From positions 558,001 to 622,000 of the forward strand of contig NZ_CP147243.1 in NCBI RefSeq assembly GCF_037198285.1: DNA of 64,000 nucleotides. Reading direction: 5' to 3'. This stretch comes from Haladaptatus sp. DJG-WS-42. Its GTDB lineage: Archaea; Halobacteriota; Halobacteria; Halobacteriales; Halococcaceae. Every line of letters begins with the position of its first letter. The first letter of the stretch is position 1. The position numbers were made by a program, and so were the translations under genes. Positions 1-64,000 of the stretch are shown here, piece by piece. Below the pieces are notes generated by a model. It did not search any database. It saw only the letters and a list, made by a program, of their open reading frames with translations, and had not been told where the DNA came from.

Positions 1-1214
1 CCGTAGGCTTTGCGCGTGATGACGGTCAAGAGCGGGACGGTGGCTTCCGAATAGGCGTAGAGGAGTTTCGCACCGTGTTTGATGATGCCGCCGTGTTCTT
101 GGTCGGTTCCCGGCATGAATCCGGGCACGTCCACGAAGGTGACGAGTGGGATGTTGAAGGCGTCACAAAAGCGCACGAATCGGGAGCCTTTGAGGCTGGA
201 TTCGATGTCCAACGTCCCGGCGTTGATTTTCGGCTGGTTGGCGACGACGCCGACGGCGTGGCCGTCGAGTCGGGCGAAGCCGATGACGATGTTGCGGGCG
301 TACTTCTCTGCGACCTCGAAAAAGGAGCCCTCGTCCATCACCCGGTCGATGACGTTCACGATGTCGTAGGGCTTCTGTGGCTGGTCGGGAACGACCTCTT
401 TGAGCTCGTCGTCGCGGCGCTCTGGGTCGTCCCACGGCTCGACGCGCGGTGGGTCTTCGACGTTGTTCGACGGCATGTACGAAAGCAGGCGACAGATGTC
501 GTCGAGGGCTTCTTCCTCATCGGCCGTCGAGAACTGGGCGACGCCACTTTTCGTGTTGTGGGTTTTCGCGCCACCGAGTTCCTCCATGGTGATGTCCTCG
601 CCCGTGACGGTCTTGATGACCTCGGGGCCGGTAATCATCATGTGGCTCGTGTCTTCGACCATCAGGATGAAGTCCGTGATAGCAGGGGAGTACACCGCAC
701 CGCCCGCACACGGCCCCATGATTGCCGAAATCTGCGGGATGACACCGGAGGCTTGCTGGTTGCGGTGGAAGATGTCCGCGTAGCCCGCGAGCGAGACGAC
801 GCCTTCCTGAATCCGGGCGCCTGCGGAGTCGTTCAAGCCGATGATGGGCGCGCCGACTTCCATGGCTTTGTCCATCACTTTCACGACTTTCTCTGCGAAC
901 ACTTCACCGAGCGAGCCGCCGAAGACGGTGAAGTCGTGGGCGAACACGAAGACGGTGCGTCCGTCGACCTCGCCGTAGCCCGTCACGACGCCGTCGCCGG
1001 GAATCTGCTCTTCTTCCATCCCGAAGTTGTGCGACCGGTGGGTGCGAAGCTGGTCAAACTCGGTGAAGGTGTCCTCATCGAGGAAGTAGTCGATGCGCTC
1101 GCGCGCCGTCATCTTCCCCTTCTCGTGTTGGGCTTCGATTCGGTCTTCGCCGCCGCCGAGGAGCGCTTCCTCGTGTTTCTCGCGTAACTCAGAGATCTTC
1201 TCGTCCATCGTCAT
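1..1214 (-). CDS. Acyl-CoA carboxylase carboxyltransferase subunit (propionyl/methylmalonyl-CoA type), 3' end cut by window
   Basis: The reverse strand stays open from the ATG at 1214 to the window edge (about 404 codons), so the C-terminal part lies outside. It begins [18 protein letters not shown], as biotin-dependent acyl-CoA carboxylase beta subunits do. It contains the oxyanion-hole glycine stretches of the crotonase-like fold, such as SAGARIQEG and [12 protein letters not shown], and the later [12 protein letters not shown] segment of the C-terminal carboxyltransferase half. The family transfers CO2 from carboxybiotin to propionyl- or acetyl-CoA in the cytoplasm. In haloarchaea this feeds propionyl-CoA into methylmalonyl-CoA and succinyl-CoA, which fits sucCD 5 kb away. 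The biotin carboxylase subunit is not in the window. A long antisense reading frame covers this gene and is judged spurious. Confidence 0.93.
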
Positions 1215-1313
1215 GGGGACTCACTCCATACCGCATTCATGCTACATCGATACAGAAGCGCCCCAAAAAGGATTCCGTAAAGAGGCAATTGTCTGTTCGA
1301 CAGCTGTCGAATC

Positions 1314-2744
1314 TTACAGCACCGAGGTCGGTCTGCGCAGGCCAACGAAGGCCACGAGACCGATGACGACGCTGAGAAGGAGGGTCATCCACGTCTCGAC
1401 GGAGCCGGTGAGACTGAGTGCCCCGAAGATGCCGGTCAGGAGCGTGAACACCAAGAACAGCGGCAACACGACGCCTGCGGCGAACAGCCACGGCGTGGCG
1501 AGCGATTTGCCGAAGTCGGACGCACCCTTTGCGAACTCGGTTGCGGCGTCGCGCCCGAGCACCCAGCCAACGAACAGCAAGAACGCGAGAATCCCGGCGG
1601 TGAGCATCAGGTCAACGAGCGTTCCGGCGATGAAGCCGAACACAGCGGGTCGAAGTGCGTTGACGGCCATGATGGCCGACACGAATACGAGCAGGCCGCC
1701 GGTTGCGGTAGAGCGTTCGACACCGAACTCGTCAACGAGGAACGAGACGGGGATTTCGAGCATGCTGATGGAACTCGACAGCGCCGCGAGCGCGACGACG
1801 CCGAAAAAGAGCGTCGCAACGAGCGCGCCAATCTCGAAGCCAGCGACTGGCGGGAGGTTGGCGAACGCACCGGCGATGCCGATGAACAGCGCGCCGGGGC
1901 CGCTTTGTGCTGCCATTTCAGGGGCGAAGCTGAACAGGAGCGGGAAGACGACGAGGCCAGCGAGAACGCCGACAAAGGTGTTGAGCACCGCAATCGCGGA
2001 GCCATCGAACGGGAGCGAGCGGTCTTCACCGAGGTACGAAGCGTAGGTGATCATCGTCCCCGCGCCCACGGAGAGGGTGAACAGCGCCTGTCCGGCGGCG
2101 GCGGGGAGAATGCTGAGGAAGTTTTCGCTGAGGTACGTCCAGTCAGCGCCGAGGTAGAAGTCGTAGCCTTCTGCGGCGTTTGGCTGGAAGAACGCCCAGA
2201 TGGCGAAGGCGATGAGCAGGATGACGATGGCGGGCATCATCACCTTCGTCGCCATTTCGATGCCCTTGCGGATGCCCGCGAAGACGATGAGTGCCGTCAA
2301 GACGAGAAACAGCAGGCCAAAGCCGACGGCTCCGGTCGTCCCGAAGGAGATGGACTCGTAGAACGCGCCGGGTGCACCGAAGTACGCGCCGGTCGGACTC
2401 GCGACGAGGTAGCGGAGAATCCACCCGCCGACCACGCTGTAAAACGAAAGGAGGACGACGGCGGTGATGACGCTGAAGCCGCCGACAAACTCCCACGCCC
2501 GTGAGCCGGAGAGCTCTCGCATTGCGCCAACGGGGTTGCGTTTTGCGCGCCGACCGATGACGAACTCCCCAAGCAGGCCGGGGACGCCCACGGCGAAGAC
2601 GATACCGAGATAGACGATGAGGAATGCACTGCCGCCGTTTTCCGCGGTTATCCACGGAAATCGCCAGATGTTACCGAGTCCAACGGCGCTGCCGACGGCC
2701 GCGAGAATGAACCCAATTTGGGTTGCCCAGGTTTCTCGTGTCAT
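1314..2744 (-). CDS. Neurotransmitter:sodium symporter (SNF) family transporter
   Basis: This 476-residue, strongly hydrophobic protein has the LeuT-fold signature in its first helix (AVGSAVGLGNIWRFP) and the TM6-like segment SVGAGTMITYASYLGED. These are the sodium and substrate sites of the SNF family. The length and roughly 11-12 hydrophobic segments are normal. The Arg in NIWRFP is the residue that forms the outer gate in LeuT-type carriers. The substrate is probably an amino acid or related amine, taken up with Na+ across the cytoplasmic membrane; the sequence does not say which. It lies downstream of a paralogue on the same strand, separated by 118 bp, so each may have its own promoter. 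Confidence 0.9.
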   Translation of the reverse strand: MTRETWATQIGFILAAVGSAVGLGNIWRFPWITAENGGSAFLIVYLGIVFAVGVPGLLGEFVIGRRAKRNPVGAMRELSGSRAWEFVGGFSVITAVVLLSFYSVVGGWILRYLVASPTGAYFGAPGAFYESISFGTTGAVGFGLLFLVLTALIVFAGIRKGIEMATKVMMPAIVILLIAFAIWAFFQPNAAEGYDFYLGADWTYLSENFLSILPAAAGQALFTLSVGAGTMITYASYLGEDRSLPFDGSAIAVLNTFVGVLAGLVVFPLLFSFAPEMAAQSGPGALFIGIAGAFANLPPVAGFEIGALVATLFFGVVALAALSSSISMLEIPVSFLVDEFGVERSTATGGLLVFVSAIMAVNALRPAVFGFIAGTLVDLMLTAGILAFLLFVGWVLGRDAATEFAKGASDFGKSLATPWLFAAGVVLPLFLVFTLLTGIFGALSLTGSVETWMTLLLSVVIGLVAFVGLRRPTSVL

Positions 2745-2862
2745 TGCAGCGCACTCACCAAGGCGTACCTAAGTGACTTTCGAGTTTCAATCCGGCAATA
2801 AAAGAACAGTACAGCCGCTCAGTCGGCCGATTTGGGCGGAACGTTTGTGAGGGTTCGGGCGG

Positions 2863-4200
2863 TTAGAGCGGCGGCATGATACCCTCTTCCATCAGCGTCT
2901 GGATACCGAAACCGAGGGTCACGATGACGCCGAGGAGAACAACCGTTCGAACCGTCCACAGCCAGGTCGTGCTGAACGTCGTCCGATTTTGCATGCCCTT
3001 GAGGAGCTCTCGACTTGCGTCGCCACCGAGAACCCAGCCCACGAAGAACAGGAGCAAGAGGACGCCGAACGGCAGGAGGAACTTGTAGGCAAGCGTGTCG
3101 AACCAGCCGAGCCACGCGATGTCGAGCGCGGACGGGATGCCGAGGGCGAAGATGATGCCACCGACGCTGAGCGCGGCAGGCTTGCGGCCAACGTCGTAGT
3201 GGTCAACAATGTACGCGACGACCACTTCGAGGAGGCTGATAGCCGAGGAGAGCGCGGCGATGAGCACGACGCCGAAGAAGATGACGCCGACGATTCGGCC
3301 GAGTCCACCGAGGTCTGCAAAGGCGCTCGCCACGGCGACGAACAGCGCGCCGGGACCGCTCGTGTTCGGGTCGATACCCTGTGCGAACAGGAGCGGGAAC
3401 ACGACGAGGCCGGCGAGAATACCAACGAGCGAGTTCAAGAAGACAATCATGAGCCCGTCTTTGGCGAGGTTGTCGTCGTTGCCGAGGTACGAGGCATAGG
3501 TGATCATTGCGCCCATGCCGAGCGAGAGCGAGAAGAACGCCTGCCCGACGGCGAACGGCACGATTTCCGTGAAGTTGGCGCGGACGACGCTCAAATCCGG
3601 GTTGAGGAAGTAGCCGTAAGCGTCCATCGCGGCGCTCGGGTTGTTGACGTACGCGAAGCCAGCGAGGCCGACGAGGATGAGCGCAATCGAGGGAACCATC
3701 AGCTTCGTGGCTTTCTCGATACCGCCCTCGATACCGAAGGCGACGATGCCGATGGTGATGGCCATGAACACGGCGTGGAGCGCGAGCGCTTCAGGCCCAG
3801 CAGAGATGGCTCCGAAGTACTCACCGGGTGCACCGAAGTACGCGCCCGTGGCGCTGCCGCCGATGTATCGAAGCACCCAGCCGCCGACGACGGAGTAGTA
3901 TGAAAGAATCCAGAAGCCAGTGAAGAGGCCGAGCGCACCGACGATACGCCAATTTTTGAAGCCGAGTTTCTTGAACGCGCTAATCGTGTTGAGGTTGGTT
4001 CGTCGGCCGATGACGAACTCCGCGAGCATCGCCGGGAAGCCGATGGCGATGGCCGCGCCGATGTAGACGACGAGGAACGCAGCCCCGCCGTTGGTCGCCG
4101 TCTTGAACGGGAACTGCCAGAGGTTCCCGAGGCCGACGGCACTGCCGACGGCCGCGAGGATAAATCCCATCCGCGTTGCCCATGTCTCTCTGTCACTCAT
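2863..4200 (-). CDS. Neurotransmitter:sodium symporter (SNF) family transporter, second paralogue
   Basis: This 445-residue LeuT-fold protein opens with MSDRETWATRMGFILAAVG and carries AVGLGNLWQFPF in TM1 and SLGMGAMITYASYLGND in TM6. It is clearly homologous to the protein at 1314-2744, but the gate Arg of TM1 is Gln (NLWQFP) and the C terminus is shorter. It is therefore a diverged paralogue, perhaps with another substrate. It is expected to import an amino acid or similar solute with Na+. The ATG at 4200 directly precedes the conserved N terminus, so the start is secure. The upstream 370 bp are AT-rich and must hold its promoter. Confidence 0.9.
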   Translation of the reverse strand: MSDRETWATRMGFILAAVGSAVGLGNLWQFPFKTATNGGAAFLVVYIGAAIAIGFPAMLAEFVIGRRTNLNTISAFKKLGFKNWRIVGALGLFTGFWILSYYSVVGGWVLRYIGGSATGAYFGAPGEYFGAISAGPEALALHAVFMAITIGIVAFGIEGGIEKATKLMVPSIALILVGLAGFAYVNNPSAAMDAYGYFLNPDLSVVRANFTEIVPFAVGQAFFSLSLGMGAMITYASYLGNDDNLAKDGLMIVFLNSLVGILAGLVVFPLLFAQGIDPNTSGPGALFVAVASAFADLGGLGRIVGVIFFGVVLIAALSSAISLLEVVVAYIVDHYDVGRKPAALSVGGIIFALGIPSALDIAWLGWFDTLAYKFLLPFGVLLLLFFVGWVLGGDASRELLKGMQNRTTFSTTWLWTVRTVVLLGVIVTLGFGIQTLMEEGIMPPL

Positions 4201-4570
4201 GTGTGAAACCCCCTATCAGGATGGCTCAAATAAATGTCCCGATTTGTCGTGACTTACCAAACACCTGACTGGTATGTTTATCGTGCGGACATATGAGAAA
4301 TGCACACACGACGCGAGTGTTATAGAATAACAAGAGCCAGCACGTAGGGAAGATGTCTGAGATATTATATAGAAAAATCACCGCATGTGAATCTAGTCGG
4401 ACACAAATTGGCAGATTGCAAATATTGCACGAACAGGAATATGGCTTCGGATTCGTCTGGGTCGATGCCGAGGCGAGCGTAACATTCACGGAGACTATTT
4501 CTGGAAAAATGAAGACGTGTTCGGCGAACCGGGACAGTTGGATTGCGGATTACGACGAAAACGGTGTGCG
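4201..4570. other. AT-rich intergenic spacer
   Basis: This 370-bp stretch lies between a divergent-side promoter (SNF transporter, start 4200) and the stop codon of the SDR gene (4571). It is much richer in A and T than its surroundings, for instance around 4350-4400. Short open frames exist on both strands, but none has haloarchaeal codon use or a recognisable protein. I see no RNA gene here. Confidence 0.6.
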
Positions 4571-5269
4571 TCAGGCCTCGCCGTACACCGGCACCGCCGC
4601 CCCGCTCGTCACGTCCGCGGCGTCGCTACAGAGGAACATGATGACGCGCGCGATCTCGGCTGGTTTGACCCACGTGTCGTGGTCGGAGTCTGGCATCGCC
4701 TCGCGGTTTTGCGGCGTGTCGATGACGCTTGGCATGATGGCGTTTGCTCGCACCACTCCGTTGTTTTCCTCGGCAATCGTCTCGGTGAGCAGGCGAACGC
4801 CGGCTTTCGCGGCGCGGTAGGGACCGTCGCCTTTCCCACCTTCAAGCGAGGCGCGGGCGCTCGTGGAGACGATTGCGCCTTTCGTCTCTTTGAGGTGGGG
4901 AATGGCGTGCTTGCTCGCGAGGAACATCGTTTTCAGGTTGACGTTGAACAGCATGTCGAAGGTGCCCACCTCGGTTTCGTCGATGGGTGTCCCGCCTTTC
5001 CACGTCCCCGCGATGTTCACGAGCGCGTCGAGTTGCCCGTGGTCTGCGACGATTTTCTCGAACGTGGATTCGACTTCTGCTTCGTCCGTGAAATCACCCT
5101 CGTAGAAGTGGACGCCCGCGGTGAGCGTGCCAGACTCCGGTTCCACCACGTCCGCCGCGCAGACAGTGGCTCCGGCTTTGGCGAACTCGTTTGCGACGGT
5201 GCTTCCGAGCGCGCCGCTCGCGCCAGTCACGACAACCACCTTCCCCGAGAAATCGAACTCGACACTCAT
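4571..5269 (-). CDS. SDR family NAD(P)-dependent oxidoreductase
   Basis: This 232-residue protein has the classical short-chain dehydrogenase layout. The N-terminal Rossmann glycine motif is VVVTGASGALGS near residue 12, and the NIAGTW element is a variant of the usual NNAG. The catalytic Ser lies in STSARAS and the YxxxK pair in PYRAAKAGVRLL. The family oxidises or reduces alcohols and ketones with NAD(P); the substrate is unknown. The length is typical. It is followed on the same strand, 45 bp upstream in the direction of transcription, by a quinone oxidoreductase gene, and the two may be co-transcribed. Confidence 0.9.
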   Translation of the reverse strand: MSVEFDFSGKVVVVTGASGALGSTVANEFAKAGATVCAADVVEPESGTLTAGVHFYEGDFTDEAEVESTFEKIVADHGQLDALVNIAGTWKGGTPIDETEVGTFDMLFNVNLKTMFLASKHAIPHLKETKGAIVSTSARASLEGGKGDGPYRAAKAGVRLLTETIAEENNGVVRANAIMPSVIDTPQNREAMPDSDHDTWVKPAEIARVIMFLCSDAADVTSGAAVPVYGEA

Positions 5270-5314
5270 GGCTACTGGTTGGCGTGGAAACAGGATAAAG
5301 GTGGGGCGAGTAGG

Positions 5315-6271
5315 TCAGGGCGTGACCACGAGTTTGCCGAGGAAACTCTCTGCGAGAACGGCGTCATGGGCGGCTGCCACCTCATCAAGCGCGTAGGTCT
5401 CGTGGACGAGCGGCGTGAGTGCCCCGTCGTCCATCAGCGTGCCGAGTCGTGCGAGGACGGCCCCGATGTCGGGCGTATTGAACATCGAGACGTGGTGTAC
5501 GGAGAGTGCTTTCGCGCGGGCGGCGGGCACGCTCGGGAAGGTGGCTTCCGGGTCCTCGTTCCCGATGGCGACGATGCGAGCGCCTTTCGCCGCCACCTCA
5601 CAATCGAGCGGCAGGTACTCATCGAGGCGGTGGTCGAGAATCACGTCTGGTCTGCCTGCGCCTTCGATTGCGTCTTGTAAGTCGTCGCGCGCGTAGTCGA
5701 GCACCACGTCCGCGCCCAGTTCCTCGAGCGTGCCGTGGTACTTCGGGGAGGCTGTGGTGACCACCCGTGCGCCCGTGGCGCTGGCGATTTGGACGGCCAT
5801 GTGGCCAACACCGCCGCTGCCGCCGTGGATGAGCACCGTCTCTGCGGGTTCTAAGCTCGCGGTTGCGATGAGCGACTGCCACGCGGTGACGCCGACGAGC
5901 GCGGCCCCGGCGGCTTCCTCGAACGAGACGGATTCGGGGAGCGGTGCGGCCAGCTCGGTGGGCACGGCGACGTACTCGGCACAGGTGCCTTGCACCCAAT
6001 TGCCGAGGGCGGTGGCGTAGATTTCGTCGCCTGCACTATATTCGGTGACGCCGTCACCGACTGCGGTGACGACGCCCGCCACGTCAGAGCCGGGAACCCA
6101 CGGGAGCGAGCCGGGCTTGTACGCCCCCTCGCGGAAGTAGGTGTCCACCGGGTTGATGCCGGCGGCGTGGACGGCGACGAGCAGTTCTCCTTTGTCGGGT
6201 TCGGGGCGCATGACTTCCTCTGTCTGGAGCACATCCGACCCACCGTGTTCGTGGTAACGTACAGCGCGCAT
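5315..6271 (-). CDS. NADPH:quinone oxidoreductase / zinc-free MDR alcohol dehydrogenase family protein
   Basis: The 318-residue protein begins MRAVRYHEHGGSDVLQ, the standard start of quinone oxidoreductase-type medium-chain dehydrogenases. It contains the GroES-like segment AAGINPVDTYFREG and the nucleotide-binding motif HGGSGGVGHMAVQIA. The cysteine cluster of zinc-binding alcohol dehydrogenases is absent, so it belongs to the zinc-free quinone/enone reductase branch. It should reduce quinones or enones with NADPH in the cytoplasm. It lies just upstream of the SDR gene on the same strand, suggesting a two-gene redox unit. Start 6271 gives the conserved N terminus. Confidence 0.88.
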   Translation of the reverse strand: MRAVRYHEHGGSDVLQTEEVMRPEPDKGELLVAVHAAGINPVDTYFREGAYKPGSLPWVPGSDVAGVVTAVGDGVTEYSAGDEIYATALGNWVQGTCAEYVAVPTELAAPLPESVSFEEAAGAALVGVTAWQSLIATASLEPAETVLIHGGSGGVGHMAVQIASATGARVVTTASPKYHGTLEELGADVVLDYARDDLQDAIEGAGRPDVILDHRLDEYLPLDCEVAAKGARIVAIGNEDPEATFPSVPAARAKALSVHHVSMFNTPDIGAVLARLGTLMDDGALTPLVHETYALDEVAAAHDAVLAESFLGKLVVTP

Positions 6272-6422
6272 AGGAGAGCGAACGTGAGCGCCGTGGAAAA
6301 GCGTGACCCATCAGGAGAATCACCCGGTGTGTTCACTCGACCATGTGGCCTGCACACAGTTCGCGCAGATATTGCCACGCGGCGACGGTAGCGGCAATTC
6401 CCGACGGTCGGAATGAAAGGGA

Positions 6423-6428
6423 TTTAAG
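6423..6428 (+). promoter_or_regulatory. TATA-like box of sucCD
   Basis: TTTAAG lies about 30 nt before the sucC ATG at 6455, the spacing expected for a haloarchaeal promoter with a leaderless or nearly leaderless transcript. There is no strong Shine-Dalgarno sequence in between. Confidence 0.6.
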
Positions 6429-6454
6429 CGACGTGTTCACACGCTAGTATACGT

Positions 6455-7597
6455 ATGAAGCTGCACGAGTATCAAGCGAAGGATATCTTCGCAAACGCGG
6501 GGATTCCAACGCCAGACTCGGCGCTCGCAACCACCGTAGACGAGGTTGTCGAGGCTGCTGAGTCGCTTGGTTATCCCGTAGCGGTGAAGGCCCAAGTTCA
6601 CGTCGGTGGTCGTGGCAAGGCCGGAGGCATCAAACTCGTTTCCGACGAAGACGAGGCGCGAGAGGCAGCCGACGCAATTCTCGGCATGGACCTCAAAGGC
6701 TACACCGTCGAGAGCGTTCTCGTCGAGGAAGCCGTCGACTTCGTCGATGAACTCTACGTCGGCGTGACGATGGACCGCGGCGAGGGCAAGCCCGTGGCCA
6801 TGGTCTCGACGAAAGGTGGGGTCAACATCGAAGAGGTCGCAGAGGAAACCCCCGAGGCAATTGCCCGGGAACACATCGACCCGGCATTCGGCATGCACCC
6901 ATACCAGGCCCGTCGCGCCGTCTACGGCGCTGGTGTGGACGCAGACGTCGCCCGTCAGGTCTCCTCGATTCTCCAGACGCTGTTCCAGCTCTGGGACGAC
7001 AAGGACGCGAGCGACATCGAGGTCAACCCGCTGATGGTCACTTCAGACAACGAGGTCGTCGCGGCAGACGCCGTCATGAACATCGACGACGACGCGCTGT
7101 TCCGCCAGCCAGACCTCGCGGAACTCGAAGAGGAAGCCTACGAGGACGACTTAGAGCGCAAAGCCGGCGAGTACGGCTTCGACTACGTCCGTCTCAAGGG
7201 CAACGTCGGCATCATCGGCAACGGCGCAGGGCTCGTCATGACGACGCTCGACCTCGTCGACTACTACGGTGGCAAGCCAGCCAACTTCCTCGACATCGGT
7301 GGCGGCGCAAAGGCCTCCCGCGTGGCGAACGCGCTGGACATGGTCTTCTCCGACCCGAACGTCGACTCTGTTGTCTTCAACATCTTTGGCGGCATCACCC
7401 GCGGTGACGAGGTGGCGAAGGGTATCAACGAAGCGCTCGAAAGCTTCGACGAGATTCCAAAGCCCGTCATCGTCCGTCTCGCAGGGACGAACGCCAAAGA
7501 GGGCATGGAGATTCTGAACACCGACCTCGTGCAGGTCGAAGGCACGCTTGAATCGGCCGTTCAAGCGGCTGTTGCACGCGCAGAGGAGGTTCAATAA
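6455..7597 (+). CDS. sucC: Succinate--CoA ligase (ADP-forming) subunit beta
   Basis: The 380-residue protein begins [18 protein letters not shown], the hallmark of the SucC ATP-grasp subunit. It carries the typical [15 protein letters not shown] nucleotide-binding loop and the C-terminal flavodoxin-like domain with [12 protein letters not shown] and [13 protein letters not shown]. With SucD it interconverts succinyl-CoA and succinate with nucleoside triphosphate synthesis in the citric acid cycle. Its stop codon overlaps the sucD start by one base (TAATG), so the subunits are translationally coupled. Length matches the family. Confidence 0.97.
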
Positions 7598-8466
7598 TGA
7601 GTGTATTTGTCGATAAGGACACCCGCGTCGTCGTCCAAGGGATTACGGGCGGCGAAGGGAAGTTCCACACCGAACAGATGATGGAGTACGGGACGAACGT
7701 CGTCGCCGGTGCCGTTCCGGGCAAGGGCGGTCAAGAAGTGAAGGGCGTCCCCGTCTACGACACCGTCAGTGAAGCCGTCGAGGAAGAGGACGCGGACGCA
7801 TCCGTTGTCTTCGTCCCACCAGCGTTCGCCGCAGACGCCATCTTCGAGGCACTCGACTCCGACCTTGACCTCGTCGTGGCCATCACCGAAGGCGTCCCAA
7901 CGCAGGACATGGCGAAGGTGTACAAGCGCCTCTCCGAGGTCGACACCCGCCTCATCGGTCCGAACTGCCCCGGCCTCATCACGCCGGGTGAAGCCAAACT
8001 CGGCATCCTGCCGGGCAACATCTTCTCCGACGGCAACGTCGGGCTTGTCTCCCGGTCGGGGACGCTCACCTACCAAGTCGTGGACAGCCTGACTCAGCGC
8101 GGGATTGGCCAGACCACGGCAATCGGTATCGGTGGCGACCCAATCATCGGCACGTCGTTCGTCGACGCGCTCGAAGCGTTCGAGAACGACCCAGAGACCG
8201 AAGCCGTCGTCATGTGCGGTGAAATCGGTGGCGAGGACGAAGAGGAAGCCGCCGCGTTCATCGCAGAGCACATGGACACGCCGGTCGCTGGCTTCATCGC
8301 TGGCCGCACGGCTCCACCAGGAAAGCGCATGGGCCACGCGGGCGCAATCGTCTCCGGCTCGGGGACGGGCACCGCAGAGTCCAAAATCAACGCGCTCAAC
8401 GACGCGGGCGCACCAGTCGGCGACACCCCAGAGGAAGTCGCAGACTACATCGAAGAGTTCCTCTAA
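7597..8466 (+). CDS. sucD: Succinate--CoA ligase (ADP-forming) subunit alpha
   Basis: The 289-residue protein starts [19 protein letters not shown], the CoA-binding Rossmann domain of SucD. It carries [12 protein letters not shown] and, near residue 247, [13 protein letters not shown]. The His of that last motif is the residue phosphorylated during catalysis. It pairs with SucC directly upstream, overlapping it by one base. A T-run at 8483-8487 follows closely and probably ends the sucCD transcript. Length and motifs are complete. Confidence 0.97.
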
Positions 8467-8482
8467 GCAGCCCCGCTGTCAC

Positions 8483-8487
8483 TTTTT
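8483..8487 (+). terminator. Oligo-T terminator after sucCD
   Basis: A run of five T lies 17 bp after the sucD stop. Archaeal RNA polymerase terminates at such U-tracts, and no stem is needed. Confidence 0.45.
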
Positions 8488-8544
8488 ATTGCGCTTCGCT
8501 CCGTAGCAACTGCTCACAGCGTACGGTCGTCGAAAAAAGCGGTC

Positions 8545-8814
8545 TTATGCGGGCTTTTCTGCCATCGGTTTCTCGGCGCGTGCGGAGTAGAGCTGGTACG
8601 CGAAGTACAGCTCGTAGACGCCCGCGAGGCCAACGAGGAGATAGATGAGGTTCTCAAGCGTCGGAATCGAGCCGAAGATGAGATTCACTACGTTCCAGTT
8701 GGCATTGATAAAGCCCCCAATCCCGACGAGACCCCAGTTAAGCGCACCCACGATAACGAGGATGAGCGATGCCCAGTCGAGAACGCTTGCTCTAATTCTG
8801 CCTTCATACTGCAT
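8545..8814 (-). CDS. DUF378 domain-containing small membrane protein
   Basis: This 89-residue protein has two hydrophobic helices with the DUF378 pattern: LDWASLILVIVGALNWGLVG, then a Phe/Asn-containing loop, then a second helix around LIYLLVGLAGVYELYF. Family members are short, integral membrane proteins of unknown function found in bacteria and haloarchaea. The reverse strand reads from the ATG at 8814. It converges on sucCD, and its promoter side faces the long non-coding region 8815-9774. Confidence 0.85.
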   Translation of the reverse strand: MQYEGRIRASVLDWASLILVIVGALNWGLVGIGGFINANWNVVNLIFGSIPTLENLIYLLVGLAGVYELYFAYQLYSARAEKPMAEKPA

Positions 8815-9030
8815 GGTTTAACACCGAATTAAAGAACGCACGCTGAGGAGAAAAAGATGTCTCGTAATCATACAAGATTATCCAGTATTATCGTATACAC
8901 GAGTGTAATGGAATTAATCTAGGTGTGAGGCAGTCACACGACCACTGTCGGTCGGTTTCAGCAGTCATTAACGCGTCAATTTTCAGTATACTCACGGGAT
9001 GGTGAACAGGAGAAAGTATATCACATAGCA

Positions 9031-9048
9031 AACCACGAACTCGTGGTT
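9031..9048. promoter_or_regulatory. 18-bp palindrome, operator-like
   Basis: AACCACGA-AC-TCGTGGTT is a perfect 8-bp inverted repeat with a 2-bp centre. It sits just after an AT-rich TATA-like string (AGTATATC, near 9016). The short spacer suits a dimeric HTH regulator better than an RNA hairpin. Confidence 0.4.
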
Positions 9049-9101
9049 AGTGTGTCAGAATTGAGAACAGTTTGAGCGAATGTGGCAGTTCATGAAAAAT
9101 A

Positions 9102-9220
9102 GACTGGCGCTGGCGGACGCCAGTCAGGGTGGCTAACCCATAGTACAGCTTGCACGACCATGTTGGTCTGGTGGTAATCGTTCCGCAGCGGTTCGTTCCT
9201 ACCGACCACCCCCACCGCAG
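9102..9220 (+). ncRNA. Candidate structured non-coding RNA
   Basis: The segment opens with a perfect 8-bp stem (9102-9109 with 9118-9125, 8-nt loop). A small GGGT/ACCC stem follows, then a larger GGTGGT to ACCACC pairing that encloses a CCGCAGCGG mini-hairpin. It is a GC-rich island inside AT-rich DNA with no coding potential, which is how structured RNAs stand out in haloarchaea. It does not match RNase P, SRP or tRNA features I can recall. Strand and ends are guesses. Confidence 0.3.
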
Positions 9221-9774
9221 TTGGAGTTCGTTTCACGCATTACAGCCCAATCGATGTCGATGAGGGTGATAAAGCTTTGCTATAAGGACAATAATAGGTC
9301 GTTTTAGTATCGAAGGGACCTAGTAAAATCGGAAAAACACAAACGTCCGTCTAAAAATATCGTCTAAAGAATATTGTGACGTGGTTTTCGAAAGTGTGGT
9401 GCTTGCAAACGCTACACTTGAGTGATTTTCACCGTGGGGCAGGCGTTTCGCAGGTCACCAGTCTATCGAATGAGCTAAAATTGGCTAGCTGGCCATTCAC
9501 TGTGGCGCATGGGTGCTGAAGAGCAAGCACGAGGGTCACCGCCAGCGACGTGGGGTTACCATCCTCGGCATCATCAACGCCATCCGTCGCTTCGCCGAGG
9601 AAGACTACCTTGTCTCCCACCGGCGTGAAAGTCGAGCGTCGTCCACGGAAACGAAGAGAGGTGACAGCCAGGTGAACTCCTCAGTGAGCGAATCACACAA
9701 TCAATCACGGCGGGACGGTAGAACGCGCACACACCCGCCGGGTGGTTTTTAGTCGGTGACGCATTGTCTTGGTG

Positions 9775-10884
9775 ATGAAATCAGAGACGTCCCTCTTCGA
9801 CAAACTCACTCTCGGGTCGCTCACACTCGACAACCGCGTCGGTCTCGCACCAATGACGAGAACGAGCGCGACCGAGGACGGAACTGCAACCGCGGAGATG
9901 GCTCGCTACTACGCGAAGTTCGCCCGTGGCGGCTTTTCGTTCCTCATCACCGAGGGCACCTACACCGACAAAACCCACAGTCAGGGGTATCACAACCAGC
10001 CCGGCCTCGCAACCGATGAGCAGGCCGCCTCGTGGGAACGCGTCGTGGACGCGGTACACGACGAAGACAGCGCCATCTTCGCTCAACTGATGCACGCTGG
10101 GTCACAGGCACAGGGCAACCGCTTCACGGACGAGACCATCGCGCCCGCCGCCGTCCAGCCAAAAGGCGAACAGAGTCCCCTCTACGGCGGCGAAGGCGAG
10201 TTCCCCGTCCCGCGCAAGATGACACACGAAGACATCTCCTCGGTCATTGAGGGCTTCGCCGCCTCCGCAAAACGCGCCGAAGACGCTGGTTTCGACGGCG
10301 TGGAGATTCACAGCGCGAACGGGTACCTGCTCCACACGTTCCTCTCTGCTGAGTACAACACGCGCGACGACGAGTACGGTGGCACAGCCGAAAATCGTGT
10401 TCGCTTCACCCGCGACATTGTCGAAGCCATCCAAGAAGCCACCGCAGACGACTTCGGCGTCGGCGTCCGCATCTCACAGGCGATGGTGAGCGACGAAGAA
10501 CACAAATGGGATGGCGGCGAAGACGACGCCGCCGTCTTCTTCGACGCCCTGAGCGAGGCTGGTGCAGACTACATCCACACGACCGACGGCGACGCAACCG
10601 CCCCAACGTTCGGTGACGACGGGCCGACGCTCGCCGAAGCCGCCGTTGAACACGGCGACGTCCCCGTCATCGCAAACGGTGGCCTCGGCGACCCCGAGGC
10701 GGCTCGTGAGGTCATCGACTCCGGCGCAACGCTGTTCACGCTCGGAACGAGTGCGCTCGCAAACCCGGACTGGCCAACGAAGGTCGCAAACAACGAGGCA
10801 CTCTCCGACTTCGACTTCGAAAAGACGCTGTTGCCAAAAGCCACCATCAGCGACTTCGAAGTTCCGGCCCCCGCTGACGACTGA
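9775..10884 (+). CDS. NADH:flavin oxidoreductase / old yellow enzyme family protein
   Basis: The ATG at 9775 is preferred over the in-frame TTG (9769) and GTG (9772); it gives 369 residues starting MKSETSLFDKLTLGSL. The TIM-barrel features of the FMN-dependent old yellow enzyme family are present. These are the early NRVGLAPMTRTSA segment, the active-site HSANGYLLHTFLS (His and Asn that bind the substrate oxygen), the YGGTAENRVRFTRD loop, and the late FMN-phosphate strand VIANGGLGDPEAA with TLGTSALANPD. Such enzymes reduce activated alkenes with NAD(P)H. The physiological substrate is not predictable. The gene stands alone after the long non-coding region. Confidence 0.92.
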   Translation: MKSETSLFDKLTLGSLTLDNRVGLAPMTRTSATEDGTATAEMARYYAKFARGGFSFLITEGTYTDKTHSQGYHNQPGLATDEQAASWERVVDAVHDEDSAIFAQLMHAGSQAQGNRFTDETIAPAAVQPKGEQSPLYGGEGEFPVPRKMTHEDISSVIEGFAASAKRAEDAGFDGVEIHSANGYLLHTFLSAEYNTRDDEYGGTAENRVRFTRDIVEAIQEATADDFGVGVRISQAMVSDEEHKWDGGEDDAAVFFDALSEAGADYIHTTDGDATAPTFGDDGPTLAEAAVEHGDVPVIANGGLGDPEAAREVIDSGATLFTLGTSALANPDWPTKVANNEALSDFDFEKTLLPKATISDFEVPAPADD

Positions 10885-10899
10885 ACCTACCCTGCGTTC

Positions 10900-11094
10900 A
10901 TGTTCCCGTTTCGGAACGGCAATGGCCCGACCAGTGAGCGGCTGCGATGGTCGATTCGACAGTCGCTACTCATGGCTCTCACTGACAGCGATATCGGTGC
11001 CGCGTATCTGTGCTGCGCGCGCCCGGAGACGGCCCGGCGAGTGAGACACAGTCTCCGCTCGAAATCGGGTGCAGCAATCGACTTCGTCGACTAA
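10900..11094 (+). CDS. Small hypothetical protein (doubtful)
   Basis: A 64-codon frame fills most of the 249-bp gap between the flavin oxidoreductase and the aldo/keto reductase. It begins MFPFRNGNGPTSERLRW. It is basic and Arg-rich, unlike typical acidic haloarchaeal proteins, and resembles nothing I know. It may be untranslated. It is listed because nothing else explains the gap. Confidence 0.2.
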   Translation: MFPFRNGNGPTSERLRWSIRQSLLMALTDSDIGAAYLCCARPETARRVRHSLRSKSGAAIDFVD

Positions 11095-11133
11095 CGTCGC
11101 GTCGTGGTGAAAAGTGTCCGAATCACCCCAGTC

Positions 11134-11934
11134 CTACCACGGCGCGAAATCTGAGTCGATGAGTCGGTTTTCTACGTCGAGACCGTCAAGGCGCTCTTTG
11201 TCCGCGGTCGTCAGTTCAATGAACTGGCTCTCAAAATTCGCGCGAAGATGCTGCTCGTTGCTCGACTTCGGAATTGCGGTAATCCCGTTCGCCCGGAGCC
11301 ACGCCAGGCTAATCTGGGCCGGTGTCGCGTCGTAGTTCTCGGCGACGGCTTCGATGTCGGAATTGTTAGCCACCTCGTTTCGCGCAATCGGTGAGTAGGC
11401 GACGAGTTCGATGTCGTGGCCTGCGCCGTAGATGCGCAGATTTTGCTGCTGAAGGAGTGGGTGGCATTCGACTTGATGCGCGAAAATCGGCGCGTCGAGG
11501 TGCTCTCGCGCCTCGTCGAGCAAGTCAGTCGTGAAATTCGAGACGCCGACGTGTTCGATGCTGCCAGCTTCGTACAACTCGTCGAACGCAGCGAGCGTGG
11601 CTTCAGGGTCGTACTCGCCCGCTGGCCAATGAACGTAGAGCAGGTCGAGGGAGTCGAGGCTGAGGCGGTCGAGACTCTCCTGTGCCCCTGAGAGGACGTC
11701 GTCGTAGCCGAGCTTGTCTGGCCAGAGTTTCGTCGCGACGAACAGCTCGTCTCGTGGGACAGCCGACTGTGCGATTCCCGCGCCGACGGCGTCCTCGTTA
11801 TCGTAGTGTTGGGCCGTGTCGATGTGCCGATAGCCAATGTCGAGTGCCGTCTCGACCGCTTGTGTCGCCTCGTCGCCTTTCATCCCGTACGTCCCGAGGC
11901 CGAGTCGAGGCATCTCAGGCTGCTGCTCTTCCAT
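11134..11934 (-). CDS. Aldo/keto reductase
   Basis: The 266-residue protein has a complete AKR barrel signature. DIGYRHIDTAQHYDNED holds the catalytic Asp and Tyr, FVATKLW holds the catalytic Lys, and LLYVHWP holds the active-site His. IPKSSNEQHLRANFES is the C-terminal NADPH-binding stretch. It reduces aldehydes or ketones with NADPH; the closest pattern is the 2,5-diketo-D-gluconate reductase-like branch (AKR5). It shares no operon with its neighbours, though the LUD gene lies 63 bp upstream on the same strand. Start 11934 gives MEEQQPEMPRLGLGTYG. Confidence 0.92.
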   Translation of the reverse strand: MEEQQPEMPRLGLGTYGMKGDEATQAVETALDIGYRHIDTAQHYDNEDAVGAGIAQSAVPRDELFVATKLWPDKLGYDDVLSGAQESLDRLSLDSLDLLYVHWPAGEYDPEATLAAFDELYEAGSIEHVGVSNFTTDLLDEAREHLDAPIFAHQVECHPLLQQQNLRIYGAGHDIELVAYSPIARNEVANNSDIEAVAENYDATPAQISLAWLRANGITAIPKSSNEQHLRANFESQFIELTTADKERLDGLDVENRLIDSDFAPW

Positions 11935-11997
11935 GGGTGAAACGGAGTGACGGCGAGCAAAGAGAATTGGGACTGGGTGTGAAACGGCGAGTTCGGC

Positions 11998-12654
11998 CTA
12001 GAAGCCGAGGTCGTCGCGGACGAGCACGAGCGTCGTGCGCCCTTCGGTCGTCTCGTGGCGGTAGATGAGTTGCTTCGCAATCACACTACCAACGCCGTAG
12101 GCGTCCTGCGCGCGGGCGTCTTCAAGCGGATACGCGACGTCTTCGAGGCGGTCGAGCGCCGCGGACAAGTCCTCGACAATTTTGTTCGTCCCGGCGACGA
12201 GCAGGAGATTCTTCGCCGCGAACGGATACGCCCCGATACGACTCCCGGAGGCGTCTGCGGCCACCAACTCGCCAGATTTCGCGATGGCGTTGACGCTCCC
12301 GAGGAAGTAGTCGGCCGTCTGCGCCTCACGCCGGGCGTCGAATCGCGCCTCGTCGTCCTCGATGGCAACGACCTCTGCGTGGAGGTTCTCCCAGTCGTGG
12401 TCGCCCTCGTTCAGATAGTCCATGAACCCGATTTCTTCGAGCGTCGTGGAGTGGCCGTCCATCACCGACGCACCGGCTGGAATCTGGCCAATGAGTTCCT
12501 CGTTCGCTTCCTCCGCAGAATCAACAACTACGACGTTGAAACCACGAGCCTCTAGGTTCTCGACCGCCGCGTCGAGTTCCGCCTCGCTCGGGCGTTCGTC
12601 AAGTGCTTCGTCGTACGATACCTCGTCCTCGTAATCGGCCTTTGTCTGTGACAT
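11998..12654 (-). CDS. LUD domain-containing protein (LutC/YkgG-like)
   Basis: The 218-residue acidic protein contains the LUD fold: FNVVVVDSAEEANEELI, then GASVMDGHSTTLEEIGF, and the later VGTNKI-like stretch LLLVAGTNKIVEDL. In bacteria LUD proteins are subunits of lactate utilisation systems (LutB/LutC), but single-gene LUD proteins such as this one have no assigned activity. No iron-sulfur LutA/LutB partner is nearby. The ATG at 12654 yields MSQTKADYEDEVSYDE, a typical acidic haloarchaeal N terminus. Confidence 0.85.
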   Translation of the reverse strand: MSQTKADYEDEVSYDEALDERPSEAELDAAVENLEARGFNVVVVDSAEEANEELIGQIPAGASVMDGHSTTLEEIGFMDYLNEGDHDWENLHAEVVAIEDDEARFDARREAQTADYFLGSVNAIAKSGELVAADASGSRIGAYPFAAKNLLLVAGTNKIVEDLSAALDRLEDVAYPLEDARAQDAYGVGSVIAKQLIYRHETTEGRTTLVLVRDDLGF

Positions 12655-12832
12655 TGTTGTATGGGCGTGCGCCAGCGCCTTCGCTCAGGGACTGACACAC
12701 CAGAGTTCCGTACCTTCATTTTGGACTGGGCACACAAAAGCGCTCGCGGACATCGGTGTCAGCAGGTGACGCGAGTGTTAGTGGGGTGAGTTGGCTACAA
12801 CACTGAAGGCACATCGCCACCGTCACCAACGC

Positions 12833-12973
12833 ATGGGAATCTGTCCATACTGCGAGAACAGCGTCTCAGCCGTCGAAGAAGTCATCCAAGAAGGTCAGGT
12901 CCTCGTTTCCCAATGGGTGTGTCCGAGCTGTAATTACATCCTTGGCGTGGCCGCGAGTGAAGGTGGAAGGTAG
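12833..12973 (+). CDS. Small zinc-ribbon protein (46 aa)
   Basis: From the ATG at 12833 the frame encodes 46 residues with two CxxC knuckles, CPYC near the N terminus and CPSC about 30 residues later. This is a single zinc ribbon. Such micro-proteins are widespread in haloarchaea and are often misannotated or missed. They usually bind one Zn2+ and may contact nucleic acid or protein. The longer in-frame GTG or TTG starts upstream add a basic, His-rich leader that looks non-coding. It is unlinked by strand to the LUD gene on its left. Confidence 0.7.
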   Translation: MGICPYCENSVSAVEEVIQEGQVLVSQWVCPSCNYILGVAASEGGR

Positions 12974-13104
12974 GTCGGGGTACATGGACAACGCGGACGG
13001 GACGTTGTAAGAGGTTCCACGTAGCTCGATATTGTACATGCTACTTCCTTCTGACACGGCCTGACCTGCCAAAGGTTCATCACATCATACCGGGTGTGAT
13101 AGGT

Positions 13105-13770
13105 ATGGTTGATATTCAATCACTATGGGGGTCAATAAAGGGGGACGTGGTCAGGTTTTTCGATAGCTGGAATATATTGGGTGGAATAGGAGTCGTAATA
13201 ATAGGCGCAGTTTCGTGGGTCGTAGGCGAATTTTCAACCGAAAGCGTACTGGTCACGGTTACAGGGCTATACGCCTATATCGCTTTTAATCAAATGCGTG
13301 AGTCAAGATTGAACCAGCCTGCCAGTCGTCTTGCAGTACGCCCTCACTTTCGTCAACTCGATGATTCGGGAACCTACGACTTCGGACTCAAGAATTTCGG
13401 TGACAGTCCAGCACTCAATCTTCGGCTTAAAGCGATTCTTAGAGAAGGAGACGATTCTGTAGACACTCTAATGGTCTCTACAAAGGATTGGCACTTTCAC
13501 TTGGAAGAAAACCAGTTCATATCATTGACCACAAAGCCATCAGCTAAAGAGTCATTCGGCGACTTAACAGACGCTGATAACCCGGTTTTTGATAACTACG
13601 AGCAAAAGTCTATCGAGCTCTACTACACGTTCGAATCGAACAACGGCATCCAGTACCCCCGCGATTGGAACAAACCTTTGGAGATGGAGATCGACGATGT
13701 CGTGGAAAAATCGAACAAACCACGAATGGTCGAGTTGGCCGAAATCCGTAAGAAGTGTATTAGCTCCTGA
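13105..13770 (+). CDS. Hypothetical membrane protein, AT-rich, likely acquired
   Basis: The 221-residue frame from ATG 13105 starts MVDIQSLWGSIKGDVVRF. It has two hydrophobic segments near residues 22-40 and 46-60 (NILGGIGVVIIGAVSWVVG and SVLVTVTGLYAYIAF), followed by a soluble beta-rich domain. I do not recognise the family. Codons such as ATA, AAT and TTT are far more common than in the neighbours, and the protein is less acidic. It sits just downstream of tRNA-Val (relative to the tRNA's 3' end) and beside copies of the tRNA 3' end, consistent with a mobile-element remnant. Confidence 0.65.
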   Translation: MVDIQSLWGSIKGDVVRFFDSWNILGGIGVVIIGAVSWVVGEFSTESVLVTVTGLYAYIAFNQMRESRLNQPASRLAVRPHFRQLDDSGTYDFGLKNFGDSPALNLRLKAILREGDDSVDTLMVSTKDWHFHLEENQFISLTTKPSAKESFGDLTDADNPVFDNYEQKSIELYYTFESNNGIQYPRDWNKPLEMEIDDVVEKSNKPRMVELAEIRKKCISS

Positions 13771-13883
13771 ACGGTCTGCTAACCATTTCATCATGGCTCA
13801 TCGGTCGAATTGGGCGGGAAGCGCGCCAGTCTAAGATATTCACACAGCTCTCGTCGGCAAATTCATCTGTAGGAAGGGAGGAT

Positions 13884-13899
13884 GGGGCGGATTTGAACC
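13884..13899. repeat. Partial copy of tRNA-Val 3' end (16 bp)
   Basis: GGGGCGGATTTGAACC repeats part of the T-arm/acceptor region of tRNA-Val(CAC). It is followed at 13921-13929 by the reverse complement of GGATTTGAA, making an inverted repeat. Confidence 0.7.
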
Positions 13900-13988
13900 T
13901 CGCTCCGCTTCGTTCCCTGCTTCAAATCCTACGTGACCATTTCGACGACACGGACGACTCGCTGCGCTCGTCGGTTTTGCGCTGAGAT

Positions 13989-14016
13989 AAGTAGTGGGTC
14001 GGGGCGGATTTGAACC
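13989..14016. repeat. 28-bp perfect copy of the tRNA-Val 3' end (att-like)
   Basis: These 28 bp are identical to 14101-14128, which cover the 3' end of tRNA-Val plus six flanking bases. A direct repeat of a tRNA 3' end is the standard scar of tyrosine-recombinase integration. Only 84 bp separate the copies, so any element between them has been lost or lay beyond the outer copy. Confidence 0.75.
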
Positions 14017-14100
14017 CCAGTCGCTCCACTTCGTTTCGCTCCTTGATTCAAACCGCCCGCTCGTCACAACAGCAGTCGCTCGCGGAGTTGCTCGCGACAG

Positions 14101-14128
14101 AAGTAGTGGGTCGGGGCGGATTTGAACC
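14101..14128. repeat. 28-bp att-like core at the tRNA-Val 3' end
   Basis: This is the tRNA-side copy of the repeat at 13989-14016. It runs from six bases past the discriminator base through most of the T arm. Confidence 0.75.
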
Positions 14129-14181
14129 GCCGACTTCCTCCGTGTGAAGGAGGTATCATAACCAGCCTAGATCACCAACCC
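14107..14181 (-). tRNA. tRNA-Val (anticodon CAC)
   Basis: The reverse strand folds into a complete 75-nt cloverleaf without an intron. The acceptor stem GGGTTGG pairs with CCGACCC (one T-G pair) and the discriminator is A. The D arm is ATC...GAT. The anticodon stem CCTCC/GGAGG carries the loop TTCACAC, and the T arm is GGCGG-TTCAAAT-CCGCC. The anticodon CAC reads the valine codon GUG. CCA is not encoded, as usual in archaea. The gene's 3' end is repeated at 13989-14016, and in part at 13884-13899. Confidence 0.95.
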
Positions 14182-14210
14182 TCTGCAGTACCTCGTTTCC
14201 GACGGCTGAA

Positions 14211-14218
14211 CTTAAGGG
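14211..14218 (-). promoter_or_regulatory. TATA-like box of tRNA-Val
   Basis: CTTAAGGG on the plus strand reads CCCTTAAG on the tRNA strand, about 30 nt before the tRNA 5' end at 14181, the normal archaeal distance. Confidence 0.5.
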
Positions 14219-14243
14219 TTACTTTCGGCAGCCGAAAAAAGGC

Positions 14244-14519
14244 TTAGTCGGACGCTTCTTCGCGGCTCGACCGGTAATCATCGAGGCGTCCGCGGGCGCT
14301 GGCGATTGCCTCGCGGGTCTCACCCTCGGCTCGCTCCTGCAGCTTCTTCAGTTCATCTCGCACCTCGTCAACGCGAGAGGGCTCTGGCTCCTCGTCTTCG
14401 CGGCCAGTGAGCGTGCGGAACTTCTCCTGGATTGGCGCGAGTTCGTCTGAAACGCCGCGTTTTGCCGTCTCGCCGGCGCGCTTCAGGTAGTACTGCGTAT
14501 CTTCAAAGTGCTTGTTCAT
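14244..14519 (-). CDS. Small acidic helical protein of unknown function
   Basis: The 91-residue frame starting MNKHFEDTQYYLKRAGE is chosen because a TATA-like GTTTTATTC (14543-14551 on this strand) lies 27 nt upstream of the ATG at 14519. The longer open frame runs into the non-coding region. The protein is almost entirely charged and helical (DEVRDELKKLQERAEGETRE), with coiled-coil character. It resembles small helical proteins common in haloarchaea that have no known role. It is a single gene upstream of tRNA-Val. Confidence 0.75.
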   Translation of the reverse strand: MNKHFEDTQYYLKRAGETAKRGVSDELAPIQEKFRTLTGREDEEPEPSRVDEVRDELKKLQERAEGETREAIASARGRLDDYRSSREEASD

Positions 14520-14840
14520 ACGTATTATAATACGGCAACACTGAATAAAACCCTTATGCCCACGACAGTACGTGCGTGCTGGATTTTCATCGAGCGAAGC
14601 TGATGAAAAAATCTGCGTCGGCATCGATACCACAACACTTTTGGTTGTTTTAGGTAGACCTAAACCTGCAGGCGGTGCACAGTGAATGACCATCCGTCGC
14701 AGTCGGCGTCTGTCCCAAAGCCGACGCATGGTTGAGTGCGACGTGGCCGTTTCAGACCGTGGGCATCACCCGGTCGTTTGCACCCGTCCACTCTTTCGAC
14801 CGTCACAAATTGTTTAGCACAGCGTGTGGAAGTCGTGGCT
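14520..14840. other. Divergent intergenic region with two promoters and a strong hairpin
   Basis: The 321 bp separate the small helical protein (minus) from the MBL gene (plus). TATA-like boxes lie at 14543-14551 for the former and at 14811-14819 (TGTTTAGCA) for the latter, each 26-30 nt from the start codon. Between them, 14584-14609 can form an 11-bp stem with one bulge (TTTTCATC pairs with GATGAAAA, AGC with GCT), flanked by T and A runs. This looks like a bidirectional terminator or the residue of a small RNA. Confidence 0.5.
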
Positions 14841-15788
14841 ATGTTCACACGGTTTTCTATCCCGACGCCGTTTCGTGTCGGCGCGGTCAACGCCTACCTC
14901 TCCGGCCGAACCGTCGTTGACCCCGGCCCCGACAGCGAGGAGGCGTGGGCCGCCCTCTTAGACGGCTTCGACGAACACGGCATGACGCCTGACGAAGTCG
15001 AACAGGTTGTCGTCACCCACCCGCACCCAGACCACTTCGGCCTCGCCGCCCGGCTCCAAGCCGAAGGCGCAACCGTCATCGCCAGCCCCGAAGCCGCCCG
15101 CATCATGGCCGACTTCCCCGGCGAACTCGAACACGAACAGACCTTCTTCGCCGACTTCTTCGAGCGCAACGGCATGTCGAACGCGACCGCAAACGCCGTC
15201 GTCAACCTCCCCGAGTCGTTCCTCTCCTACGCGCCAAGCGTCGAGACCGACCACGAAGTCAGCGAGGGCGACAAAATCGAAATCAACGGCGAGCCGCTGG
15301 TCGCCCACCGCGTCACCGGTCACGCCATTGGCGAACTCATCTTCGAATTCACCGAGGGCGACGAACGCCACGCCATCATCGGCGACAACGTCCTCAACGA
15401 GATTACGCCAAACCCGCTGCTTCAGCCTCCAGAACCCGGCGAAGACGAGCGCCCGCGCCCGCTCCCGGCGTTCAACGACTCACTCCGCGCGCTCAAAGCC
15501 GAGCACTACGACCGATTCCTCCCCGGTCACCGAACCATCATCGAGAACCCGAGCCAGCGCATCCAAGAGATGCTCGACGCACACGACGACCGAACGGAGA
15601 CGGTGTACGGTCTCGTAGACGGCCCGACGACGGCCGTCGAAATCATGCACGAACTGTTCGGCGACCTCCCCGTCACCGAGTTCTTCCCCGGCATGAGCGA
15701 AGCCGTTGGCCACTTAGACGTCCTCGAAGCCCGCGGCAAGGTGCGCCAACACGAGAACGGCGGCGTCATCGTCTACGAGCGAACATGA
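14841..15788 (+). CDS. MBL-fold metallo-hydrolase
   Basis: The ATG at 14841 follows a TATA-like box by 26 nt and gives 315 residues beginning MFTRFSIPTPFRVGAVNAYL. The metallo-beta-lactamase motif THPHPDH (HxHxDH) lies near residue 57-63, with downstream metal ligands in VTGHA and IIGDNVL. The C-terminal HGLxxGHxxxI-like part is FLPGHRTII, followed by a winged-helix-like tail (TTAVEIMHELFGD), as in the LACTB2-type branch. It likely hydrolyses a thioester, lactone or phosphodiester; the substrate is unknown. It overlaps the following amidohydrolase by 4 bp, so the two are probably functionally linked. Confidence 0.9.
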   Translation: MFTRFSIPTPFRVGAVNAYLSGRTVVDPGPDSEEAWAALLDGFDEHGMTPDEVEQVVVTHPHPDHFGLAARLQAEGATVIASPEAARIMADFPGELEHEQTFFADFFERNGMSNATANAVVNLPESFLSYAPSVETDHEVSEGDKIEINGEPLVAHRVTGHAIGELIFEFTEGDERHAIIGDNVLNEITPNPLLQPPEPGEDERPRPLPAFNDSLRALKAEHYDRFLPGHRTIIENPSQRIQEMLDAHDDRTETVYGLVDGPTTAVEIMHELFGDLPVTEFFPGMSEAVGHLDVLEARGKVRQHENGGVIVYERT

Positions 15789-17512
15789 CTCGCCTCCAAG
15801 CCGTTGCTCTTGGAGACGCACCCGCAGACCTCGTTGTCCGCGGCGCACGAGTGCTGTTTCCTGAGACAGGAGCGAAGAAGAAGCGAGCCATCGCCGTCGT
15901 GGACGACCAAATCGCGGCGCTCCCCGAAGACCCCGAGCCAATCATCGGCCCCGACACGACCGTCATCGACGCAACCGGGCTCGTCGCCATCCCCGGGCTC
16001 ATCGACGCCCACACCCACATCGAAGCCCAACACGCCTTCGAATACGCCTACCCACACGTCCTCGAAGCGGGCACCACGAGCGTCATAAGCGAGTCGAACT
16101 GCCTCGGCTCGCTCTACGGCGCGACCGCTGTCGAACAGCTGCTGCGCGCAACCGCCCCGCTCGCAGTGAACGTGTTTTTCACCGTCCCTCCACAGCCACT
16201 CGTCTCCACATTCACGCCCGCGTGGGGCGATAAAACGGAGAAAGACGCGCTCTGTGACCTCCTCACCCACCCGCGCGTCGTCGGGGTTGGCGAGGTTGAC
16301 TGGATACACGTCGTCGGGCGCGACCCACCGCTGTTCGACCTCTACGACGAAGCACGAACCCTCGGCACGCCAATCAGCGGCCACGGCGCGGGCTGTAAGG
16401 GCGCGAACCTGCAGGCGTTTGCAAGCGTCGTGGACAACGACCACGAAGCCATCACGGGCGAGGAAATGATTTCCCGCCTCGAAAACGGCATCCACGCCAT
16501 CGGGCGGTCGGGAACGGTCCGCGACGACACACAAGCCGTCGTAGACGCCTACCACGAAGTCGGCCCGGCAGACCTCTCGCTTTCGACCGACAGCGTCTGG
16601 CCCGGTGACGTGCGCGAGGGGATCTACATGAACCGCGTCGTCCGCCGCGCAATCGACGCGGGTGTCACTCCCGAAGACGCGATTCGGATGGCGACGCTGA
16701 ATCCAGCAAGACACTTTGGACTCACAGACCGCGGCACGCTCTCGCCGGGCGCTCGAGCCGACATCGTCCTCCTCTCCGACCTCGAAGCAGTCGAAGTCGA
16801 GACGGTCATTTCAGGCGGCGAAGTCGTGGTCGAAAACGGCACCGCGACCGTCGAGCCAGTCCCCTACGAATACCCAGACCACTTCTACGAGAGCGTCCAC
16901 CTCCCCGAAACGCTCGACCTCACAGTGCCTGAGTCCGTCGCCCGCAACGGCACCGTCCGCGCCATCGAACACGTCACCGGCCTCTTCACCCAAGACACGC
17001 TCGCAGAGCCAGCGGTCGAAGCCGGGAATCTCGTTGCTGACCCCGACGCCGACGTGCTGAAAGTCGTCGTCATTGACCGCCATCCCGAAAGCGACGCCGA
17101 CGCCTTCGTCGGCTTCGTCACCGGCCTCGGCCTCACCTCGGGAGCCGTGGCGACAACCACCGCGTGGGAGGCCGGACTGACCATCGCCGTGGGCGCAGAC
17201 GACGAGGCAATCCATCGCGCCATCGACCACCTCCACGAGCTAGGCGGTGGCTGGACGGTCGTAGACGACAATGAACTCACCGCGTCACACCCGTGTCGCG
17301 TCGGCGGATTTTTGGCAGACATCCCAATCGACGAGGCCGCAGCAAACGTCGAAGCCGTCAGCGCAGCGCTCAGAAACCAAGGCGTCACCGCAGACCACCC
17401 CATGCTCGCGGTCGCGACGCTCACCTTCCTCGGCGTCCCGATTCTCAAACTCACCCCGCAGGGTTACGCGAACATCCTGACCAAAGAACTGGTCGGCCTC
17501 ACGCCCGAATAA
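15785..17512 (+). CDS. Adenine deaminase-like amidohydrolase, divergent
   Basis: The 575-residue protein follows the layout of adenine deaminase: an N-terminal urease-like cap, the amidohydrolase barrel with metal motif DAHTHIE, and an adenine deaminase C-terminal domain (from about residue 400). Retained barrel residues include the Glu in GVGEVDW, the His in SGHGAG and the Asp in LSTDS. However, the family's conserved DPHEIAN stretch is ESNCLG here. The C-terminal AHDSHN and RHHGTG motifs of true adenine deaminases are also replaced (AWEAGLT and DRHPESD). It is therefore likely a hydrolase on another purine or cyclic amide. The start overlaps the MBL gene by 4 bp (ATGA). Confidence 0.8.
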   Translation: MTRLQAVALGDAPADLVVRGARVLFPETGAKKKRAIAVVDDQIAALPEDPEPIIGPDTTVIDATGLVAIPGLIDAHTHIEAQHAFEYAYPHVLEAGTTSVISESNCLGSLYGATAVEQLLRATAPLAVNVFFTVPPQPLVSTFTPAWGDKTEKDALCDLLTHPRVVGVGEVDWIHVVGRDPPLFDLYDEARTLGTPISGHGAGCKGANLQAFASVVDNDHEAITGEEMISRLENGIHAIGRSGTVRDDTQAVVDAYHEVGPADLSLSTDSVWPGDVREGIYMNRVVRRAIDAGVTPEDAIRMATLNPARHFGLTDRGTLSPGARADIVLLSDLEAVEVETVISGGEVVVENGTATVEPVPYEYPDHFYESVHLPETLDLTVPESVARNGTVRAIEHVTGLFTQDTLAEPAVEAGNLVADPDADVLKVVVIDRHPESDADAFVGFVTGLGLTSGAVATTTAWEAGLTIAVGADDEAIHRAIDHLHELGGGWTVVDDNELTASHPCRVGGFLADIPIDEAAANVEAVSAALRNQGVTADHPMLAVATLTFLGVPILKLTPQGYANILTKELVGLTPE

Positions 17513-17520
17513 CGACGAAC

Positions 17521-18054
17521 TCAGTAGGTCGGACTTTCCTCGGGAACGCCCTCTCGCTTGTTGACCGCGCGCGCGAGGACGAACAGCGCATCGGACAACC
17601 GATTCAGGTACTTCACGGCCTCTGGATTGGCCTCTTCTTCGTTGATGAGCGCGACCGCCCGGCGCTCGGCGCGACGGCAGACCGCGCGGGCGTGGTGGAG
17701 TTTCGCGCCGGGTTCGCTCCCTGAAGGCAGGATGAAGTTTCGAAGCGGCTCCAGTTCTGCGTCGAGTTCGTCCATCCACCCTTCGAGCAGCGCAACGTGT
17801 TCTGCCCGAACGACGGGGTCGTCTGCGTCCGGATCGGGGTTCGCAAAGTCCGCCTGCACGATGTGGAGATGGTTTTGAATCGAGCGGAGTTTCTCGTCTA
17901 TGTCTTCGTGGCCGGTCGGCCTGACGACACCGACGAGCGCGTTCACCTCGTCTACACTCCCGTAGGCTTCGATGCGGTGGCTCGCCTTCGAGACGCGAGA
18001 CATGTTCGAGAGGTCGGTCTTGCCCTCGTCGCCGCGTTTGGTGTAAATCTTCAT
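17521..18054 (-). CDS. Cob(I)yrinic acid a,c-diamide adenosyltransferase, PduO type
   Basis: The 177-residue protein begins MKIYTKRGDEGKTDLSNMSR, the ATP-binding N terminus of PduO-type corrinoid adenosyltransferases. It has the conserved RIEAYGSVDEVNALVG and the C-terminal CRRAERRAVALI segment. It transfers the 5'-deoxyadenosyl group from ATP to cob(I)alamin to form coenzyme B12. That cofactor serves methylmalonyl-CoA mutase, which would follow the carboxylase at the start of the window. It converges on the amidohydrolase, with 8 bp between them. Confidence 0.93.
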   Translation of the reverse strand: MKIYTKRGDEGKTDLSNMSRVSKASHRIEAYGSVDEVNALVGVVRPTGHEDIDEKLRSIQNHLHIVQADFANPDPDADDPVVRAEHVALLEGWMDELDAELEPLRNFILPSGSEPGAKLHHARAVCRRAERRAVALINEEEANPEAVKYLNRLSDALFVLARAVNKREGVPEESPTY

Positions 18055-18075
18055 GCCCGTATCGAGGGTCGGGAG

Positions 18076-18085
18076 TAACTTATAG
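18076..18085 (-). promoter_or_regulatory. TATA-like box of the adenosyltransferase gene
   Basis: On the minus strand the segment reads CTATAAGTTA, centred 27 nt before the ATG at 18054. The transcript is predicted to be leaderless. Confidence 0.6.
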
Positions 18086-18137
18086 TCGGGCCAGTCAGAC
18101 GGTGAACAGTTTTCAGGTGGCCCTACGAAGGCGAGGC

Positions 18138-18803
18138 ATGGCCTTCAGTGACACCCTTTGTGAGGAGGGCCGCCCCATCCTCGAATCGATTCTCGACCAC
18201 CCGATGGTCGTCGGCCTCGGCGACGGCACGCTCGATGAATCGCCGTTTCGCTACTGGGTGAAACAGGACTACGTATACCTCATAGACTACAGCCGGGTGT
18301 TCGCTCTCGGCGCGGCGTCCGCCCCCACGCTCACCCAACTCTCGACGTTCGCAACCCTGCTCGACGAGACGGTGAACACCGAAATGGAGCTTCACCGCGC
18401 CTACGCTGCCGAGTTCGGCATTAGCGAAGAGGCACTCGAAGCGACGAAGCCCTCGCCGACCACGCAAGCCTACACCGACTTCCTCGTCCGGACGGCAGCC
18501 ACCGAGCCATTCTCTCACCTCGTCGCTGCCCTCCTGCCGTGCATGTGGGGGTTCAACCAGACTGCCCGCAACCTCGACGTGCGCGGGAAACCCGACCATG
18601 AGCAGTACGCAGAATGGATTGCGATGTACGCGAGCGACGAGTTCACCGAGCTCACCGAGTGGTGTCTCGACCTGCTCGACGAGGTCGCCGCCGAAGCAGG
18701 CCCCACCGCCCGTGAAGAGATGCGCGAGCGGTTTCTCACCTCGTTTCGCTACGAGTACCGCTTCTGGGACGCCGCGTGGCGCGAGGAACGGTGGACTGTC
18801 TGA
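18138..18803 (+). CDS. tenA: TenA family protein, Cys type (thiaminase II / aminopyrimidine aminohydrolase)
   Basis: From ATG 18138 the protein has 221 residues. It carries the TenA_C active-site set in the usual positions: Asp44 (VKQDYVYL), nucleophile Cys135 (LLPCMWGF) and Glu206 (FRYEYRFWD). These match the Cys135/Asp44/Glu205 triad of Bacillus TenA. TenA_C enzymes hydrolyse aminopyrimidine breakdown products of thiamine to HMP. The stop codon overlaps the next TenA gene start (TGATG), and an SSS transporter follows. Upstream in-frame codons exist, but this ATG gives the conserved N terminus MAFSDTLCEE. Confidence 0.92.
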   Translation: MAFSDTLCEEGRPILESILDHPMVVGLGDGTLDESPFRYWVKQDYVYLIDYSRVFALGAASAPTLTQLSTFATLLDETVNTEMELHRAYAAEFGISEEALEATKPSPTTQAYTDFLVRTAATEPFSHLVAALLPCMWGFNQTARNLDVRGKPDHEQYAEWIAMYASDEFTELTEWCLDLLDEVAAEAGPTAREEMRERFLTSFRYEYRFWDAAWREERWTV

Positions 18804-19465
18804 TGGTGGGTGGCGAGCCACGATTCACGGAGCGCCTGCGTTCCCATTCGGAACCGGCCTGGACGAACGCGACGAACCACCAGTTCACCCACGAACTCGC
18901 GGCGGGAACTCTCGCAGATGACGCGCTCCGACGCTACCTCATTCAGGATTACGCATTCGTAGAGACCCTCACCGGTCTCGTTGGGAGCGCGGTTGTGACC
19001 GCGCCATCCATGGCCGAAAAGCGCCGACTCACCGACTTCCTCGTGACGCTTACCGGCGCCGAGAACGACTACTTCGAACGGTCGTTCGCCGCGCTCTCAG
19101 TCGATGAAGCCGCCTGGAAAGATCCCCAGAAACTACCGGTCACACAGGCCCTTGAAGACCTGTTCGTTCGCGCCACCCATCAGGGTGGGTACGCGGAGTC
19201 GCTCGCCGTACTCGTGCCAGCCGAGTGGGTATACCTCTCGTGGGCCCGTCCTCACCGAGACGCCGCTCCAGAAAAGTTCTACCACGAGGAGTGGATTGCG
19301 ATGCACGCGAGCGCCGAGTTCGAAGCGTTCGTTAGCTGGCTCAGAGCCCAGCTAGACGAACAGGGAGCCACGCTCTCCCCCCAGCGAACGGCACGCGTTC
19401 GCCGGTTGTTCAGCCGCACCGTGGAACTCGAAGTGGCGTTTTTCGATGCAGCATACGGAATATAA
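18803..19465 (+). CDS. TenA family protein, Glu type (lacks the catalytic Cys)
   Basis: The 220-residue second TenA overlaps the first by one base, so the two are translationally coupled. At the place of Cys135 it has Ala140 within PAEWVYLSW, the signature of the TenA_E class, which uses a Glu instead of Cys. Asp49 (IQDYAFV) and the C-terminal acidic residues (VELEVAFFD) are kept. TenA_E proteins have thiamine-salvage hydrolase activity on formylated or other aminopyrimidines in plants and bacteria. The pair may process two consecutive intermediates of thiamine breakdown. Confidence 0.88.
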   Translation: MVGGEPRFTERLRSHSEPAWTNATNHQFTHELAAGTLADDALRRYLIQDYAFVETLTGLVGSAVVTAPSMAEKRRLTDFLVTLTGAENDYFERSFAALSVDEAAWKDPQKLPVTQALEDLFVRATHQGGYAESLAVLVPAEWVYLSWARPHRDAAPEKFYHEEWIAMHASAEFEAFVSWLRAQLDEQGATLSPQRTARVRRLFSRTVELEVAFFDAAYGI

Positions 19466-19540
19466 GCCAGTGGTATTACCAATGTTTAACTAGGCCCATA
19501 GCCGAATGTGATCCATGTACGAACACTGTGAGGTGGGACG

Positions 19541-21064
19541 ATGGTAACGGCCAGCGTCGCCCTCGGACTGACTGTTCTCACGCTCGTCACCTTCGCGGGC
19601 CTCGGCACGTGGTACGCCCGCGGCCGCATCAACTCGGTGGAAGACTACATCACCGCCCGCAACTCGACGGGCAACGGGATGACCACCGCAACGCTCATCG
19701 CCTCCGGGATGGGCGCGTGGATTCTCTTTAGCCCGGCAGAGGCAGGCGCGGCATTCGGCGGCCTCACGGCCGTCCTCGGCTACGCAATCGGCAGCGCACT
19801 CCCACTGTTCGCGTTCATCGTGATTGGTCCGCGCATCCGGGAACTCATCCCCGAGGGCCACTCCATCACGGAGTACACCCTCGCGCGCTTCGGCCCGGTG
19901 ATGTACGTCTACGTCCTGCTCGTGAGCATCACCTACATGTTCATCTTCCTCGCCGCGGAGATGACCGGCATCGCGGGCGCACTCTCGCTTGTCGCGGGCG
20001 TCCCGACGTGGCAAACCGCCGCACTCGTTGGCCTGTTCGTCCTCGCCTACACCGGCTACGGCGGGTTGAAGGCAAGCATCTTCACCGACACCGTCCAGAC
20101 GCTCGTCATTCTCCCGATTCTCGCGATTGGCTTTGCGGGCGCACTGCTCGCCCTCGGCGGGACGGGCGAAATCTACCAGACCGTCGCAGAGACGAGTCCG
20201 AGCCTGCTTGACCCCGGCTTCCTCCCCGGCATCGAGTTCGGGGCCTACATCGCCGTCGCCGTCCTCGCCGCAGAGATGTTGAATCAGGCGTGGTGGCAGC
20301 GCATCTACGCCGCGAAAGACGAACGCACCCTCGCACGCTCCTTCACCATCGCCGCCATCACGGTGATTCCGATGGTGTTCTTGGCCGGACTGTTCGGCCT
20401 CGCCGCCTCCGGACTCGGTCTCGTCACGACAGACTTCACGGCGGGCTACAACGCCGATATTTCCTTCTTCCTCGTGCTCGACGCCGCGTTCCCCGAGTGG
20501 GTGACGCTCGTGGTCGTCATCCTCGCCATCTTACTCGTCATGAGCACCGCAGACACGCTGTTCAACGCGATTGCGAGCATCGTGACCGCAGACCTCCCGC
20601 TCGTCATGGACGACCCGGACCGCTCTACGCTCACGAACGCCGCGCGGGCGCTCACCGTCGTGGTCGCGCTCGCCGCCATCTTCGTCGGCGCACAGGGCTA
20701 CAGCGTGCTCACCATCTTCCTCATCGCAGACCTGCTCGCGGCGGCGACGTTCATTCCACTGCTGTTCGGCCTCTATTCGACGGAAGCGACTGGATTCGGC
20801 GCGCTCGTCTCAAGCATTCTTGGACTGCTCGTCGGCCTCGCCTACTTCCCGACACTCCGCGCTCCGCTCGCCGCGCTTCCAGTCATCGGAGACCTCCTGC
20901 CAACGGCGTCGTACTTCAACTCGTTCGTCGGGGCGGCGGTCGTTTCGGGGCTCGCCATCCTGCTCATCTCGCGGGTGACACCCGGGTCGTTCGACCTCGG
21001 GTCGCTCTCTCGCACCATCCACCAACTCGATGAGGTACGCCCAGATGGGGGTGAAGAGCGATGA
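19541..21064 (+). CDS. Sodium:solute symporter (SSS) family transporter
   Basis: The 507-residue protein has about 13 hydrophobic helices and the SSS N terminus with TM1 around VALGLTVLTLVTFAGLG, plus YGGLKASIFTDTVQTLV and SALPLFAFIVIGPRIREL. These mark the LeuT-fold sodium symporters of the PutP/PanF superfamily. Context with two TenA genes suggests uptake of HMP or another thiamine precursor; this is inference. A GAGGTG Shine-Dalgarno lies at 19530-19535 and a TATA-like TGTTTAAC about 50 nt further upstream, so this gene has its own leadered promoter. It overlaps the next micro-gene by 4 bp. Confidence 0.9.
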   Translation: MVTASVALGLTVLTLVTFAGLGTWYARGRINSVEDYITARNSTGNGMTTATLIASGMGAWILFSPAEAGAAFGGLTAVLGYAIGSALPLFAFIVIGPRIRELIPEGHSITEYTLARFGPVMYVYVLLVSITYMFIFLAAEMTGIAGALSLVAGVPTWQTAALVGLFVLAYTGYGGLKASIFTDTVQTLVILPILAIGFAGALLALGGTGEIYQTVAETSPSLLDPGFLPGIEFGAYIAVAVLAAEMLNQAWWQRIYAAKDERTLARSFTIAAITVIPMVFLAGLFGLAASGLGLVTTDFTAGYNADISFFLVLDAAFPEWVTLVVVILAILLVMSTADTLFNAIASIVTADLPLVMDDPDRSTLTNAARALTVVVALAAIFVGAQGYSVLTIFLIADLLAAATFIPLLFGLYSTEATGFGALVSSILGLLVGLAYFPTLRAPLAALPVIGDLLPTASYFNSFVGAAVVSGLAILLISRVTPGSFDLGSLSRTIHQLDEVRPDGGEER

Positions 21065-21177
21065 GCGCAATTGGCCAGACGCTGTTCTCCGCGCTGGCGT
21101 GGGGGTCGGTCGCGCTCGTCGTCGCCATCTTCGCCTACGAGATTTACGCCGTCGTCACCGATTGGCGCGGGTCGTAA
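21061..21177 (+). CDS. 38-residue single-helix membrane peptide, putative symporter accessory subunit
   Basis: This reading frame, too short for most gene callers, starts within the symporter stop codon (ATGA overlap). It encodes 38 residues, starting MSAIGQTLFSALAWGSV, with one transmembrane helix (residues 6-28) and a short charged end TDWRGS. Small membrane peptides encoded next to SSS symporters are known as symporter small accessory proteins. The 4-bp overlap, codon use and helix make expression likely. The proposed role is to assemble or stabilise the transporter. I recognise no closer family. Confidence 0.65.
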   Translation: MSAIGQTLFSALAWGSVALVVAIFAYEIYAVVTDWRGS

Positions 21178-21206
21178 CTTTTCTGTCCTGCCTCCGTACG
21201 CTGGGC

Positions 21207-22253
21207 ATGGCACTGTTCGCTGCCCTCGCAGAACTCCCGCTCTCGATTTCGTCCGTCTCGTACGAGCTGCACGAAGCAGAAACGTCGAGCGACTTCACCC
21301 GACTCTCGACCACGATTTCACTCGATGGTGACGGAGAAACCGGTCGTGGCGAGGACGTGACCTACGAACCAGCCGACCACCGCACGCTGATTGAGGCGGC
21401 TCCCACCTTCGACCTCGAAGGCGAATGGACGTTCGCAGAGTTCTCCTCCCGCCTCGCAGACATAGACCTGTTTCACGGCCGCGAGCCCGGCCGTCACGAT
21501 TTCAGAAACTATCGCCGGTGGGGCTTCGAGAGCGCGGCGCTCGACCTTGCGCTGAAGCAAGCGGACACCAGCCTCGCGGCTCAGTTGGGACTGGAATACC
21601 ACCCGGTCAGGTTCATCATCTCGACGCGCCTGCCCGACGCCTCCTTTAACCGCATCGAGACGTGGCTTTCCGTAGACGACGCCTACGAGTTCAAACTCGA
21701 CCCGACGAGCGAGTGGGACGACGACCTCGTTGCAGCCCTCGCAGCCACTGGCGCGGTGCGCGTCTGTGACCTGAAAGGCCACTACGAGGGCACGGACATA
21801 GACCAAGCCCCAGATCCCGAGTTGTACAAGCGCATCATTGAGGGGCTTCCGGAGGTCGTCATCGAAGACCCTGCGCTCACCGAAGCGACCCGACCACTCT
21901 TTTCCGGCCACGAAGGGCGCGTGTCGTGGGACGCACCCATCCACAGCCTTGACGACATTAAAAATCTCCCGTGGGAACCCGACTGGCTGAACATCAAGCC
22001 GTCACGCTTTGGCAGCGTCCAGTCGCTCCTCGAAAGCATCGAATACGCACAGGCGGCGGGGATGCAGTTGTACGGCGGCGGTCAGTTCGAACTCGACGTC
22101 GGACGTGAACACATCCACGCGCTCGCTTCGCTGTTCTACCCAGACACTGCAAACGACGTGGCACCCGCCGAGTACAATCAGCCAGAACCCACTGCAGGAC
22201 TGGCGAAAAGCCCACTGTCGCCACCTGACACACCGCGTGGATTCGAGTGGTAA
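21207..22253 (+). CDS. Enolase-superfamily protein of unknown substrate
   Basis: From ATG 21207 the protein has 348 residues. The C-terminal half has the barrel hallmarks of the enolase superfamily: metal ligands Asp in VCDLKG, Glu in VVIEDP and Asp in VSWDAP, the Lys general base in LNIKPSRFGS, and the closing segment YGGGQFELDVGREHIHA. The N-terminal half carries the capping-domain fragment NYRRWGFESAALDLALK. It is not an enolase or a known dipeptide epimerase or MenC by motif. It follows the symporter micro-gene by 29 bp and may belong to the same transcription unit. Confidence 0.75.
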   Translation: MALFAALAELPLSISSVSYELHEAETSSDFTRLSTTISLDGDGETGRGEDVTYEPADHRTLIEAAPTFDLEGEWTFAEFSSRLADIDLFHGREPGRHDFRNYRRWGFESAALDLALKQADTSLAAQLGLEYHPVRFIISTRLPDASFNRIETWLSVDDAYEFKLDPTSEWDDDLVAALAATGAVRVCDLKGHYEGTDIDQAPDPELYKRIIEGLPEVVIEDPALTEATRPLFSGHEGRVSWDAPIHSLDDIKNLPWEPDWLNIKPSRFGSVQSLLESIEYAQAAGMQLYGGGQFELDVGREHIHALASLFYPDTANDVAPAEYNQPEPTAGLAKSPLSPPDTPRGFEW

Positions 22254-22359
22254 CACATAACATTCTCGGTAACTTTCGATTGGCGACCTGTCCACGCGGC
22301 GAGAATCGTCAGACTCCGGTCTGACAGGGCTTAAAGGTAGGCCGAAACAAGAGTATAGT

Positions 22360-22734
22360 ATGGTAGGGCAATTAGGTGGGCGGCAGCAACGCCGCATGAA
22401 TCAGGGGCGCTCGCCGCTTGCGTCCTCGGAACGGAGAAACAGAGCACAAGCAGAGGCGAAACTCGTCACGCTCAATCAGCTGATGGTGGCGGCTGGCATC
22501 TGGCTCCTTTCGGTAGGGATGTTCGTCGCACTGTTCTCACCAGCGCTGTGGCTCACCGGTATCTTCGGACTCACGCTTCCGGCATTGCCGTCTGCGACGC
22601 GGTGGGCGGTCACGAGAGCACGGGCACGAAACACGAACGACCGCGGCCGTCGAACGAAGTCATCGCTGCGGCTTCGCATCCACAAATGGCTCCGTGCACG
22701 TCTCACGAACTCCTCGGGCCGCGACCGGCTGTGA
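22360..22734 (+). CDS. Small basic membrane protein, hypothetical
   Basis: The 124-residue frame has a two-helix hydrophobic hairpin (about residues 40-78, containing IWLLSVGMFVALFSPALWL) between basic N- and C-terminal tails. A TATA-like GCTTAAAG at 22329-22336 sits 27 nt before the ATG, supporting a leaderless transcript. The C terminus is Arg-rich, unusual for acidic haloarchaeal proteins. No family is recognised. Confidence 0.6.
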   Translation: MVGQLGGRQQRRMNQGRSPLASSERRNRAQAEAKLVTLNQLMVAAGIWLLSVGMFVALFSPALWLTGIFGLTLPALPSATRWAVTRARARNTNDRGRRTKSSLRLRIHKWLRARLTNSSGRDRL

Positions 22735-23203
22735 ACTGAACACACGCCTATTTTTCGACACTGACTCTCAACGCTTCGCACGACTGGATATCCCCGTACT
22801 CCGCGTTTGTTACGGTATGTCGCTCAACTCCCTCGACTCGATGCGAGTGCGACTAGCTGATTTCCCGCATGTGAGAGCGCACCGTCACACCTATATGTAG
22901 TGTCAGCGACGTTTCGAGTGAACGATTGATGACGTACCGGCGTGCGTGTAATCCGGTGTTCAATCCGCTCTCGCCACCCGCTTCGCGGACGGCCCGATAG
23001 CCGCAGCACTCGGGTTCGTTTCGCTACAGTTCGTAGCCGTACTTTTTCGACCGAACACACACGCATATGCCGATATTCGCTGAGTTACCGGCACACAGCC
23101 GGGGCTTATCTGACCACGTATCGCCCCACAACCACCAGACGTATCGCTCGCATTCACACCAACCATTCGACTCACTTTCACGTTTCATTGGAGGGAGTCT
23201 GCG
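22735..23203. other. Intergenic region upstream of the MFS gene
   Basis: This 469-bp stretch has no convincing gene. Around 22929-23083 a frame that reads like a short membrane protein end (ADGPIAAALGFVSLQFVAVL) is preceded by a stop or frameshift, so it may be a degraded gene; this is weak. Just before the MFS start a GGAGG at 23190-23194 forms a Shine-Dalgarno with 9-nt spacing. Confidence 0.4.
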
Positions 23204-24493
23204 ATGACCACAGCCGACGTACCCGAAGCCTCGTCGCTGTGGCGAAATCGGAATTTCCGACGATTTTTCGCTGGGCAGTTCGTGACGAATGCCGGGGACA
23301 GCCTCTACACCGTCGCCGTCTTGTGGCTCGTCTACGACCTCAGCGGCTCGACCGTCCTCACGGGACTCGCAAATTCGCTGTTGTTGCTCCCGTGGCTCTT
23401 GCAGATTCTCGCCGGGCCGATTGTAGACCGACTCCCACTCAGGCCCGTGCTCGTTGGCTCACAAGTCCTGCAAGGTGTCGTCGTTCTCACACTCCCGCTC
23501 GCCGCAGCGACCGGGCGGTTGAGCGTCGGCGTCTTGCTCGCGGTCGTCCCGATACTGACGCTCGCAACACTGGTGATGTCACCGATGCAGGCAACGCTCG
23601 TCCCGCGCATCGTCACTGAATCACGGCTTTCGCGGGCGAACTCCGCGCTCGCAACCGTCACGCTCGGCCTCGACATGGTGTTCGACGCGCTCGGTGGTCT
23701 GTTCATCGCGGTTTTCGGTGCGACGACACTGTTCCTGTTCGACTCGGTTACCTTCGCCGTTGCCGGCCTGCTGTTCGCCGGTATCGCCGTTCCACCGATG
23801 AACGCCGAACACAGAGAACCAGACGGCGGGAGAGAGCCCGTCTTCGACGCGTACCTCAACGACCTGCGGGACGGAATCGACGTGCTCCGGGGAACCGTGT
23901 TCGTTGAGTTGATACTCATGACGGCGGTGGCAAACTTCGCGACCGGCGTGACGCTCGCAATCCTCCCGGCGTTTGGCGACGCGCTCGGGGGCCCGGCCGT
24001 CTACGGTCTGTTGCTCGGAGCGCTCGGTATCGGTCGGCTCATCGGGTCGCTCCTCGCACCGTCTCTCGAACGTATTCCGTATGGTTGGCTGCTGCTCGTC
24101 GGCCACTCGCTTGGCGCGTGCTGCTGGCTCGCAGCGGTGTACGCGCCGTCACCTCTGCTCACCGTCGTCCTGTTTGGGCTCGCGTGGGTGCCCGCGGGTA
24201 TCAGCGGCGTGCTCACGTCAACGCTGAACCAGACGCTGTTCCCGACGGAACTCCTTGGTCGCGTTTCGACCATCAAGGGAACCACATCGGGGGCCACGCT
24301 CCCGCTTGGCTCGCTCGTTGGCGGCCTCGTCGCCTCCGTGCTTGGGATACCGACGACGGTGGGGCTCGCCGCGTTTGGCTTCGGGTTTACGGGACTGTAC
24401 GTCCTTTTACGCCCGCGGCTTCGACGACTCCCCGCGGTCGCTGACGCCGACCCAGCGGCGTTCGACGTGACGAGAGGACGCGACGGAGAGTGA
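23204..24493 (+). CDS. MFS transporter, putative drug efflux type
   Basis: The 429-residue protein starts MTTADVPEASSLWRNRNFRR and has about 12 membrane helices. It has the MFS features FFAGQFVTNAGDSLYTVAVLW at the N terminus and the central cytoplasmic loop around residues 200-225. It resembles MFS_3/enterobactin-exporter-like carriers. Transport is likely proton-coupled efflux of a small molecule; the substrate is unknown. A strong Shine-Dalgarno GGAGG lies 9 nt before the ATG, unlike most genes here, which look leaderless. It converges with trkH after 6 bp. Confidence 0.9.
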   Translation: MTTADVPEASSLWRNRNFRRFFAGQFVTNAGDSLYTVAVLWLVYDLSGSTVLTGLANSLLLLPWLLQILAGPIVDRLPLRPVLVGSQVLQGVVVLTLPLAAATGRLSVGVLLAVVPILTLATLVMSPMQATLVPRIVTESRLSRANSALATVTLGLDMVFDALGGLFIAVFGATTLFLFDSVTFAVAGLLFAGIAVPPMNAEHREPDGGREPVFDAYLNDLRDGIDVLRGTVFVELILMTAVANFATGVTLAILPAFGDALGGPAVYGLLLGALGIGRLIGSLLAPSLERIPYGWLLLVGHSLGACCWLAAVYAPSPLLTVVLFGLAWVPAGISGVLTSTLNQTLFPTELLGRVSTIKGTTSGATLPLGSLVGGLVASVLGIPTTVGLAAFGFGFTGLYVLLRPRLRRLPAVADADPAAFDVTRGRDGE

Positions 24494-24499
24494 ACCGAA

Positions 24500-25996
24500 T
24501 CAACCCCGCCAGTAAGAAGGCGTGAGGAGCACAAGCACGGGGATGATTTCGATTCGGCCGACCCACATGAGGAACGTCATGAGCAGTTTCGTGGTTTCGG
24601 GGAACGATTCGTAGCTCGCGAACGGGCCCGCGATGCCGAACGCCGGGCCGACGTTGAAGAAGGTAGATGCGGCGGCGCTCATCGCTTCGAACTCGGTTAT
24701 CGGTGACGCCACGCGCGAGGAGTTGACGACGACGAAAACCGTCGCGATGATGAAGATGAGGAGACTCGCGAGTGTATAGGCGTAGATGTCGCGGATGGCC
24801 TCCTCTGTGACCACGCCCCCGCTCAGTCGAACCGGTCTGACGACGCGCGGATGAGAGGCGATGAACAGGTCGCGGCGAAACGCCTTCAGCACGACCAGCC
24901 AGCGCACCGCCTTTATCGAGCAGGTGGTACTCCCTGCCATCCCGCCGATAAACATACACACGAACAGGAGGTGTTTCGCCCCCGACGACCAGAGGTTGAA
25001 GTCGGTACTCGCGTAGCCCGTCGTCGTCACGATGGAGACCACCTGAAACAGCGAGTGGCGAACGATCTCTTCGAGGCCGGTGTGTGGGCCGCCGTCAGCG
25101 ATGAGAATCCCGGCTACGCCGAGGGTGAACACTGCAAGGATGCTCAGGTAGAAGCGAAACTCGTCGCTCTGGCGCAGTCGGTCTGTGTTCCCGTGCACGA
25201 CGAAGTAGATGAGGATGAAGCTCGTCGCACCGGTTGCCATAAACGGGATGGTCACCCACTGCACGGCCGGTGAAAATGCTGCCAGACTCTCAGCACGTGG
25301 GGAGAACCCGCTCGTCGAAATCGTTGTGAACGCGTGGGCGACCGCGTCGTAGAAGGTCATTTCGGAGGCCAATCCGACCACGTGGAGTCCGTAGAGGGTG
25401 GCGATGTTCAACCCCGTCAACCCGATATACAGTTGCCAGAGCAATCCCGCAGTCTCCGAGATACGAGGGGTGAGTTTGTTGATGTCTCGCGTTTGGGTTT
25501 CCGTCTCCATGAGCTGTGCACCACCAACCGCGAGCTGGGAGAGAACCGCTGTTGCGAGGACGAGAATACCAAGTCCGCCGAGCCACTGGAGGACGGCCCG
25601 CCACATGAGAACCGCCCGAGAGTGAATCTCGAAGTCCAAGATGACAGTTGCGCCGGTCGTCGTGATACCGCTCATCGCCTCGAACAGCGCGTTCACCGGC
25701 GCGGCGAGCGCACCTTCACTGGCGAGAACGAACGGCACCGCCCCGACGACTGCCATGCTCAACCAGGTCAACGAAACCATCAAGAACCCTTCTCTGGCTC
25801 CCAAGTCGCGCTGGTCGGTGAGCTGCTCGAGTCCGATACCGACGACCACAGTCCCGGCCATCGGGAGAACGAACGGAAACACCGTCGTGGCGTCGTAGAG
25901 CGCAACTCCGAGCGGGATGAGCAGCGGAACCCACAACCACTTGAGAATCGTTCCGACAAACCGAACGCTGACACGCCAATCGACACGGGGTTTCAT
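24500..25996 (-). CDS. trkH: TrkH family potassium uptake protein
   Basis: The 498-residue polytopic protein repeats the M1-P-M2 selectivity-filter pattern of TrkH/KtrB: SGITTTGATV, TISTSGFSP, VTTTGYASTDF and SAAASTFFNVGP. Each repeat puts a conserved Gly or Asn in the pore, with the last filter degenerate. It forms the K+ translocating subunit, working with a TrkA-type RCK protein; none is encoded in the window. K+ accumulation is central to salt-in osmoadaptation. The start MKPRVDWRVSVRFVG follows the family pattern. Confidence 0.95.
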   Translation of the reverse strand: MKPRVDWRVSVRFVGTILKWLWVPLLIPLGVALYDATTVFPFVLPMAGTVVVGIGLEQLTDQRDLGAREGFLMVSLTWLSMAVVGAVPFVLASEGALAAPVNALFEAMSGITTTGATVILDFEIHSRAVLMWRAVLQWLGGLGILVLATAVLSQLAVGGAQLMETETQTRDINKLTPRISETAGLLWQLYIGLTGLNIATLYGLHVVGLASEMTFYDAVAHAFTTISTSGFSPRAESLAAFSPAVQWVTIPFMATGATSFILIYFVVHGNTDRLRQSDEFRFYLSILAVFTLGVAGILIADGGPHTGLEEIVRHSLFQVVSIVTTTGYASTDFNLWSSGAKHLLFVCMFIGGMAGSTTCSIKAVRWLVVLKAFRRDLFIASHPRVVRPVRLSGGVVTEEAIRDIYAYTLASLLIFIIATVFVVVNSSRVASPITEFEAMSAAASTFFNVGPAFGIAGPFASYESFPETTKLLMTFLMWVGRIEIIPVLVLLTPSYWRG

Positions 25997-26376
25997 GTGT
26001 CGGTCATGGCTGACTCAACGAATGCCTTCGAGTTGGCAGAACCCAACCCATCCATCGCGACGATTACAGCCATCGCCGATTCCTCGAATAGATACTCATG
26101 CTCAACTGATTGGCTGTGGGGTACTAAAAACCGGTACGCCGACATCGCTCTCGGTCGAATACCCGCCGACGCTTACAGGCAACGAATTAGTATATTCACA
26201 TACCGTTTATAGAAGGGCAGAATGCCTGAATCAGCGGCAGCTGAGCGGCGTCCCTTCGGAGTCGACGGCGGTGTCTGAATGAGAGCAGGCGACCGACGCC
26301 ACTCCATACCGCTCGTGGAGAGCACGGGTGGCTGCGAACCAGTACGTTCAATTGGGCGGGCGAGAGTATGAAATGC
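25997..26376. other. Intergenic region between trkH and the zinc-ribbon gene
   Basis: The 380 bp hold the promoter zones of two divergent genes. A TTCAATT at 26346-26352 is 25-30 nt before the ATG at 26377 and may be the box for the zinc-ribbon gene. AT-rich DNA around 26185-26215 includes GTTTATAG. No gene or RNA is seen. Confidence 0.5.
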
Positions 26377-26544
26377 ATGAGCCTTGAACTCGAACACGAC
26401 TGCCCACACTGTGAGGAATCTAGAATCTTCTACAAGGCAGCCAGCATGACGGTTCACCTCGGAACCAAGACCAAGTGGCGCTGCCCAGAGTGTAACTACG
26501 CGTTCATCAAAATCAACGGCATCGACTCGAGCGCCTCCGCGTAA
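26377..26544 (+). CDS. Small zinc-ribbon protein (55 aa)
   Basis: The 55-residue frame, starting MSLELEHDCPHC, has two CxxC knuckles: CPHC near residue 9 and CPEC near residue 37. They are separated by a hydrophobic stretch FYKAASMTVHLGTKTKWR. This is the pattern of a widespread haloarchaeal single-zinc-ribbon family of unknown function. Start 26377 is preferred because a TATA-like TTCAATT is 25-30 nt upstream; ATG 26368 would add three residues. It lies unlinked between trkH and a methyltransferase. Confidence 0.75.
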   Translation: MSLELEHDCPHCEESRIFYKAASMTVHLGTKTKWRCPECNYAFIKINGIDSSASA

Positions 26545-26850
26545 GCTCGAGCGCCTTTTCCAACACCCAGTTTCAGAGTGCCAACAGTGGGCGGCCAACC
26601 CCGGGGGTTCGGGCCGTGAAGAGTGGGTATCCCGTATGACTGACTCTGCACGCTCGAGTGCCATCGCTGTCGCGTTGCACGCAGCCACGACGAAAAATGG
26701 CGGGATTTGCCCGGAGATCGACCACAGGTGGCAATTTCGAACCGGAAGAGCTGCCCAGACAGCTAACGGATAAACCGTATAGTGAGATATTAAATTGTCG
26801 CGGTGCGATAGAGCCGAGGTGTTGAAGCGTATCGACGCCTAGCGGCCGGT
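26545..26850. other. Intergenic region upstream of the methyltransferase
   Basis: This 306-bp stretch contains no convincing coding sequence. A 45-codon frame from 26636 is not recognisable. The AT-rich patch near 26785-26800 (GATATTAAATTG) probably includes the promoter of the methyltransferase. Confidence 0.4.
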
Positions 26851-27447
26851 GTGACCCGATTTCAGAACACGCGGCAACCAGATTGGGACTGGTGGGGCGA
26901 ACTCTGGCCCGACCCAGTCGGGTTGTTGGAGAAAGTGGGTGTAGCCAAGCGAGATACGCTCGCAGACGTGGGCTGTGGCAACGGCTACTTTACCATTCCC
27001 GCGGCGACGATGCTCGAAGGACAGCTCTTCGCGATCGACCTCGACGAGTCACTCCTCTCACAGTTGCGTGCGGAACTCGACGAGCGAGCCATCGACAACG
27101 TCACCTGCGTCTGTTGTGATGCTCGTTCGCTCAGTGACCACATCCCACCCGTGGACGTGGCGTTCATGGCGAACACCTTCCACGGCGTTGAAGACCAGAC
27201 CGAATTTGCTGCCGAAGTCCGACGAACCCTCACCAGCGAGGGACGGTTTATCGTCGTCAATTGGCACGACTTACCCCAAAGTGAAACCGTCGTCGCTGGG
27301 AAGACGCGTGGCCCACCCGAGACGCTTCGGCTGACGCCAGAAGCGACACGCGAACGAGTTGTTCCAGCTGGGTTCGAACTGGTGTCCGAACGCGAACTGC
27401 CGCCGTATCACTACGCGCTCGTGTTCGAGCGAACAGAAAAATCCTAG
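26851..27447 (+). CDS. Class I SAM-dependent methyltransferase
   Basis: The 198-residue protein, with a GTG start, opens MTRFQNTRQPDWDWWGELWP. It has the SAM-binding motif I LADVGCGNGYFTIPAA near residue 37, an acidic residue on strand 2 (FAIDLDESLL) and motif IV-like VDVAFMANTFHG. It resembles UbiE/Methyltransf_11-type enzymes. The substrate is unknown. The stop codon overlaps the convergent PAP2 gene by 4 bp. The start is inferred from the conserved tryptophan-rich segment, not from an upstream signal. Confidence 0.85.
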   Translation: MTRFQNTRQPDWDWWGELWPDPVGLLEKVGVAKRDTLADVGCGNGYFTIPAATMLEGQLFAIDLDESLLSQLRAELDERAIDNVTCVCCDARSLSDHIPPVDVAFMANTFHGVEDQTEFAAEVRRTLTSEGRFIVVNWHDLPQSETVVAGKTRGPPETLRLTPEATRERVVPAGFELVSERELPPYHYALVFERTEKS

Positions 27448-28286
27448 CGAAGCCGGTTCAAGACGGGCAGCTCCCACGGATCTTTCCGCAGGAACTCGAA
27501 CACTTCGTAGTGGTGGCGAGCGATGTGGACGCTCCCGAGGCCGAGCATCGTTCCGGCGACAACGTCAGTGCCCCAGTGGATGCCGAGATACATCGTCGCC
27601 ATTACGACGCTCGCGGCGAGGAAGATGCTCGTCGGAAGCCAGTAGGGGTACTCTTTGCGCGTAAACCACGCGAGATACGCCACCGACACCGACAGCGAGG
27701 TGTGAAGCGACGGGAAGACGTTCGTGTTCGAGTTGACCTCACCCGTGAGCAGTTGCGACTGCGGGTACATCGAGTACATGAGCGGGTCGACGAGGTCGGG
27801 AATCAGGTTTCGTGGCCCATACGAGACGAACAGGATGTAGAACACGAGGCCGAGTGAGTAGTTGAGCGCGAAGGCAACGGCTGTTTGTTTCAGGTGTTTC
27901 GTCTCCCGCATCGCGAACGTGAGCACGAACGGGAACACGAGCAAGAACACGTAGCCGTAGAGGTAGATGAAGGAGAAGTACACGGTGAGCTGGTCGGTGG
28001 CAATCGACTGGATGAACGCGACGAAATCACCCTCTATCTGGTAGATGTAGCTCGTGATGTTGAGGCCAACCACCCACGAGATTTCCGGGCCGACCTGCCT
28101 CGCTACCTTGTTGATGCCGAGGATACCGAGGAGCAAGCCAAGATACGGCCCTGCTTCACGCAAGCGCGTCTGCCACGATTCGCGCAGTAGCGAGAGTTTC
28201 GTGGGGCCAATGAGCGTGAGCGACCCAACGGCAATCATTACGCCAACGCCAGCCGCGAGATACGCGAGAATGTCGAGTAGTGCCAT
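27444..28286 (-). CDS. Phosphatase PAP2 family membrane protein
   Basis: The 280-residue protein has about 6 membrane helices and the PAP2 motifs C2, NVFPSLHTSLS (the SxHT core), and C3, LGIHWGTDVVAG (with the catalytic His). The C1-like part is YGPRNLIPD. This is the inositol-phosphotransferase/AUR1-like type, which dephosphorylates lipid or isoprenoid phosphates at the membrane face. It lies 4 bp downstream of the binding-protein gene on the same strand, so the two are probably co-transcribed, and the LssY-like protein lies further upstream. Confidence 0.9.
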   Translation of the reverse strand: MALLDILAYLAAGVGVMIAVGSLTLIGPTKLSLLRESWQTRLREAGPYLGLLLGILGINKVARQVGPEISWVVGLNITSYIYQIEGDFVAFIQSIATDQLTVYFSFIYLYGYVFLLVFPFVLTFAMRETKHLKQTAVAFALNYSLGLVFYILFVSYGPRNLIPDLVDPLMYSMYPQSQLLTGEVNSNTNVFPSLHTSLSVSVAYLAWFTRKEYPYWLPTSIFLAASVVMATMYLGIHWGTDVVAGTMLGLGSVHIARHHYEVFEFLRKDPWELPVLNRLR

Positions 28287-28290
28287 TTGC

Positions 28291-30153
28291 TTATCGCCTC
28301 AGAAGTTCGCCGGATTCGTTGTATCGGAAGCCAGCTTCGCGGAATGATTCTTTTGCGAGTTCCACGTCGAGCGTGCCGTCCTCACCCGGGAAGGGAAGTT
28401 CAGGGTCTGTATCCGCCCAGACCAGATTCGGTGCGATCTCGGGATACGGGGCAAGCGGCGAGGCAATCGGCTCTGCATAGCCACCGAACACCTCGCTTAC
28501 GATGTACTGTTTGTCGAGCAGTTGCGCAACCGCCCGGCGAAAGCGCGGGTTGCTGAGCGGCGACTGACGGACGTTAAATCCGACGTGGTAGAACGACGAC
28601 GGCTTCGAGACGTGCAGTCTGAGCGCATCGGACCGGCCAATCTCGGCGATGACATCAGCGCCGAGTGGCGAGGCCGTCGCATCGACTTCGTCTTCTTCTA
28701 ACAGCGCAAGCGCCGCCCCATCGGAGGGCACGACGGTGAATTCGAGTGCCGAGGGCTCGAACCCACCTTGATACGGCGCGAGTGGCCCGTCGAACTCGCT
28801 CTGGCTGAGGAAGTGTGCCTCGAACGGCGCAAGCGTCAGCGACGCACCGCCTTCTGCGCTCACGAATTTAAGCGGTCCCGAGCCAACAGGCGTTTCGTTG
28901 CTCCAGATGAGCGCTTCGGTCACCCCGCCACCGGTGTCGAGACCGGCAATTGTGGCTTGGCCGGTTTTCGTCTCCCAGATGTGCTTTGGGAGCAGGGGAA
29001 GCGTGAACGCCGCCGTTGCCACTTCACGGCTGACGGCTTCAAACTCGATGCGGACGGTGCGGTCGCCCGTTTCAATTGCGTCGGCCACGAGCGTCGAGCG
29101 GTCCCGGAATCGCGGGGCTGGAACCGGACTTTCCAACTCTCCGACAGACGTGTCGGTTACGAAGTCGTAGGTGAACGATACGTCCTCGCCGGTGATGGGC
29201 GTGCCGTCGTGCCATTGGAGATCGTCGCGGAGGGTGAGTTCTGCGGTTGGCCCGGGTCCGGTCGACTCCACCCACTCCCACGAGCGGGCAAGCCACGGGA
29301 CGAGCTCGCCGTCGATGCGGCGGGCAAGTGGGTCGTACAACAGGTCCGTGATGTCGCCGTCACCGCGAAACTCAACGGCAATCGGGTTGAGATTCCGCGT
29401 TGCACGAGCATCCGTAAGCGTCATCCGAAGCGGCGGCTGAGTCGGCTCTTGAGTGGTATCTGTCTCGTTCGCGGTTTGATTCGTCGGTGTCGTCGGTTCT
29501 GTTACGTCCACCGTCGAGCGAAGGCGGAGATACCCGAGCGGCGTGTGCATGTCGGCCGCAGACCAGCCAGCGAAGCGGTCGCCTTGGGTCGCCCGTATCT
29601 CGTCTGGAATGGCGACTGGCGCGAACGGCTGGTCGCGCGCGACGGCCACTTGGGTCTCGTGGAGGGTTTTGACGCGGGCGTTGCCCGCTTGGCGGCGTTG
29701 GCTGTCGAGCAGGTCGTCGACGCCGAGATTTGCGTACCCAAACGGGTTCTGCCAGCCGGGTTCTGCGTCGAATCGTGAGTGGAGCAGCGAGTAGAGGAAC
29801 GTATCGCCATCGGTCGCCGGATGGCGCATCACGTAGATGTCGAACGACTGGTTCAACAACGTATCGCGTAGGAGTTCCTCCTCGGTCATCGGGACAATCG
29901 AGGTTTCGATGCCAACCTCGTTCAGATTCGACGAGAGTTGGCGCGCGATGTGCGTACACCGGGGGTCTGCATCTGCGGGGACGGTCTTTATCGACAGTGA
30001 AACCTGCTCTGGAGTATCGCGGTTTGCGAGCGAGCGGAGTTGGCGAATACACCCGCTGGTGGCGAGGAGACCGCCGCTCGCGAGACCCGCGAGCAGGTCG
30101 CGGCGACGAAGCGATAGCGAAGGGGCAGACGGAGAGGGAGGGTCAGGGGACAT
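28291..30153 (-). CDS. Peptide-type ABC substrate-binding lipoprotein with apparently permuted domain order
   Basis: The 620-residue protein has a twin-arginine lipoprotein signal (RRRDLL, lipobox ATSGC at Cys35). Residues about 241-620 match SBP family 5 from its usual N terminus: LLYDPLARR, WHDGTPITGEDVSFTYD, FNVRQSPLSNPRFRRAVAQL and FREAGFRYNESG. The match stops where family 5 would normally go on with its last third. Residues about 50-215 look like that missing third (ARQLSSNLNEVGIETSIVPM, FDIYVMRHPATDGDTF). They are joined to the rest by a Thr-rich linker (216-240). The domain is therefore circularly permuted. No permease or ATPase genes are adjacent. It is expected to be anchored outside the cell. 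Confidence 0.85.
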   Translation of the reverse strand: MSPDPPSPSAPSLSLRRRDLLAGLASGGLLATSGCIRQLRSLANRDTPEQVSLSIKTVPADADPRCTHIARQLSSNLNEVGIETSIVPMTEEELLRDTLLNQSFDIYVMRHPATDGDTFLYSLLHSRFDAEPGWQNPFGYANLGVDDLLDSQRRQAGNARVKTLHETQVAVARDQPFAPVAIPDEIRATQGDRFAGWSAADMHTPLGYLRLRSTVDVTEPTTPTNQTANETDTTQEPTQPPLRMTLTDARATRNLNPIAVEFRGDGDITDLLYDPLARRIDGELVPWLARSWEWVESTGPGPTAELTLRDDLQWHDGTPITGEDVSFTYDFVTDTSVGELESPVPAPRFRDRSTLVADAIETGDRTVRIEFEAVSREVATAAFTLPLLPKHIWETKTGQATIAGLDTGGGVTEALIWSNETPVGSGPLKFVSAEGGASLTLAPFEAHFLSQSEFDGPLAPYQGGFEPSALEFTVVPSDGAALALLEEDEVDATASPLGADVIAEIGRSDALRLHVSKPSSFYHVGFNVRQSPLSNPRFRRAVAQLLDKQYIVSEVFGGYAEPIASPLAPYPEIAPNLVWADTDPELPFPGEDGTLDVELAKESFREAGFRYNESGELLRR

Positions 30154-30309
30154 GGTGAAGGTGGCCGAAATGGAAGTCGGCGTCGTTCAATCGGAGTCAG
30201 ACGCTTTCGTAGTGAAAGCGTTTACTACACAGTTACTACGAGGGGCCTAATGCAGTCTCGTTGACGTGTTCCGTCCTACTGCGTGAATCCTAAAAAAATT
30301 ATAGATTTC

Positions 30310-31686
30310 TTACACCCAGCCGAGCAGTGGCCAGACGAGCGAGCACACCCAGAGGACGATGCCGCCGATAAAGTGGCGATTAATCCGTCCGTCGCCAGCC
30401 CCGTACCGCGCGCCGCCAGCTGCGATAATCCCAATGGCCACCGAGAGCACAATGCGGTGGAGCATGACGTTCACCGGAATCACCTCGATATCGATGTAGG
30501 CGTAGTCTGCGAGAATCCCAAAGCCAAGGCCGAACATGGCGAGGAAGAACGCATCGTCGCGCTCGAGCGGCTTGGCGAGGAGGTACGCCGTGAGCGGAAT
30601 CCCGCCCGCGATCATCGGGTAGAAGAACGCCGCGATGAGCTTTGGCGACTCCGTGATGCCCCACGACTCGACGGCGACGGCACCGACTCTGACGGCCAGC
30701 ATGATGGTGACCATCGAGCCGAACAAGAGCACGCTTCGAGGCGGGAGCGGCCATTGCGCACTGCGTTCGCGTACCTCGTCCAGCACGTCGTCCGTGCGCC
30801 GAGAGAGTGCGGGAACCAGCGCGAGTCCGAGCAGTGAGGCGAGCGACAGCGCAGTCGAATTCGTGTCGTCCAGTTCGACGCCGCTTCGATACCCTTCATC
30901 GAGGTCGATGATGGTTGTCCAGCCGTCCGCGTCGATGGTGCGGCGTGTCGCGTGATACTCTCTCGTGACGTCCGTCACGAACGGCGCGCCGATGAGGTCG
31001 CGTTCGACTTCTGTCCGGCCCTTTTCGAGGCTCCCGACGGTGTGACGGAGCCGGAACCAATCCCAGTGTTCGTGGTGGATTTGCATGGCCGTCCACGCAG
31101 ACTCGCCCGAACCACCCGCGTAGAGGCGGATGTGCGTGCGCGTGCCGAGATACGTGCCGTCGTGAACCTGGTACGTTTCTGGAACCCAGATGCCACCCTG
31201 ATTCGTGGGGTCTACCCCGGTCACGCCAGTCTGTCCGGCGGGATTGTGAATATAGACATAGCGGTCTGCACCGCGCGTACTCCCCCAGTTGATGCGCGGG
31301 CCGGGCTGTTGGCCGACGGGTTTCTCAGGTTGGGCAGGCACCCATTCGTCTCGCGTGACGTTCCACTCCGCGTCCGTCTGCTCCATCAAGATATACCGAA
31401 CGCGCGTCGCGTTCCCTGTCACAATCATGTTGATAGGGAGCGTCCGCTCGCTGAACGAGTGCGACCGACTCGTGTACGGCCACAGTCTCGCCGTGCTGTT
31501 GGCGTCGGCTTCGACGAGATGGACGCCTTCGGGGGTTTGTTGGAGGGAAGAGATCCGAGAGGCGTCTTGAACCGTCGTCGGATTGGCGAAAACCAGCAGC
31601 GAAAGGACGACGATTACGGCGGCAGAGAGGATGAGTACTCGCCGTCGGTCGAGTTTGTCAAGCATCCATTTGGGGAGTATGGGCAT
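30310..31686 (-). CDS. Membrane protein with LssY_C-like exterior domain
   Basis: The 458-residue protein has one N-terminal helix (RRRVLILSAAVIVVLSLLVF). Outside it is a domain of about 230 residues (30-270), with THIRLYAGGSGESAWTAMQ and a His-rich EVERDLIG segment, vaguely like the LssY C-terminal domain. About five helices follow (320-455). LssY_C domains are found fused to DedA/PAP2 lipid enzymes in bacteria, and a PAP2 gene lies nearby on the same strand; this supports the weak match. Function is unknown; an envelope-lipid role is a guess. Confidence 0.6.
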   Translation of the reverse strand: MPILPKWMLDKLDRRRVLILSAAVIVVLSLLVFANPTTVQDASRISSLQQTPEGVHLVEADANSTARLWPYTSRSHSFSERTLPINMIVTGNATRVRYILMEQTDAEWNVTRDEWVPAQPEKPVGQQPGPRINWGSTRGADRYVYIHNPAGQTGVTGVDPTNQGGIWVPETYQVHDGTYLGTRTHIRLYAGGSGESAWTAMQIHHEHWDWFRLRHTVGSLEKGRTEVERDLIGAPFVTDVTREYHATRRTIDADGWTTIIDLDEGYRSGVELDDTNSTALSLASLLGLALVPALSRRTDDVLDEVRERSAQWPLPPRSVLLFGSMVTIMLAVRVGAVAVESWGITESPKLIAAFFYPMIAGGIPLTAYLLAKPLERDDAFFLAMFGLGFGILADYAYIDIEVIPVNVMLHRIVLSVAIGIIAAGGARYGAGDGRINRHFIGGIVLWVCSLVWPLLGWV

Positions 31687-31738
31687 GCGCTACTTTATTT
31701 ATTTGGTGGCAAAACAATCGGAATTAACTGACTGTTGG

Positions 31739-33166
31739 TTATTCGTCAGCGTCGAGCGCGTGCCAGGAGAGCTGTGGGTTGCGGGCAGCCTGTACTTGGT
31801 CGATTCTGCGGGCGGCCGTCCGACTTGGTGCGGCTTCGAGTACCTCGGTGTCTTCGCCAACGACGTTGTTGAATGCGGTGGCGAGCTGGTCTAACGTCTC
31901 ACGGTTCTCGATTTCCGTCGGTTCGGTCATGAGCGCCTGCGAGACGATGTCCGGCCACTTCGTCGTTGGCGGGTGGACGCCGAAGTCAAGCATGCGCTTT
32001 GCCACGTCGGCTGCGTCTTGGTCGCCTGCACTGGCGACGAACTCGTGGTGGAACGGGCCGTAAGGCACCTCGTAGTCAATCTGGCTTGCGAGATAGTTCG
32101 CATTAAGCACCGCTTTCGCGCTCGCATCCGAGAGGCCCGCGTCGCCAAGCCGGTCGATGTAGGCAAACGCCCGGACGAGGACGAGCCAGTTGCCGTGGAA
32201 GCCGTGGACCTTGCCAATCGACTGTTCGGGGTCTGCGAGTTTGTAGCCACCCTTGTGGCGCTTGATATGCGGGCGTGGGAGGAACTCTTTGAGGCGCTCT
32301 GTGACCCCGACCGGGCCAGCACCCGGCCCGCCCCCGCCGTGGGGCGTGGCGAACGTCTTGTGGACGTTGTAGTGCATGATGTCGAAGCCCATGTCGCCGG
32401 GGCGCGCCCGGCCGAGCAGCGCGTTCAGATTCGCGCCGTCGTAGTAGAGCAAGCCGCCAGCGTCGTGGACGAGTGTGGCGATTTGCTCGATGTCGCGCTC
32501 GAACAGGCCAAGCGTGTTCGGGTTCGTGAGCATGAGCGCCGCTGTCTTTTCAGACACCGCAGCTTCAAGGGCGTCTAAGTCAACGCGCCCGTCGTCGTTG
32601 CTCGGCAGGGAAACCACGTCGTAGCCCGCGAGCGCCGCAGTTGCGAAGTTGGTTCCGTGTGCCGAATCCGGGACAATGATTTCCGTGCGTTCGTCGTCGC
32701 CGTTCGCCTCGTGGAAGGCTTTGGCGATGAGGATGCCCGTGAACTCACCGGCCGCGCCCGCGGGTGGCTGGAGCGTGACGGCGTCCATGCCGCCGATGCG
32801 CCCGAGGTAGTCCTGCAGTTTGTAGAGCAGTTCGAGCGTCCCCTGAATCGTCTCGTCCGGGCGTTCGGGGTGGACGGCTCCCGCGGGAATCGTCGAGATA
32901 TCGTCGGTAAACTTCGGGTTGTACTTCATCGTACAACTGCCAAGCGGGAACGGCCCCGACTCGATGCCATAGTTCATCTGGCTCAGCCGGGTGTAGTGGC
33001 GTGCAAGTTCGGGCTCTGAAAGGTCTGGGAGTTCGAGTGAGTCTCGCGTGAGCGAGGCCGGAAGCGGCGAGTTCTCGATTTTCACGTCTTTCGAACTCTT
33101 CTCAGAGAGGAGCGGTTCGTACACGTCGCCAGAGTCGTCCGTCCAGCGGGCTTGGTCGTAGAACAT
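31739..33166 (-). CDS. gcvPB: Glycine dehydrogenase (aminomethyl-transferring) subunit 2
   Basis: The 475-residue protein has the PLP-binding motif NVHKTFATPHGGGG, with the Lys that forms the Schiff base, and the GcvP-beta pattern LGSCTMKYNPK. It is half of the P protein, which decarboxylates glycine and moves the aminomethyl group to the H protein lipoyl arm. It starts one base after the stop of gcvPA and should be co-transcribed with it. Length fits the split form of the enzyme found in archaea. Confidence 0.97.
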   Translation of the reverse strand: MFYDQARWTDDSGDVYEPLLSEKSSKDVKIENSPLPASLTRDSLELPDLSEPELARHYTRLSQMNYGIESGPFPLGSCTMKYNPKFTDDISTIPAGAVHPERPDETIQGTLELLYKLQDYLGRIGGMDAVTLQPPAGAAGEFTGILIAKAFHEANGDDERTEIIVPDSAHGTNFATAALAGYDVVSLPSNDDGRVDLDALEAAVSEKTAALMLTNPNTLGLFERDIEQIATLVHDAGGLLYYDGANLNALLGRARPGDMGFDIMHYNVHKTFATPHGGGGPGAGPVGVTERLKEFLPRPHIKRHKGGYKLADPEQSIGKVHGFHGNWLVLVRAFAYIDRLGDAGLSDASAKAVLNANYLASQIDYEVPYGPFHHEFVASAGDQDAADVAKRMLDFGVHPPTTKWPDIVSQALMTEPTEIENRETLDQLATAFNNVVGEDTEVLEAAPSRTAARRIDQVQAARNPQLSWHALDADE

Positions 33167-34501
33167 CTAGGCGACCTCCGTGAATGCCGCGACGAACTCA
33201 TCGACGGCGACGGCGTTCGTTTCGGTGACGCACACTTGGACCTCGTGTTCACCGACTTGATGGACGGCGAAGCCTTTCTCTGCGAGGTCTGAAACGATCG
33301 CTGCCGCGGGTTGGTCGGTGTGGGCAACGAACTCACGGAAGTGATAGCGGTCGTGTACCGGCGCTTGGACGCCGCTGATGCTGTCAAGTCGTTCTGCGAG
33401 TTCTTCCGGGCGCGTCACACAATCTTTTGCGAGGTCAACGAGCCCGTCAGGGCCGAGCATCGAAATGTGCATCGCCGCACGGAGTGCGACCCACGCCTGA
33501 TTCGAGCAGATGTTCGAGGTGGCGCGCTCGCGGCGGATGTGCTGTTCGCGCGTCTGGAGCGTGAGCGTGTACGCACGCATGCCAGCCGAATCCTCAGAGA
33601 TGCCAACGAGGCGGCCAGGAACCTGCCGGAGGAACTTCTCGCGGCAGGCGAAGATGCCAAGCCCCATGCCGTAGCTCGTCGGGATGCCGAGCGTGGAGGC
33701 GTCGCCGACCACGACGTCCGCGCCAACGTCTGCGGGTTTTTCGAGCAGTGAGAGTGCGACGGGGTCACTGCCGAGGGTGAAAATCGCGTCGTGGTCGTGG
33801 GCGAGTTTGCCGAGTTTTGCGAGATTTTCTTCGATTGTCCCGCGGACGGTCGGGTTCTCTGCGTAAATCATGACCACGTCGTCATCGATGATTTCGGCGA
33901 GTGCGTCTACGTCCGCGTTGCCGTCACCCATGGGGAACGATTCGACGACCATCTCGGAGCCATCGACGTAGTTTTCGAGCACGTCGCGACGGCCCTCGGA
34001 GATGGACTTGGGGACGAGTACGCGGTGACCAGAGGTCTGACGCAGGCGGTGTGCGAGCGTCGCCGCCTCGCCGAGTGCGGTGGCCGCGTCGTACATCGAA
34101 CAGTTGGCGACTTCGAGGCCTGTGAGTTCGACCAGCATCGACTGGTATTCGAACAGCACTTGCAGGAAGCCTTGGGCGACTTCGGGTTGGTACTGTGTGT
34201 ATGAAGTCAGAAACTCAGAGCGAATCGAGAGGTTGTCCACGAGCGACGGAATGTAGTGGCTGTAGTGGCCTCGGCCGAGGAACTCGGTGAGCGAGGCGTT
34301 GCGATTCAACATCTTTTCTGCGCGTGCGCGGACGTCCTGTTCACTGCGCTGTTTGATGCCGAAGTTGCCGTCGAATTTGATGTCGTCTGGAATGTCGAAC
34401 AGTTCCTCTTCGCTCGCGACGGAGAGTACGTCGAGCATCGCCTCCGTTTCTGCTGGCGTATGCGGAGCGAACGGACTGCCTGGTGTTGCTGAGTCACTCA
34501 T
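33167..34501 (-). CDS. gcvPA: Glycine dehydrogenase (aminomethyl-transferring) subunit 1
   Basis: The 444-residue protein is the alpha half of the split P protein ([44 protein letters not shown]). The start at 34501 ([14 protein letters not shown]) is preferred to an upstream in-frame TTG at 34510. It is separated from gcvH by 180 bp, including a T-tract terminator, so gcvPA-gcvPB is probably a second transcription unit of the glycine cleavage system. The gene is intact. Confidence 0.96.
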
Positions 34502-34665
34502 AGTTTGCAAAGAAACGCTGTTGTCCGGTTTGTGGCCGCACGATGGTTGGGTGTTACAGACAATGGCATATGATTGCGTCGATTATCACGACGGTGTGTA
34601 TCGACAGTACGTCAGCGCAGGCGCGATACATGTCTGTGCATTGGGTCACGACACCGGGACACATG

Positions 34666-34670
34666 AAAAA
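34666..34670 (-). terminator. Oligo-T terminator after gcvTH
   Basis: Five A on the plus strand give a T-run on the transcript strand, 12 bp after the gcvH stop. This is a plausible archaeal terminator that separates gcvTH from gcvPAB. Confidence 0.4.
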
Positions 34671-34681
34671 GAGTCGCGTCG

Positions 34682-35065
34682 TTACGCGATTTGGTCTGCG
34701 TACGCCTCGGGCGTGAGGAGGGAGTCGAGTTCGCTCTCGTCTGCGAGTTCGAGTTCGAGCATCCAACCCTCGCCGTACGGGTCGTCGTTTACGAGTTCTG
34801 GCGCGTCGAACACCTGTTCGTTGACCGCCGTGACCGTGCCCGAAACCGGCGCATAGAGGTCGGAGACGGCTTTGATGGATTCGACCACGCCGAACTCTGC
34901 GCCTTGACTCACGTCGTCGCCAACGGCGGGCAGTTCAACGAACACGATGTCGCCAAGTTCGTCCTGGGCAAAGTCGGTGATGCCGATTTTTGCGGTTCCG
35001 TCTGCCGAGCGTGCCCATTCGTGCGATTCCTGATATTTGCGGTCGTCTGGTATGTCGAATGTCAT
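34682..35065 (-). CDS. gcvH: Glycine cleavage system H protein
   Basis: The 127-residue protein begins [19 protein letters not shown]. It has the lipoyl-Lys site in the motif [19 protein letters not shown], where the Lys of ESIKA is lipoylated. It shuttles the aminomethyl intermediate between P, T and L proteins. The ATG overlaps the gcvT stop by 4 bp, so it is translationally coupled to gcvT. Length matches bacterial and archaeal GcvH. The L protein gene is not in the window. Confidence 0.97.
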
Positions 35066-36171
35066 TGGTTGAAGGGGAGTGATTTGATGACTGCTTTCTT
35101 TGGTTTGCCGCGGACGAGGACGTGAATCGTCGTCTCCGGCTCTGCGTAGGAAACGGGAACGTACCCAAGCCCGATGGGTTCGCCCAGCGTTGGGCTCATC
35201 GTCCCGCTCGTCACTGTGCCGATATGCTCCTCATCCGTGTTAGTAATATCGTAGCCGTGCCGGGGGACGCCGCGCTCGACGAGTTGGAAGCCAACGAACT
35301 TCTCTGCGACGCCCTCTGCCTGTTGGGCTTCGAGCGCGTCGCGGCCGATGAAGTCCGTGTCGAGTTTTACGGTGAAACTGAGGCCCGTTTCGTACGGCGT
35401 CCGTGGGTTTTCTTCGGCGTTGAAATCCTGCCCGGAGAGCAGGAACCCCATCTCCATGCGGAGCGTGTCGCGCGCGCCAAGCCCACACGGCTGGGCGTCG
35501 AACAGCGACCACACCGCTTCGGCGTCGTCCCACGGTGCGAGGATTTCAAAGCCGTCTTCGCCCGTGTAGCCGGTGCGCGCGACGATGCACTGTGCGCCAT
35601 CGAACGAAACGGTCGTTGCCGTGAATTTGCGCAGATTCTGGACAAGGGTTGGCTCGTCCGGCGTGTGGTCATCGACGGCCTCGATGAGCAGGTCTTCTGC
35701 CTCTGGGCCTTGGAGCGCGAACATCGCCCAATCGGCGGTGACGTTCTCGATTGTGGCGTCGAGGTCCCACTCGTCGCGGTGCTGTTTCCAGCGCCGTTCC
35801 ATCTGTTCGTCGTGGCCCGCGTTCGGGATGAACAGATAGTCGCCGTCTACGTCCTCCGGCAGCCGGTAGACGACGGTGTCGTCTAAGATGACGCCGTCGT
35901 CGTTCGTAATCATCGAATACTGTGCGTCACCCGGAGAGAGCGCCGTCACATCGTTCGAAGTGAGCCGCTGCATGAGCGCCTCGGCGTCGGGGCCGGAGAC
36001 GGTGATTTCGCCCATGTGACTCACGTCGAAGATACCGGCGGTCTCCCGAACGCTGTCGTGTTCGGTTCGGATTGAGTCGAACTCGACGGGCATATCCCAG
36101 CCGCCGAATTCGGTGAACTTCGCACCGCGGGCGTCGTGGACGCCGTGCAGTGGTGGTTGCAGAAGGCCCAT
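35062..36171 (-). CDS. gcvT: Glycine cleavage system aminomethyltransferase T protein
   Basis: From ATG 36171 the protein has 369 residues and opens [19 protein letters not shown]. It carries the folate-binding features of Gcv[31 protein letters not shown] and [13 protein letters not shown]. It releases ammonia and gives methylene-tetrahydrofolate or its tetrahydromethanopterin-like carrier. A longer open frame up to 36345 adds 58 non-conserved residues. A TATA-like CGTTACTT on the minus strand, about 30 nt before 36171, favours the shorter start. Confidence 0.94.
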
Positions 36172-36426
36172 ATCTGTCCGGTCGCACCCCCGCCAAGTAA
36201 CGTTTTGGAGTTGCGTGTGCGCACTCATGGCACGACAGCAAAGTGATAAAAATCGTGTACAGTTCACAATGCTGGTGTTTTGAACGGTTAAGCGGGCGAT
36301 TTCGGCTCCCAGCGAAATTGTATGCGTGAGATGCGCACACACCATTATGCACGGGGTAAGCTTCCGATTTCACGGCCTTACTCGGCCTATAATAATGGGG
36401 GTCGTGTTTGTAAGGCGAAACTGACG

Positions 36427-37362
36427 ATGACGAACCGAAACACAACCCGCCGACGCTTCATTCAAGTGTCCGGCGTGGCCGCCCTCGCTGGACTCGCTGG
36501 CTGTTCGAGCAGCGGCGATTCCGACTCGACGACAACTGAGGGCACGACCGAGAACGCGACCGGGAATGAAACAACGACCGCAGCGACCACCACCGAGCAG
36601 GCGAAGGTGACGGTCGAAACGGACGCCGATGGACGGCTCGCGTTCGACGGTCCGACCAACGAGATGGAGCTTCCAGAAGACTCCAACCCAGAAGATGGCT
36701 ACCCGCCAGCGTTCGAAATGCAGCTCGAAGACGTCGAAATCGACGACTCTCGCTGGGAGTCAAAGACCATCGACGGAACCGAGATTACGCTCGTCCCGTT
36801 CGACGTTGCGTACTACTGGTACGTCCGCGGTGAAGCGCGCTTCCTCGACGCGCGCAGCCAGTCTGAGTACAACGTCTCGCACATCTACGGTGCGGTCGTC
36901 AGCCCCGCAAAGAGCGAGATGGAAAACGACCCCGTCGCAAGCTGGCCAAAAGAAGACAAAATCGTCGCCTACTGTGACTGCCCACACCACCTCTCCTCGA
37001 TTCGCGCTGCGGCGCTGAAAGCAGAGGGATACGAAGAGGTGTACGTCGTCTACGAAGGCTACGGCGCATGGCGCTCTGCGGGCTACCCAATGAAAGGGAG
37101 CAGCCCAAAAGAGGCCCCAAAAACGTGGACGGTCAACGGCAACGTAGACGCCGAGTACGCTGGTGAGGCCGCGTGGGCCTACTACGAAGACCAGAAAGAG
37201 GCGACCGAAATCGAGGAAGACGGGAGCTACACGCTCAACATCCGGTTCGTCAACGTCTCTGCTGACACCGAAGTGACCATCGAGACGCCCGCCTACGAAC
37301 TGGAGGCGACGCTCGGTGCGCTCACCGAAGGCTCCGTCTCCACCGACGGAACCGTCGAATAA
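36427..37362 (+). CDS. Rhodanese-like domain Tat lipoprotein
   Basis: From ATG 36427 the protein has 311 residues with a twin-arginine signal (TRRRFIQVSGVAALAG) and lipobox LAGC. A Thr/Glu/Ser-rich linker follows. A rhodanese domain begins near residue 135 (RFLDARSQSEYNVSHIYGAV), with the active-site loop YCDCPHHLS. The usual loop is Cys-x5-Arg; here it has a second Cys two residues on and a His pair. A beta-rich tail of about 80 residues closes the protein. It should lie outside the cytoplasmic membrane, perhaps handling sulfane sulfur or a metal. A TATA-like CCTATAATAATG lies near 36385-36396. Confidence 0.85.
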   Translation: MTNRNTTRRRFIQVSGVAALAGLAGCSSSGDSDSTTTEGTTENATGNETTTAATTTEQAKVTVETDADGRLAFDGPTNEMELPEDSNPEDGYPPAFEMQLEDVEIDDSRWESKTIDGTEITLVPFDVAYYWYVRGEARFLDARSQSEYNVSHIYGAVVSPAKSEMENDPVASWPKEDKIVAYCDCPHHLSSIRAAALKAEGYEEVYVVYEGYGAWRSAGYPMKGSSPKEAPKTWTVNGNVDAEYAGEAAWAYYEDQKEATEIEEDGSYTLNIRFVNVSADTEVTIETPAYELEATLGALTEGSVSTDGTVE

Positions 37363-37667
37363 CGCAGTCGCACGCCGACTGCCCCGGCCAGACAGTCTGG
37401 CTCTCTCGCAGACCACACGTTTCTGTCATCCACCACGTGTCTGTCATCCCGTCCTCGTGGGACCAAATCCCACGCGGGACACCCAACCCTGTATCCGTCC
37501 ACGCGCCCGGCGTGGGACATCCCTCACGGGCTGCTCCCGTGAGCAAACCACACTCACACCGTGTCCGCGCAACCCCTTCGCGGGGACACTTCGTTTCACC
37601 CAAATTCAACATACCTGACGGGTTTGGCAATCGTCACCACTTTTATTCTACCGGCCGTAGCGGAGGC
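37363..37667. other. Intergenic region with a cluster of hairpins
   Basis: The 305 bp after the rhodanese gene contain no gene. Three successive inverted repeats lie between 37451 and 37589. The first is 37456-37462 with 37468-37474, extended outward by GTCC/GGAC. The second is a perfect 8-bp stem, 37523-37530 with 37536-37543. The third is 37561-37569 with 37579-37589, with a 2-nt bulge. Such regular spacing suggests a structured RNA or regulatory or terminator array. Confidence 0.45.
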
Positions 37668-38117
37668 ATGTCCGGTCTTACAGAGGATTCGTTCGGCGAC
37701 CGCGACGAACCCAAGGTGGGATTGTTCGTTGATGGACCGAACATGCTGCGCGACGAGTTCAGTGTTGACTTAGACGATGTCCGTACGGCAGGAGCGCAAG
37801 CAGGATGGCTTGCGACACGACGGCTCTATCTCGACGAGCACGCGACGCCCGCGCTCATACAGGCCGCAGAAGCCCGCGGCTTCGAGGTCATCATCACGAG
37901 CGGCGACGTGGACGTGAAACTCGCCGTCGATGCGACCGAGTTCATCGTCACCGAATCCATCGACGTACTCGCGATTGCCTCCCGGGATACGGATTTCAAG
38001 CCGCTTCTCGAAATGGCCTCCCGCCACGGCGTGCGCACACTCGCCATCGCGCCGGGCGAACACGGCCGCTCTGACGCATTGCGCAACGCCGCCCACGATT
38101 CCATCACCATCGAGTAA
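37668..38117 (+). CDS. NYN domain protein (LabA/DUF88-like, TIGR00288 type)
   Basis: From ATG 37668 the protein has 149 residues. The NYN/PIN-like fold is shown by KVGLFVDGPNMLRDEF (conserved DGPN), ITSGDVDVKLAVDA and LAIASRDTDFKPLLEMA. Each supplies an acidic residue to a putative Mg2+ site. NYN proteins are predicted or shown ribonucleases. Longer open frames upstream pass through the hairpin region and are not coding. A T-tract follows at once (38122-38127). Confidence 0.88.
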   Translation: MSGLTEDSFGDRDEPKVGLFVDGPNMLRDEFSVDLDDVRTAGAQAGWLATRRLYLDEHATPALIQAAEARGFEVIITSGDVDVKLAVDATEFIVTESIDVLAIASRDTDFKPLLEMASRHGVRTLAIAPGEHGRSDALRNAAHDSITIE

Positions 38118-38121
38118 GACC

Positions 38122-38127
38122 TTTTTT
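38122..38127 (+). terminator. Oligo-T terminator after the NYN gene
   Basis: Six T in a row begin 5 nt after the NYN stop codon and 23 nt before the TatD gene start. Confidence 0.45.
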
Positions 38128-38149
38128 CGTGCGTCCCCCGCACTCTGCT

Positions 38150-38986
38150 ATGCCCGACACCCCGATTCTCGACAACCATATGCACCTTGACCCGGTGTAC
38201 GGTCGGAACGAAGAAGCCGTCAAAGACTTCGCCCGCGCCGGTGGCACGCACCTGCTCGTGGTCAACAAACCCTCGTGGCACCTGCTCGACCGCGAGGTCG
38301 AAGGCGCAGCCGACTTTCGTGAGGTGTTCGAGCTGACCGTTGGCGCGGTTGAACAGGCAACTGAGCTTCTCGACGGCCGCGCGTGGGCCGTCCTCGGCGT
38401 CCATCCGGCACTCATCTCGCGGCTGGTTGGCGAGCGCGACTTCTCACCCGCGGAGGCGCGCGACCTGATGCAGACCGGGCTCGACGTGGCCGCCGAGTTC
38501 GTCGAAGACGGACGGGCGCTTGCGCTCAAGTCCGGGCGACCGCATTACGAGGTGTCAGACGCGGTGTGGGAGGCGTCGAACGACGTGATGAAACACGTCT
38601 TCGCACTCGGCGCAGCCCACGACTGTGCGGTACAACTCCACACCGAGACAAGCGAGGATTTGTCCGACGTTGCTGAGTGGGCAGCAGCCCGCGGCCTCCC
38701 GCGCCACAAAGTTGTCAAACATTACTCGGTGGGCAAACTCGATGGCCCAACACCGAGTGTGCTAGCAGATACAGACCGTCTTGAAACCGCCCTCGACGAA
38801 GACAAACCGTTTTTGATGGAGACAGATTTCATCGACGACCCGGATCGGCCGGGGGCCGTGTTGGGGCCGAAAACGGTTCCGCGGCGGGTGAACTGGTTGC
38901 TCGAATCGGGCTACGAGGAGGCTGTTCGGGTCGCACACGTCGAGACACCGAAGGCCGTGTATGACATTGACACGATAGATTACTGA
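38150..38986 (+). CDS. TatD-related metal-dependent hydrolase
   Basis: From ATG 38150 the protein has 278 residues starting MPDTPILDNHMHLDPVYG. It has the HxH metal motif DNHMHLD, a second His segment (VQLHTETSED), the conserved KHYSVGKL and a final acidic METDFIDDP. This is the archaeal branch of the TatD/TIM-barrel hydrolase family, proposed to act as a nuclease or phosphoesterase. It follows the NYN gene on the same strand after the T-tract; whether the two cooperate is unknown. Confidence 0.88.
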   Translation: MPDTPILDNHMHLDPVYGRNEEAVKDFARAGGTHLLVVNKPSWHLLDREVEGAADFREVFELTVGAVEQATELLDGRAWAVLGVHPALISRLVGERDFSPAEARDLMQTGLDVAAEFVEDGRALALKSGRPHYEVSDAVWEASNDVMKHVFALGAAHDCAVQLHTETSEDLSDVAEWAAARGLPRHKVVKHYSVGKLDGPTPSVLADTDRLETALDEDKPFLMETDFIDDPDRPGAVLGPKTVPRRVNWLLESGYEEAVRVAHVETPKAVYDIDTIDY

Positions 38987-39024
38987 ACACAGGGCTTATC
39001 ACGTATCACCCGTTTCCTCTCGGT

Positions 39025-39606
39025 ATGAGCACGCCCCCTGGAGAGTTCTACACCGAGGACCGGTGGCAGAACTGGTTAGACCGGATTCAACAAGAAGAAA
39101 TCGACCCAGAAGACGAAGACTCGGCTCGCCTGTTGCTCAATTTACAGGACGACACGGCCATTGCGATTGTGAAGGTCGTCACCAGCCACACCGACGGTGA
39201 CATCGACACGGAGGCCGCCCAAGAGGAGCTTGCGAAGATCCGAGAAATCGTCCTCGCGGACGTCGAGTTCGAAGACGAAGAGAAGGCCATGCTCGTAGAC
39301 GGCGTCCAGACCTCGCTGTTGTGTGTGTTCTACGCCGCAGAGCAGTACATCCTCGATGGGGCGGCCGAGGATGCGAGCATCGAGGAGTACATCGTCGCGG
39401 CAGGCGACGCGGAAGCAGAAGACGACCTCGACGCTGCGCTTGGCTACTGTGTGCAAGCAGGCACGCGCATCATCGACGGCAACGACTTAGACCTCGCCGT
39501 CGCAGAAGAACTCGAATACGGACTCGTCACCGAGTGGGTAAACGGTCTCGACAGCCTCCACAACGCGATGAGCGACCCCGAAGTCGTCGAAGAAGACGAC
39601 GAATAA
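39025..39606 (+). CDS. DUF2150 family protein
   Basis: The 193-residue, very acidic protein starts MSTPPGEFYTEDRWQNWLDR and is entirely helical and soluble by appearance. The pattern SARLLLNLQDDTAIAIVKVV is that of the archaeal DUF2150 family, which is of unknown function. It lies 38 bp after the TatD gene on the same strand. A TTTTTATT tract at 39638-39646 follows. Confidence 0.85.
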   Translation: MSTPPGEFYTEDRWQNWLDRIQQEEIDPEDEDSARLLLNLQDDTAIAIVKVVTSHTDGDIDTEAAQEELAKIREIVLADVEFEDEEKAMLVDGVQTSLLCVFYAAEQYILDGAAEDASIEEYIVAAGDAEAEDDLDAALGYCVQAGTRIIDGNDLDLAVAEELEYGLVTEWVNGLDSLHNAMSDPEVVEEDDE

Positions 39607-39637
39607 GCCGAAACGCGAGATAGTCAGTTGGCAGAGA

Positions 39638-39646
39638 CTTTTTATT
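39638..39646 (+). promoter_or_regulatory. Combined T-tract terminator and TATA-like box
   Basis: CTTTTTATT can end the DUF2150 transcript as a U-tract and, 22-30 nt before the ATG at 39668, act as the promoter box of a leaderless transcript for the surface protein. The double reading is inferred from position. Confidence 0.5.
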
Positions 39647-39667
39647 GACTCCCTGCTGATATAGCCC

Positions 39668-42184
39668 ATGCGACTGTGGGGCGACAATCGGGGGCAAGCA
39701 ATCCAGATTGGAGCCGTGCTCCTGTTTGCAACGCTGATTATCGCTTTATCATTGTATCAGGCAACCGTCGTTCCGCAGAACAACAAGGAAGTCGAATTTA
39801 ACCACAACCTCCAGGTGCAAGACCAGCTGGTGGAGATGCGAAACGCCCTCGTCAGAACCGCAGGCACGGGCACAGCCCAGCCGGTGTCGGTCACACTCGG
39901 CACGCAGTACGCAGCGCGCGTGTTCACCGTGAATCCGGGCCGTCCCGGTGGGACGCTCGAAACCGTGCCACTCGGGACGGTTTCGATAGCGAACGCGACT
40001 GCCGTCGGGGACTACGAGTACTGGAACGGGACGACGCGCACCTACGAGACGAAGGGCCTCGTCTACCGACCGGGCTACAACGAGTATACGAACGCGCCGA
40101 ACACCGTGTACGAGAACTCGGTACTCTACAACACGTTTGAAGGAACCGAGAACAACACGGTGCTCGCAGACCAGAGCGTACTCAACGGGCGACAAATCAC
40201 GCTCGTACTCGTAAACGGGAGCTATCAGGAATCTTCGACGGGGAGTGCTACGCTGAATACGAAGCCGGTGAGCGTTTCGACCAACACCGTAGCGCTCACG
40301 AACAACGGCACCGACCCTCTCAAACTCACGCTCCCGACGCGGATGAGTTGGGAAGCGTGGAACGAAACCCTCGACGGCCAGAGTGCCTTTTTAGAGCAAA
40401 CGACGTACACGACGGGTGACCCGAACACGATTACGCTCTGGCTCAAAGGCGGTGAAACCTACACGCTCCGGATGGCGAAGGTGGGGCTTGGAACCCAGAT
40501 TCAAGACGAGCAAGCGACCTACCTCACGTCGGTTTCTGACACCAATCTGAGCGTCGAACCGGGCGAGTCGGTGACGTTCACCGCAGAGGTTCGTGACGCG
40601 CTCAACAATCCCGTGAGCGGAGTCGTCGTAAACGAGAGCCACAGCCGGGTAACACCGGTAACGACAGCGACCGACGAAAGTGGCCATCAGACGTTCCGCT
40701 ACGACGCGCCGGACGTCGAGCTAGCAGATACAGACCCAGTGGCGCTATCTATCAGCGATGGCAGCAAGTCGTTCCAAACGGTCACCTACAACATCGACGT
40801 GTCTACGGGCGGTGGAACTAGCGAGCCGAATGAGTACACCGTCGAGTGGGCAGACCAATCCGACGGCGACATCGCGGACGAACAGGGCGTCATCTCGTGT
40901 GCCGAGAGCGTCTGTACCTACCGTCTGTCCGACGACCCGAACAGCAAACTCACGCTCACGGCCGACATCCTCGGGTCGACCTTCGCGAACGTCGATTTCA
41001 CGGTCAACAACAGCAGCGTCATCTCGAATCTGAACCCGACGCTCGACGTTTCACAGGACCCAGACGGAGATGGTGACAGTTCGGTTTCCACCGAAGCGAC
41101 CATCGCCCAACCCGGCGTCGTCTCCGTTGTCGCCTCCACGACGGAGGACACAGACCGGTTTACGTTGATAGTCGAGCAGGGCGAAGAACCGTCGCTTACG
41201 TACAACGGCGACGCCGTGGCGACCGACCAGTCCGGCGATGGCACGGAGTCAGGCGTCTTCTTCAGCGTCAACAACGGCAACACCGACGCGGTCACGATTA
41301 CCGACGTGCGCGTCGAACCGGACGACACTAACATCGACGAACTGAGCGACCCGTCTGGAAATCAAGGACAGTGGCAGAGCGAGTTGCACATCGACGCCGA
41401 CAGCCGAGACGGGACGTTCGACATCAACAACGGTGACGACCTGCCGATGTGGGTCAACCAATCGGGCGAGGGCTACAATGAACAACAGTCTGCCATCCTC
41501 TCGGGTGGCGCTGACGCCACGTTCTACCTGTACGAGTTCCTCGACAACAACAATCCACAAGACATGGCCGACGAACCGGTCGAAATCACCGTCGAGTACG
41601 AGTATCAAGGAGTTACGTACACGGAGACGTTCACCATCACGCCGGAATCAGAGGCTGGGCCGGGTGGGCCGGGACAGAGCGTTGCGTATCCAACCAGCTT
41701 CAACGACGACGAGAGCCCAGAGCCTGAAACGGACGAAGACGAGAGCATCCCCCCAAGTGGGACGATTGGAGACATCGAAAACTTCGACAATCTGCAGGCT
41801 GAGAACGGAAACTCCGCCGTGTTCACCGAAGCCCCAACGTCGGGGAGCGGTTCGACGAAGTATGGCCTCGACACCGGCCTCGCCGTCACGAACATCGCAG
41901 ACAGCACGGGATACGACCTCACGATTCGCCACTGGGTGCTCGGCAGTGGAAACGAGGACTTCAGTGTTCGGGTAGTCGATGCAGACGGCAATAATCTCGG
42001 GACGACCGAAACGATTCCGGACAGCACTGAATACATCACAACGTCCGTTCCACTCTCGCAGGACGCCGTAGATTACATCAACGACAACGGCGAGGTGTAT
42101 CTCATCATTGAAGATACGAGCAGAAATGGTGACAACACCGAACACGAGATTCGCGTCGATTACGTTCGCATCGAAGCAGCATAA
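39668..42184 (+). CDS. Large secreted protein with pilin-like N terminus and Ig-like domains
   Basis: The 838-residue protein begins MRLWGDNRGQAIQIGAVLLF, a short basic leader and a hydrophobic stretch (11-36) that resembles archaeal type IV prepilins or class III signal peptides. A beta-rich body follows, with a Big-1/Ig-like domain at about 293-378 (LSVEPGESVTFTAEVRDA), a further Ig-like or Big-2-like region, and a C-terminal beta-sandwich (about 700-838). The protein is rich in Asn-x-Ser/Thr sites, as glycosylated surface proteins are. It is probably surface-anchored or fibre-associated. The protein gene that follows, 67 bp on, has a true prepilin start. Confidence 0.75.
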   Translation: MRLWGDNRGQAIQIGAVLLFATLIIALSLYQATVVPQNNKEVEFNHNLQVQDQLVEMRNALVRTAGTGTAQPVSVTLGTQYAARVFTVNPGRPGGTLETVPLGTVSIANATAVGDYEYWNGTTRTYETKGLVYRPGYNEYTNAPNTVYENSVLYNTFEGTENNTVLADQSVLNGRQITLVLVNGSYQESSTGSATLNTKPVSVSTNTVALTNNGTDPLKLTLPTRMSWEAWNETLDGQSAFLEQTTYTTGDPNTITLWLKGGETYTLRMAKVGLGTQIQDEQATYLTSVSDTNLSVEPGESVTFTAEVRDALNNPVSGVVVNESHSRVTPVTTATDESGHQTFRYDAPDVELADTDPVALSISDGSKSFQTVTYNIDVSTGGGTSEPNEYTVEWADQSDGDIADEQGVISCAESVCTYRLSDDPNSKLTLTADILGSTFANVDFTVNNSSVISNLNPTLDVSQDPDGDGDSSVSTEATIAQPGVVSVVASTTEDTDRFTLIVEQGEEPSLTYNGDAVATDQSGDGTESGVFFSVNNGNTDAVTITDVRVEPDDTNIDELSDPSGNQGQWQSELHIDADSRDGTFDINNGDDLPMWVNQSGEGYNEQQSAILSGGADATFYLYEFLDNNNPQDMADEPVEITVEYEYQGVTYTETFTITPESEAGPGGPGQSVAYPTSFNDDESPEPETDEDESIPPSGTIGDIENFDNLQAENGNSAVFTEAPTSGSGSTKYGLDTGLAVTNIADSTGYDLTIRHWVLGSGNEDFSVRVVDADGNNLGTTETIPDSTEYITTSVPLSQDAVDYINDNGEVYLIIEDTSRNGDNTEHEIRVDYVRIEAA

Positions 42185-42222
42185 CCCAGAACTATAGACT
42201 AGTTTATTATTACCAATATTTG

Positions 42223-42230
42223 TAAATATA
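42223..42230 (+). promoter_or_regulatory. TATA-like box of the pilin gene
   Basis: TAAATATA lies 22-29 nt before the ATG at 42252 in an otherwise AT-rich 67-bp spacer. Confidence 0.5.
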
Positions 42231-42251
42231 AGAAGTCCGTGAATTTATGTA

Positions 42252-43313
42252 ATGAAGCGCGGTGGGTGGATTAGCGACGAACGAGCAATCTCGCCAGTAA
42301 TCGGTGTCGTGATGCTCATGGGCATCGTCGTGGCCTTATTTTCGGTGGTTGGCGTGATGGCGTTGAGCTTCGAGCAGGAGCTTGGCGAGCCGGTTCCGAT
42401 GGGCGTTTCGAGCGGGGCGATTGACGTCTCCGTCGTGGAGAATGACACAGCGCATTCACTTGATATCGTGCTCGAAAGCGGGCAATCGATTCCGAGCGAC
42501 TCACTCTCTATTGTCCTCTCTGGGTCGGGTTCCCAGTCGCGTCAGTCGCTTCCGAACACCGGCACCCTCGCAGACGGTCAGTGGTCGCCCGGAGAACACC
42601 TCACACTCGACCTCACGACCGAAACGGTGTGTTCGAGCAGCAGTTCGGAAGTCGATATGTCGCTCATCTACGAGAGCGACGACGGACGCTCGTCGTCTAT
42701 CATCAGCACCCAGGAGGTACCGGTAAAGCGCGGCCATTTCGAGACCGAAAACGGCCGAATCGTCGTCTACGACGATTACGAGGCGGAAGTGACGGTGCTC
42801 GGGACTGGCTTCACCTACGGCGCGGACGGCCCAAACATCCCCATCTCGCTTGCGTTGACCGCAGGTGGCGACAGTGCAACGCCGTGGAGTGACGTGAACG
42901 ACGACGGCAACCCACGAACCTACACCTTCGAAGACCGCGAGAAGGGTGACGCAATTTCCGTCATCGCAACCGCGTCGTCGTACAGTTACTTCGACGGGAG
43001 TACGCGCTCGTCGGTGGCCGACGATGGTATCTACGTCTACACCCTACGAGACGGCGATTCGGTGCCGAACTTCGAGGGATTCGGCGGTCAAGACAGCGTT
43101 GACACCTACATGCAGGCGTATATTGACGATGGGGCGGTAACCTTAGACGAAAATCAGGCGATTTTCCTGTTCGAACTCGGAGACAGCGAAACCGGCAGTT
43201 CGGCTGACTTCCAAGACGTGGTCGTCCTTGTCTCGCTCGAAACGACCGCAGAGAAAGCGATTGTCGAGCAAAACAGCGACGGAGAGAACATCATCTACTG
43301 TCCGGTCACCTAA
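42252..43313 (+). CDS. Archaeal type IV prepilin (large pilin)
   Basis: The 353-residue protein begins MKRGGWISDERAISPVIG, the archaeal prepilin signature with cleavage expected after Arg11. A hydrophobic spine (12-40, VIGVVMLMGIVVALFSVVG) follows. The beta-rich domain is much longer than a typical pilin of about 150 residues. Such proteins build adhesive or conjugation-like pili via the PilB/PilC machinery, which is not in the window. It has its own TATA-like box and an upstream partner surface gene. Confidence 0.85.
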   Translation: MKRGGWISDERAISPVIGVVMLMGIVVALFSVVGVMALSFEQELGEPVPMGVSSGAIDVSVVENDTAHSLDIVLESGQSIPSDSLSIVLSGSGSQSRQSLPNTGTLADGQWSPGEHLTLDLTTETVCSSSSSEVDMSLIYESDDGRSSSIISTQEVPVKRGHFETENGRIVVYDDYEAEVTVLGTGFTYGADGPNIPISLALTAGGDSATPWSDVNDDGNPRTYTFEDREKGDAISVIATASSYSYFDGSTRSSVADDGIYVYTLRDGDSVPNFEGFGGQDSVDTYMQAYIDDGAVTLDENQAIFLFELGDSETGSSADFQDVVVLVSLETTAEKAIVEQNSDGENIIYCPVT

Positions 43314-43395
43314 CCACCCCAACCAGTCAGGGCGCGACGCCATGCTATTGCGTGACGTAATTTTCGACACCTGTCGATAGCCCAGACGACAAACA

Positions 43396-43402
43396 CATAT
43401 AG
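43396..43402 (+). promoter_or_regulatory. TATA-like box of the HMG-CoA synthase gene
   Basis: CATATAG lies about 26 nt before the ATG at 43425, fitting a leaderless transcript. Confidence 0.6.
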
Positions 43403-43424
43403 TTGGTCTACACAGGATACAGCC

Positions 43425-44762
43425 ATGACAAAAGTCGGAATTGACGCCGTTGAGATTCATACAGGGAAGCTCAAAATGGACCTCGCAGAGGTGTTCGCCC
43501 CGGAGATGGGCGACGACCCAGAGAAGTATACGAAAGGGCTCGGCCTCCACGCGAGCTCCTTCCCGGACGTGTACGAAGACATCGTGACGATGGGCGCGAA
43601 CGCCGCCTACAAGCTGATGGAGCGAAAGGGCCTCACGCCCGACGACATCGGCCGCATCGACGTGGCCACCGAGAGCGCGTTCGACAACTCAAAGCCCGTC
43701 TCGACGTACATCGCTGGGTGTCTCGAACAGGTGTTCGACGGCGACTTCCACCACGCGAACAAAGGTGAGCGTAAGTTCGCCTGTGTCGCTGGCACGCAGT
43801 CTATCGACGACGCCTACAACTGGATTCGTGCCGGACGGCATCGTGGTCGCTCGGCAATCGTAATTGCAACGGACACCGCCCTCTACGCCCGCGGCGACCC
43901 CGGTGAGGCGACCCAAGGGGCCGGTGCGGTTGCCATGCTCATCAGCGAAGACCCATCGCTCGTCAGCCTCAGCACCGAACAGGGCTTTGGCAGCGCAGAC
44001 GAGACGGACTTCCTCAAACCAAATCAGCAGTTCCCAAGCGTTGACGGCAAGCGCTCGGTGCAGGTGTATCTCGCCCGCATGCGCGAAGCGCTCGAAGACT
44101 ACGAATCGGTCGCAGGGAAAGTCGAACTCGACGACGTGAACCTCGCGCCGTTCCACACGCCGTTCCCCGGCATGGTTCGCAAGGCCGCCCTTCTTGGGTT
44201 CCGCCACATCATCCGCGATACCGACGTGGAGGATGAACTCGAACCGGAGATTGGCCGCCAGCCACGCGAAGCCGACTTCGACTCAGAGGAGAACTACACC
44301 GAGGCCATCCGGGCCTACATGGACGACCTCAAACGCACCGACGCCTACCAAGAGTGGTACGCGAACACGGTCGACCCAACGCTCTACCTCGCGCGCCACG
44401 TCGGCAACTGGTACACCGGCTCCGTCCACGTCGCCCGCGTCAGCGGCCTCATCAAGGCCTACGAGGCAGGCGAGGACATGACCGGCGAGCAACTCCTCGT
44501 TGGCTCCTACGGCAGTGGCGCACAGGCGGAAGTTCACTCAGAAATCGTCCAAGAGGGCTGGGCGGAGGAGATTGAGGCCATCGACATCCTCGACCGCCTC
44601 GACGACCGCTACGAGATTAGCTTCGACGACTACGAGCACATCCACGACGTGCACAACCACGCAAAAGACGTAGACGTAGAGGAGTTCACGACCCCACAAA
44701 ACGAGTTCGTCTTCGACGGCTGGGGCCGCATGGACGAACGGAAATATCGGTTCGTCGAATAA
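43425..44762 (+). CDS. Hydroxymethylglutaryl-CoA synthase
   Basis: The 445-residue protein begins MTKVGIDAVEIHTGKLKMDL and follows the thiolase-fold HMG-CoA synthase family. It shows the catalytic Glu region VATESAFDNSKP, the nucleophile Cys in FACVAGTQSID and the His in LAPFHTPFPGM. It condenses acetyl-CoA with acetoacetyl-CoA to HMG-CoA, the entry to the mevalonate pathway of archaeal isoprenoid lipids. A T-tract at 44786-44791 may end its transcript. It stands alone; HMG-CoA reductase is not in the window. Confidence 0.95.
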   Translation: MTKVGIDAVEIHTGKLKMDLAEVFAPEMGDDPEKYTKGLGLHASSFPDVYEDIVTMGANAAYKLMERKGLTPDDIGRIDVATESAFDNSKPVSTYIAGCLEQVFDGDFHHANKGERKFACVAGTQSIDDAYNWIRAGRHRGRSAIVIATDTALYARGDPGEATQGAGAVAMLISEDPSLVSLSTEQGFGSADETDFLKPNQQFPSVDGKRSVQVYLARMREALEDYESVAGKVELDDVNLAPFHTPFPGMVRKAALLGFRHIIRDTDVEDELEPEIGRQPREADFDSEENYTEAIRAYMDDLKRTDAYQEWYANTVDPTLYLARHVGNWYTGSVHVARVSGLIKAYEAGEDMTGEQLLVGSYGSGAQAEVHSEIVQEGWAEEIEAIDILDRLDDRYEISFDDYEHIHDVHNHAKDVDVEEFTTPQNEFVFDGWGRMDERKYRFVE

Positions 44763-44785
44763 GGTCCCTTCCGACTTTTCTGCTG

Positions 44786-44791
44786 TTTTTT
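44786..44791 (+). terminator. Oligo-T terminator after HMG-CoA synthase gene
   Basis: Six T occur 24 bp after the stop codon. Confidence 0.45.
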
Positions 44792-44836
44792 GGGCGCGAG
44801 CGGTCGGTTGTGGTCTCTCACACTGAGAATCGTCCG

Positions 44837-44850
44837 GATAGTTAACTATC
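44837..44850. promoter_or_regulatory. 14-bp perfect palindrome, operator-like
   Basis: GATAGTTAACTATC is a perfect palindrome, 70 bp upstream of the ATG at 44920. It is AT-rich in a GC-rich setting and could be a dimer-binding operator for the adjacent gene. Confidence 0.4.
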
Positions 44851-44919
44851 TTGCTCCGCGTAGATACACGTGTGACGGGCGGTCTGCAAGGCCAGCACCG
44901 TCAACTGAGGGTACCTACG

Positions 44920-45216
44920 ATGAACAAACACGTCAAAATCGGTGGGAAGGATTTCGTAACGGTCAGAAAAGACACATTAGTCGCGCGAGTCGAGGAACTG
45001 ATGGACCAGTTCGATGTCGACCAAGCGATGGTCATGGAGGGTGACGACGCTATCGGGACGATCACCTACGAAACAATTGTGAACGCACCCGACCATCCCG
45101 ACGAGACGGCGATGACGAGCCACGAACTCATCGCAGAGGACGTGATGGTCGCAATCGAGGAGATAAGCGAGGAGATGCAACGGCTCATCGACCAGGGGAT
45201 GGACGCCGCGCCGTAA
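44920..45216 (+). CDS. Small acidic hypothetical protein
   Basis: The 98-residue frame starting MNKHVKIGGKDFVTVRKDT is acidic and helical towards the end. The fragment VDQAMVMEGDDAIGTITYE is somewhat like a strand-helix unit of a CBS domain, but no full domain can be claimed. The open frame extends upstream to 44851 without conserved look. It converges on the HTH regulator, whose stop begins at the next base (45217). Confidence 0.6.
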   Translation: MNKHVKIGGKDFVTVRKDTLVARVEELMDQFDVDQAMVMEGDDAIGTITYETIVNAPDHPDETAMTSHELIAEDVMVAIEEISEEMQRLIDQGMDAAP

Positions 45217-45927
45217 TTAGGGGAGCTGTCGAAGCGCGTCTAGCATCTCTTCTAAGTCTTTGTTCGTCACCGCGAGCGAGAAGCCATCAATGCGAGCGAG
45301 CGCCGGGGCGTGTTCCCAGAGGTCATCTTCGGTGAGGCCGTGCAACACCACCGCGTTCGGGGTGGGCGTGACGACGCGCATGGCAACGAGCGGCGATTCG
45401 CCACGGGTGACGTGGGTGAACACGAGCGCGCGGTTCGTACTCTGGCCGTAGAGGCGATAAAACTCCTCGCTCGACAGGCGCGTGATGGCTTCGATGCTGT
45501 TTACGACGGTGTGGCCAGCGATGGTTGACTGGTTCCCGGAAGCGACTTCGGTGGCGTCGATAGCGTTGTAGAATCGGGTGAGCGGGATGGTTGTTGGATA
45601 CTCGCGCAGGTCTTGGACGATGTCGCTTTCGAAGCCCGCAGAGAGGACGCGGGCGTACTGGCGAATGCGCCCGCCGCCGCGGTGTTCGTCGATGTCGAGC
45701 AAGGCTTCGACGATGCGTCTGATGACGCCGATGCCCGGACTTTTGCGTCGCCCACTTTCGTAATCTGAGATGACAGACGAAGAGACGTCGAGTTGCGTTG
45801 CGAGGTCGGTCTGTGAGATGTCGAAGTCGGTGCGCCACTTTCTGAGCGTCGCCCCGGGGTCTGTGCTGAGCGTGATCTCGCCAGCGATTTTCTCGGCGAG
45901 GTCACGACGTGCGCCGCGGTCGGTCAT
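45217..45927 (-). CDS. HTH (XRE-like) transcriptional regulator
   Basis: The 236-residue protein has an XRE-type helix-turn-helix at about residues 28-75 (WRTDFDISQTDLATQLDV followed by VISDYESGRRKSPGIG). A mixed domain follows, ending with ALARIDGFSLAVTNKDLEEM. This architecture matches an archaeal predicted-regulator family; its target is unknown. A TATA-like GTTTTAC on the minus strand lies about 27 nt before the ATG at 45927. It is divergent from the DUF457-type gene. Confidence 0.85.
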   Translation of the reverse strand: MTDRGARRDLAEKIAGEITLSTDPGATLRKWRTDFDISQTDLATQLDVSSSVISDYESGRRKSPGIGVIRRIVEALLDIDEHRGGGRIRQYARVLSAGFESDIVQDLREYPTTIPLTRFYNAIDATEVASGNQSTIAGHTVVNSIEAITRLSSEEFYRLYGQSTNRALVFTHVTRGESPLVAMRVVTPTPNAVVLHGLTEDDLWEHAPALARIDGFSLAVTNKDLEEMLDALRQLP

Positions 45928-46010
45928 TGGCGAAGGGTTCGTCGTTCATCGTAAAACGGTTTCGACGTTTTCCCGAAATGCTCAGGGCGACCCGCGTGGT
46001 AGATTGTGCC

Positions 46011-46646
46011 ATGCCCTCAACCGTTGTCCACCTCGCGCTTGCCGGGCTGCTCGCCGCGGGGCTGCTGGGTGACGCCTTCGACAAGCGGTCGCTCGCCGTC
46101 ATCCTCGGGGTGACCATCCTCCCCGACCTCGATGTGTTCGCTGGCTTTTTCATCGCTGGCGGCCACCGCTCGGTGTTACATACGTTTCTCATCCCGCTCG
46201 TCGCTGCGGGCGTGGTGTACGCAGACTCCCGACGAGAGCCCTCGTGGCTCCGTGAACGATGGGGCGCACGCGGGCTCAGAGTTGCGTGGGTGAGCATTCT
46301 CGCCTTCGCCGTCGCAGGCATCGGCCTCGACCTTTTTACGGCGGGCGCAAACGTGTTCTATCCCGTCCATGACCAGTTCTACCGCGTTTCGGGCGAACTC
46401 ATCTATTCTACGAATCGCGGCATCGTCCAAACGTTCGTTGACTTTTCGACCAGCAATCCAGATCCCATCGCGATTGGTTCCTCACAGGAGGTGCACATCA
46501 ACAGCGGCATCGACCCGAATCCCGGGAGAGAGCCACCGGAAGTGGACAGAGTCTTCCCTGTCGCCCAATCTGGCTGGCAGCTCCTGCTCATCGTGACGAG
46601 CCTCATCGTCATCTGGGGACGGCTGCGAGAGACGCGCAAGGTTTGA
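46011..46646 (+). CDS. Metal-dependent hydrolase, YdjM/DUF457 type membrane protein
   Basis: From ATG 46011 the protein has 211 residues and begins MPSTVVHLALAGLLAAGLLG. It has the family's metal-binding His and Asp residues: HLALA at the N terminus, ILPDLDVFAG, and HRSVLHTFL. There are about four membrane helices. The family is thought to include membrane-bound hydrolases such as the LexA-binding YdjM, but substrates are not known. It shares an 83-bp divergent region with the HTH regulator. Confidence 0.85.
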   Translation: MPSTVVHLALAGLLAAGLLGDAFDKRSLAVILGVTILPDLDVFAGFFIAGGHRSVLHTFLIPLVAAGVVYADSRREPSWLRERWGARGLRVAWVSILAFAVAGIGLDLFTAGANVFYPVHDQFYRVSGELIYSTNRGIVQTFVDFSTSNPDPIAIGSSQEVHINSGIDPNPGREPPEVDRVFPVAQSGWQLLLIVTSLIVIWGRLRETRKV

Positions 46647-46670
46647 CTTCCCGGGTGTGAAAGCACACGC

Positions 46671-47156
46671 ATGATTCGACCGTACGACCCAGAGACAGAC
46701 CGCGAGGGCCTGTGGGCGCTCAAAACGCAATTTGAATTAGGTCTCGGCAGCGAGACTGGCGGCGACGAAAAGCAGGAGAAGTATGAGGCGAAACTCACCG
46801 ACGATTACCGCGAGCGGTATCTGGCGTGGGTGTCGCGGTGTTGTGACTCAGACGAACGCTGTCTGACTGTCGCGGTGGACGACGGCGAACTGGTCGGCTA
46901 CGTGTTCGTGCTGCCAGAAACCATGTCGATGATTTGGGATGCAGCCGTCCTCAACGAGATTTTCGTCGCGGCAGCGTATCGTGGAACCGGCGTCGCAGAC
47001 GAGTTGATGGCGGGTGCGCTCTCCCTCGCCCGCGACCAGAACCTCCCGCTCGACCGCATCGTTCTCGACGTGGACGGCGACAATGCACGCGCGAAGGCGT
47101 TCTACGACCGCCACGAGTTCGCTCACTGGGGCGAGCTCGTCTGTCGAGAACTGTAG
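46671..47156 (+). CDS. GNAT family N-acetyltransferase
   Basis: The 161-residue protein starts MIRPYDPETDREGLWALK. It has the acetyl-CoA-binding loop VAAAYRGTGVADELM (the R/QxxGxG/A motif), plus the ending LDVDGDNARAKAFYDRHEF. GNATs acetylate amines from proteins, polyamines or small molecules; the target is unknown. It starts 24 bp after the DUF457 gene on the same strand and overlaps a convergent gene by 34 bp. It does not resemble the three tandem GNATs further on. Confidence 0.88.
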   Translation: MIRPYDPETDREGLWALKTQFELGLGSETGGDEKQEKYEAKLTDDYRERYLAWVSRCCDSDERCLTVAVDDGELVGYVFVLPETMSMIWDAAVLNEIFVAAAYRGTGVADELMAGALSLARDQNLPLDRIVLDVDGDNARAKAFYDRHEFAHWGELVCREL

Positions 47157-47698
47157 AACGAGACGAGCGACCCACCGAGCGCGCCGAACAGGAGTGGGTA
47201 GAGCAAGCCCGCGACGAGAAGTGCCGTGACGAAGTCGGGGCCAGCCGTCGAGTTCTCGAGTTCGAGGCGGAACAGTTGTGCGCCGACGAGTGCTGGAAGG
47301 ACGTAGCCAATTACGACGCTCGCTCCGGCTTTCGCGTGCTGGGACGTCCCCGTACCCGACTGGCCACGGGCGGCGATTGCTCCGGCGACCACGAGCAAAA
47401 TGACGGGGAGAAAGAACAGCAGCGTTGCGCTGCCGTCGTCGCTTTCTGCAAGAAAGTTCACCATGTCAGAGCCCGCGAGGCGTGGGACGATTGTGGAGAC
47501 GAAATGCTCGTTGTAGAACAACCATCCGGTGAGCTTCCAGACCGGATTTTCGCCCGTGAAGAACTCGAACGCTTGCACCGCAAACAGGTCATCGAGCCGC
47601 GGGGCGGCCAGAAGGTAGGTGACGAGATAGCCGAACAGGTACGCAGCGACTCCAGCGAGCGCGCCGCGAACGACGGGAATCGTGTTTTTCTGGGCCAT
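47123..47698 (-). CDS. Membrane protein of unknown function
   Basis: The 191-residue protein begins MAQKNTIPVVRGALAGVAAY. It has about five hydrophobic segments, separated by an exterior loop around residues 38-75 (FFTGENPVWKLTGWLFYNEH). ATG 47698 lies 27 nt after a TATA-like ATATGA (47723-47728); ATG 47704 is the alternative. It resembles an unnamed haloarchaeal membrane family. The 3' end overlaps the GNAT gene tail-to-tail by 34 bp. Confidence 0.75.
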   Translation of the reverse strand: MAQKNTIPVVRGALAGVAAYLFGYLVTYLLAAPRLDDLFAVQAFEFFTGENPVWKLTGWLFYNEHFVSTIVPRLAGSDMVNFLAESDDGSATLLFFLPVILLVVAGAIAARGQSGTGTSQHAKAGASVVIGYVLPALVGAQLFRLELENSTAGPDFVTALLVAGLLYPLLFGALGGSLVSFYSSRQTSSPQ

Positions 47699-47737
47699 AT
47701 GCACCTCGAAGCAAGGTAGGGGATATGAATATTCTGG

Positions 47738-48361
47738 CTATTTGACTAGCCGAATCGTCTCGCGCGCTCCGTCGGTGACGTTCTCGCGCCATTGGGCCTG
47801 GGAGATGCTGTACGTGTCTAAATCGCGCGGCCCACCAGCATCACCGGGTGGCAGCCAGTTTCTGAGCGTGGCGTCCTGCTGGCCGCCGTATGCCTCGACG
47901 TACTTCCTGATTGCGCGTTTCGACTGTTCATTGTCGGGTTCGTGGCCGACGTTCACGTAGTCGAGGTTGAGGTGGTCAAAGGCGATGGCGAGCATCACAC
48001 CAGCGCGTTCGCCGGAATAGCCACGGCCCCAGAACGGCTCTCGAATCCACGTCCCGAACGACGTCACGCGTTTCTCCCACTCCATCCACAGTTCGGCGAC
48101 GCCGACGAACTCGTCGTCCTCACGTCGCGTGATGGCGTAGGTCGCCCGCGACCCGGACTCCCACCCCTTTTTCGCCGCTTCGACCTCGTCCATCGACTTC
48201 TTTGGCGTGGCGTGGGGTTTCTCGCCGAGCGGTTGCATCACAGCGTCCAGCTCGCCGGTTCGGTGGTATTCGTACAGGTCGAGCGCAGCTACAACCTCGT
48301 AGAGCGGTTCGTAGCGCAGCCGCTCACTTTCGACGAGTTCGGGGAACAGACTACTCGGCAT
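47738..48361 (-). CDS. GNAT family acetyltransferase, RimJ/RimL-like (tandem paralogue 3)
   Basis: The 207-residue protein begins MPSSLFPELVESERLRYEPL. It has the RimJ-type pattern FGTWIREPFWGRGYSGERAG, containing the acetyl-CoA loop, and ATLRNWLPPG towards the end. It is homologous to the two genes upstream (48351-48995 and 48992-49579), most visibly in the GRGYSGERA and KYVEAxGG segments. It overlaps the neighbour by 11 bp, so the three are one operon. The substrate is unknown. Confidence 0.88.
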   Translation of the reverse strand: MPSSLFPELVESERLRYEPLYEVVAALDLYEYHRTGELDAVMQPLGEKPHATPKKSMDEVEAAKKGWESGSRATYAITRREDDEFVGVAELWMEWEKRVTSFGTWIREPFWGRGYSGERAGVMLAIAFDHLNLDYVNVGHEPDNEQSKRAIRKYVEAYGGQQDATLRNWLPPGDAGGPRDLDTYSISQAQWRENVTDGARETIRLVK

Positions 48362-48995
48362 GGTCGATGACCTCTGTATACTCGGCCTTCTTTCTGCCCT
48401 CCACGGCCTCGCGCCACTGCGACTGGCTCACCGAGTAGTACACTTGGTCTGAGACGTGGTCTTCGTAGGGCAACCAGTTTCTGAGCGTGGCGTCTCGCCT
48501 GCCGCCGTGGGCCTCAACGTACTTCTCGACGGCGCGCTTCGATTTGTCGTTCTCGGTGTGGTGGGTGACTTTGACGTACGCCAAATCAAGTCTGTCAAAG
48601 GCGAGTTGCATGAGCGCGGCGGCGCGCTCTCCCGAGTAGCCCCGCCCCCAGTAGTCCTTTCTGAGCCACGTTCCGAGGCCGCCAACGCGGCGTTCCCAGT
48701 CACAGTGGAGCGTGGCAGTGCCCGCAAATTGGCCCGCGCCATCTTCACCCTCTCGTGGGAGGATGAAGTACGCGGCTTCCTCGCCGTCGTTCCACAGCTT
48801 CTCACGGCGTGCCATGAACTCGCGGGTCGGTTTCATCGTCGCGTGTGGCTTCCACGGCATGTACTTCGTGACCGCCTCCATCTCGGGTGACGGCTTGCAG
48901 ATGTCGTAGAACTCGCGCACGGAGAGATTGTCCATCGAGAGTCGCCGGAGGACGAGCCGTTCGGTCTCGATTTGTTCGGGAAAGAGATGGCTCAT
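48351..48995 (-). CDS. GNAT family acetyltransferase, RimJ/RimL-like (tandem paralogue 2)
   Basis: The 214-residue protein starts MSHLFPEQIETERLVLRRL. The acetyl-CoA loop is DYWGRGYSGERAAAL, and its C-terminal part, KYVEAHGGRRDATLRNWLP, is closely like that of its two neighbours. It is the middle gene of the tandem array, overlapping by 4 bp with paralogue 1 and by 11 bp with paralogue 3. RimJ/RimL relatives acetylate ribosomal protein N termini or small amines. Confidence 0.88.
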   Translation of the reverse strand: MSHLFPEQIETERLVLRRLSMDNLSVREFYDICKPSPEMEAVTKYMPWKPHATMKPTREFMARREKLWNDGEEAAYFILPREGEDGAGQFAGTATLHCDWERRVGGLGTWLRKDYWGRGYSGERAAALMQLAFDRLDLAYVKVTHHTENDKSKRAVEKYVEAHGGRRDATLRNWLPYEDHVSDQVYYSVSQSQWREAVEGRKKAEYTEVIDHAE

Positions 48996-49579
48996 TTACT
49001 CGACTCCCACTCGTCCTGTGAGATGGTGTAGCGAAGCGCGTCGTGTGGCTCGTCGTCTAAGACGATGTGGTTGCGGATGATGCCGTCGAGGCGGCCACCG
49101 TGGGCCTCGACGTACTTCTCGATGGCACGTTTCGACTGCTCGTTTTCGACGGCGTGTTCGACGGCGACGAGTTCCAAGTCAAGTCGCTCGAAGGCGAGTT
49201 CCATGAGTTTGGCCGCCCGTTCGCCCGAATAGCCCCGGCCCCAGAACTTCTTTCTGAGCCAGATGCCAAAGCGGGCGGTGTGCTTGTCCCAATCGCAGTG
49301 CAGGCCGGTCGTACCCGCGAACTCGCCTGCGCCCTGCTCACCGTCTTTCGGGTAGATGGCATAGACTGCGCCGTTTCCGGCTTCGGCTGATTCACCGACT
49401 TGCTTGACGAAATTCCACGTGTCTTTGAGCGTCTGGTGGGGACGCCACGACATGTACTGCGTTGCCTCCTCGATACCGTCCTCAGACGAGTGATAGGGAT
49501 AGACTGAGAGAGGGTCGAGCGTGTCGAGTGAGACCTGCTCGTAGCGCAGGCGGTCGGTCTCGAATTCCTCGGGGAACAT
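48992..49579 (-). CDS. GNAT family acetyltransferase, RimJ/RimL-like (tandem paralogue 1)
   Basis: From ATG 49579 the protein has 195 residues and begins MFPEEFETDRLRYEQVSLDT, which aligns with the starts of its paralogues. A longer frame to 49630 adds an unaligned leader. It has FGIWLRKKFWGRGYSGERAA, the same acetyl-CoA loop. It is the first gene of the tandem trio. The C-terminal half is less like the others (IIRNHIVLDDEP), so it has diverged most. Confidence 0.87.
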   Translation of the reverse strand: MFPEEFETDRLRYEQVSLDTLDPLSVYPYHSSEDGIEEATQYMSWRPHQTLKDTWNFVKQVGESAEAGNGAVYAIYPKDGEQGAGEFAGTTGLHCDWDKHTARFGIWLRKKFWGRGYSGERAAKLMELAFERLDLELVAVEHAVENEQSKRAIEKYVEAHGGRLDGIIRNHIVLDDEPHDALRYTISQDEWESSK

Positions 49580-49636
49580 ATGCTGAGAGGCGCGGGGTAG
49601 TGCGAAAAAGGTGTTGTTGAGTCCACTCACCCGAAC

Positions 49637-50476
49637 TTACAATTCCTCGGTGTCGAGTTCGAATCGCGGCGGCTGGCTTCCATCGGTATCCGTAAAGTCG
49701 TACTCGCGGGCGAGGTCGCCAACCGCGAAGATGCCACCCGTTTTCTCAAACACGTCTTCGTCTGCCGCAAGCGCCACGACCGCGCGGCCGACGTACTCGG
49801 GCGAATGAGTTTCCTCGGGCGGCTCCTCGCCCATCTCCTCAAACGCCTGTACCACACGCTCGGTTCGGGTGAAACCGGGGTAGAGGATGAGCGATGAAAT
49901 TTCATCAGCGCGAAGTTCGTGAGCCATGGCCTTCCCGAGCCTATCGACCGCAGTTTTCGCCACGTCATATGGCGTACTGCCACGGAACTTCTCGCCGTCG
50001 CCGGACGAGATGCCGACGATGAGGCCGTGGCCCTGGTCTCGCACTATCGGTGCGGCGAGGCGACTGGCCGAGAAATGAGCGCGAGCGCCCACGTCGAACA
50101 TTCTGTCCCAGCGGTCGAGTGACTGCTCCCAGAACGGGGCGTCGAAGGTGTCTCCGTACTGCTCGTACCCGCCCCAGACGTTGTTCACGAGCAGGTCAAG
50201 GCGGCCGTGGTCGCGTTCGATTTGTGCGAACAGCGCTTCGACATCCGCATCGGCCGCGTGGTCACAACGAACCGCGATGCCGGTGCCGCCCGCTTCGTCC
50301 ACGAGCGTGGCCGTCTCCGTCACGGTTCCGGGCAGGTCTTCGGTCGCATCTCCCACGACGCTTCGTCCGGTAACGTAGACGGTCGCGCCCGCCGCGCCGA
50401 GTTCGCGGGCGATACCGCGGCCAACGCCCCGACTTGCGCCAGTGACGAGGGCGACGGTGTCTGTGAGGTCAGGCAT
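49637..50476 (-). CDS. SDR family NAD(P)-dependent oxidoreductase
   Basis: From ATG 50476 the 279-residue protein begins MPDLTDTVALVTGASRGVGR, the Rossmann loop at the N terminus, and has the DLLVNNVWGG element. The catalytic Ser and YxxxK are in GISSGDG and TPYDVAKTAVDRL. It resembles the dehydrogenase/reductase SDR1-like family, with an insertion near residue 100-130 typical of that group. The substrate is unknown. It diverges from rfcL; the 88 bp between the two starts contain both promoters. Confidence 0.9.
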   Translation of the reverse strand: MPDLTDTVALVTGASRGVGRGIARELGAAGATVYVTGRSVVGDATEDLPGTVTETATLVDEAGGTGIAVRCDHAADADVEALFAQIERDHGRLDLLVNNVWGGYEQYGDTFDAPFWEQSLDRWDRMFDVGARAHFSASRLAAPIVRDQGHGLIVGISSGDGEKFRGSTPYDVAKTAVDRLGKAMAHELRADEISSLILYPGFTRTERVVQAFEEMGEEPPEETHSPEYVGRAVVALAADEDVFEKTGGIFAVGDLAREYDFTDTDGSQPPRFELDTEEL

Positions 50477-50564
50477 AGAGAGCGCTACGAAGGGCGCACA
50501 GAAAGTCCCACGTATCACGACGGCTCCGCAACCACTAAACACCGCTCGCGCCTACCGTGTGCCA

Positions 50565-52004
50565 ATGGATTGGACGGAGAAGTACCGCCCGACGACGCTG
50601 GCGGAGGTACGCGGCAACGACAAGGCCCGCACCGCCCTCAAAGAGTGGGCGCAGGGCTGGGATTCACACCGGAAAGCCGCCATCGTCCACGGCAGTCCCG
50701 GCGTCGGCAAAACGTCCGCCGTCCACGCGCTGGCGAACGATTTTGGCTGGAATACTATCGAACTCAACGCCTCAGACCAGCGCACGGCGAGCGTCATCGA
50801 GCGGGTGGCTGGCGAGGCGGCCAAAAGCGGCACGCTCACGCAAACGGGCGCGGCGGAGCGACGGCTCATCATCTTAGACGAGGCGGACAATATCCACGGC
50901 AACGCAGACCGCGGCGGCTCGCGGGCGCTCACACGGCTCGTGAAGGAAGCGAGCCAGCCGATGGTGCTCATCGCAAACGAGTTCTACGACATGTCGAACT
51001 CGCTGCGAAATGCGTGTGAGGCAATCGAGTTCCGCGACGTGCGGATGCGCTCTATCGTCCCCGTGCTCCGCGACCTCTGCCGGAAGGAGGGCGTCGAGTA
51101 CGAAGAGGATGCCTTAGAGAAAATCGCGGAGGCCAACAAGGGCGACCTTCGCGGCGCGGTCAACGACTTACAGGCACTCGCCGAGTCGACCGACCGGTTG
51201 ACCGCGGACAAGATCATCACGGGCGAGCGCGACCGCTCGACGGGCATCTTCGACTACCTCGATGACGTCATCAAGAAGTTGGGCGCAGAGGAGGCGCTCA
51301 AACAATCCTACGACGTAGACGAGACGCCCGACGACCTCATCAACTGGATCGAGGACAACATGCCCAAAGACTTCGTGGGCGAAGAGTTGGCAGACGCCTA
51401 CGACCATCTCGGGAAGGCAGACATCTGGCTCGGCCGGGTGCGCAAAACCCAGAACTACTCCTACTGGCGGTATGCGGGCGACAACATGACCGCGGGTGTC
51501 GCCGCCTCTCGCAACGGTACGAAGGGCGGGTGGACGCGCTACGGGCCGCCGAGCTACTGGTCGAAACTCGGCCGCTCGAAGTCTACGCGGAACAAGCGCG
51601 ATTACATCGCTCAGAAAATCGCCGAGTCGAGCGGTGTGTCGATGGGAACCGCCCGCCGCGACATCTTGCCGTATCTCGCCGGGATGACCTATCATTGCAA
51701 GAATCGCGACCTGACGGTGGCCGTGGCCGCGCGCTACGACCTAGACGCAGACCATCTCTCGTTTCTCACGGGTAGCGGCAAGGACACGAACAAGGTACAG
51801 GGCATCGTCGAAGATGCAGACGAGTTGAAAGAAAAAGCGGCCGTCGAGCACTCTGGCGGCGCGTTCGAGGGTGCACACCGCACGTCGATGGAGGGTGACG
51901 ACGAGGCTGACGAGTCAGAAACGAGCGACGACGAAGAAGAAGCTGAGCCGGAAGAAGAGACGGAAAGCGGCGATTCCCAGTCGGGACTCGGCGACTTCAT
52001 GTAG
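50565..52004 (+). CDS. rfcL: Replication factor C large subunit
   Basis: From ATG 50565 the 479-residue protein begins MDWTEKYRPTTLAEVRGND. The AAA+ Walker A is HGSPGVGKTSAVHALA and Walker B LIILDEADN. The C-terminal collar domain is followed by a long acidic tail that ends QSGLGDFM, a PCNA-interacting (PIP) motif of the form QxxLxxF. With RfcS it loads the sliding clamp PCNA on DNA. An upstream extension of the open frame, to 50442, is antisense to the SDR gene and is not conserved. Confidence 0.97.
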   Translation: MDWTEKYRPTTLAEVRGNDKARTALKEWAQGWDSHRKAAIVHGSPGVGKTSAVHALANDFGWNTIELNASDQRTASVIERVAGEAAKSGTLTQTGAAERRLIILDEADNIHGNADRGGSRALTRLVKEASQPMVLIANEFYDMSNSLRNACEAIEFRDVRMRSIVPVLRDLCRKEGVEYEEDALEKIAEANKGDLRGAVNDLQALAESTDRLTADKIITGERDRSTGIFDYLDDVIKKLGAEEALKQSYDVDETPDDLINWIEDNMPKDFVGEELADAYDHLGKADIWLGRVRKTQNYSYWRYAGDNMTAGVAASRNGTKGGWTRYGPPSYWSKLGRSKSTRNKRDYIAQKIAESSGVSMGTARRDILPYLAGMTYHCKNRDLTVAVAARYDLDADHLSFLTGSGKDTNKVQGIVEDADELKEKAAVEHSGGAFEGAHRTSMEGDDEADESETSDDEEEAEPEEETESGDSQSGLGDFM

Positions 52005-52037
52005 CGCGGTTTGCTGAGGTTCGAAAAAAGTGGACCG

Positions 52038-53015
52038 TCAGTGAGTTCTGCCAGTTACGTGTCCGAGACCGGGGATGGCGACGGCCTGTTCGACGCGGTT
52101 CATGAGCTTCGACGCGGAGAGCACGAGCGCCAGATAGATGAGCGCGGCGAGGGTGTACACCACGGTTATCTGATAGCCCACTGTGGCGAGTTCCTGCGAG
52201 GTGAAAAACAGTTCGGGGACGGTGATGAACGCCGCGAGCGAGGAGTACTTGATGAGGTAGACGAACTCGTTCGACCAGCCGGGAATCGCATAGCGCAGTC
52301 CCTGTGGGAGCACGACGTAACGAATCGCCTCAAGCTTCGAGAGACCCACGGCGCGCGCGGCGGTGAGCTGTCCATCTTCGACGGACAACAACGCAGAGCG
52401 GATGTACTCTGCCTGATACGCCGCGCTGTTGATGGTGAAGCCGATGATGGCCACCCAGACGAACTGGTCTGGGATGATACTCTGGCCAACGCCGGGGAAC
52501 TCGCGGATGAACGAGGAGAGTCCCGTCCCGAAGTGCAACACGAACAGTTGGGCGAGCAATGGCGTCCCGCGGATGAGTTCGATATAGCCAAGCGCGATGC
52601 TCCGCGAAGCCGTGCCACCGTACACCCGCGCGACCGAGAGCGGGATGGCGATGATGAGGCCAAGCCCGAGGCCGAGCACGGTGAGGACGATGGTGAGCCA
52701 GACGGCTCCCGCGAGCTGTGGAAGCCCCTCCGGCGTCTGTGCGGCGTAGAGGAACAGCTCGCCGAGCAGATTTACCGGCCCGCCGAGCGGCCCGAGGAGG
52801 GACGCGGTTGCGGTGAGTGACTCGGCGATGCCGCCAAAGAGCGTCGGAGAAACGAACGGCTCGTTCGGCCCAATGCCGGTCACACCCGAAAGTAGCCATG
52901 CGTTCACCCACCGGACGATGAGCCAGCCCCAGAAGAGCACGCCAACAAAAAGGCCAGCAGCGGTGCCAACTCGCCTGAGAAGCGCCCGTCTGTCTCGACT
53001 GGGAGCGTCGCTCAT
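52038..53015 (-). CDS. Amino acid ABC transporter permease (long)
   Basis: The 325-residue protein has the HisM/GlnP-like permease domain. The EAA loop is YIELIRGTPLLAQLF, and IGFTINSAAYQAEYIRSALL and the rest of the helices follow. The N terminus is extended by one extra helix and a periplasm-like loop (residues 20-90) compared with the 230-residue partner. Together with 53761-54453 it forms a heteromeric membrane channel. The stop is at 52038, the last gene of the unit; its start overlaps the ATPase stop by 4 bp. Confidence 0.93.
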   Translation of the reverse strand: MSDAPSRDRRALLRRVGTAAGLFVGVLFWGWLIVRWVNAWLLSGVTGIGPNEPFVSPTLFGGIAESLTATASLLGPLGGPVNLLGELFLYAAQTPEGLPQLAGAVWLTIVLTVLGLGLGLIIAIPLSVARVYGGTASRSIALGYIELIRGTPLLAQLFVLHFGTGLSSFIREFPGVGQSIIPDQFVWVAIIGFTINSAAYQAEYIRSALLSVEDGQLTAARAVGLSKLEAIRYVVLPQGLRYAIPGWSNEFVYLIKYSSLAAFITVPELFFTSQELATVGYQITVVYTLAALIYLALVLSASKLMNRVEQAVAIPGLGHVTGRTH

Positions 53016-53764
53016 CCGTGATTCTCCGTGGTCGAAAGGCGGCTCAAGAACTGTCGCGTCCGGTCGTGTTGTGGGTTCTGGAACAGTTGTTCAGGCGGGC
53101 CGCGTTCGACGAGCGACCCGTCTGCGAGAAACGAGATGCCGGAGGCGACTTCTCGGGCGAAGCTCATCTCGTGGGTGACGACCAGCATCGTCATGCCATC
53201 GTCTGCGAGTTTGCGCATCACGGAAAGCACTTCGCCGATGAGTTCAGGGTCGAGCGCGCTCGTCGGCTCGTCGAACAGCATGAGCTTCGGGTCCATCGCA
53301 AGCGCGCGGGCGATGCCAACGCGCTGTTTTTGCCCGCCTGACAGCTCTGCGGGGTAGGAGTCTGCTTGGTCTGCGAGGCCGACCTGTTCTAAGTGTTCCA
53401 TCGCTCGCTCGTTCGCCTCGGCTTTGTCCATGCCACGAACCTTTCGCAATCCGAGCGTGATGTTCTCGCGGGCTTTGAGGTGGGCAAACAGGTTGAAGTC
53501 CTGAAACACCATGCCGACCTCGCGTCGCAGGTCGTTTACGTCGTAGCTTGGGGCCGTGACGTTCTCGCCATCGAGGTAGATGGCACCTGCATCGATTTCG
53601 GTGAGGCGGTTCACGCAACGAAGCATCGTCGACTTCCCGCTGCCAGAGGGGCCGATGAGTACCTCTACGTCACCGGGTTCCATCTCGAAACTGATGTCGT
53701 GGAGCACCTCTTCTGCGCCGTAGGATTTTGCGACGTTCTCGACGCGGAGCAGCGGGTCAGTCAT
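53012..53764 (-). CDS. Amino acid ABC transporter ATP-binding protein
   Basis: The 250-residue protein has Walker A GPSGSGKST, the Q-loop MVFQDFNLF, signature LSGGQKQRVGIARALA, Walker B LMLFDEPTSALDPE, and the H-loop VVTHEMSFA. It is of the GlnQ/HisP class and powers import of polar amino acids. Both ends overlap its neighbours by 4 bp (ATGA), which couples translation of the importer components. Confidence 0.95.
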   Translation of the reverse strand: MTDPLLRVENVAKSYGAEEVLHDISFEMEPGDVEVLIGPSGSGKSTMLRCVNRLTEIDAGAIYLDGENVTAPSYDVNDLRREVGMVFQDFNLFAHLKARENITLGLRKVRGMDKAEANERAMEHLEQVGLADQADSYPAELSGGQKQRVGIARALAMDPKLMLFDEPTSALDPELIGEVLSVMRKLADDGMTMLVVTHEMSFAREVASGISFLADGSLVERGPPEQLFQNPQHDRTRQFLSRLSTTENHG

Positions 53765-54453
53765 GTGTCATTTCCTCCGGGAATAGCATAGTAATCGTTG
53801 AGTAAGTCGAGGCTGCGGTTGGTCACGAATGTGAGCACGAAGTAGATGGCGCTGATGAGCAAGAACACTTCGAGGACGGCAGACCCGCCCCGTGGCTGTA
53901 AGTAGAGGTCGTTCCCTCTCGTGAGCAACTCAGAGAGGCCGACGACGAGCGCCACACTCGTGTCTTTCAGCACAATGGTGAACTCGTTTTGAAACCCCGG
54001 CACACTGCGTCGAAGCGCCTGTGGCACGCTCACGTGGCGAATCGCCTGCAATCGCGTGAGGCCAATCGCGCGGGCGGCTTCCATCTGCCCGCTCGAGACG
54101 CTCTGGAAGGCGCCACGGAACACCTGTGATTGGTATGCGCCACCACGAAGCCCGAGGCCGAGCGTTGCCGCCCAGAACGGGTCGTTGGTCACCGAGAGTA
54201 CGAAGGCAATGTACACGAGAATGACGACGATTGGGATGCCGCGGATGACGACCCCCGTCGTCTCGACGGCCCACTTTACGGGGCCGCGTCCGTACACTTC
54301 GATTGCGCCTGCTGGAAATCCAAGGAGGAAGCCGAGCAGGATGCTCGCGAGCGTGAGTTTAATCGTGACCCACAGCCCGGCTACGAGAAATTCGGCGTTC
54401 TCTGCGATGAACGCCCAGTCACTCGCCTGTAAGATTGGGGCTGAGAGGGTCAT
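53761..54453 (-). CDS. Amino acid ABC transporter permease (short)
   Basis: The 230-residue permease has five or more membrane helices and the HisQ/HisM-type segments. Examples are ETTGVVIRGIPIVVILVYIA, which includes the RG.P motif, and LGLRGGAYQSQVFRGAFQSV. It pairs with the longer permease at 52038-53015 in a hetero-oligomeric channel. It overlaps the ATPase gene by 4 bp and follows the binding-protein gene by 8 bp. Confidence 0.93.
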   Translation of the reverse strand: MTLSAPILQASDWAFIAENAEFLVAGLWVTIKLTLASILLGFLLGFPAGAIEVYGRGPVKWAVETTGVVIRGIPIVVILVYIAFVLSVTNDPFWAATLGLGLRGGAYQSQVFRGAFQSVSSGQMEAARAIGLTRLQAIRHVSVPQALRRSVPGFQNEFTIVLKDTSVALVVGLSELLTRGNDLYLQPRGGSAVLEVFLLISAIYFVLTFVTNRSLDLLNDYYAIPGGNDT

Positions 54454-54461
54454 TTATGCGC

Positions 54462-55316
54462 TTATTCTTGGCCGAACCACTTGTTAACGATTTCCTCGTA
54501 CGTGCCGTCTTCTTGGACGGCGGCGAGGCCCTCGTTGAGCGCGTCTATGAACTCAGAGTCCTGGCGGACACCGAGGCCGTACTGTTCGCCGGTCTCTTCG
54601 ATGAACGCGACTTCGACGGCGTTCTGTGAGGCGAAGTTTTCGGCGACCGGCTTGTCGAGCACGACGGCATCGACGTTGCCGTTCTCAAGGTCGCGCACGG
54701 CGAGGACGTAGTTGTCGTAGGCGCGGTAGGTCGCGTCCGGAACCTGCTCTTGGACGATGGACTCGCCCGTCGTCCCTTTCTGTGCCCCGACCGGGTGGCC
54801 GTTCAGGTCGTCGAGCGAACCCGGCGCAAACTCGCCGTCTGCGCGGACGAGCACGGACTGGTCTGCCTCGTAGTAGGGGTCAGAAAACGAGATGGTCTGC
54901 TTGCGTTCGTCGTTAATCGTCATCGCCGCGGCGATGAGGTCGATGTTCTCGCTCGTGAGCGCCGGAATGAGCGAGGAGAACTCGAACTCCTTCCACTCGC
55001 CGAGTTCGTAGCCGTCCATGTTCTCGACGACTGCCGTAGTCAGGTCGATGTCGAAGCCGACGAGTTCGTCGCCCTCTTTGAACTCGAACGGCGCGAAGCC
55101 GGGCGCGGTACCGGGGACGATTTCGGTGACTTCCATGTCGCCGTTGCCACCGTCTTCAGTTTCGGTGTCGTCGCCTTCGGTCGTGGTCGTTTCGCCTTCA
55201 CCGCCGTCGCCGCCACCGAGGCAGCCTGCGGTTCCCATCATTCCGACTGCGCCACCGGCTCCGACGAGCTTCAGGTAGGAGCGGCGGTCTATGTCACTGC
55301 TGAATGTGCGATCCAT
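54462..55316 (-). CDS. Polar amino acid ABC transporter substrate-binding lipoprotein
   Basis: From ATG 55316 the 284-residue protein begins MDRTFSSDIDRRSYLKLVG, a twin-arginine signal with lipobox MGTAGC. A Glu/Thr/Asp linker follows, then a family 3 binding domain: LVGFDIDLTTAVVENM, SLIPALTSENIDLIAAAMT, TISFSDPYYEADQSV. It delivers polar amino acids to the permeases. A TATA-like GTTATTA on the minus strand lies 28 nt before 55316, so the upstream TTG at 55337 is not the start. It is the first gene of the transporter operon. Confidence 0.94.
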   Translation of the reverse strand: MDRTFSSDIDRRSYLKLVGAGGAVGMMGTAGCLGGGDGGEGETTTTEGDDTETEDGGNGDMEVTEIVPGTAPGFAPFEFKEGDELVGFDIDLTTAVVENMDGYELGEWKEFEFSSLIPALTSENIDLIAAAMTINDERKQTISFSDPYYEADQSVLVRADGEFAPGSLDDLNGHPVGAQKGTTGESIVQEQVPDATYRAYDNYVLAVRDLENGNVDAVVLDKPVAENFASQNAVEVAFIEETGEQYGLGVRQDSEFIDALNEGLAAVQEDGTYEEIVNKWFGQE

Positions 55317-55340
55317 GCGATAAAAAGGATTCGTCAACCG

Positions 55341-55347
55341 TAATAAC
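55341..55347 (-). promoter_or_regulatory. TATA-like box of the amino acid transporter operon
   Basis: The minus strand reads GTTATTA, centred 28 nt before the binding-protein ATG at 55316, predicting a leaderless transcript. Confidence 0.6.
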
Positions 55348-55360
55348 GTTTCGTCATGTG

Positions 55361-55855
55361 TTAGTCGTCCGCAGGCGTGGAACTGTGAGACAGGGACGTC
55401 GCCGTCTCACGCTGCGCGGCCGAATACGCCCACGCCGTCGTGGCAACCGTTGCCGCGAAGATAATCATGGCCGTCGCGTGGTGGGCAAGCACGACGAGGT
55501 GCTGGATGCTCCCGAACCAGATGTACCCCTTCACGGTGACCGCACCGAGCAGAATCTGGGTTGGGAGGAACACGGCAGCGATTGCCGTGGCCTTCTTCAG
55601 GCGTGGGTCTCGGTCGTGTTTCCACGCGCCGTAGGTCGTTCCGAGAATGAAGAAGCCGGTTATCATCGCAACGAGGCGGTGGGTCCACTCAATCCAGCCA
55701 GCCGCCGTCTGCGGGAGGAAGCCTCCAGAACAGAGCGGCCACTCTAAGTTGCACGATGCTCCTGCGCCCATCAGGCTCGTGTACACACCGAGCAGGATGA
55801 GGATGTACGTCAGCCCCGCGGTTACGGCGGCGAGGTGCCGGTAACGGAGGTTCAT
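55361..55855 (-). CDS. ctaA: Half-size heme A synthase (CtaA/COX15 family)
   Basis: The 164-residue protein has four membrane helices and only one copy of the CtaA unit. It has the loop with a Cys pair (ASCNLEWPLCSG) and the heme-ligand His residues in WIEWTHRLVAMITG and LVVLAHHATAMI. Bacterial CtaA has eight helices in two such repeats; half-size archaeal forms are known, for example in Aeropyrum. It oxidises heme O to heme A for cytochrome oxidase. It shares the promoter side with the 345-residue membrane protein gene on the plus strand. Confidence 0.88.
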   Translation of the reverse strand: MNLRYRHLAAVTAGLTYILILLGVYTSLMGAGASCNLEWPLCSGGFLPQTAAGWIEWTHRLVAMITGFFILGTTYGAWKHDRDPRLKKATAIAAVFLPTQILLGAVTVKGYIWFGSIQHLVVLAHHATAMIIFAATVATTAWAYSAAQRETATSLSHSSTPADD

Positions 55856-55958
55856 TGGTCGGAACTCGGGCCCGATGGTATTTAGATGTGTCCGAGTTGG
55901 GTTGTTCCCGTCTGAGAGGGTACCTTCTTACCCGTGGCCGTCGCATGTTCTAGTTGAC

Positions 55959-56996
55959 ATGTCGTGGTATGCTATTGATGACATCGAGGATGCGTTGACC
56001 GCGACGCGGCAATTCCTCCTTCCGTTCGACCTCCGTAAGTGGCTGAAACTCGCCATCATCGTCTTTTTCATCGGCGGTGTCGGCGGTGGCGGCGGTGGGG
56101 CCAACTTCTCGGTGCCGTCGGGCGACACGCCGAGCGACTTTCCGCCCATTCAAGAGCCAGCAAATCTCGCTGCGCTTATACTCATCGTGGTCGCCGTCTT
56201 GCTCCTCATCGGACTGCTGTTCGCCATCGTGAGCGCCGTCTTCCAGTTCGTGTTCGTAGACGCAGTGCGCAGCGAGGAAGTACACATTCGTGCGCCGTTC
56301 GGCCGGTGGTTCGGTAAGGGGGTGCGCCTGTTCGTGTTCAGTTTCCTCCTGTTCTTGCTTATCCTCGCGCCAATTTTCGGCGTCGTCGCCGTCTTCGTCT
56401 TCGCGTTCACGCCACTGCTGTTGCTCCTCTTGTTGCCCTTCCTGTTCATCGTCGCACTCTTACTCAGCATCACACTCAGCCTGACCACCGACTTCGTCGT
56501 GCCCGTGATGATGCGCGAAGATCTCGGCGTCCTCGCTGGCTGGCGTCGTTTCTGGCCGATTCTCCGCGAGCAGTGGCGACAGTACGGCCTCTACGTCGTG
56601 CTTCGCTGGTTGCTTGGTCTCGCCGCAGGCATTCTCGTGGCGATTGCCCTCGCGGTCGTATTCGTGCCAATCCTCGGTATCGGGTTCCTACTGGGCGTTG
56701 CGCTGTCCGCTGGCGCGGGCGGGTTGACGACCGCCGTCATCGCCTTCCTCGTCGTACTCGCCATCCCGATTGGCCTGCTCTTGCTCATCTACGCGCTGTT
56801 CGTGCAAGTCCCGGTGGCGACGTTCTTCCGCTACTACGCGCTGTTCGTCCTCGGTGACTCGGCCCCAGACTTTGACCTCATTCCCGACCAACGCCGGGCG
56901 GTGCGCGCAGATGGCGAAGGCGAGGATGAGATGGGCAGCGAACTGCGCGAAGACTCGGATGAAGACACAGATGAATCGGTAGACGACGGCCGGTAA
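55959..56996 (+). CDS. Multi-helix membrane protein of unknown function
   Basis: From ATG 55959 the 345-residue protein begins [20 protein letters not shown]. It has about six membrane helices, with a Gly-rich stretch after the first ([12 protein letters not shown]). The C-terminal tail of about 45 residues is highly acidic ([18 protein letters not shown]). I know similar haloarchaeal membrane proteins only as uncharacterised. A TATA-like TTCTTACC about 30 nt upstream supports the start. It diverges from the ctaA gene. Confidence 0.8.
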
Positions 56997-57052
56997 TAGT
57001 TGCCGGAGAATTGCGGATTTTCGACGCGTGTCGAATTGTGACTTCGCATATC

Positions 57053-57059
57053 TTTTTAC
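57053..57059 (+). promoter_or_regulatory. TATA-like box of the malic enzyme gene
   Basis: TTTTTAC is centred about 26 nt before the ATG at 57082. Confidence 0.55.
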
Positions 57060-57081
57060 GGAACCCTGTGGGAGTACACCC

Positions 57082-59337
57082 ATGGGACTTGATGAAGATT
57101 CTCTCGCATACCACAAGCGCGACCCGCCCGGTAAAATCGAAATTTCGACGACAAAACCAACGAACACCCAGCGCGACCTGAGTCTGGCGTACTCGCCGGG
57201 GGTGGCCGCGCCGTGTCTCGAAATCGAGAAAAATCCGGACGACGCCTACACCTACACCGCGAAAGGCAACATGGTCGGCGTCATCTCGAACGGCTCTGCG
57301 GTGCTCGGCCTCGGCGATATCGGCGCACAGGCCTCGAAACCCGTCATGGAAGGAAAAGGCGTCCTGTTCAAACGTTTCGCCGACATCGACGTGTTCGACA
57401 TCGAACTCGACTTAGACGACCCAGAAGCCATCATCGCCTCGGTGAAGGCCATGGAGCCGACGTTCGGGGGCATCAACTTAGAGGACATCAAGGCGCCCGA
57501 GTGTTTCACCATCGAAGAGCGACTTCGAGAGGAGATGAATATCCCCGTGTTCCACGACGACCAACACGGCACCGCCATCATCTCCGGGGCCGCCCTCCTC
57601 AACGCGTCAGACGTCGTTGACAAGGACTTAGACTCGCTCAACATCGTGTTCTCGGGTGCTGGGGCAAGCGCCATCGCAACCGCCCGATTCTACGTCTCGC
57701 TCGGCGCGAAAAAGGAGAACATCACGATGTGTGACTCCTCGGGCATCATCACGAAACAGCGCGCGGAGGAAGGCGACGTAAACGAGTACAAACAGCAGTT
57801 CGCCCGCGACGTGCCGGAAGGCGGCCTCGCAGACGCGATGGAAGGCGCAGACGTCTTTGCGGGCCTCTCTATCGGCGGTATCGTGAACCAAGAGATGGTC
57901 AAGTCGATGGCATCAGACCCCATCATCTTCGCGATGGCGAACCCCGACCCCGAAATCACCTACGAGGACGCCAAAGCCGCCCGCGACGACATGGTCATCA
58001 TGGCAACCGGGCGCTCTGACTACCCGAATCAGGTGAACAACGTCCTCGGCTTCCCGTTCATCTTCCGTGGCGCGCTCGACGTGCGCGCAAGCGAGATCAA
58101 CGAAGAGATGAAGATTGCCGCCGCGAAGGCGCTTGCCCGCCTCGCCCGCCAAGACGTGCCGGACGCCGTCGTGAAAGCCTACGGTGATCAGCCGATTCAG
58201 TTCGGCCCTGATTACATCATTCCGAAGCCAGTCGACCCGCGTGTGTTGTTCGAGGTCGCCCCCGCCGTTGCGAAGGCGGCCATCGACTCGGACGCCTCGC
58301 GCATCGAACTCGACATCGACCACTACGTCGAAAAGCTCGAAGCGCGCCTCGGGAAATCCCGCGAGATGATGCGTGTCGTCCTCAACAAAGCAAAGCTCGA
58401 CCCAAAGCGCGTCGTGCTCGCAGAAGGCGACGACGAGAAGATGGTGCGCGCAGCCTACCAACTCGTCGAACAGGGCATCGCAGAGCCAATTCTCATCGGC
58501 GACCGCGACCGCATCTGGGAGACCTCCCAGCGTCTCGGCCTCGAATTCGAGCCGGAAATCGTGGACCCAGACCAGAGCAACTTAGACGCCTACGCAGACC
58601 GCCTCTACGAACTTCGGCGGCGCAAAGGCGTCACCCGCCGCGAGGCTGACGAACTCATCACCGACGGCAACTACCTCGGCAGCGTCCTCGTGGAGATGGG
58701 CGATGCAGACGCGATGCTCACCGGCCTGACCCACCACTATCCCTCGGCCCTGCGCCCGCCGCTGCAGGTCATCGGGACGGCAGAAGACGCAAACTACGCC
58801 GCGGGGGTGTACATGCTCACCTTCAAAAACCGCGTCATCTTCTGCGTGGACACGACGGTCAATCTCGACCCGACCGAAGAAGTGCTCGCAGAGATTACGA
58901 AACATACCGCGACGCTCGCCCGTCGGTTCAACGTCGAGCCACGCGCCGCGTTGCTCTCCTACTCGAACTTTGGCTCCGTGGACAACGAAGGAACCGCGAA
59001 AGTTCGGCGCGCCGCCCGCACGCTGCGGGCTGACCCGGCCGTAGACTTCCCGGTCGATGGTGAAATGCAGGCAGACACCGCCGTCGTCAAGAGCATTCTC
59101 GATGGCACCTACGAGTTCTCTGACCTGAAGAAATCGGCGAACGTGCTCGTGTTCCCGAATCTGGAGGCGGGGAACATCGCGTACAAACTCCTTCAGCGCC
59201 TCGGCGGCGCAGAGGCAATCGGGCCAATGCTCGTGGGCATGGACAAACCCGTCCACGTCCTCCAGCGCGGCGACGAAGTCAAGGACATCGTGAACCTTGC
59301 GTCCGTTGCAGTCGTGGACGCCCAAGAGAACAACTAA
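57082..59337 (+). CDS. maeB: NADP-dependent malic enzyme, fused to phosphotransacetylase-like domain
   Basis: From ATG 57082 the protein has 751 residues. The N-terminal malic enzyme part has [39 protein letters not shown] and the NAD(P)-binding [17 protein letters not shown] phosphate acetyltransferase-like domain (about 430-751) starts with [19 protein letters not shown]. It oxidatively decarboxylates malate to pyruvate; the C-terminal domain is regulatory in bacterial MaeB (acetyl-CoA inhibition). An upstream extension to 57028 is not conserved. It overlaps the DUF1684 gene by 4 bp, tail to tail. Confidence 0.95.
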
Positions 59338-59867
59338 TTCGGTTCGTAGCTCTTTTCGCCGGCGTTCACCGCCACTTGCAACCAGTTTTCACCCGGCGGT
59401 AACGGACACTCGTACGCCTCGGAGTATGCGCAGTACGGGTTGTACGCGAAGTTGAAATCGAGAATCCACTCGTCGCCGTCGCGGTCTTCGCCTTCTAAGT
59501 CGAGATAGCGACCCGCCCCGTACGTCTCGTTGCCGCTCGTCCGGTCGCGAAACGGGATGAACAGCCGTGATTCGTGTTCGTCGGTTCGGTAGGCCTGAAT
59601 CACGACGTCCTCGTCGTCGATTTCGACGCGGAACTCGCCCCACCGGAGATACTGGCGAACGCCCTCGGTGCTCGTATCGAGGAGGAGTTCTGCTTTCTCC
59701 TCGTGTTCGTGGAGGGGCACGACGAACCGCAAGCCGGGGTTCGGTTCGTAGTAGATGAGCCCCCGAAAGCCCTCGCGCTGGTCGTACGGAATCGGCGAGT
59801 GTGGATGATTCTTGAAAAATTCGTCTTTGCGAGTGCGCTCTGCTTCGAGGTCGGCTGTGTAGTTCAT
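59334..59867 (-). CDS. DUF1684 domain-containing protein
   Basis: The 177-residue protein begins [20 protein letters not shown]. It shows DUF1684 marks: [40 protein letters not shown] and [20 protein letters not shown]. The family is of unknown function with a beta-barrel-like core. The Arg and conserved Tyr/Asn/Pro cluster near the C terminus probably forms a ligand site. It is next to the RNase H-like gene, 3 bp apart, and the two are likely co-transcribed. Confidence 0.9.
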
Positions 59868-59870
59868 CCG

Positions 59871-60506
59871 TCAGTCTCCCGCGTGACGGTCTGCGCGCGA
59901 CGGCGGCGGCACACCCGTCTCGTTCGGTGACTGTGGCACGTCGAACGGTTGGGGGAGCACACAGCGCGCCCGCTCGCGGTTGACGTGACTGTACTGGTCT
60001 GGTGCGTTCGCAAGCGAATGAGCGGGGTTCTCTCCAGAGGAAATCTGTGCAGCCCGAAGCTCCGCAAACCCACAAATACGGGCGCGAATCCCGCGCCAGT
60101 GATGTTCTGCGCTGGCGGGAATCGTGAACTGATGGTGGGGCAGCCAGTCTGTGTCCTGGGCCAGAATGGTCGCCGTGTTCACGTTTGCCGCGAGGTTCTC
60201 ATGATCGATGAGGACGCCAACGCGCGCGGTTCGCGGCGCGCGTGCGGCGAGTACGTCGAGCCCGAGATGTAACGCCCGGTACTCTGCGACGTTGTTATCG
60301 GGTGGCGAATCCGGCACTGAAAGCCGGGCCACGCGTTCACCGTCGTGCGTTTCAATGACGACGCCCAACCCGCCACCGGACTCCCGGTACGACCCATCCG
60401 TCGCTACGTAAAAATGGCGATGGTGAGTGCGAGGGGGGTGTGCGATGTGCGGCGTGGGCGAATCGTCGAACAGGTTACGAAGGGTGCGTCGGCCGTACAC
60501 GGCCAT
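59871..60506 (-). CDS. RNase H-like domain protein
   Basis: The 211-residue protein has an N-terminal leader with several His, then the RNase H fold from about residue 32: HFYVATDGSYRESGGGLGVV (first Asp), NNVAEYRALHLGLDVLAA (Glu) and VGVLIDHENLAANV (second Asp). The last part (about 150-211) is a poorly conserved, Arg/Pro-rich tail. RNase HI-like enzymes remove RNA from RNA-DNA hybrids; a single-domain archaeal member is plausible here. A palindromic TTTAAA at 60533-60538 lies 27-32 nt upstream. Confidence 0.82.
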   Translation of the reverse strand: MAVYGRRTLRNLFDDSPTPHIAHPPRTHHRHFYVATDGSYRESGGGLGVVIETHDGERVARLSVPDSPPDNNVAEYRALHLGLDVLAARAPRTARVGVLIDHENLAANVNTATILAQDTDWLPHHQFTIPASAEHHWRGIRARICGFAELRAAQISSGENPAHSLANAPDQYSHVNRERARCVLPQPFDVPQSPNETGVPPPSRADRHAGD

Positions 60507-60532
60507 GTAACCCGGTATGTTCCCAGATGATT

Positions 60533-60538
60533 TAAATG
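60533..60538. promoter_or_regulatory. TATA-like box, probably of the RNase H-like gene
   Basis: TTTAAA is symmetrical. It lies 27-32 nt upstream of the minus-strand ATG at 60506 and 75 nt before the plus-strand CBS start, so it probably serves the minus gene. Confidence 0.5.
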
Positions 60539-60611
60539 TGTGTCTCAGTATAGCAAACTGGTACGTCAGGGCACCGTAATCACTACCCTCTCAGGCGACG
60601 TGTGGTCACGT

Positions 60612-61109
60612 ATGGCACCCCTCGCGCGCGACATCATGACCACGCCCGTCGAAACCGTCTCACCTGACGACGAGGTGAGCGACGTGCTCACCCGATTGGC
60701 ACAGGCGGGGTTCAACGGTTTTCCCGTCGTAGACGACGAGAACCACGTCGTGGGCATCGTCACCCAAGGCGACCTCGTCCACATCTTCCAGCCCTCGAAT
60801 CGGACGCTCTGGATTCCGATTGGTCTGCCGCCATTTCTCGAAAGCCAGACCTACGGCTTTGACCTCTCGTGGAAGGACGTAGACGTGAACATCGACCTCG
60901 CAAAGAACGCGCGAAAGCCCATCAAAGACGTGATGACCAAAGACGTGGTGACGGTCACCCCGGACGACGACTTGGCCACCATCCTCGACCTCGTGACCAA
61001 CGACGAGCGGGATATCAACCGCTTGCCCGTCGTCGAAAACGACGTGCTCGTTGGCATTATCACGCGCGACGACATCCTCGACGCACTTCGCGGCGAGCGC
61101 GTTGCCTAA
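60612..61109 (+). CDS. Two-CBS-domain protein
   Basis: From ATG 60612 the 165-residue protein begins MAPLARDIMTTPVETVSPDD. It has two CBS units: residues 8-60 (ending VVGIVTQGDLVHI) and 105-163 (ending VGIITRDDILDAL). They are separated by a loop with WIPIGLPPFLES. CBS pairs bind adenosyl ligands (AMP, ATP, SAM) and sense energy or ions. A GTG at 60540 would extend it by 24 residues that look unconserved. It lies 36 bp before the DMT transporter. Confidence 0.85.
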   Translation: MAPLARDIMTTPVETVSPDDEVSDVLTRLAQAGFNGFPVVDDENHVVGIVTQGDLVHIFQPSNRTLWIPIGLPPFLESQTYGFDLSWKDVDVNIDLAKNARKPIKDVMTKDVVTVTPDDDLATILDLVTNDERDINRLPVVENDVLVGIITRDDILDALRGERVA

Positions 61110-61145
61110 CGAAAGGTTGAGGCTCGCTGACACGCCATCACCGTT

Positions 61146-62072
61146 GTGCGCTATCGGAATCTACTCCTGTTCGTGTTCCTCGCCGCCATCTGGGGGTCTG
61201 CGTTTATGGCCATCAAGGCGGGCCTCGAGTTCTTCCCGCCCGTGCTGTTCGCCGCCCTCCGCTACGACATCGCGGCGGTGTTCATGCTCGCCTATGCCGT
61301 CTACGTGACCGACCACTGGCTGCCCCGGACGAGAGCCGAATGGTGGCTCGTCGTGGTCGGTTCCGTCTTGCTGATCGCTGGCTACCACATCTTCCTGTTC
61401 GTCGGTGAGACGCAGACGACGAGCGCGGCGGCCGCCGTGATCATCAGCCTCTCGCCAATCTTGACCACGACGTTCGCCCGCGCGCTCTTGCCCAGCCAGC
61501 GACTCACCGCCGCAGGCGTTGCGGGCATGGTCATCGCGCTTCTCGGTGTCGCCATCCTCGCTCGCCCCGACCCCGCGAACCTCCTCACCGAGGACGTGGT
61601 CGCAAAGGGACTCGTGTTCCTCGCCGCGGTCTCGTTTTCGTTCGGGAGCGTGCTCACCCGCCGCATCGACGCCCGACTCCCAATCGAAACCATGGAAGCG
61701 TGGTCGATGCTCGGCGGTGCAATCCTCATGCACGCCGTGAGTCTCGCCCTCCCGAACGAGTCGCTCGGCGACATCGTCTGGACGAACGAGGGGCTGCTCG
61801 CGCTTGCCTACCTCTCGCTCGTGGCGAGTGCGATTGGCTTTCTCATCTACTTTGACCTGTTAGAACGCCTCGGCCCCGTCGAAATCAACCTCGTCTCGTA
61901 CGTCGCACCCATCTTCGCCGCGCTCAGTGGGTTTCTGTTCTTACAGGAAGGGCTCGACCGCTACACCGTCGCCGGGTTCCTCGTCATCTTCACCGGCTTT
62001 CTCCTGCTCAAAGGCCGGGATATTCGCACAGAGTTGCTGGGTACTACCCAACGCGACGGCTCGACTGACTAA
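61146..62072 (+). CDS. EamA/DMT family transporter
   Basis: The 308-residue protein (GTG start) has ten helices as two EamA repeats: the first from LLLFVFLAAIWGSAFMAIKA and the second from about residue 150 (GLVFLAAVSFSFGSVLTRR). It carries the end motif PIFAALSGFLFLQEG. Members export amino acids, nucleosides or other metabolites, or import sugar phosphates; the substrate here is unknown. It follows the CBS gene on the same strand and converges with the GerW-like gene by a 4-bp overlap. Confidence 0.9.
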   Translation: MRYRNLLLFVFLAAIWGSAFMAIKAGLEFFPPVLFAALRYDIAAVFMLAYAVYVTDHWLPRTRAEWWLVVVGSVLLIAGYHIFLFVGETQTTSAAAAVIISLSPILTTTFARALLPSQRLTAAGVAGMVIALLGVAILARPDPANLLTEDVVAKGLVFLAAVSFSFGSVLTRRIDARLPIETMEAWSMLGGAILMHAVSLALPNESLGDIVWTNEGLLALAYLSLVASAIGFLIYFDLLERLGPVEINLVSYVAPIFAALSGFLFLQEGLDRYTVAGFLVIFTGFLLLKGRDIRTELLGTTQRDGSTD

Positions 62073-62431
62073 CTGCGCTTTCTGCGTGCGAGCCCGAGCA
62101 GAAGGCCAATGACAACCCCGAAAAAGAGACCTCGGATGGCGCGTTTTCGGTCGTTGAATCGAATGAATCGCGTGTCCGTATCCGTGATTTCGACAACGCC
62201 GACGGGCAACGCCGCGACGCCACCGCCACCACCCGCACCCTCGCCCTCGTCTCCCTCGGCGTTCTCACCCACGCCGTCGCTCGACCCGTAGCCACCGCCA
62301 AAGCCGTAGGCGATACGGGCGACTGGAATCACCGTCTTGTCCGCGTGTTCGACCGGTTCGCCGTACACTGACGACACACTTGCAGCCGAGCGCAGTTGCT
62401 CGACCAGTGGCTGAATCATTGTTGTGTCCAT
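62069..62431 (-). CDS. GerW (YtfJ) family protein
   Basis: The 120-residue protein begins MDTTMIQPLVEQLRSAASVS, with ADKTVIPVARIAYGFGGGYG. A Gly-rich acidic stretch (residues 48-70) and a C-terminal helix at about 99-114 follow. This is the pattern of the GerW/YtfJ family, known from Bacillus spores but spread among archaea that do not sporulate. The role in archaea is unknown; a membrane-associated function is likely from the helix at the end. Confidence 0.85.
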   Translation of the reverse strand: MDTTMIQPLVEQLRSAASVSSVYGEPVEHADKTVIPVARIAYGFGGGYGSSDGVGENAEGDEGEGAGGGGGVAALPVGVVEITDTDTRFIRFNDRKRAIRGLFFGVVIGLLLGLARRKRS

Positions 62432-62468
62432 CGTCCCCTAAAACGTTGGATGGGGAACCGGATAACCG

Positions 62469-63437
62469 TTATTTCGCGTTCGCTAGTCGCTCGAACTGGT
62501 CGCGCGACAGCGCAAGGTCGGTCGCGGCGAGGTTCTCTTCTAGCTGCTCGACGGTGCGCGCACCGATAATCGGAGCCGTCACCGAATCATGGTGGAGCAA
62601 CCACGAGAGGCTCACTGCAGCGGGCGACACGCCGACCTCACGGGCAATCTCCTCTACTTCCTCCATCACGTCGAAGTTCGCACTCGTGAGGTAGGTGTCT
62701 GCGAACTGTGAATCAGTCGCCCCGCGCGTTCCCTCCGGTGGTTCCTCGGTGCGGGTGTATTTGCCCGAAAGGAAGCCACCGGCGAGCGGACTCCACGGCA
62801 CGACAGCGAGGTCGTAGTGGCTCGCCATCTCCAGATAGTTCCCCTCGATTTCGCGGTTGACGAGGTTGTAGCGCGGCTGAGCGACGGTAAAGGGTTCGTA
62901 GCCACGGCGGTCTGCAATCTCGTTTGCCCGCGCAACCTTCCACGCGTTCGGCTCGAACGTCGAGGTGCCGAGGTGGTTCACCTTCCCGGCCTCAACGAGG
63001 CCGTTCAGGGTTCGCATGAACTGCTCCGGTGGCGTGTCGTCGTCCCAGCGGTGGATGTAGAGGATGTCAACAAAACTGGTTCCGAGTCGTTCTAAGATGC
63101 GGTCGATTTCCTTCCGGAGGTGTTTGCGATTCAGTCCGCGGCCGTTCGGGTCGGCGCGCGTTGGCCAGTACACCTTCGAGGCGATGACGAACTCTTCGCG
63201 GTCGCGCCCGGCGAGCCAGTCGCCGATGTACTCCTCTGCGCGGCCGTCACCGTAGATGTCTGCGGTGTCGATGAAGCGGCCGCCGTTCGCTTCGTAGGCG
63301 TCTAAGAGTTCGTGAGCGCGGTCTGCGTCAACTTCGATGTCGCCCTGGTCGTTCTCGCGGCCGAACCGCCAGGTGCCAAAGGCGAGTTCAGAGACTTGGA
63401 GACCAGTACGGCCAAGGGGGACGAAATCGAGAGCCAT
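62469..63437 (-). CDS. Aldo/keto reductase (COG0667-type)
   Basis: From ATG 63437 the 322-residue protein begins MALDFVPLGRTGLQVSELAF. It has the Asp/Tyr motif DTADIYGDGRAEEYIGDWL, the catalytic Lys in FVIASKVYWP, the His in DILYIHRWD and APIIGARTVEQLEENLAA for NADPH binding. It is of the voltage-gated-channel beta/YajO-like branch of AKRs. An upstream open extension to 63620 has no conserved content. It has no operon partner other than the small membrane gene upstream. Confidence 0.93.
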   Translation of the reverse strand: MALDFVPLGRTGLQVSELAFGTWRFGRENDQGDIEVDADRAHELLDAYEANGGRFIDTADIYGDGRAEEYIGDWLAGRDREEFVIASKVYWPTRADPNGRGLNRKHLRKEIDRILERLGTSFVDILYIHRWDDDTPPEQFMRTLNGLVEAGKVNHLGTSTFEPNAWKVARANEIADRRGYEPFTVAQPRYNLVNREIEGNYLEMASHYDLAVVPWSPLAGGFLSGKYTRTEEPPEGTRGATDSQFADTYLTSANFDVMEEVEEIAREVGVSPAAVSLSWLLHHDSVTAPIIGARTVEQLEENLAATDLALSRDQFERLANAK

Positions 63438-63469
63438 ATTCGAGATAGCTCCCGAACCAGAATAAATCC

Positions 63470-63766
63470 TCAGCGTTCGCTTTCGTGGTGGGAGTGACCC
63501 ACGACGAGCGCGAGGACGTTGAGTGTGAGCAGTGAGACGAACGCGACTTGTTCTGCCGTCGTGTTGAGGCCAGCGAGGAGCAATGGCACGTGGAGGAAGG
63601 GCAGTGCGATTGCAGACCAAAAGGCAGCGGCTTCAAACGAGCGGACGAGCTCGTCTCGGTAGTTCCCGGCGACGGTTGTGAGCGATGCAGTCGGGTCTCC
63701 GGAGTCGCCCGCGTCGTGGCGGGCGGCGAGAGAGGACCTGTTTTCATTCATGGCGGATTCGTTCAT
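63470..63766 (-). CDS. Small membrane protein, hypothetical
   Basis: The 98-residue frame from ATG 63766 (MNESAMNENRSSLAAR) ends in a two-helix membrane hairpin (about 48-90: AAAFWSAIALPFLHVPLLLAG, then VAFVSLLTLNVLALVVG) and a His-rich tail GHSHHESER. ATG 63751 is another possible start. It resembles no known family. It may be transcribed into the aldo/keto reductase gene, 32 bp downstream. The 234 bp upstream, to the window end, are AT-rich and hold nothing I recognise. Confidence 0.6.
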   Translation of the reverse strand: MNESAMNENRSSLAARHDAGDSGDPTASLTTVAGNYRDELVRSFEAAAFWSAIALPFLHVPLLLAGLNTTAEQVAFVSLLTLNVLALVVGHSHHESER

Positions 63767-64000
63767 AGCGGACACCCCATTTACCTCACACATCTCTACG
63801 ACAGGAGATAGCATATAATGGGTGGAGCGTTTGGACAGTTTTCGCCCATTTCACGATTCGGAAACAGTCTGAAAACGTTTCATGAGAGGCTAAAATCTGC
63901 TTTTATTCTTCAAAGCCCGCGGAAAAGTCGTTATTTCGAAAGTCCAGAATCGTTTCCAAGAACTTTCACATCGACCGTGTGCTGGCCGTGCCTACCAGCG

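Follow-up and report, generated by a model that had tools for sequence, protein, structure and literature searches.

A haloarchaeal locus with two classes of TenA, a sodium:solute symporter and a coupled microprotein: a candidate module for salvage of the thiamine pyrimidine

Background

Salvage by two classes of TenA is described from plants, algae and marine bacteria. According to passages of PMC10470507 and PMC5635689, the Glu type (TenA_E) converts FAMP to AmMP and the Cys type (TenA_C) converts AmMP to HMP, in organisms other than the one considered here. The rule for TenA_E, as worded in an excerpt of PMC5635689, is a missing active-site Cys together with two conserved Glu. ThiV, an HMP symporter, is reported from other organisms in passages of PMC11452348, which give the substrate-site residues of the ThiV type as Y78, D139 and F254 (SiaT numbering). 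The identity of the transporters for FAMP and AmMP is put as a question of the marine vitamin B1 field in part of PMC10470507.

Here we describe a locus of Haladaptatus sp. DJG-WS-42, a haloarchaeon, within the 64,000 nucleotides of its genome that were analysed (the window). With a probability of roughly two in three, the locus is a module with which a host unable to make the pyrimidine half of thiamine acquires and repairs that half.

Results

Layout of the locus

The block consists of five genes on the + strand (Table 1), with gaps of -1, 75, -4 and 29 nt as calculated from the coordinates. The stop of tenA1 (TGA) and the start of tenA2 (ATG) have base 18803 in common in a TGATG junction. 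The original prediction of a Cys-type TenA that overlaps a Glu-type TenA by one base is borne out by this junction and by D, C and E at residues 44, 135 and 206 of TenA1. The predicted Cys to Ala change in the second TenA is present as well (A140, followed by E141), and the symporter, the micro-peptide and the enolase-superfamily protein all follow on the same strand. A start at 21030, which gives the longest ORF, was rejected for the enolase-like gene. An Rfam scan of the window detected no TPP riboswitch, and its sole family match was a distant tRNA.

Table 1. Features of the tenA locus and its upstream neighbour (window coordinates)
Feature	Position	Strand	Evidence
tenA1, Cys-type TenA (TenA_C), 221 aa	18138..18803	+	PF03070 182.6 bits, TIGR04306 186.7 bits
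tenA2, Cys-less Glu-type TenA (TenA_E-like), 220 aa	18803..19465	+	PF03070 100.6 bits
Palindromic thiamine-type operator, core AGTGGTATTACC at 19469-19480	19462..19487	n/a	weight-matrix score
Possible leader ORF, 10 codons, MYEHCEVGRW (tentative)	19515..19547	+	
SSS-family sodium:solute symporter, 507 aa	19541..21064	+	PF00474 85.1 bits
Single-helix microprotein, 38 aa	21061..21177	+	conserved alignment, ATGA overlap with symporter stop
Enolase-superfamily protein (OSBS/NSAR-like), 348 aa	21207..22253	+	fold match, invariant residues
Divergent intergenic region upstream of tenA1	18055..18137	n/a	operator of relatives missing here
Cobalamin adenosyltransferase gene, divergent neighbour of tenA1	17521-18054	-	

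The two TenA proteins

TenA1 scores above the cut-off of 130 bits of TIGR04306 (thiaminase II), and TenA2 falls under it with 91 bits. The best PDB match of TenA1 is the B. subtilis TenA (1to9/1tyh), and its Cys aligns with the Cys at the place of B. subtilis Cys135. Membership in the TENA/THI-4 family and the active-site Cys class TenA1, as far as sequence goes, as a TenA_C. The best PDB matches of TenA2 are 1z72 and 2a6b of S. pneumoniae, both of which also have A-E at the Cys place. TenA2 carries D49, A140, E141 and E210, and both Glu are invariant in the alignment (n=15). Its A140, E141 and E210 agree with the residue rule, so that it can be classed as a putative TenA_E. We take E141 and E210 to be the two Glu of that rule by way of the alignment with 1z72.

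In a tree of haloarchaeal rows only, TenA1 (61 rows) and TenA2 form separate clades, with support of 100/100 each. Both classes are present, as originally claimed, and stand side by side in many relatives. The proposed division of labour, TenA_E before TenA_C, fits the biochemistry of relatives given in passages of PMC10470507 and PMC5635689.

TenA2 might instead be a gene on its way out in this lineage, retained by chance and without contribution, which we regard as quite improbable. The gene is deleted in one congener (G034) that also lacks ThiC, and TenA2 is therefore not required for that life-style; in the other (G111) it has an internal stop and the usual start is missing. The terminal branch of TenA2 also exceeds those of TenA1 and the symporter in the trees. 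Against decay stands a dN/dS of 0.126 relative to the broken congener copy, at a dS of 1.67 that is near saturation. The TenA2 of the window differs at just three of 52 alignment columns that do not vary among 14 relatives (R15H, T133S and E186Q, alignment-column numbering) and retains the four residues named above. A functional Glu-type TenA2 is the reading followed here.

Conservation of the cassette and the host pathway

The TenA1-TenA2 pair is a haloarchaeal cassette. Of 61 sampled loci, 32 have TenA2 next to TenA1 and 20 have the symporter, and in nine a cluster with a ThiD-ThiN fusion, recognised by its start sequence and not by a profile, lies near tenA1. The pairing, together with the codon differences of the microprotein (below), argues that the locus is conserved beyond chance. 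Separation of the TenA genes in relatives, combined with a symporter in another substrate group, had been named beforehand as evidence against a thiamine block; this was looked at and is not what the loci present.

ThiC was not found in the one-contig genome of the host, which is 97.55% complete, in a search that matched 13 of 14 controls. The genome has Thi4, ThiDN and an HTH-ThiN protein. Since Thi4 and ThiDN are present and ThiC is not, the host is a predicted pyrimidine (HMP) auxotroph. Across the order, TenA presence shows no association with ThiC absence among 345 good genomes (141 with both, 85 with TenA only, 82 with ThiC only, 37 with neither; Fisher p 0.24) or among all 392 (p 0.13). 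The cassette is therefore not for auxotrophs alone.

The symporter

The 20 tenA-linked symporters form one clade (100/99) apart from the paralogues, and a thiamine-type operator stands in front of the symporter of the window; both speak for the original prediction. Two of the 14 paralogue rows in this tree (L234 and L236) are wrong ORFs that by eye resemble the end of an acyl-CoA ligase and are to be disregarded, and L235 and L238 have no row. The AF2 model (pLDDT 83.3) matches SSS structures. In fold it comes closest to carriers of urea, iodide, sugar and choline, a point against the proposed role, and SGLT-MAP17 complexes are among the matches. Among the 19 linked symporters that were aligned, Y81 and E140 do not vary. 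As a member of the SSS family and of a thiamine regulon, the protein qualifies as a putative ThiV-type symporter, and it is predicted to import a thiamine pyrimidine (HMP, AmMP or FAMP). Transport by CytX is not supported: there is no PF02133 match, and PF02133 is matched in four of 14 controls.

The symporter could alternatively carry thiamine itself or the thiazole half, with the TenA pair only recycling thiamine damaged in the cell and no line from uptake to repair. We hold this to be rather unlikely, although several observations agree with it. A thiamine-type operator would suit any thiamine-related importer, 141 of the 226 TenA-positive good genomes also have ThiC, and the tenA genes and the symporter are under different control in this genus. 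A bacterium with both TenA types failed to use external FAMP, according to part of PMC10470507. However, Thi4 allows the thiazole half to be made, which leaves the pyrimidine as the missing half, and the symporter remains with TenA1 even where TenA2 is gone (L032). Import of a pyrimidine is preferred.

The microprotein

The start of the microprotein overlaps the stop of the symporter (ATGA). It follows 36 of 63 linked symporters; within the sampled set the figure is 12 of 20. F9 and W14 are invariant in its alignment (n=20). Codon differences are eight synonymous and none non-synonymous relative to one congener, and 11 and three relative to the other. There is no Pfam match at E<=0.01, and no NCBIfam model is matched by more than one of 20 members at E<=10. 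The microprotein represents a conserved family of single-helix proteins, coupled in translation to the symporter, for which neither Pfam nor NCBIfam gives a match. Among small partners of transporters, MAP17 serves SGLT; a literature search for small symporter partners gave nothing specific.

The operator and its displacement

The operator overlaps the tenA2 stop and precedes the symporter. It scores 20.9 bits on the + strand and 19.4 on the - strand, and the second best site in the 64 kb scores 10.6. Both congeners have it at the same place (24.4 and 23.9 bits), so that it is internal, between tenA2 and the symporter, in three of three genomes of this genus. At 56 of the 61 sampled loci the palindrome lies upstream of tenA1, with a likelihood score of 675 against 83-86 for three shuffles. 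The best motif score upstream of tenA1 is -11.9 here, compared with at least 15 in 125 of 135 loci. All 64 loci with both tenA1 and a symporter have the motif before one or both genes, and in 55 it stands only before tenA1. In this genus no operator is seen in front of tenA1, and the link of the TenA pair to thiamine control is thereby apparently lost; joint expression of the two TenAs with uptake, as first proposed, is not supported here.

In the host genome the motif also stands before thi4, before an Nramp gene and before the thiDN gene group, and thiC has it in two of three relatives scanned. Because of its place before thi4, the thiDN group and thiC, the palindrome is taken as a thiamine-type operator. 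No operator was found at two NMT1-like loci. The sites derive from patterns and local weight-matrix scans, and only the weight matrix separates them: the pattern TGGTAWTACCA with one mismatch gives 20 strand hits where its reversed control gives 18, and for AGTNRTAYYACY the numbers are 14 and 10, both barely above chance. A whole-genome covariance-model search of the host (motif R1, sequence-only) returned nothing at E<=10, the window site included, and is uninformative.

A protein with HTH_3 and ThiN domains (L182:2845-3741) is encoded next to thi4. This ThiR-type protein is most likely the regulator at the palindrome. An archaeal ThiR regulon was reportedly described by Rodionov et al. 2017. 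The genome encodes a regulator with HTH and ThiN domains and carries the palindromes at thiamine genes, and the present case appears to be such a regulon.

A possible leader ORF begins 53 nt from where the operator starts; its end, TGGTAA, spans the start of the symporter gene. Seven of eight loci with the operator before the symporter have an ATG ORF arranged in this way, where chance would give about 0.20-0.28 per locus and related loci do not count as independent. The putative leader stop would overlap the symporter start in these lineages.

The enolase-like gene

The AF2 model of the enolase-like protein (pLDDT 88.9) has the OSBS 1sja as its best PDB match (E 1.2e-14, TM 0.66). K163, D188, E220, D242 and K264 are invariant (n=26) and would be the Lys, the metal ligands Asp, Glu and Asp, and the second Lys. 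The protein belongs to the enolase superfamily and is OSBS/NSAR-like. MenC identity (TIGR01928) was rejected, at 31.5 bits against a cut-off of 200.65. Homologues are present in 168 of 195 genomes, yet the gene lies beside tenA in only three of 61 loci, all of this genus. Because it is widespread in haloarchaea and joins tenA only here, it is probably a neighbour outside B1 salvage.

This bears on the original prediction that one transcript carries both TenAs, the symporter, the microprotein and the enolase-like gene, all five acting in thiamine breakdown. The short gaps suit such a transcript, and the operator before tenA1 in relatives could drive tenA1, tenA2 and the symporter as a unit. The internal operator of this genus and the distribution of the enolase-like gene speak against it, and we find the five-gene version very improbable. 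The block is better read as a salvage module with the enolase-like gene beside it.

Discussion

In the module that we propose, the SSS symporter would bring in the pyrimidine, either as HMP or as the damaged forms AmMP and FAMP, and the microprotein is probably its small subunit or stabiliser. TenA2 would deformylate FAMP to AmMP and TenA1 would hydrolyse AmMP to HMP. ThiDN would then phosphorylate HMP and couple it to the thiazole that is produced with Thi4. When thiamine phosphates suffice, the symporter would be repressed through 19462-19487 by a thiamine-responsive regulator, most probably the HTH-ThiN protein. The TenA pair of this genus, its operator lost, would be expressed from a promoter of its own.

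A more specific version is doubtful at present and is offered tentatively. The symporter and the microprotein of about 40 aa, a MAP17-like subunit for folding or activity, might together form the FAMP/AmMP importer, and a leader ORF of 10-23 codons might meter symporter translation in lineages with the operator before the symporter. If true, this two-part importer would be the missing FAMP/AmMP transporter and would bring a new family of small subunits.

The locus offers a compact candidate FAMP/AmMP importer whose gene lies with those of the two repair enzymes, in a host predicted to be auxotrophic for the pyrimidine. Haloarchaea are a group with genetic tools (Haloferax), which opens the transporter question to simple growth tests. 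With the coupled microprotein comes a candidate small subunit for a transporter of the SSS family, and the shifted operator gives a clear example of how control over vitamin salvage can be rewired.

The TenA_C/TenA_E salvage of plants, algae and marine bacteria likewise has both classes by the active-site rule, with FAMP and AmMP as presumed substrates in common; unlike there, the haloarchaeal genes are adjacent with a one-base overlap and share the locus with a symporter. ThiV of SAR11, likened here by family and regulon, also belongs to the SSS family and to a thiamine regulon, and its genome likewise has no ThiC, whereas the haloarchaeal symporter has a palindromic DNA operator in place of a TPP riboswitch and a coupled microprotein behind it. 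The microprotein may be compared with MAP17 of human SGLT1/2, another tiny membrane protein that partners an SSS-fold transporter, although the tie here is genetic (an overlapping start). The archaeal ThiR regulon, likened here by gene content and site positions, shares the HTH-ThiN gene beside thi4 and the palindromes before thi4, the thiDN group, thiC, tenA and a transporter, but this genus has no site at tenA and has one at the symporter. The locus would be a salvage system of a known kind with new parts and altered control.

Organization of the locus

The locus appears from its sequence to be a cassette of a known kind for the uptake and salvage of the thiamine pyrimidine (HMP). The cassette is comprised of a Cys-type TenA (TenA1), a Cys-less Glu-type TenA (TenA2), an SSS symporter and a 38-aa microprotein. 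Gene calls and profile matches placed these four genes, and the enolase-like gene next downstream, where the original prediction had them. The 64 kb window comes from a genome of a single contig of 2.78 Mb with a completeness of 97.55%, which is taken to be haloarchaeal from its named relatives.

Features of the cassette and its neighbors (window positions)
Feature	Position	Description
adenine-deaminase-like protein gene	15785-17512	575 aa
tenA1	18138-18803	residues D44, C135, E206
tenA2	18803-19465	start inside the TenA1 stop; reads P139-A140-E141, plus D49, E210
operator	19462-19487	precedes the symporter
leader ORF	19515-19547	putative; 10 codons; symporter's leader, end crosses the symporter start
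symporter	19541-21064	SSS protein
microprotein	21061-21177	start inside the symporter stop
enolase-like gene	21207-22253	

The adenine-deaminase-like protein scores 271 bits, under the ade cut-off of 472.5. Its gene, a cobalamin adenosyltransferase gene and tenA1 are kept together in each of the genus's three genomes.

Two classes of TenA

TenA1 scores above the cut-off of the thiaminase II model and TenA2 under it. The nearest PDB entry to TenA1 is the TenA of B. subtilis, with Cys aligned on Cys, while the nearest to TenA2 are 1z72 and 2a6b of S. pneumoniae, which also have Ala-Glu at the same place. TENA_E proteins, as defined in PMC5635689, lack the Cys and have two conserved Glu, and TenA2 of the window agrees with the definition given there. 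A haloarchaeal tree with 92 rows has a branch of 100/100 support that parts TenA1 (61) from TenA2 (31), each on one side.

The TenA1 rows divide into a group of 33, which holds the window's genus, and a group of 28, which holds the sampled rows from two other genera of the same family (loci L034 and L035). The nearest relative of the window symporter outside the genus is that of L035. This discordance hints that tenA1 has been exchanged.

TenA2 is gone from between TenA1 and the symporter in the congener G034 (L032, 7630-7722), and the copy in the congener G111 (L033, 6333-6986) has an internal stop and lacks the usual start. Both congeners keep TenA1, the symporter, the microprotein and the enolase-like gene, and TenA2 is therefore dispensable in relatives. 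The window TenA2 looks functional because its key residues are kept and dN/dS is 0.126 against the G111 copy, a comparison in which dS is near saturation.

Conservation of the cassette

Of the 392 genomes in the order, 257 have PF03070. From the best-scoring TenA places among the matches listed, which represent part of these 257 genomes, 60 stretches were taken, mostly one per genus, and the window was added (n=61); the sample thus leans to close relatives of TenA1. TenA2 adjoins TenA1 in 32 of these loci, where one copy is broken and another partial. The symporter is found in 20, TenA2 and the symporter together in 15, and the microprotein in 7 by blast. The only other recurrent thiamine gene noticed was a ThiD-ThiN fusion (ThiDN) near tenA1 in 9/61, identified from the start sequence. 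An alignment scan with TenA2 matched 80 named haloarchaeal loci, some of which share a genome.

The enolase-like gene, originally included in the block, probably does not belong to it. Homologues occur in 168 of 195 genomes, yet the gene adjoins tenA in the window's genus only (3/61 sampled loci), and it was excluded from the salvage model. The protein has an enolase superfamily fold, nearest to OSBS/NSAR, and K163, D188, E220, D242 and K264 are invariant in 26 sequences.

The operator and its regulon

A motif search of 61 upstream stretches found a strong palindromic thiamine-type motif, ATAACCgGGTTaTAccACtAAgTTAT, before tenA1 in 56; in most of these, about 53 nt separate the motif start from the start codon. 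The motif likelihood score was 675 versus 83-86 in three shuffles. When 3 Mb of DNA from a first-order Markov model was scanned for the motif, every site score stayed below 18. The upstream motif scored at least 15 in 125 of 135 TenA1 loci. No motif was found before tenA1 in L048 or L076, nor in the three genomes of the window's genus; these three genomes have it before the symporter instead. The window site scores 20.9 and 19.4 bits on its two strands, against 10.6 for the next best in the 64 kb. Among 64 loci with TenA1 and the symporter, some overlapping in genomes, the site is only before tenA1 in 55, before both in 6, only before the symporter in 3 (all of the window's genus), and before neither in 0.

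Elsewhere in the genome, sites were drawn from two pattern searches and matrix scans of stretches around thi genes; 3 of 20 scanned stretches, apart from the window, have a site above 20 bits. The operator lies upstream of thi4 (23.1 bits). Another site, of 21.8 bits, stands ahead of thiDN and of one member of a pair of AIR-synthase-related genes. At L183 (5294-7486) these two genes are in tandem ahead of thiDN with the operator between them, and one of the two may be ThiL. At L195 (1949-3349; G000:C1 about 366,650-368,050) an operator of 23.0 bits lies about 50 nt upstream of a transporter gene of the Nramp family (PF01566, 228.8 bits), an unexpected addition to the regulon. Three relatives were scanned at thiC, and two have the operator upstream of it (32.6 and 30.6 bits). 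The gene adjoining thi4 encodes an HTH-ThiN protein, which has the domains of a ThiR-type regulator and is inferred to bind the motif.

Seven of the eight loci that have the operator ahead of the symporter carry a short ORF that begins with ATG and runs up to the symporter gene, its end (TGGTAA or TGGTGA) straddling the start of that gene; the eighth has a GTG ORF in the same layout. In the window, the distance from operator start to the start of the putative leader ORF is exactly 53 nt, the commonest one from operator start to start codon among tenA1 genes (50/119). The putative leader is only a lead, given a chance level of 0.20-0.28 per locus, the relatedness of the loci and the post hoc nature of the observation.

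Predicted pyrimidine auxotrophy

ThiC, which makes the pyrimidine half of thiamine, was not found in the genome, and 13 of 14 controls were positive in the same kind of search. ThiDN and Thi4 are present. The thiazole can therefore be made and joined while the pyrimidine must come from outside, and the organism is predicted to be a pyrimidine auxotroph. ThiC is also absent from G034 and is present in G111. Some Haloarcula likewise lack thiC, according to PMC12029414. Across the order, no tie was seen between TenA presence and ThiC absence, so the cassette also serves genomes able to make HMP.

The coupled microprotein

An ORF of 28-70 aa with an F...W[GAS] pattern, starting -13 to -1 from the symporter stop, follows 36 of 63 symporters; for the sampled set the count is 12 of 20. 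No such ORF was found behind the other 27, Haloferax copies included, and the microprotein therefore is not essential to all. Twenty aligned microproteins have IGxTxFAxLxWGSxxxVxxVFxYExY in common, and F9 and W14 do not vary among them. The window microprotein differs from that of one congener by 8 synonymous and 0 non-synonymous codon changes, and from that of the other by 11 and 3. It has no Pfam match, and at E<=10 each NCBIfam model matched at most one member out of 20. Downstream of a symporter paralogue at L249 (G093:C12) lies a small hydrophobic ORF, also coupled (75 aa, start -4) but unlike the microprotein in sequence, so small coupled partners of symporters may be more general.

Comparison with known systems

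The special points of the locus are both TenA classes in tandem, a predicted pyrimidine auxotroph, an uncatalogued coupled microprotein and, in the window's genus, a thiamine operator that precedes the symporter but not tenA. No description of the TenA tandem or the microprotein was found in the literature searched; the 2017 ThiR paper, the likeliest prior source, was outside that search, and parts of the cassette may therefore be already known.

In a tree where two paralogue rows are wrong ORFs, all 20 linked symporters group in a single clade (100/99) separate from paralogues of six genomes. This clade, together with the operator, speaks against the refuting case named with the original prediction, in which the symporter would cluster with another substrate group. 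An AF2 model of the symporter (pLDDT 83.3) matches SSS transporters generally, including SiaT, NIS, DUR3 and SGLT-MAP17 complexes. The symporter is predicted to be a candidate thiamine-pyrimidine importer. ThiV of SAR11, viewed as an HMP importer in PMC11452348, is an SSS protein, as is the window symporter.

Follow-up and report, generated by a model that had tools for sequence, protein, structure and literature searches.

Substrate-binding proteins (SBPs) of family 5 (PF00496), represented by OppA, DppA, NikA and AppA, belong to structural cluster C. The family is among the commonest annotations in prokaryotes, and its permuted members are annotated only as 'ABC transporter substrate-binding protein'. 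In the open-access papers we searched, the sole natural permuted SBP found described was TpMglB-2 (Tp0684) of Treponema pallidum, a circularly permuted, lipid-anchored glucose-binding protein (PMC4990184). The subclass 'cluster Bc' was proposed for it by the authors of that study, who considered that the topology was perhaps related to membrane tethering, and the role of the anchor-bearing lobe was raised and left open (PMC4990184). For the mycobacterial lipoprotein LpqW, the reported role is in the flux of glycolipids (PIM/LM/LAM) and not in uptake (PMC3229680, PMC10928101). LpqW (PDB 2grv) has an oligopeptide-binding-protein-like fold, and to our knowledge it has no PAP2 partner.

We analysed a 64,000-nucleotide stretch of the Haladaptatus sp. 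DJG-WS-42 genome (hereafter the window), which encodes a permuted SBP belonging to a branch that we call class A. Like canonical family 5 proteins, the window protein showed homology along both halves, the features of an exported lipoprotein and a single SBP-type predicted fold; it differed in carrying the C-terminal third first, with its termini in domain III rather than domain I, and its branch differed in being without a permease. With TpMglB-2 it shared natural permutation and a lipid anchor. However, TpMglB-2 has a type I/cluster B sugar-binding fold from a different sequence family, whereas the window protein belongs to cluster C, and in TpMglB-2 the canonical N-terminal strands moved to the C-terminus, whereas here the C-terminal third moved to the front. 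The definition of cluster Bc (a cluster B fold with a permuted N lobe) was not met, as all family and structure matches were to PF00496/cluster C. The C-terminal third of the window protein matched LpqW (2grv) only weakly at residues 406-486 (E 0.087), and the position of this match fits the canonical order, unlike the permuted window protein. The membrane enzyme encoded beside the SBP shared its fold and catalytic motifs with PAP2_3 enzymes (inositol phosphorylceramide synthase Aur1 9vj4/9ivc, PgpB and LpxE), and differed in its haloarchaeal lineage, its unidentified substrate and its being encoded with a permuted SBP. No report of a permuted family 5/cluster C SBP, and nothing on an SBP-PAP2 pair, was found in the open-access literature searched; subscription papers and preprints were outside its scope.

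A circularly permuted family 5 binding protein

The window gene (28291..30153, minus strand) was an open reading frame with an ATG start, encoding 620 aa followed by a stop codon. Residues 1-35 (30049..30153, minus strand) contained a Tat signal (LRRRDLL) and a lipobox (TSGC35) ending at Cys35, and both motifs were kept in 87/87 class A relatives. Residues 50-212 (29518..30006, minus strand) corresponded to the canonical C-terminal third, here placed first, and residues 241-620 (28294..29433, minus strand) to the canonical N-terminal two thirds, ending in ..KESFREAGFRYNESGELLRR, the new C-terminus of the permuted protein; both assignments were based on PF00496 and profile matches. A Thr-rich linker at residues 216-240 (29434..29508, minus strand) joined the canonical C-terminus to the canonical N-terminus. 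The corresponding linkers of class A had a median length of 11 aa (range 5-69). Two N-X-T sequons, N225 and N229, were present in the window linker, and are possible N-glycosylation sites in an exposed loop.

The protein in its natural order matched Pfam SBP_bac_5 in two pieces and in reversed order, with residues 283-615 aligned to model positions 1-284 and residues ~55-127 to positions 290-364. Membership of PF00496 was well above the curated cut-off (153.6 bits versus 32.4), and both halves were detected. Searched as fragments, residues 241-620 matched model positions 1-284 (E 9e-40) and residues 41-215 matched positions 290-364 (E 4e-4). When the two halves were swapped, a single continuous match to positions 1-364 was obtained (E 4e-48, 164.9 bits). 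The same reversed pair for the window gene turned up independently in a whole-genome scan. The Pfam model ends near position 368, and the last ~80 module residues of the family were supported by profile work instead.

Separate profiles for each of the two modules were built from diverse relatives and compared with PDB chains of family 5. The C-third profile matched residues ~355-500 of these chains (best E 6e-22; 81 distinct sequences at E <=0.01), and the N-part profile matched residues ~15-345 (best E 1e-61). None of the 60 top PDB matches to the permuted profile extended beyond one module, and the window C-third searched as a single sequence gave a weak match to PDB chains (E 0.0013), unconvincing alone. 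Against a canonical profile of 498 columns, made from haloarchaeal and bacterial canonical proteins, the class A proteins on their own aligned with their first part at columns 335-483 (probability 98.9) and their second part at columns 25-332 (probability 100). The breakpoint is therefore sharp, with the canonical 'LLxEAGY' helix immediately before it, and together the two modules cover the canonical protein. The break corresponds to about residue 340-375 of DppA/OppA. Published domain boundaries of OppA put this position in domain III and the native termini in domain I, and the anchor thus shifts to the other lobe.

AlphaFold predicted the window protein as one confident fold (mean pLDDT 80.5, pTM 0.78), with low confidence at the linker (~216-240, pLDDT about 38-55). 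The predicted model met the description of a two-lobe SBP fold, with SBP5 structures as its best PDB matches. In Foldseek, the best matches were all of SBP5 type, and ~400 columns were aligned to canonical SBPs with a TMq of about 0.4, a value expected because one module alone can match in sequence order. These sequence profiles and the predicted fold identify the window protein, as firmly as sequence data allow, as an SBP of family 5 (PF00496, structural cluster C) with a circularly permuted chain, without a solved structure or a non-sequential structural superposition. The N-to-C order that characterizes canonical family 5 was reversed in the window protein and in all sampled relatives.

An earlier sequence-only reading had proposed that this gene encodes a circularly permuted family 5 SBP, with the residues after the lipobox forming the missing C-terminal third and a Thr-rich linker (about 216-240) leading to the canonical N-lobe. 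All three claims held: the reversed Pfam match, the profiles and the single predicted fold bore out the permutation, residues 50-212 matched the C-terminal third of the family, and the linker had low pLDDT. Its expectations of two partial, reversed Pfam matches that merge on swapping and of one compact AlphaFold fold were both met, the latter in a model only, and the outcome that would have refuted it, residues 50-215 without a match to the C-terminal part, did not occur. Its suggestion that the membrane anchor moves to a different lobe was supported (domain III versus domain I, by the OppA boundaries).

Distribution, branches and origin of the permuted proteins

A profile of the permuted protein matched in 277/394 Halobacteria genomes, covering 73/86 genera (E <=1e-60), and about 110 neighbourhoods were fetched, mostly one or two per genus. 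Among ~120 sampled relatives, all full-length family ORFs that brought in loci had the C-then-N order in one reading frame. Over all loci, an order classifier called 204 ORFs permuted and 40 canonical, a tally that includes repeat counts from overlapping loci and a few genomes fetched twice. Since 40 canonical proteins were recognised by the same kind of classifier, it was not biased to one answer. Both other genomes of Haladaptatus have a close full-length relative (90% and 77% identity). A local rearrangement or assembly artefact in this genome was ruled out, as the order was shared by the other genomes of the genus and by about 120 genes in a genus-level sample. One match on a Cytobacillus plasmid (L220), permuted by coverage, proved to be canonical.

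The permuted SBPs thus sampled make up a large archaeal and bacterial family, in which many members serve as binding proteins of Opp/Dpp-type ABC importers, and they fall into two branches: class A, which contains the window gene and is widespread in Halobacteria, and class B, which is found with ABC operons. Class B genes stand at the head of complete Opp/Dpp-type ABC operons, both in haloarchaea and in bacteria (Alphaproteobacteria among them). Opp/Dpp-type permease genes lay directly 3' of 25/33 class B ORFs, usually in the order permease-permease-ATPase-ATPase, and a Halanaerobiales MAG (L044) was among the ORFs with permease genes directly after. Permuted proteins of Alphaproteobacteria were 46-52% identical to the L044 protein over nearly the whole length. 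In the three L044-like loci opened (Nitratireductor, Roseomonas and Ketogulonicigenium), the permuted SBP heads permease-permease-ATPase-ATPase genes, and a more distant permuted SBP of Maritalea lies within an ATPase-permease-permease-ATPase operon. Judged by having a cognate permease and ATPase encoded alongside, most class B genes qualify as parts of an ABC importer, whereas the window gene and class A do not. The simplest and probable view of class B systems is that they are functional ABC importers whose binding protein is permuted. On three alphaproteobacterial plasmids (L216, L217 and L218), permuted SBP operons also contained M28/M20 peptidase and hydantoinase/oxoprolinase genes, a hint of cyclic or modified peptide substrates in the transporter branch.

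The 23 class A ORFs placed on the tree formed one clade (support 100). L173, labelled class B on that tree, belongs to this clade and has no adjacent PAP2. Permuted SBP5 proteins from four bacterial genomes (L209-L212, from G492, G582, G406 and G453) were nested inside the canonical clade; they end at the same breakpoint, 'LLREAGYKVD', and permease genes lie beside them, as seen in L249-L251. An AU test constraining all permuted proteins to one clade gave p 0.0435 with 110 rows and p 0.106 with a trimmed set of 75 rows. Because these tests were borderline, a second, independent permutation at the same breakpoint is a possibility that L209-L212 suggest and do not demonstrate. Canonical proteins from the same family as the window genome (L010/L017/L018) stood beside class A on the tree with weak support (50). 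Their reversion from class A to canonical order was considered; one of their neighbourhoods (L248) contained an ordinary permease-permease-ATPase set.

Class A, its PAP2 partner and their proposed role

Four nucleotides downstream of the window SBP gene lies a gene (27444..28286, minus strand) for a 280-aa integral membrane enzyme of the PAP2_3 (Aur1/PgpB-like) type. It matched PF14378 with 64.9 bits (cut-off 27; E 1e-17) and PF01569 with 39 bits, and the GPR, PSLH and HxxxD motifs that define the PAP2 superfamily were present. The predicted structure had a pLDDT of 91.9, and its closest Foldseek matches were inositol phosphorylceramide synthase (TM 0.52-0.54) and LpxE. The PAP2 homologs in the sample were highly conserved, with 41-88% identity to the window copy, and the catalytic motifs GPR, PSxH and HxxxD were intact in 78/78 of those at the loci. 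By the positive-inside charge pattern, the Arg-rich first loop is inside and all catalytic residues are outside; the active site is thus predicted to face outside, on the same side as the lipoprotein.

PAP2 was directly beside 82/87 sampled class A genes, the remaining 5/87 being without an adjacent PAP2. It was directly downstream of 78/87, most <=12 nt away and many overlapping the stop codon, and directly upstream of 4 tandem second class A copies. A strong partner PAP2 was present in 50 genomes, and these were the ones with a strong class A SBP; in nine genomes without class A the PAP2 matches were weak, at most 91 bits. Where a class A gene had no adjacent PAP2 in G050, G150, G192 and G270, a PAP2 was retained elsewhere in the genome; G161 had a second, paired SBP-PAP2 copy. 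No permease gene directly flanked any of the 87 sampled class A genes, the window gene included. Genome comparison shows that in Halobacteria the class A genes stand apart from permease genes and are paired with a PAP2_3 enzyme gene in a conserved unit of two genes, although the linkage is not absolute. A strong functional tie between the class A SBP and PAP2 is very likely on the grounds of adjacency and co-occurrence, which provide no evidence of ligand hand-over.

We consider it likely that the permuted chain order, the class A-PAP2 unit and service to a lipid-phosphate enzyme, not uptake, belong to one explanation, for which there is no biochemistry and in which ligand, reaction and contact are inferred or unidentified. 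The permutation shifts the lipid anchor out of domain I and into domain III. In this view, the lipoprotein would lie at the external membrane surface, close to the active site of PAP2, both the topology and the contact being inferred. It may bind a phosphorylated headgroup or a glycan that is extracellular or located in the outer leaflet (the ligand is likewise inferred), and either present the bound compound to the outward-facing active site or gate or regulate PAP2 when ligand-bound. PAP2 would act as a phosphatase or phosphotransferase in surface lipid or glycan metabolism. A bolder reading, which as one joint claim we favour by a narrow margin, is that there is a large undescribed class of permuted cluster C SBPs in archaea and bacteria, that the breakpoint has perhaps arisen at least twice, and that one branch in Halobacteria left transport and became a dedicated extracellular ligand-presenting or ligand-sensing subunit of a PAP2 lipid-phosphate enzyme.

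If true, class A would show, on a wide scale, a lipid enzyme putting the binding protein of an importer to new use. Given the close PAP2 pairing in most haloarchaeal genera, the functions of both proteins are open to genetic study in laboratory strains. Permuted and canonical proteins that both have permeases are ready pairs for asking whether the anchor-bearing lobe affects docking or ligand release. The sequence-only reading had foreseen that the moved anchor could alter docking on a permease or serve another purpose. The latter was supported for class A by the PAP2 pairing, and the former is applicable to class B, whose permuted SBPs head ABC operons.

Among the rival explanations, the one that survives best is that the permuted fold no longer binds free ligand and instead supports or regulates PAP2 as one of its subunits, in the manner of a chaperone, an anchor or a gate. 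It is favoured by the tight PAP2 pairing and by LpqW, a lipoprotein of related fold for which a part in glycolipid flux, not uptake, is reported (PMC3229680, PMC10928101). However, the core motifs of class A (GWQNPFG..., FYHVGFNVR and SNPxFRR) are strongly conserved, which favours a kept cleft on sequence evidence only, without pocket analysis, and we regard this explanation as unlikely. A second rival holds that class A is an orphan SBP feeding an ABC permease encoded elsewhere, with PAP2 merely co-transcribed. In its favour, the sister branch clearly serves Opp/Dpp permeases, the window genome has four Opp-type permease pairs, and bacterial orphan SBPs that share a permease exist. Against it, each of the four pairs is already next to its own canonical SBP5 gene, and therefore none is left for the permuted SBP; furthermore, class A has no directly flanking permease, 82/87 genes adjoin PAP2, and its presence and absence track PAP2. 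This second rival is very unlikely. The weakest rival denies the permutation and takes residues 50-212 for an unrelated domain fused ahead of a truncated SBP, or the ORF for an artefact. It rests on the weak single-sequence match to PDB chains (E 0.0013) and is all but excluded by the C-third profile, which matches many solved SBPs in the right, C-terminal, region (E 6e-22), by the mapping to canonical columns 335-483 of 498, by the continuous swapped Pfam match and by conservation of the order in about 120 archaeal and bacterial genes. The first three of these results also rule out a fused unrelated domain.

Copies and surroundings of the SBP-PAP2 pair

The SBP-PAP2 pair was fully repeated in tandem at five loci (L038, L104, L105, L128 and L148), and an SBP-PAP2-SBP arrangement was seen at four (L041, L042, L102 and L143). 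Such repeats and second SBP copies occurred largely in Natrialbaceae (L038, L041 and L042) and in the family coded f4. On a Salinigranum rubrum plasmid (L168, L257), the class A SBP was split into two ORFs beside an intact PAP2, a decaying copy.

The upstream neighbour of the window SBP (30310..31686, minus strand) encodes a 458-aa membrane protein that Pfam does not match and for which about 7 hydrophobic segments are predicted. Homologs with 28-78% identity were found near class A genes in 13 other loci (14 with the window), often just upstream of the SBP on the same strand, and this gene is likely part of the same gene group as the SBP. A PMT/GT39-like membrane protein (12 loci) and an arylsulfotransferase-fold protein (16 loci) were also recurrent near class A genes, and a phosphoglucosamine mutase was found near the SBP-PAP2 pair in two plasmid records. 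From these neighbouring genes we infer that class A may operate in the context of surface glycan or lipid metabolism, and not of nutrient uptake.

Elsewhere in the window, an ORF at 36322-37362 (plus strand) read by eye as lipoprotein-like (RRRFIQ...LAGCSS), with an apparent rhodanese-like stretch (YWYVRGEARFLDARSQSEYNVSHIYGAV...VAYCDCPHHLSS); it is divergent from apparent glycine-cleavage genes at 31739-36345.
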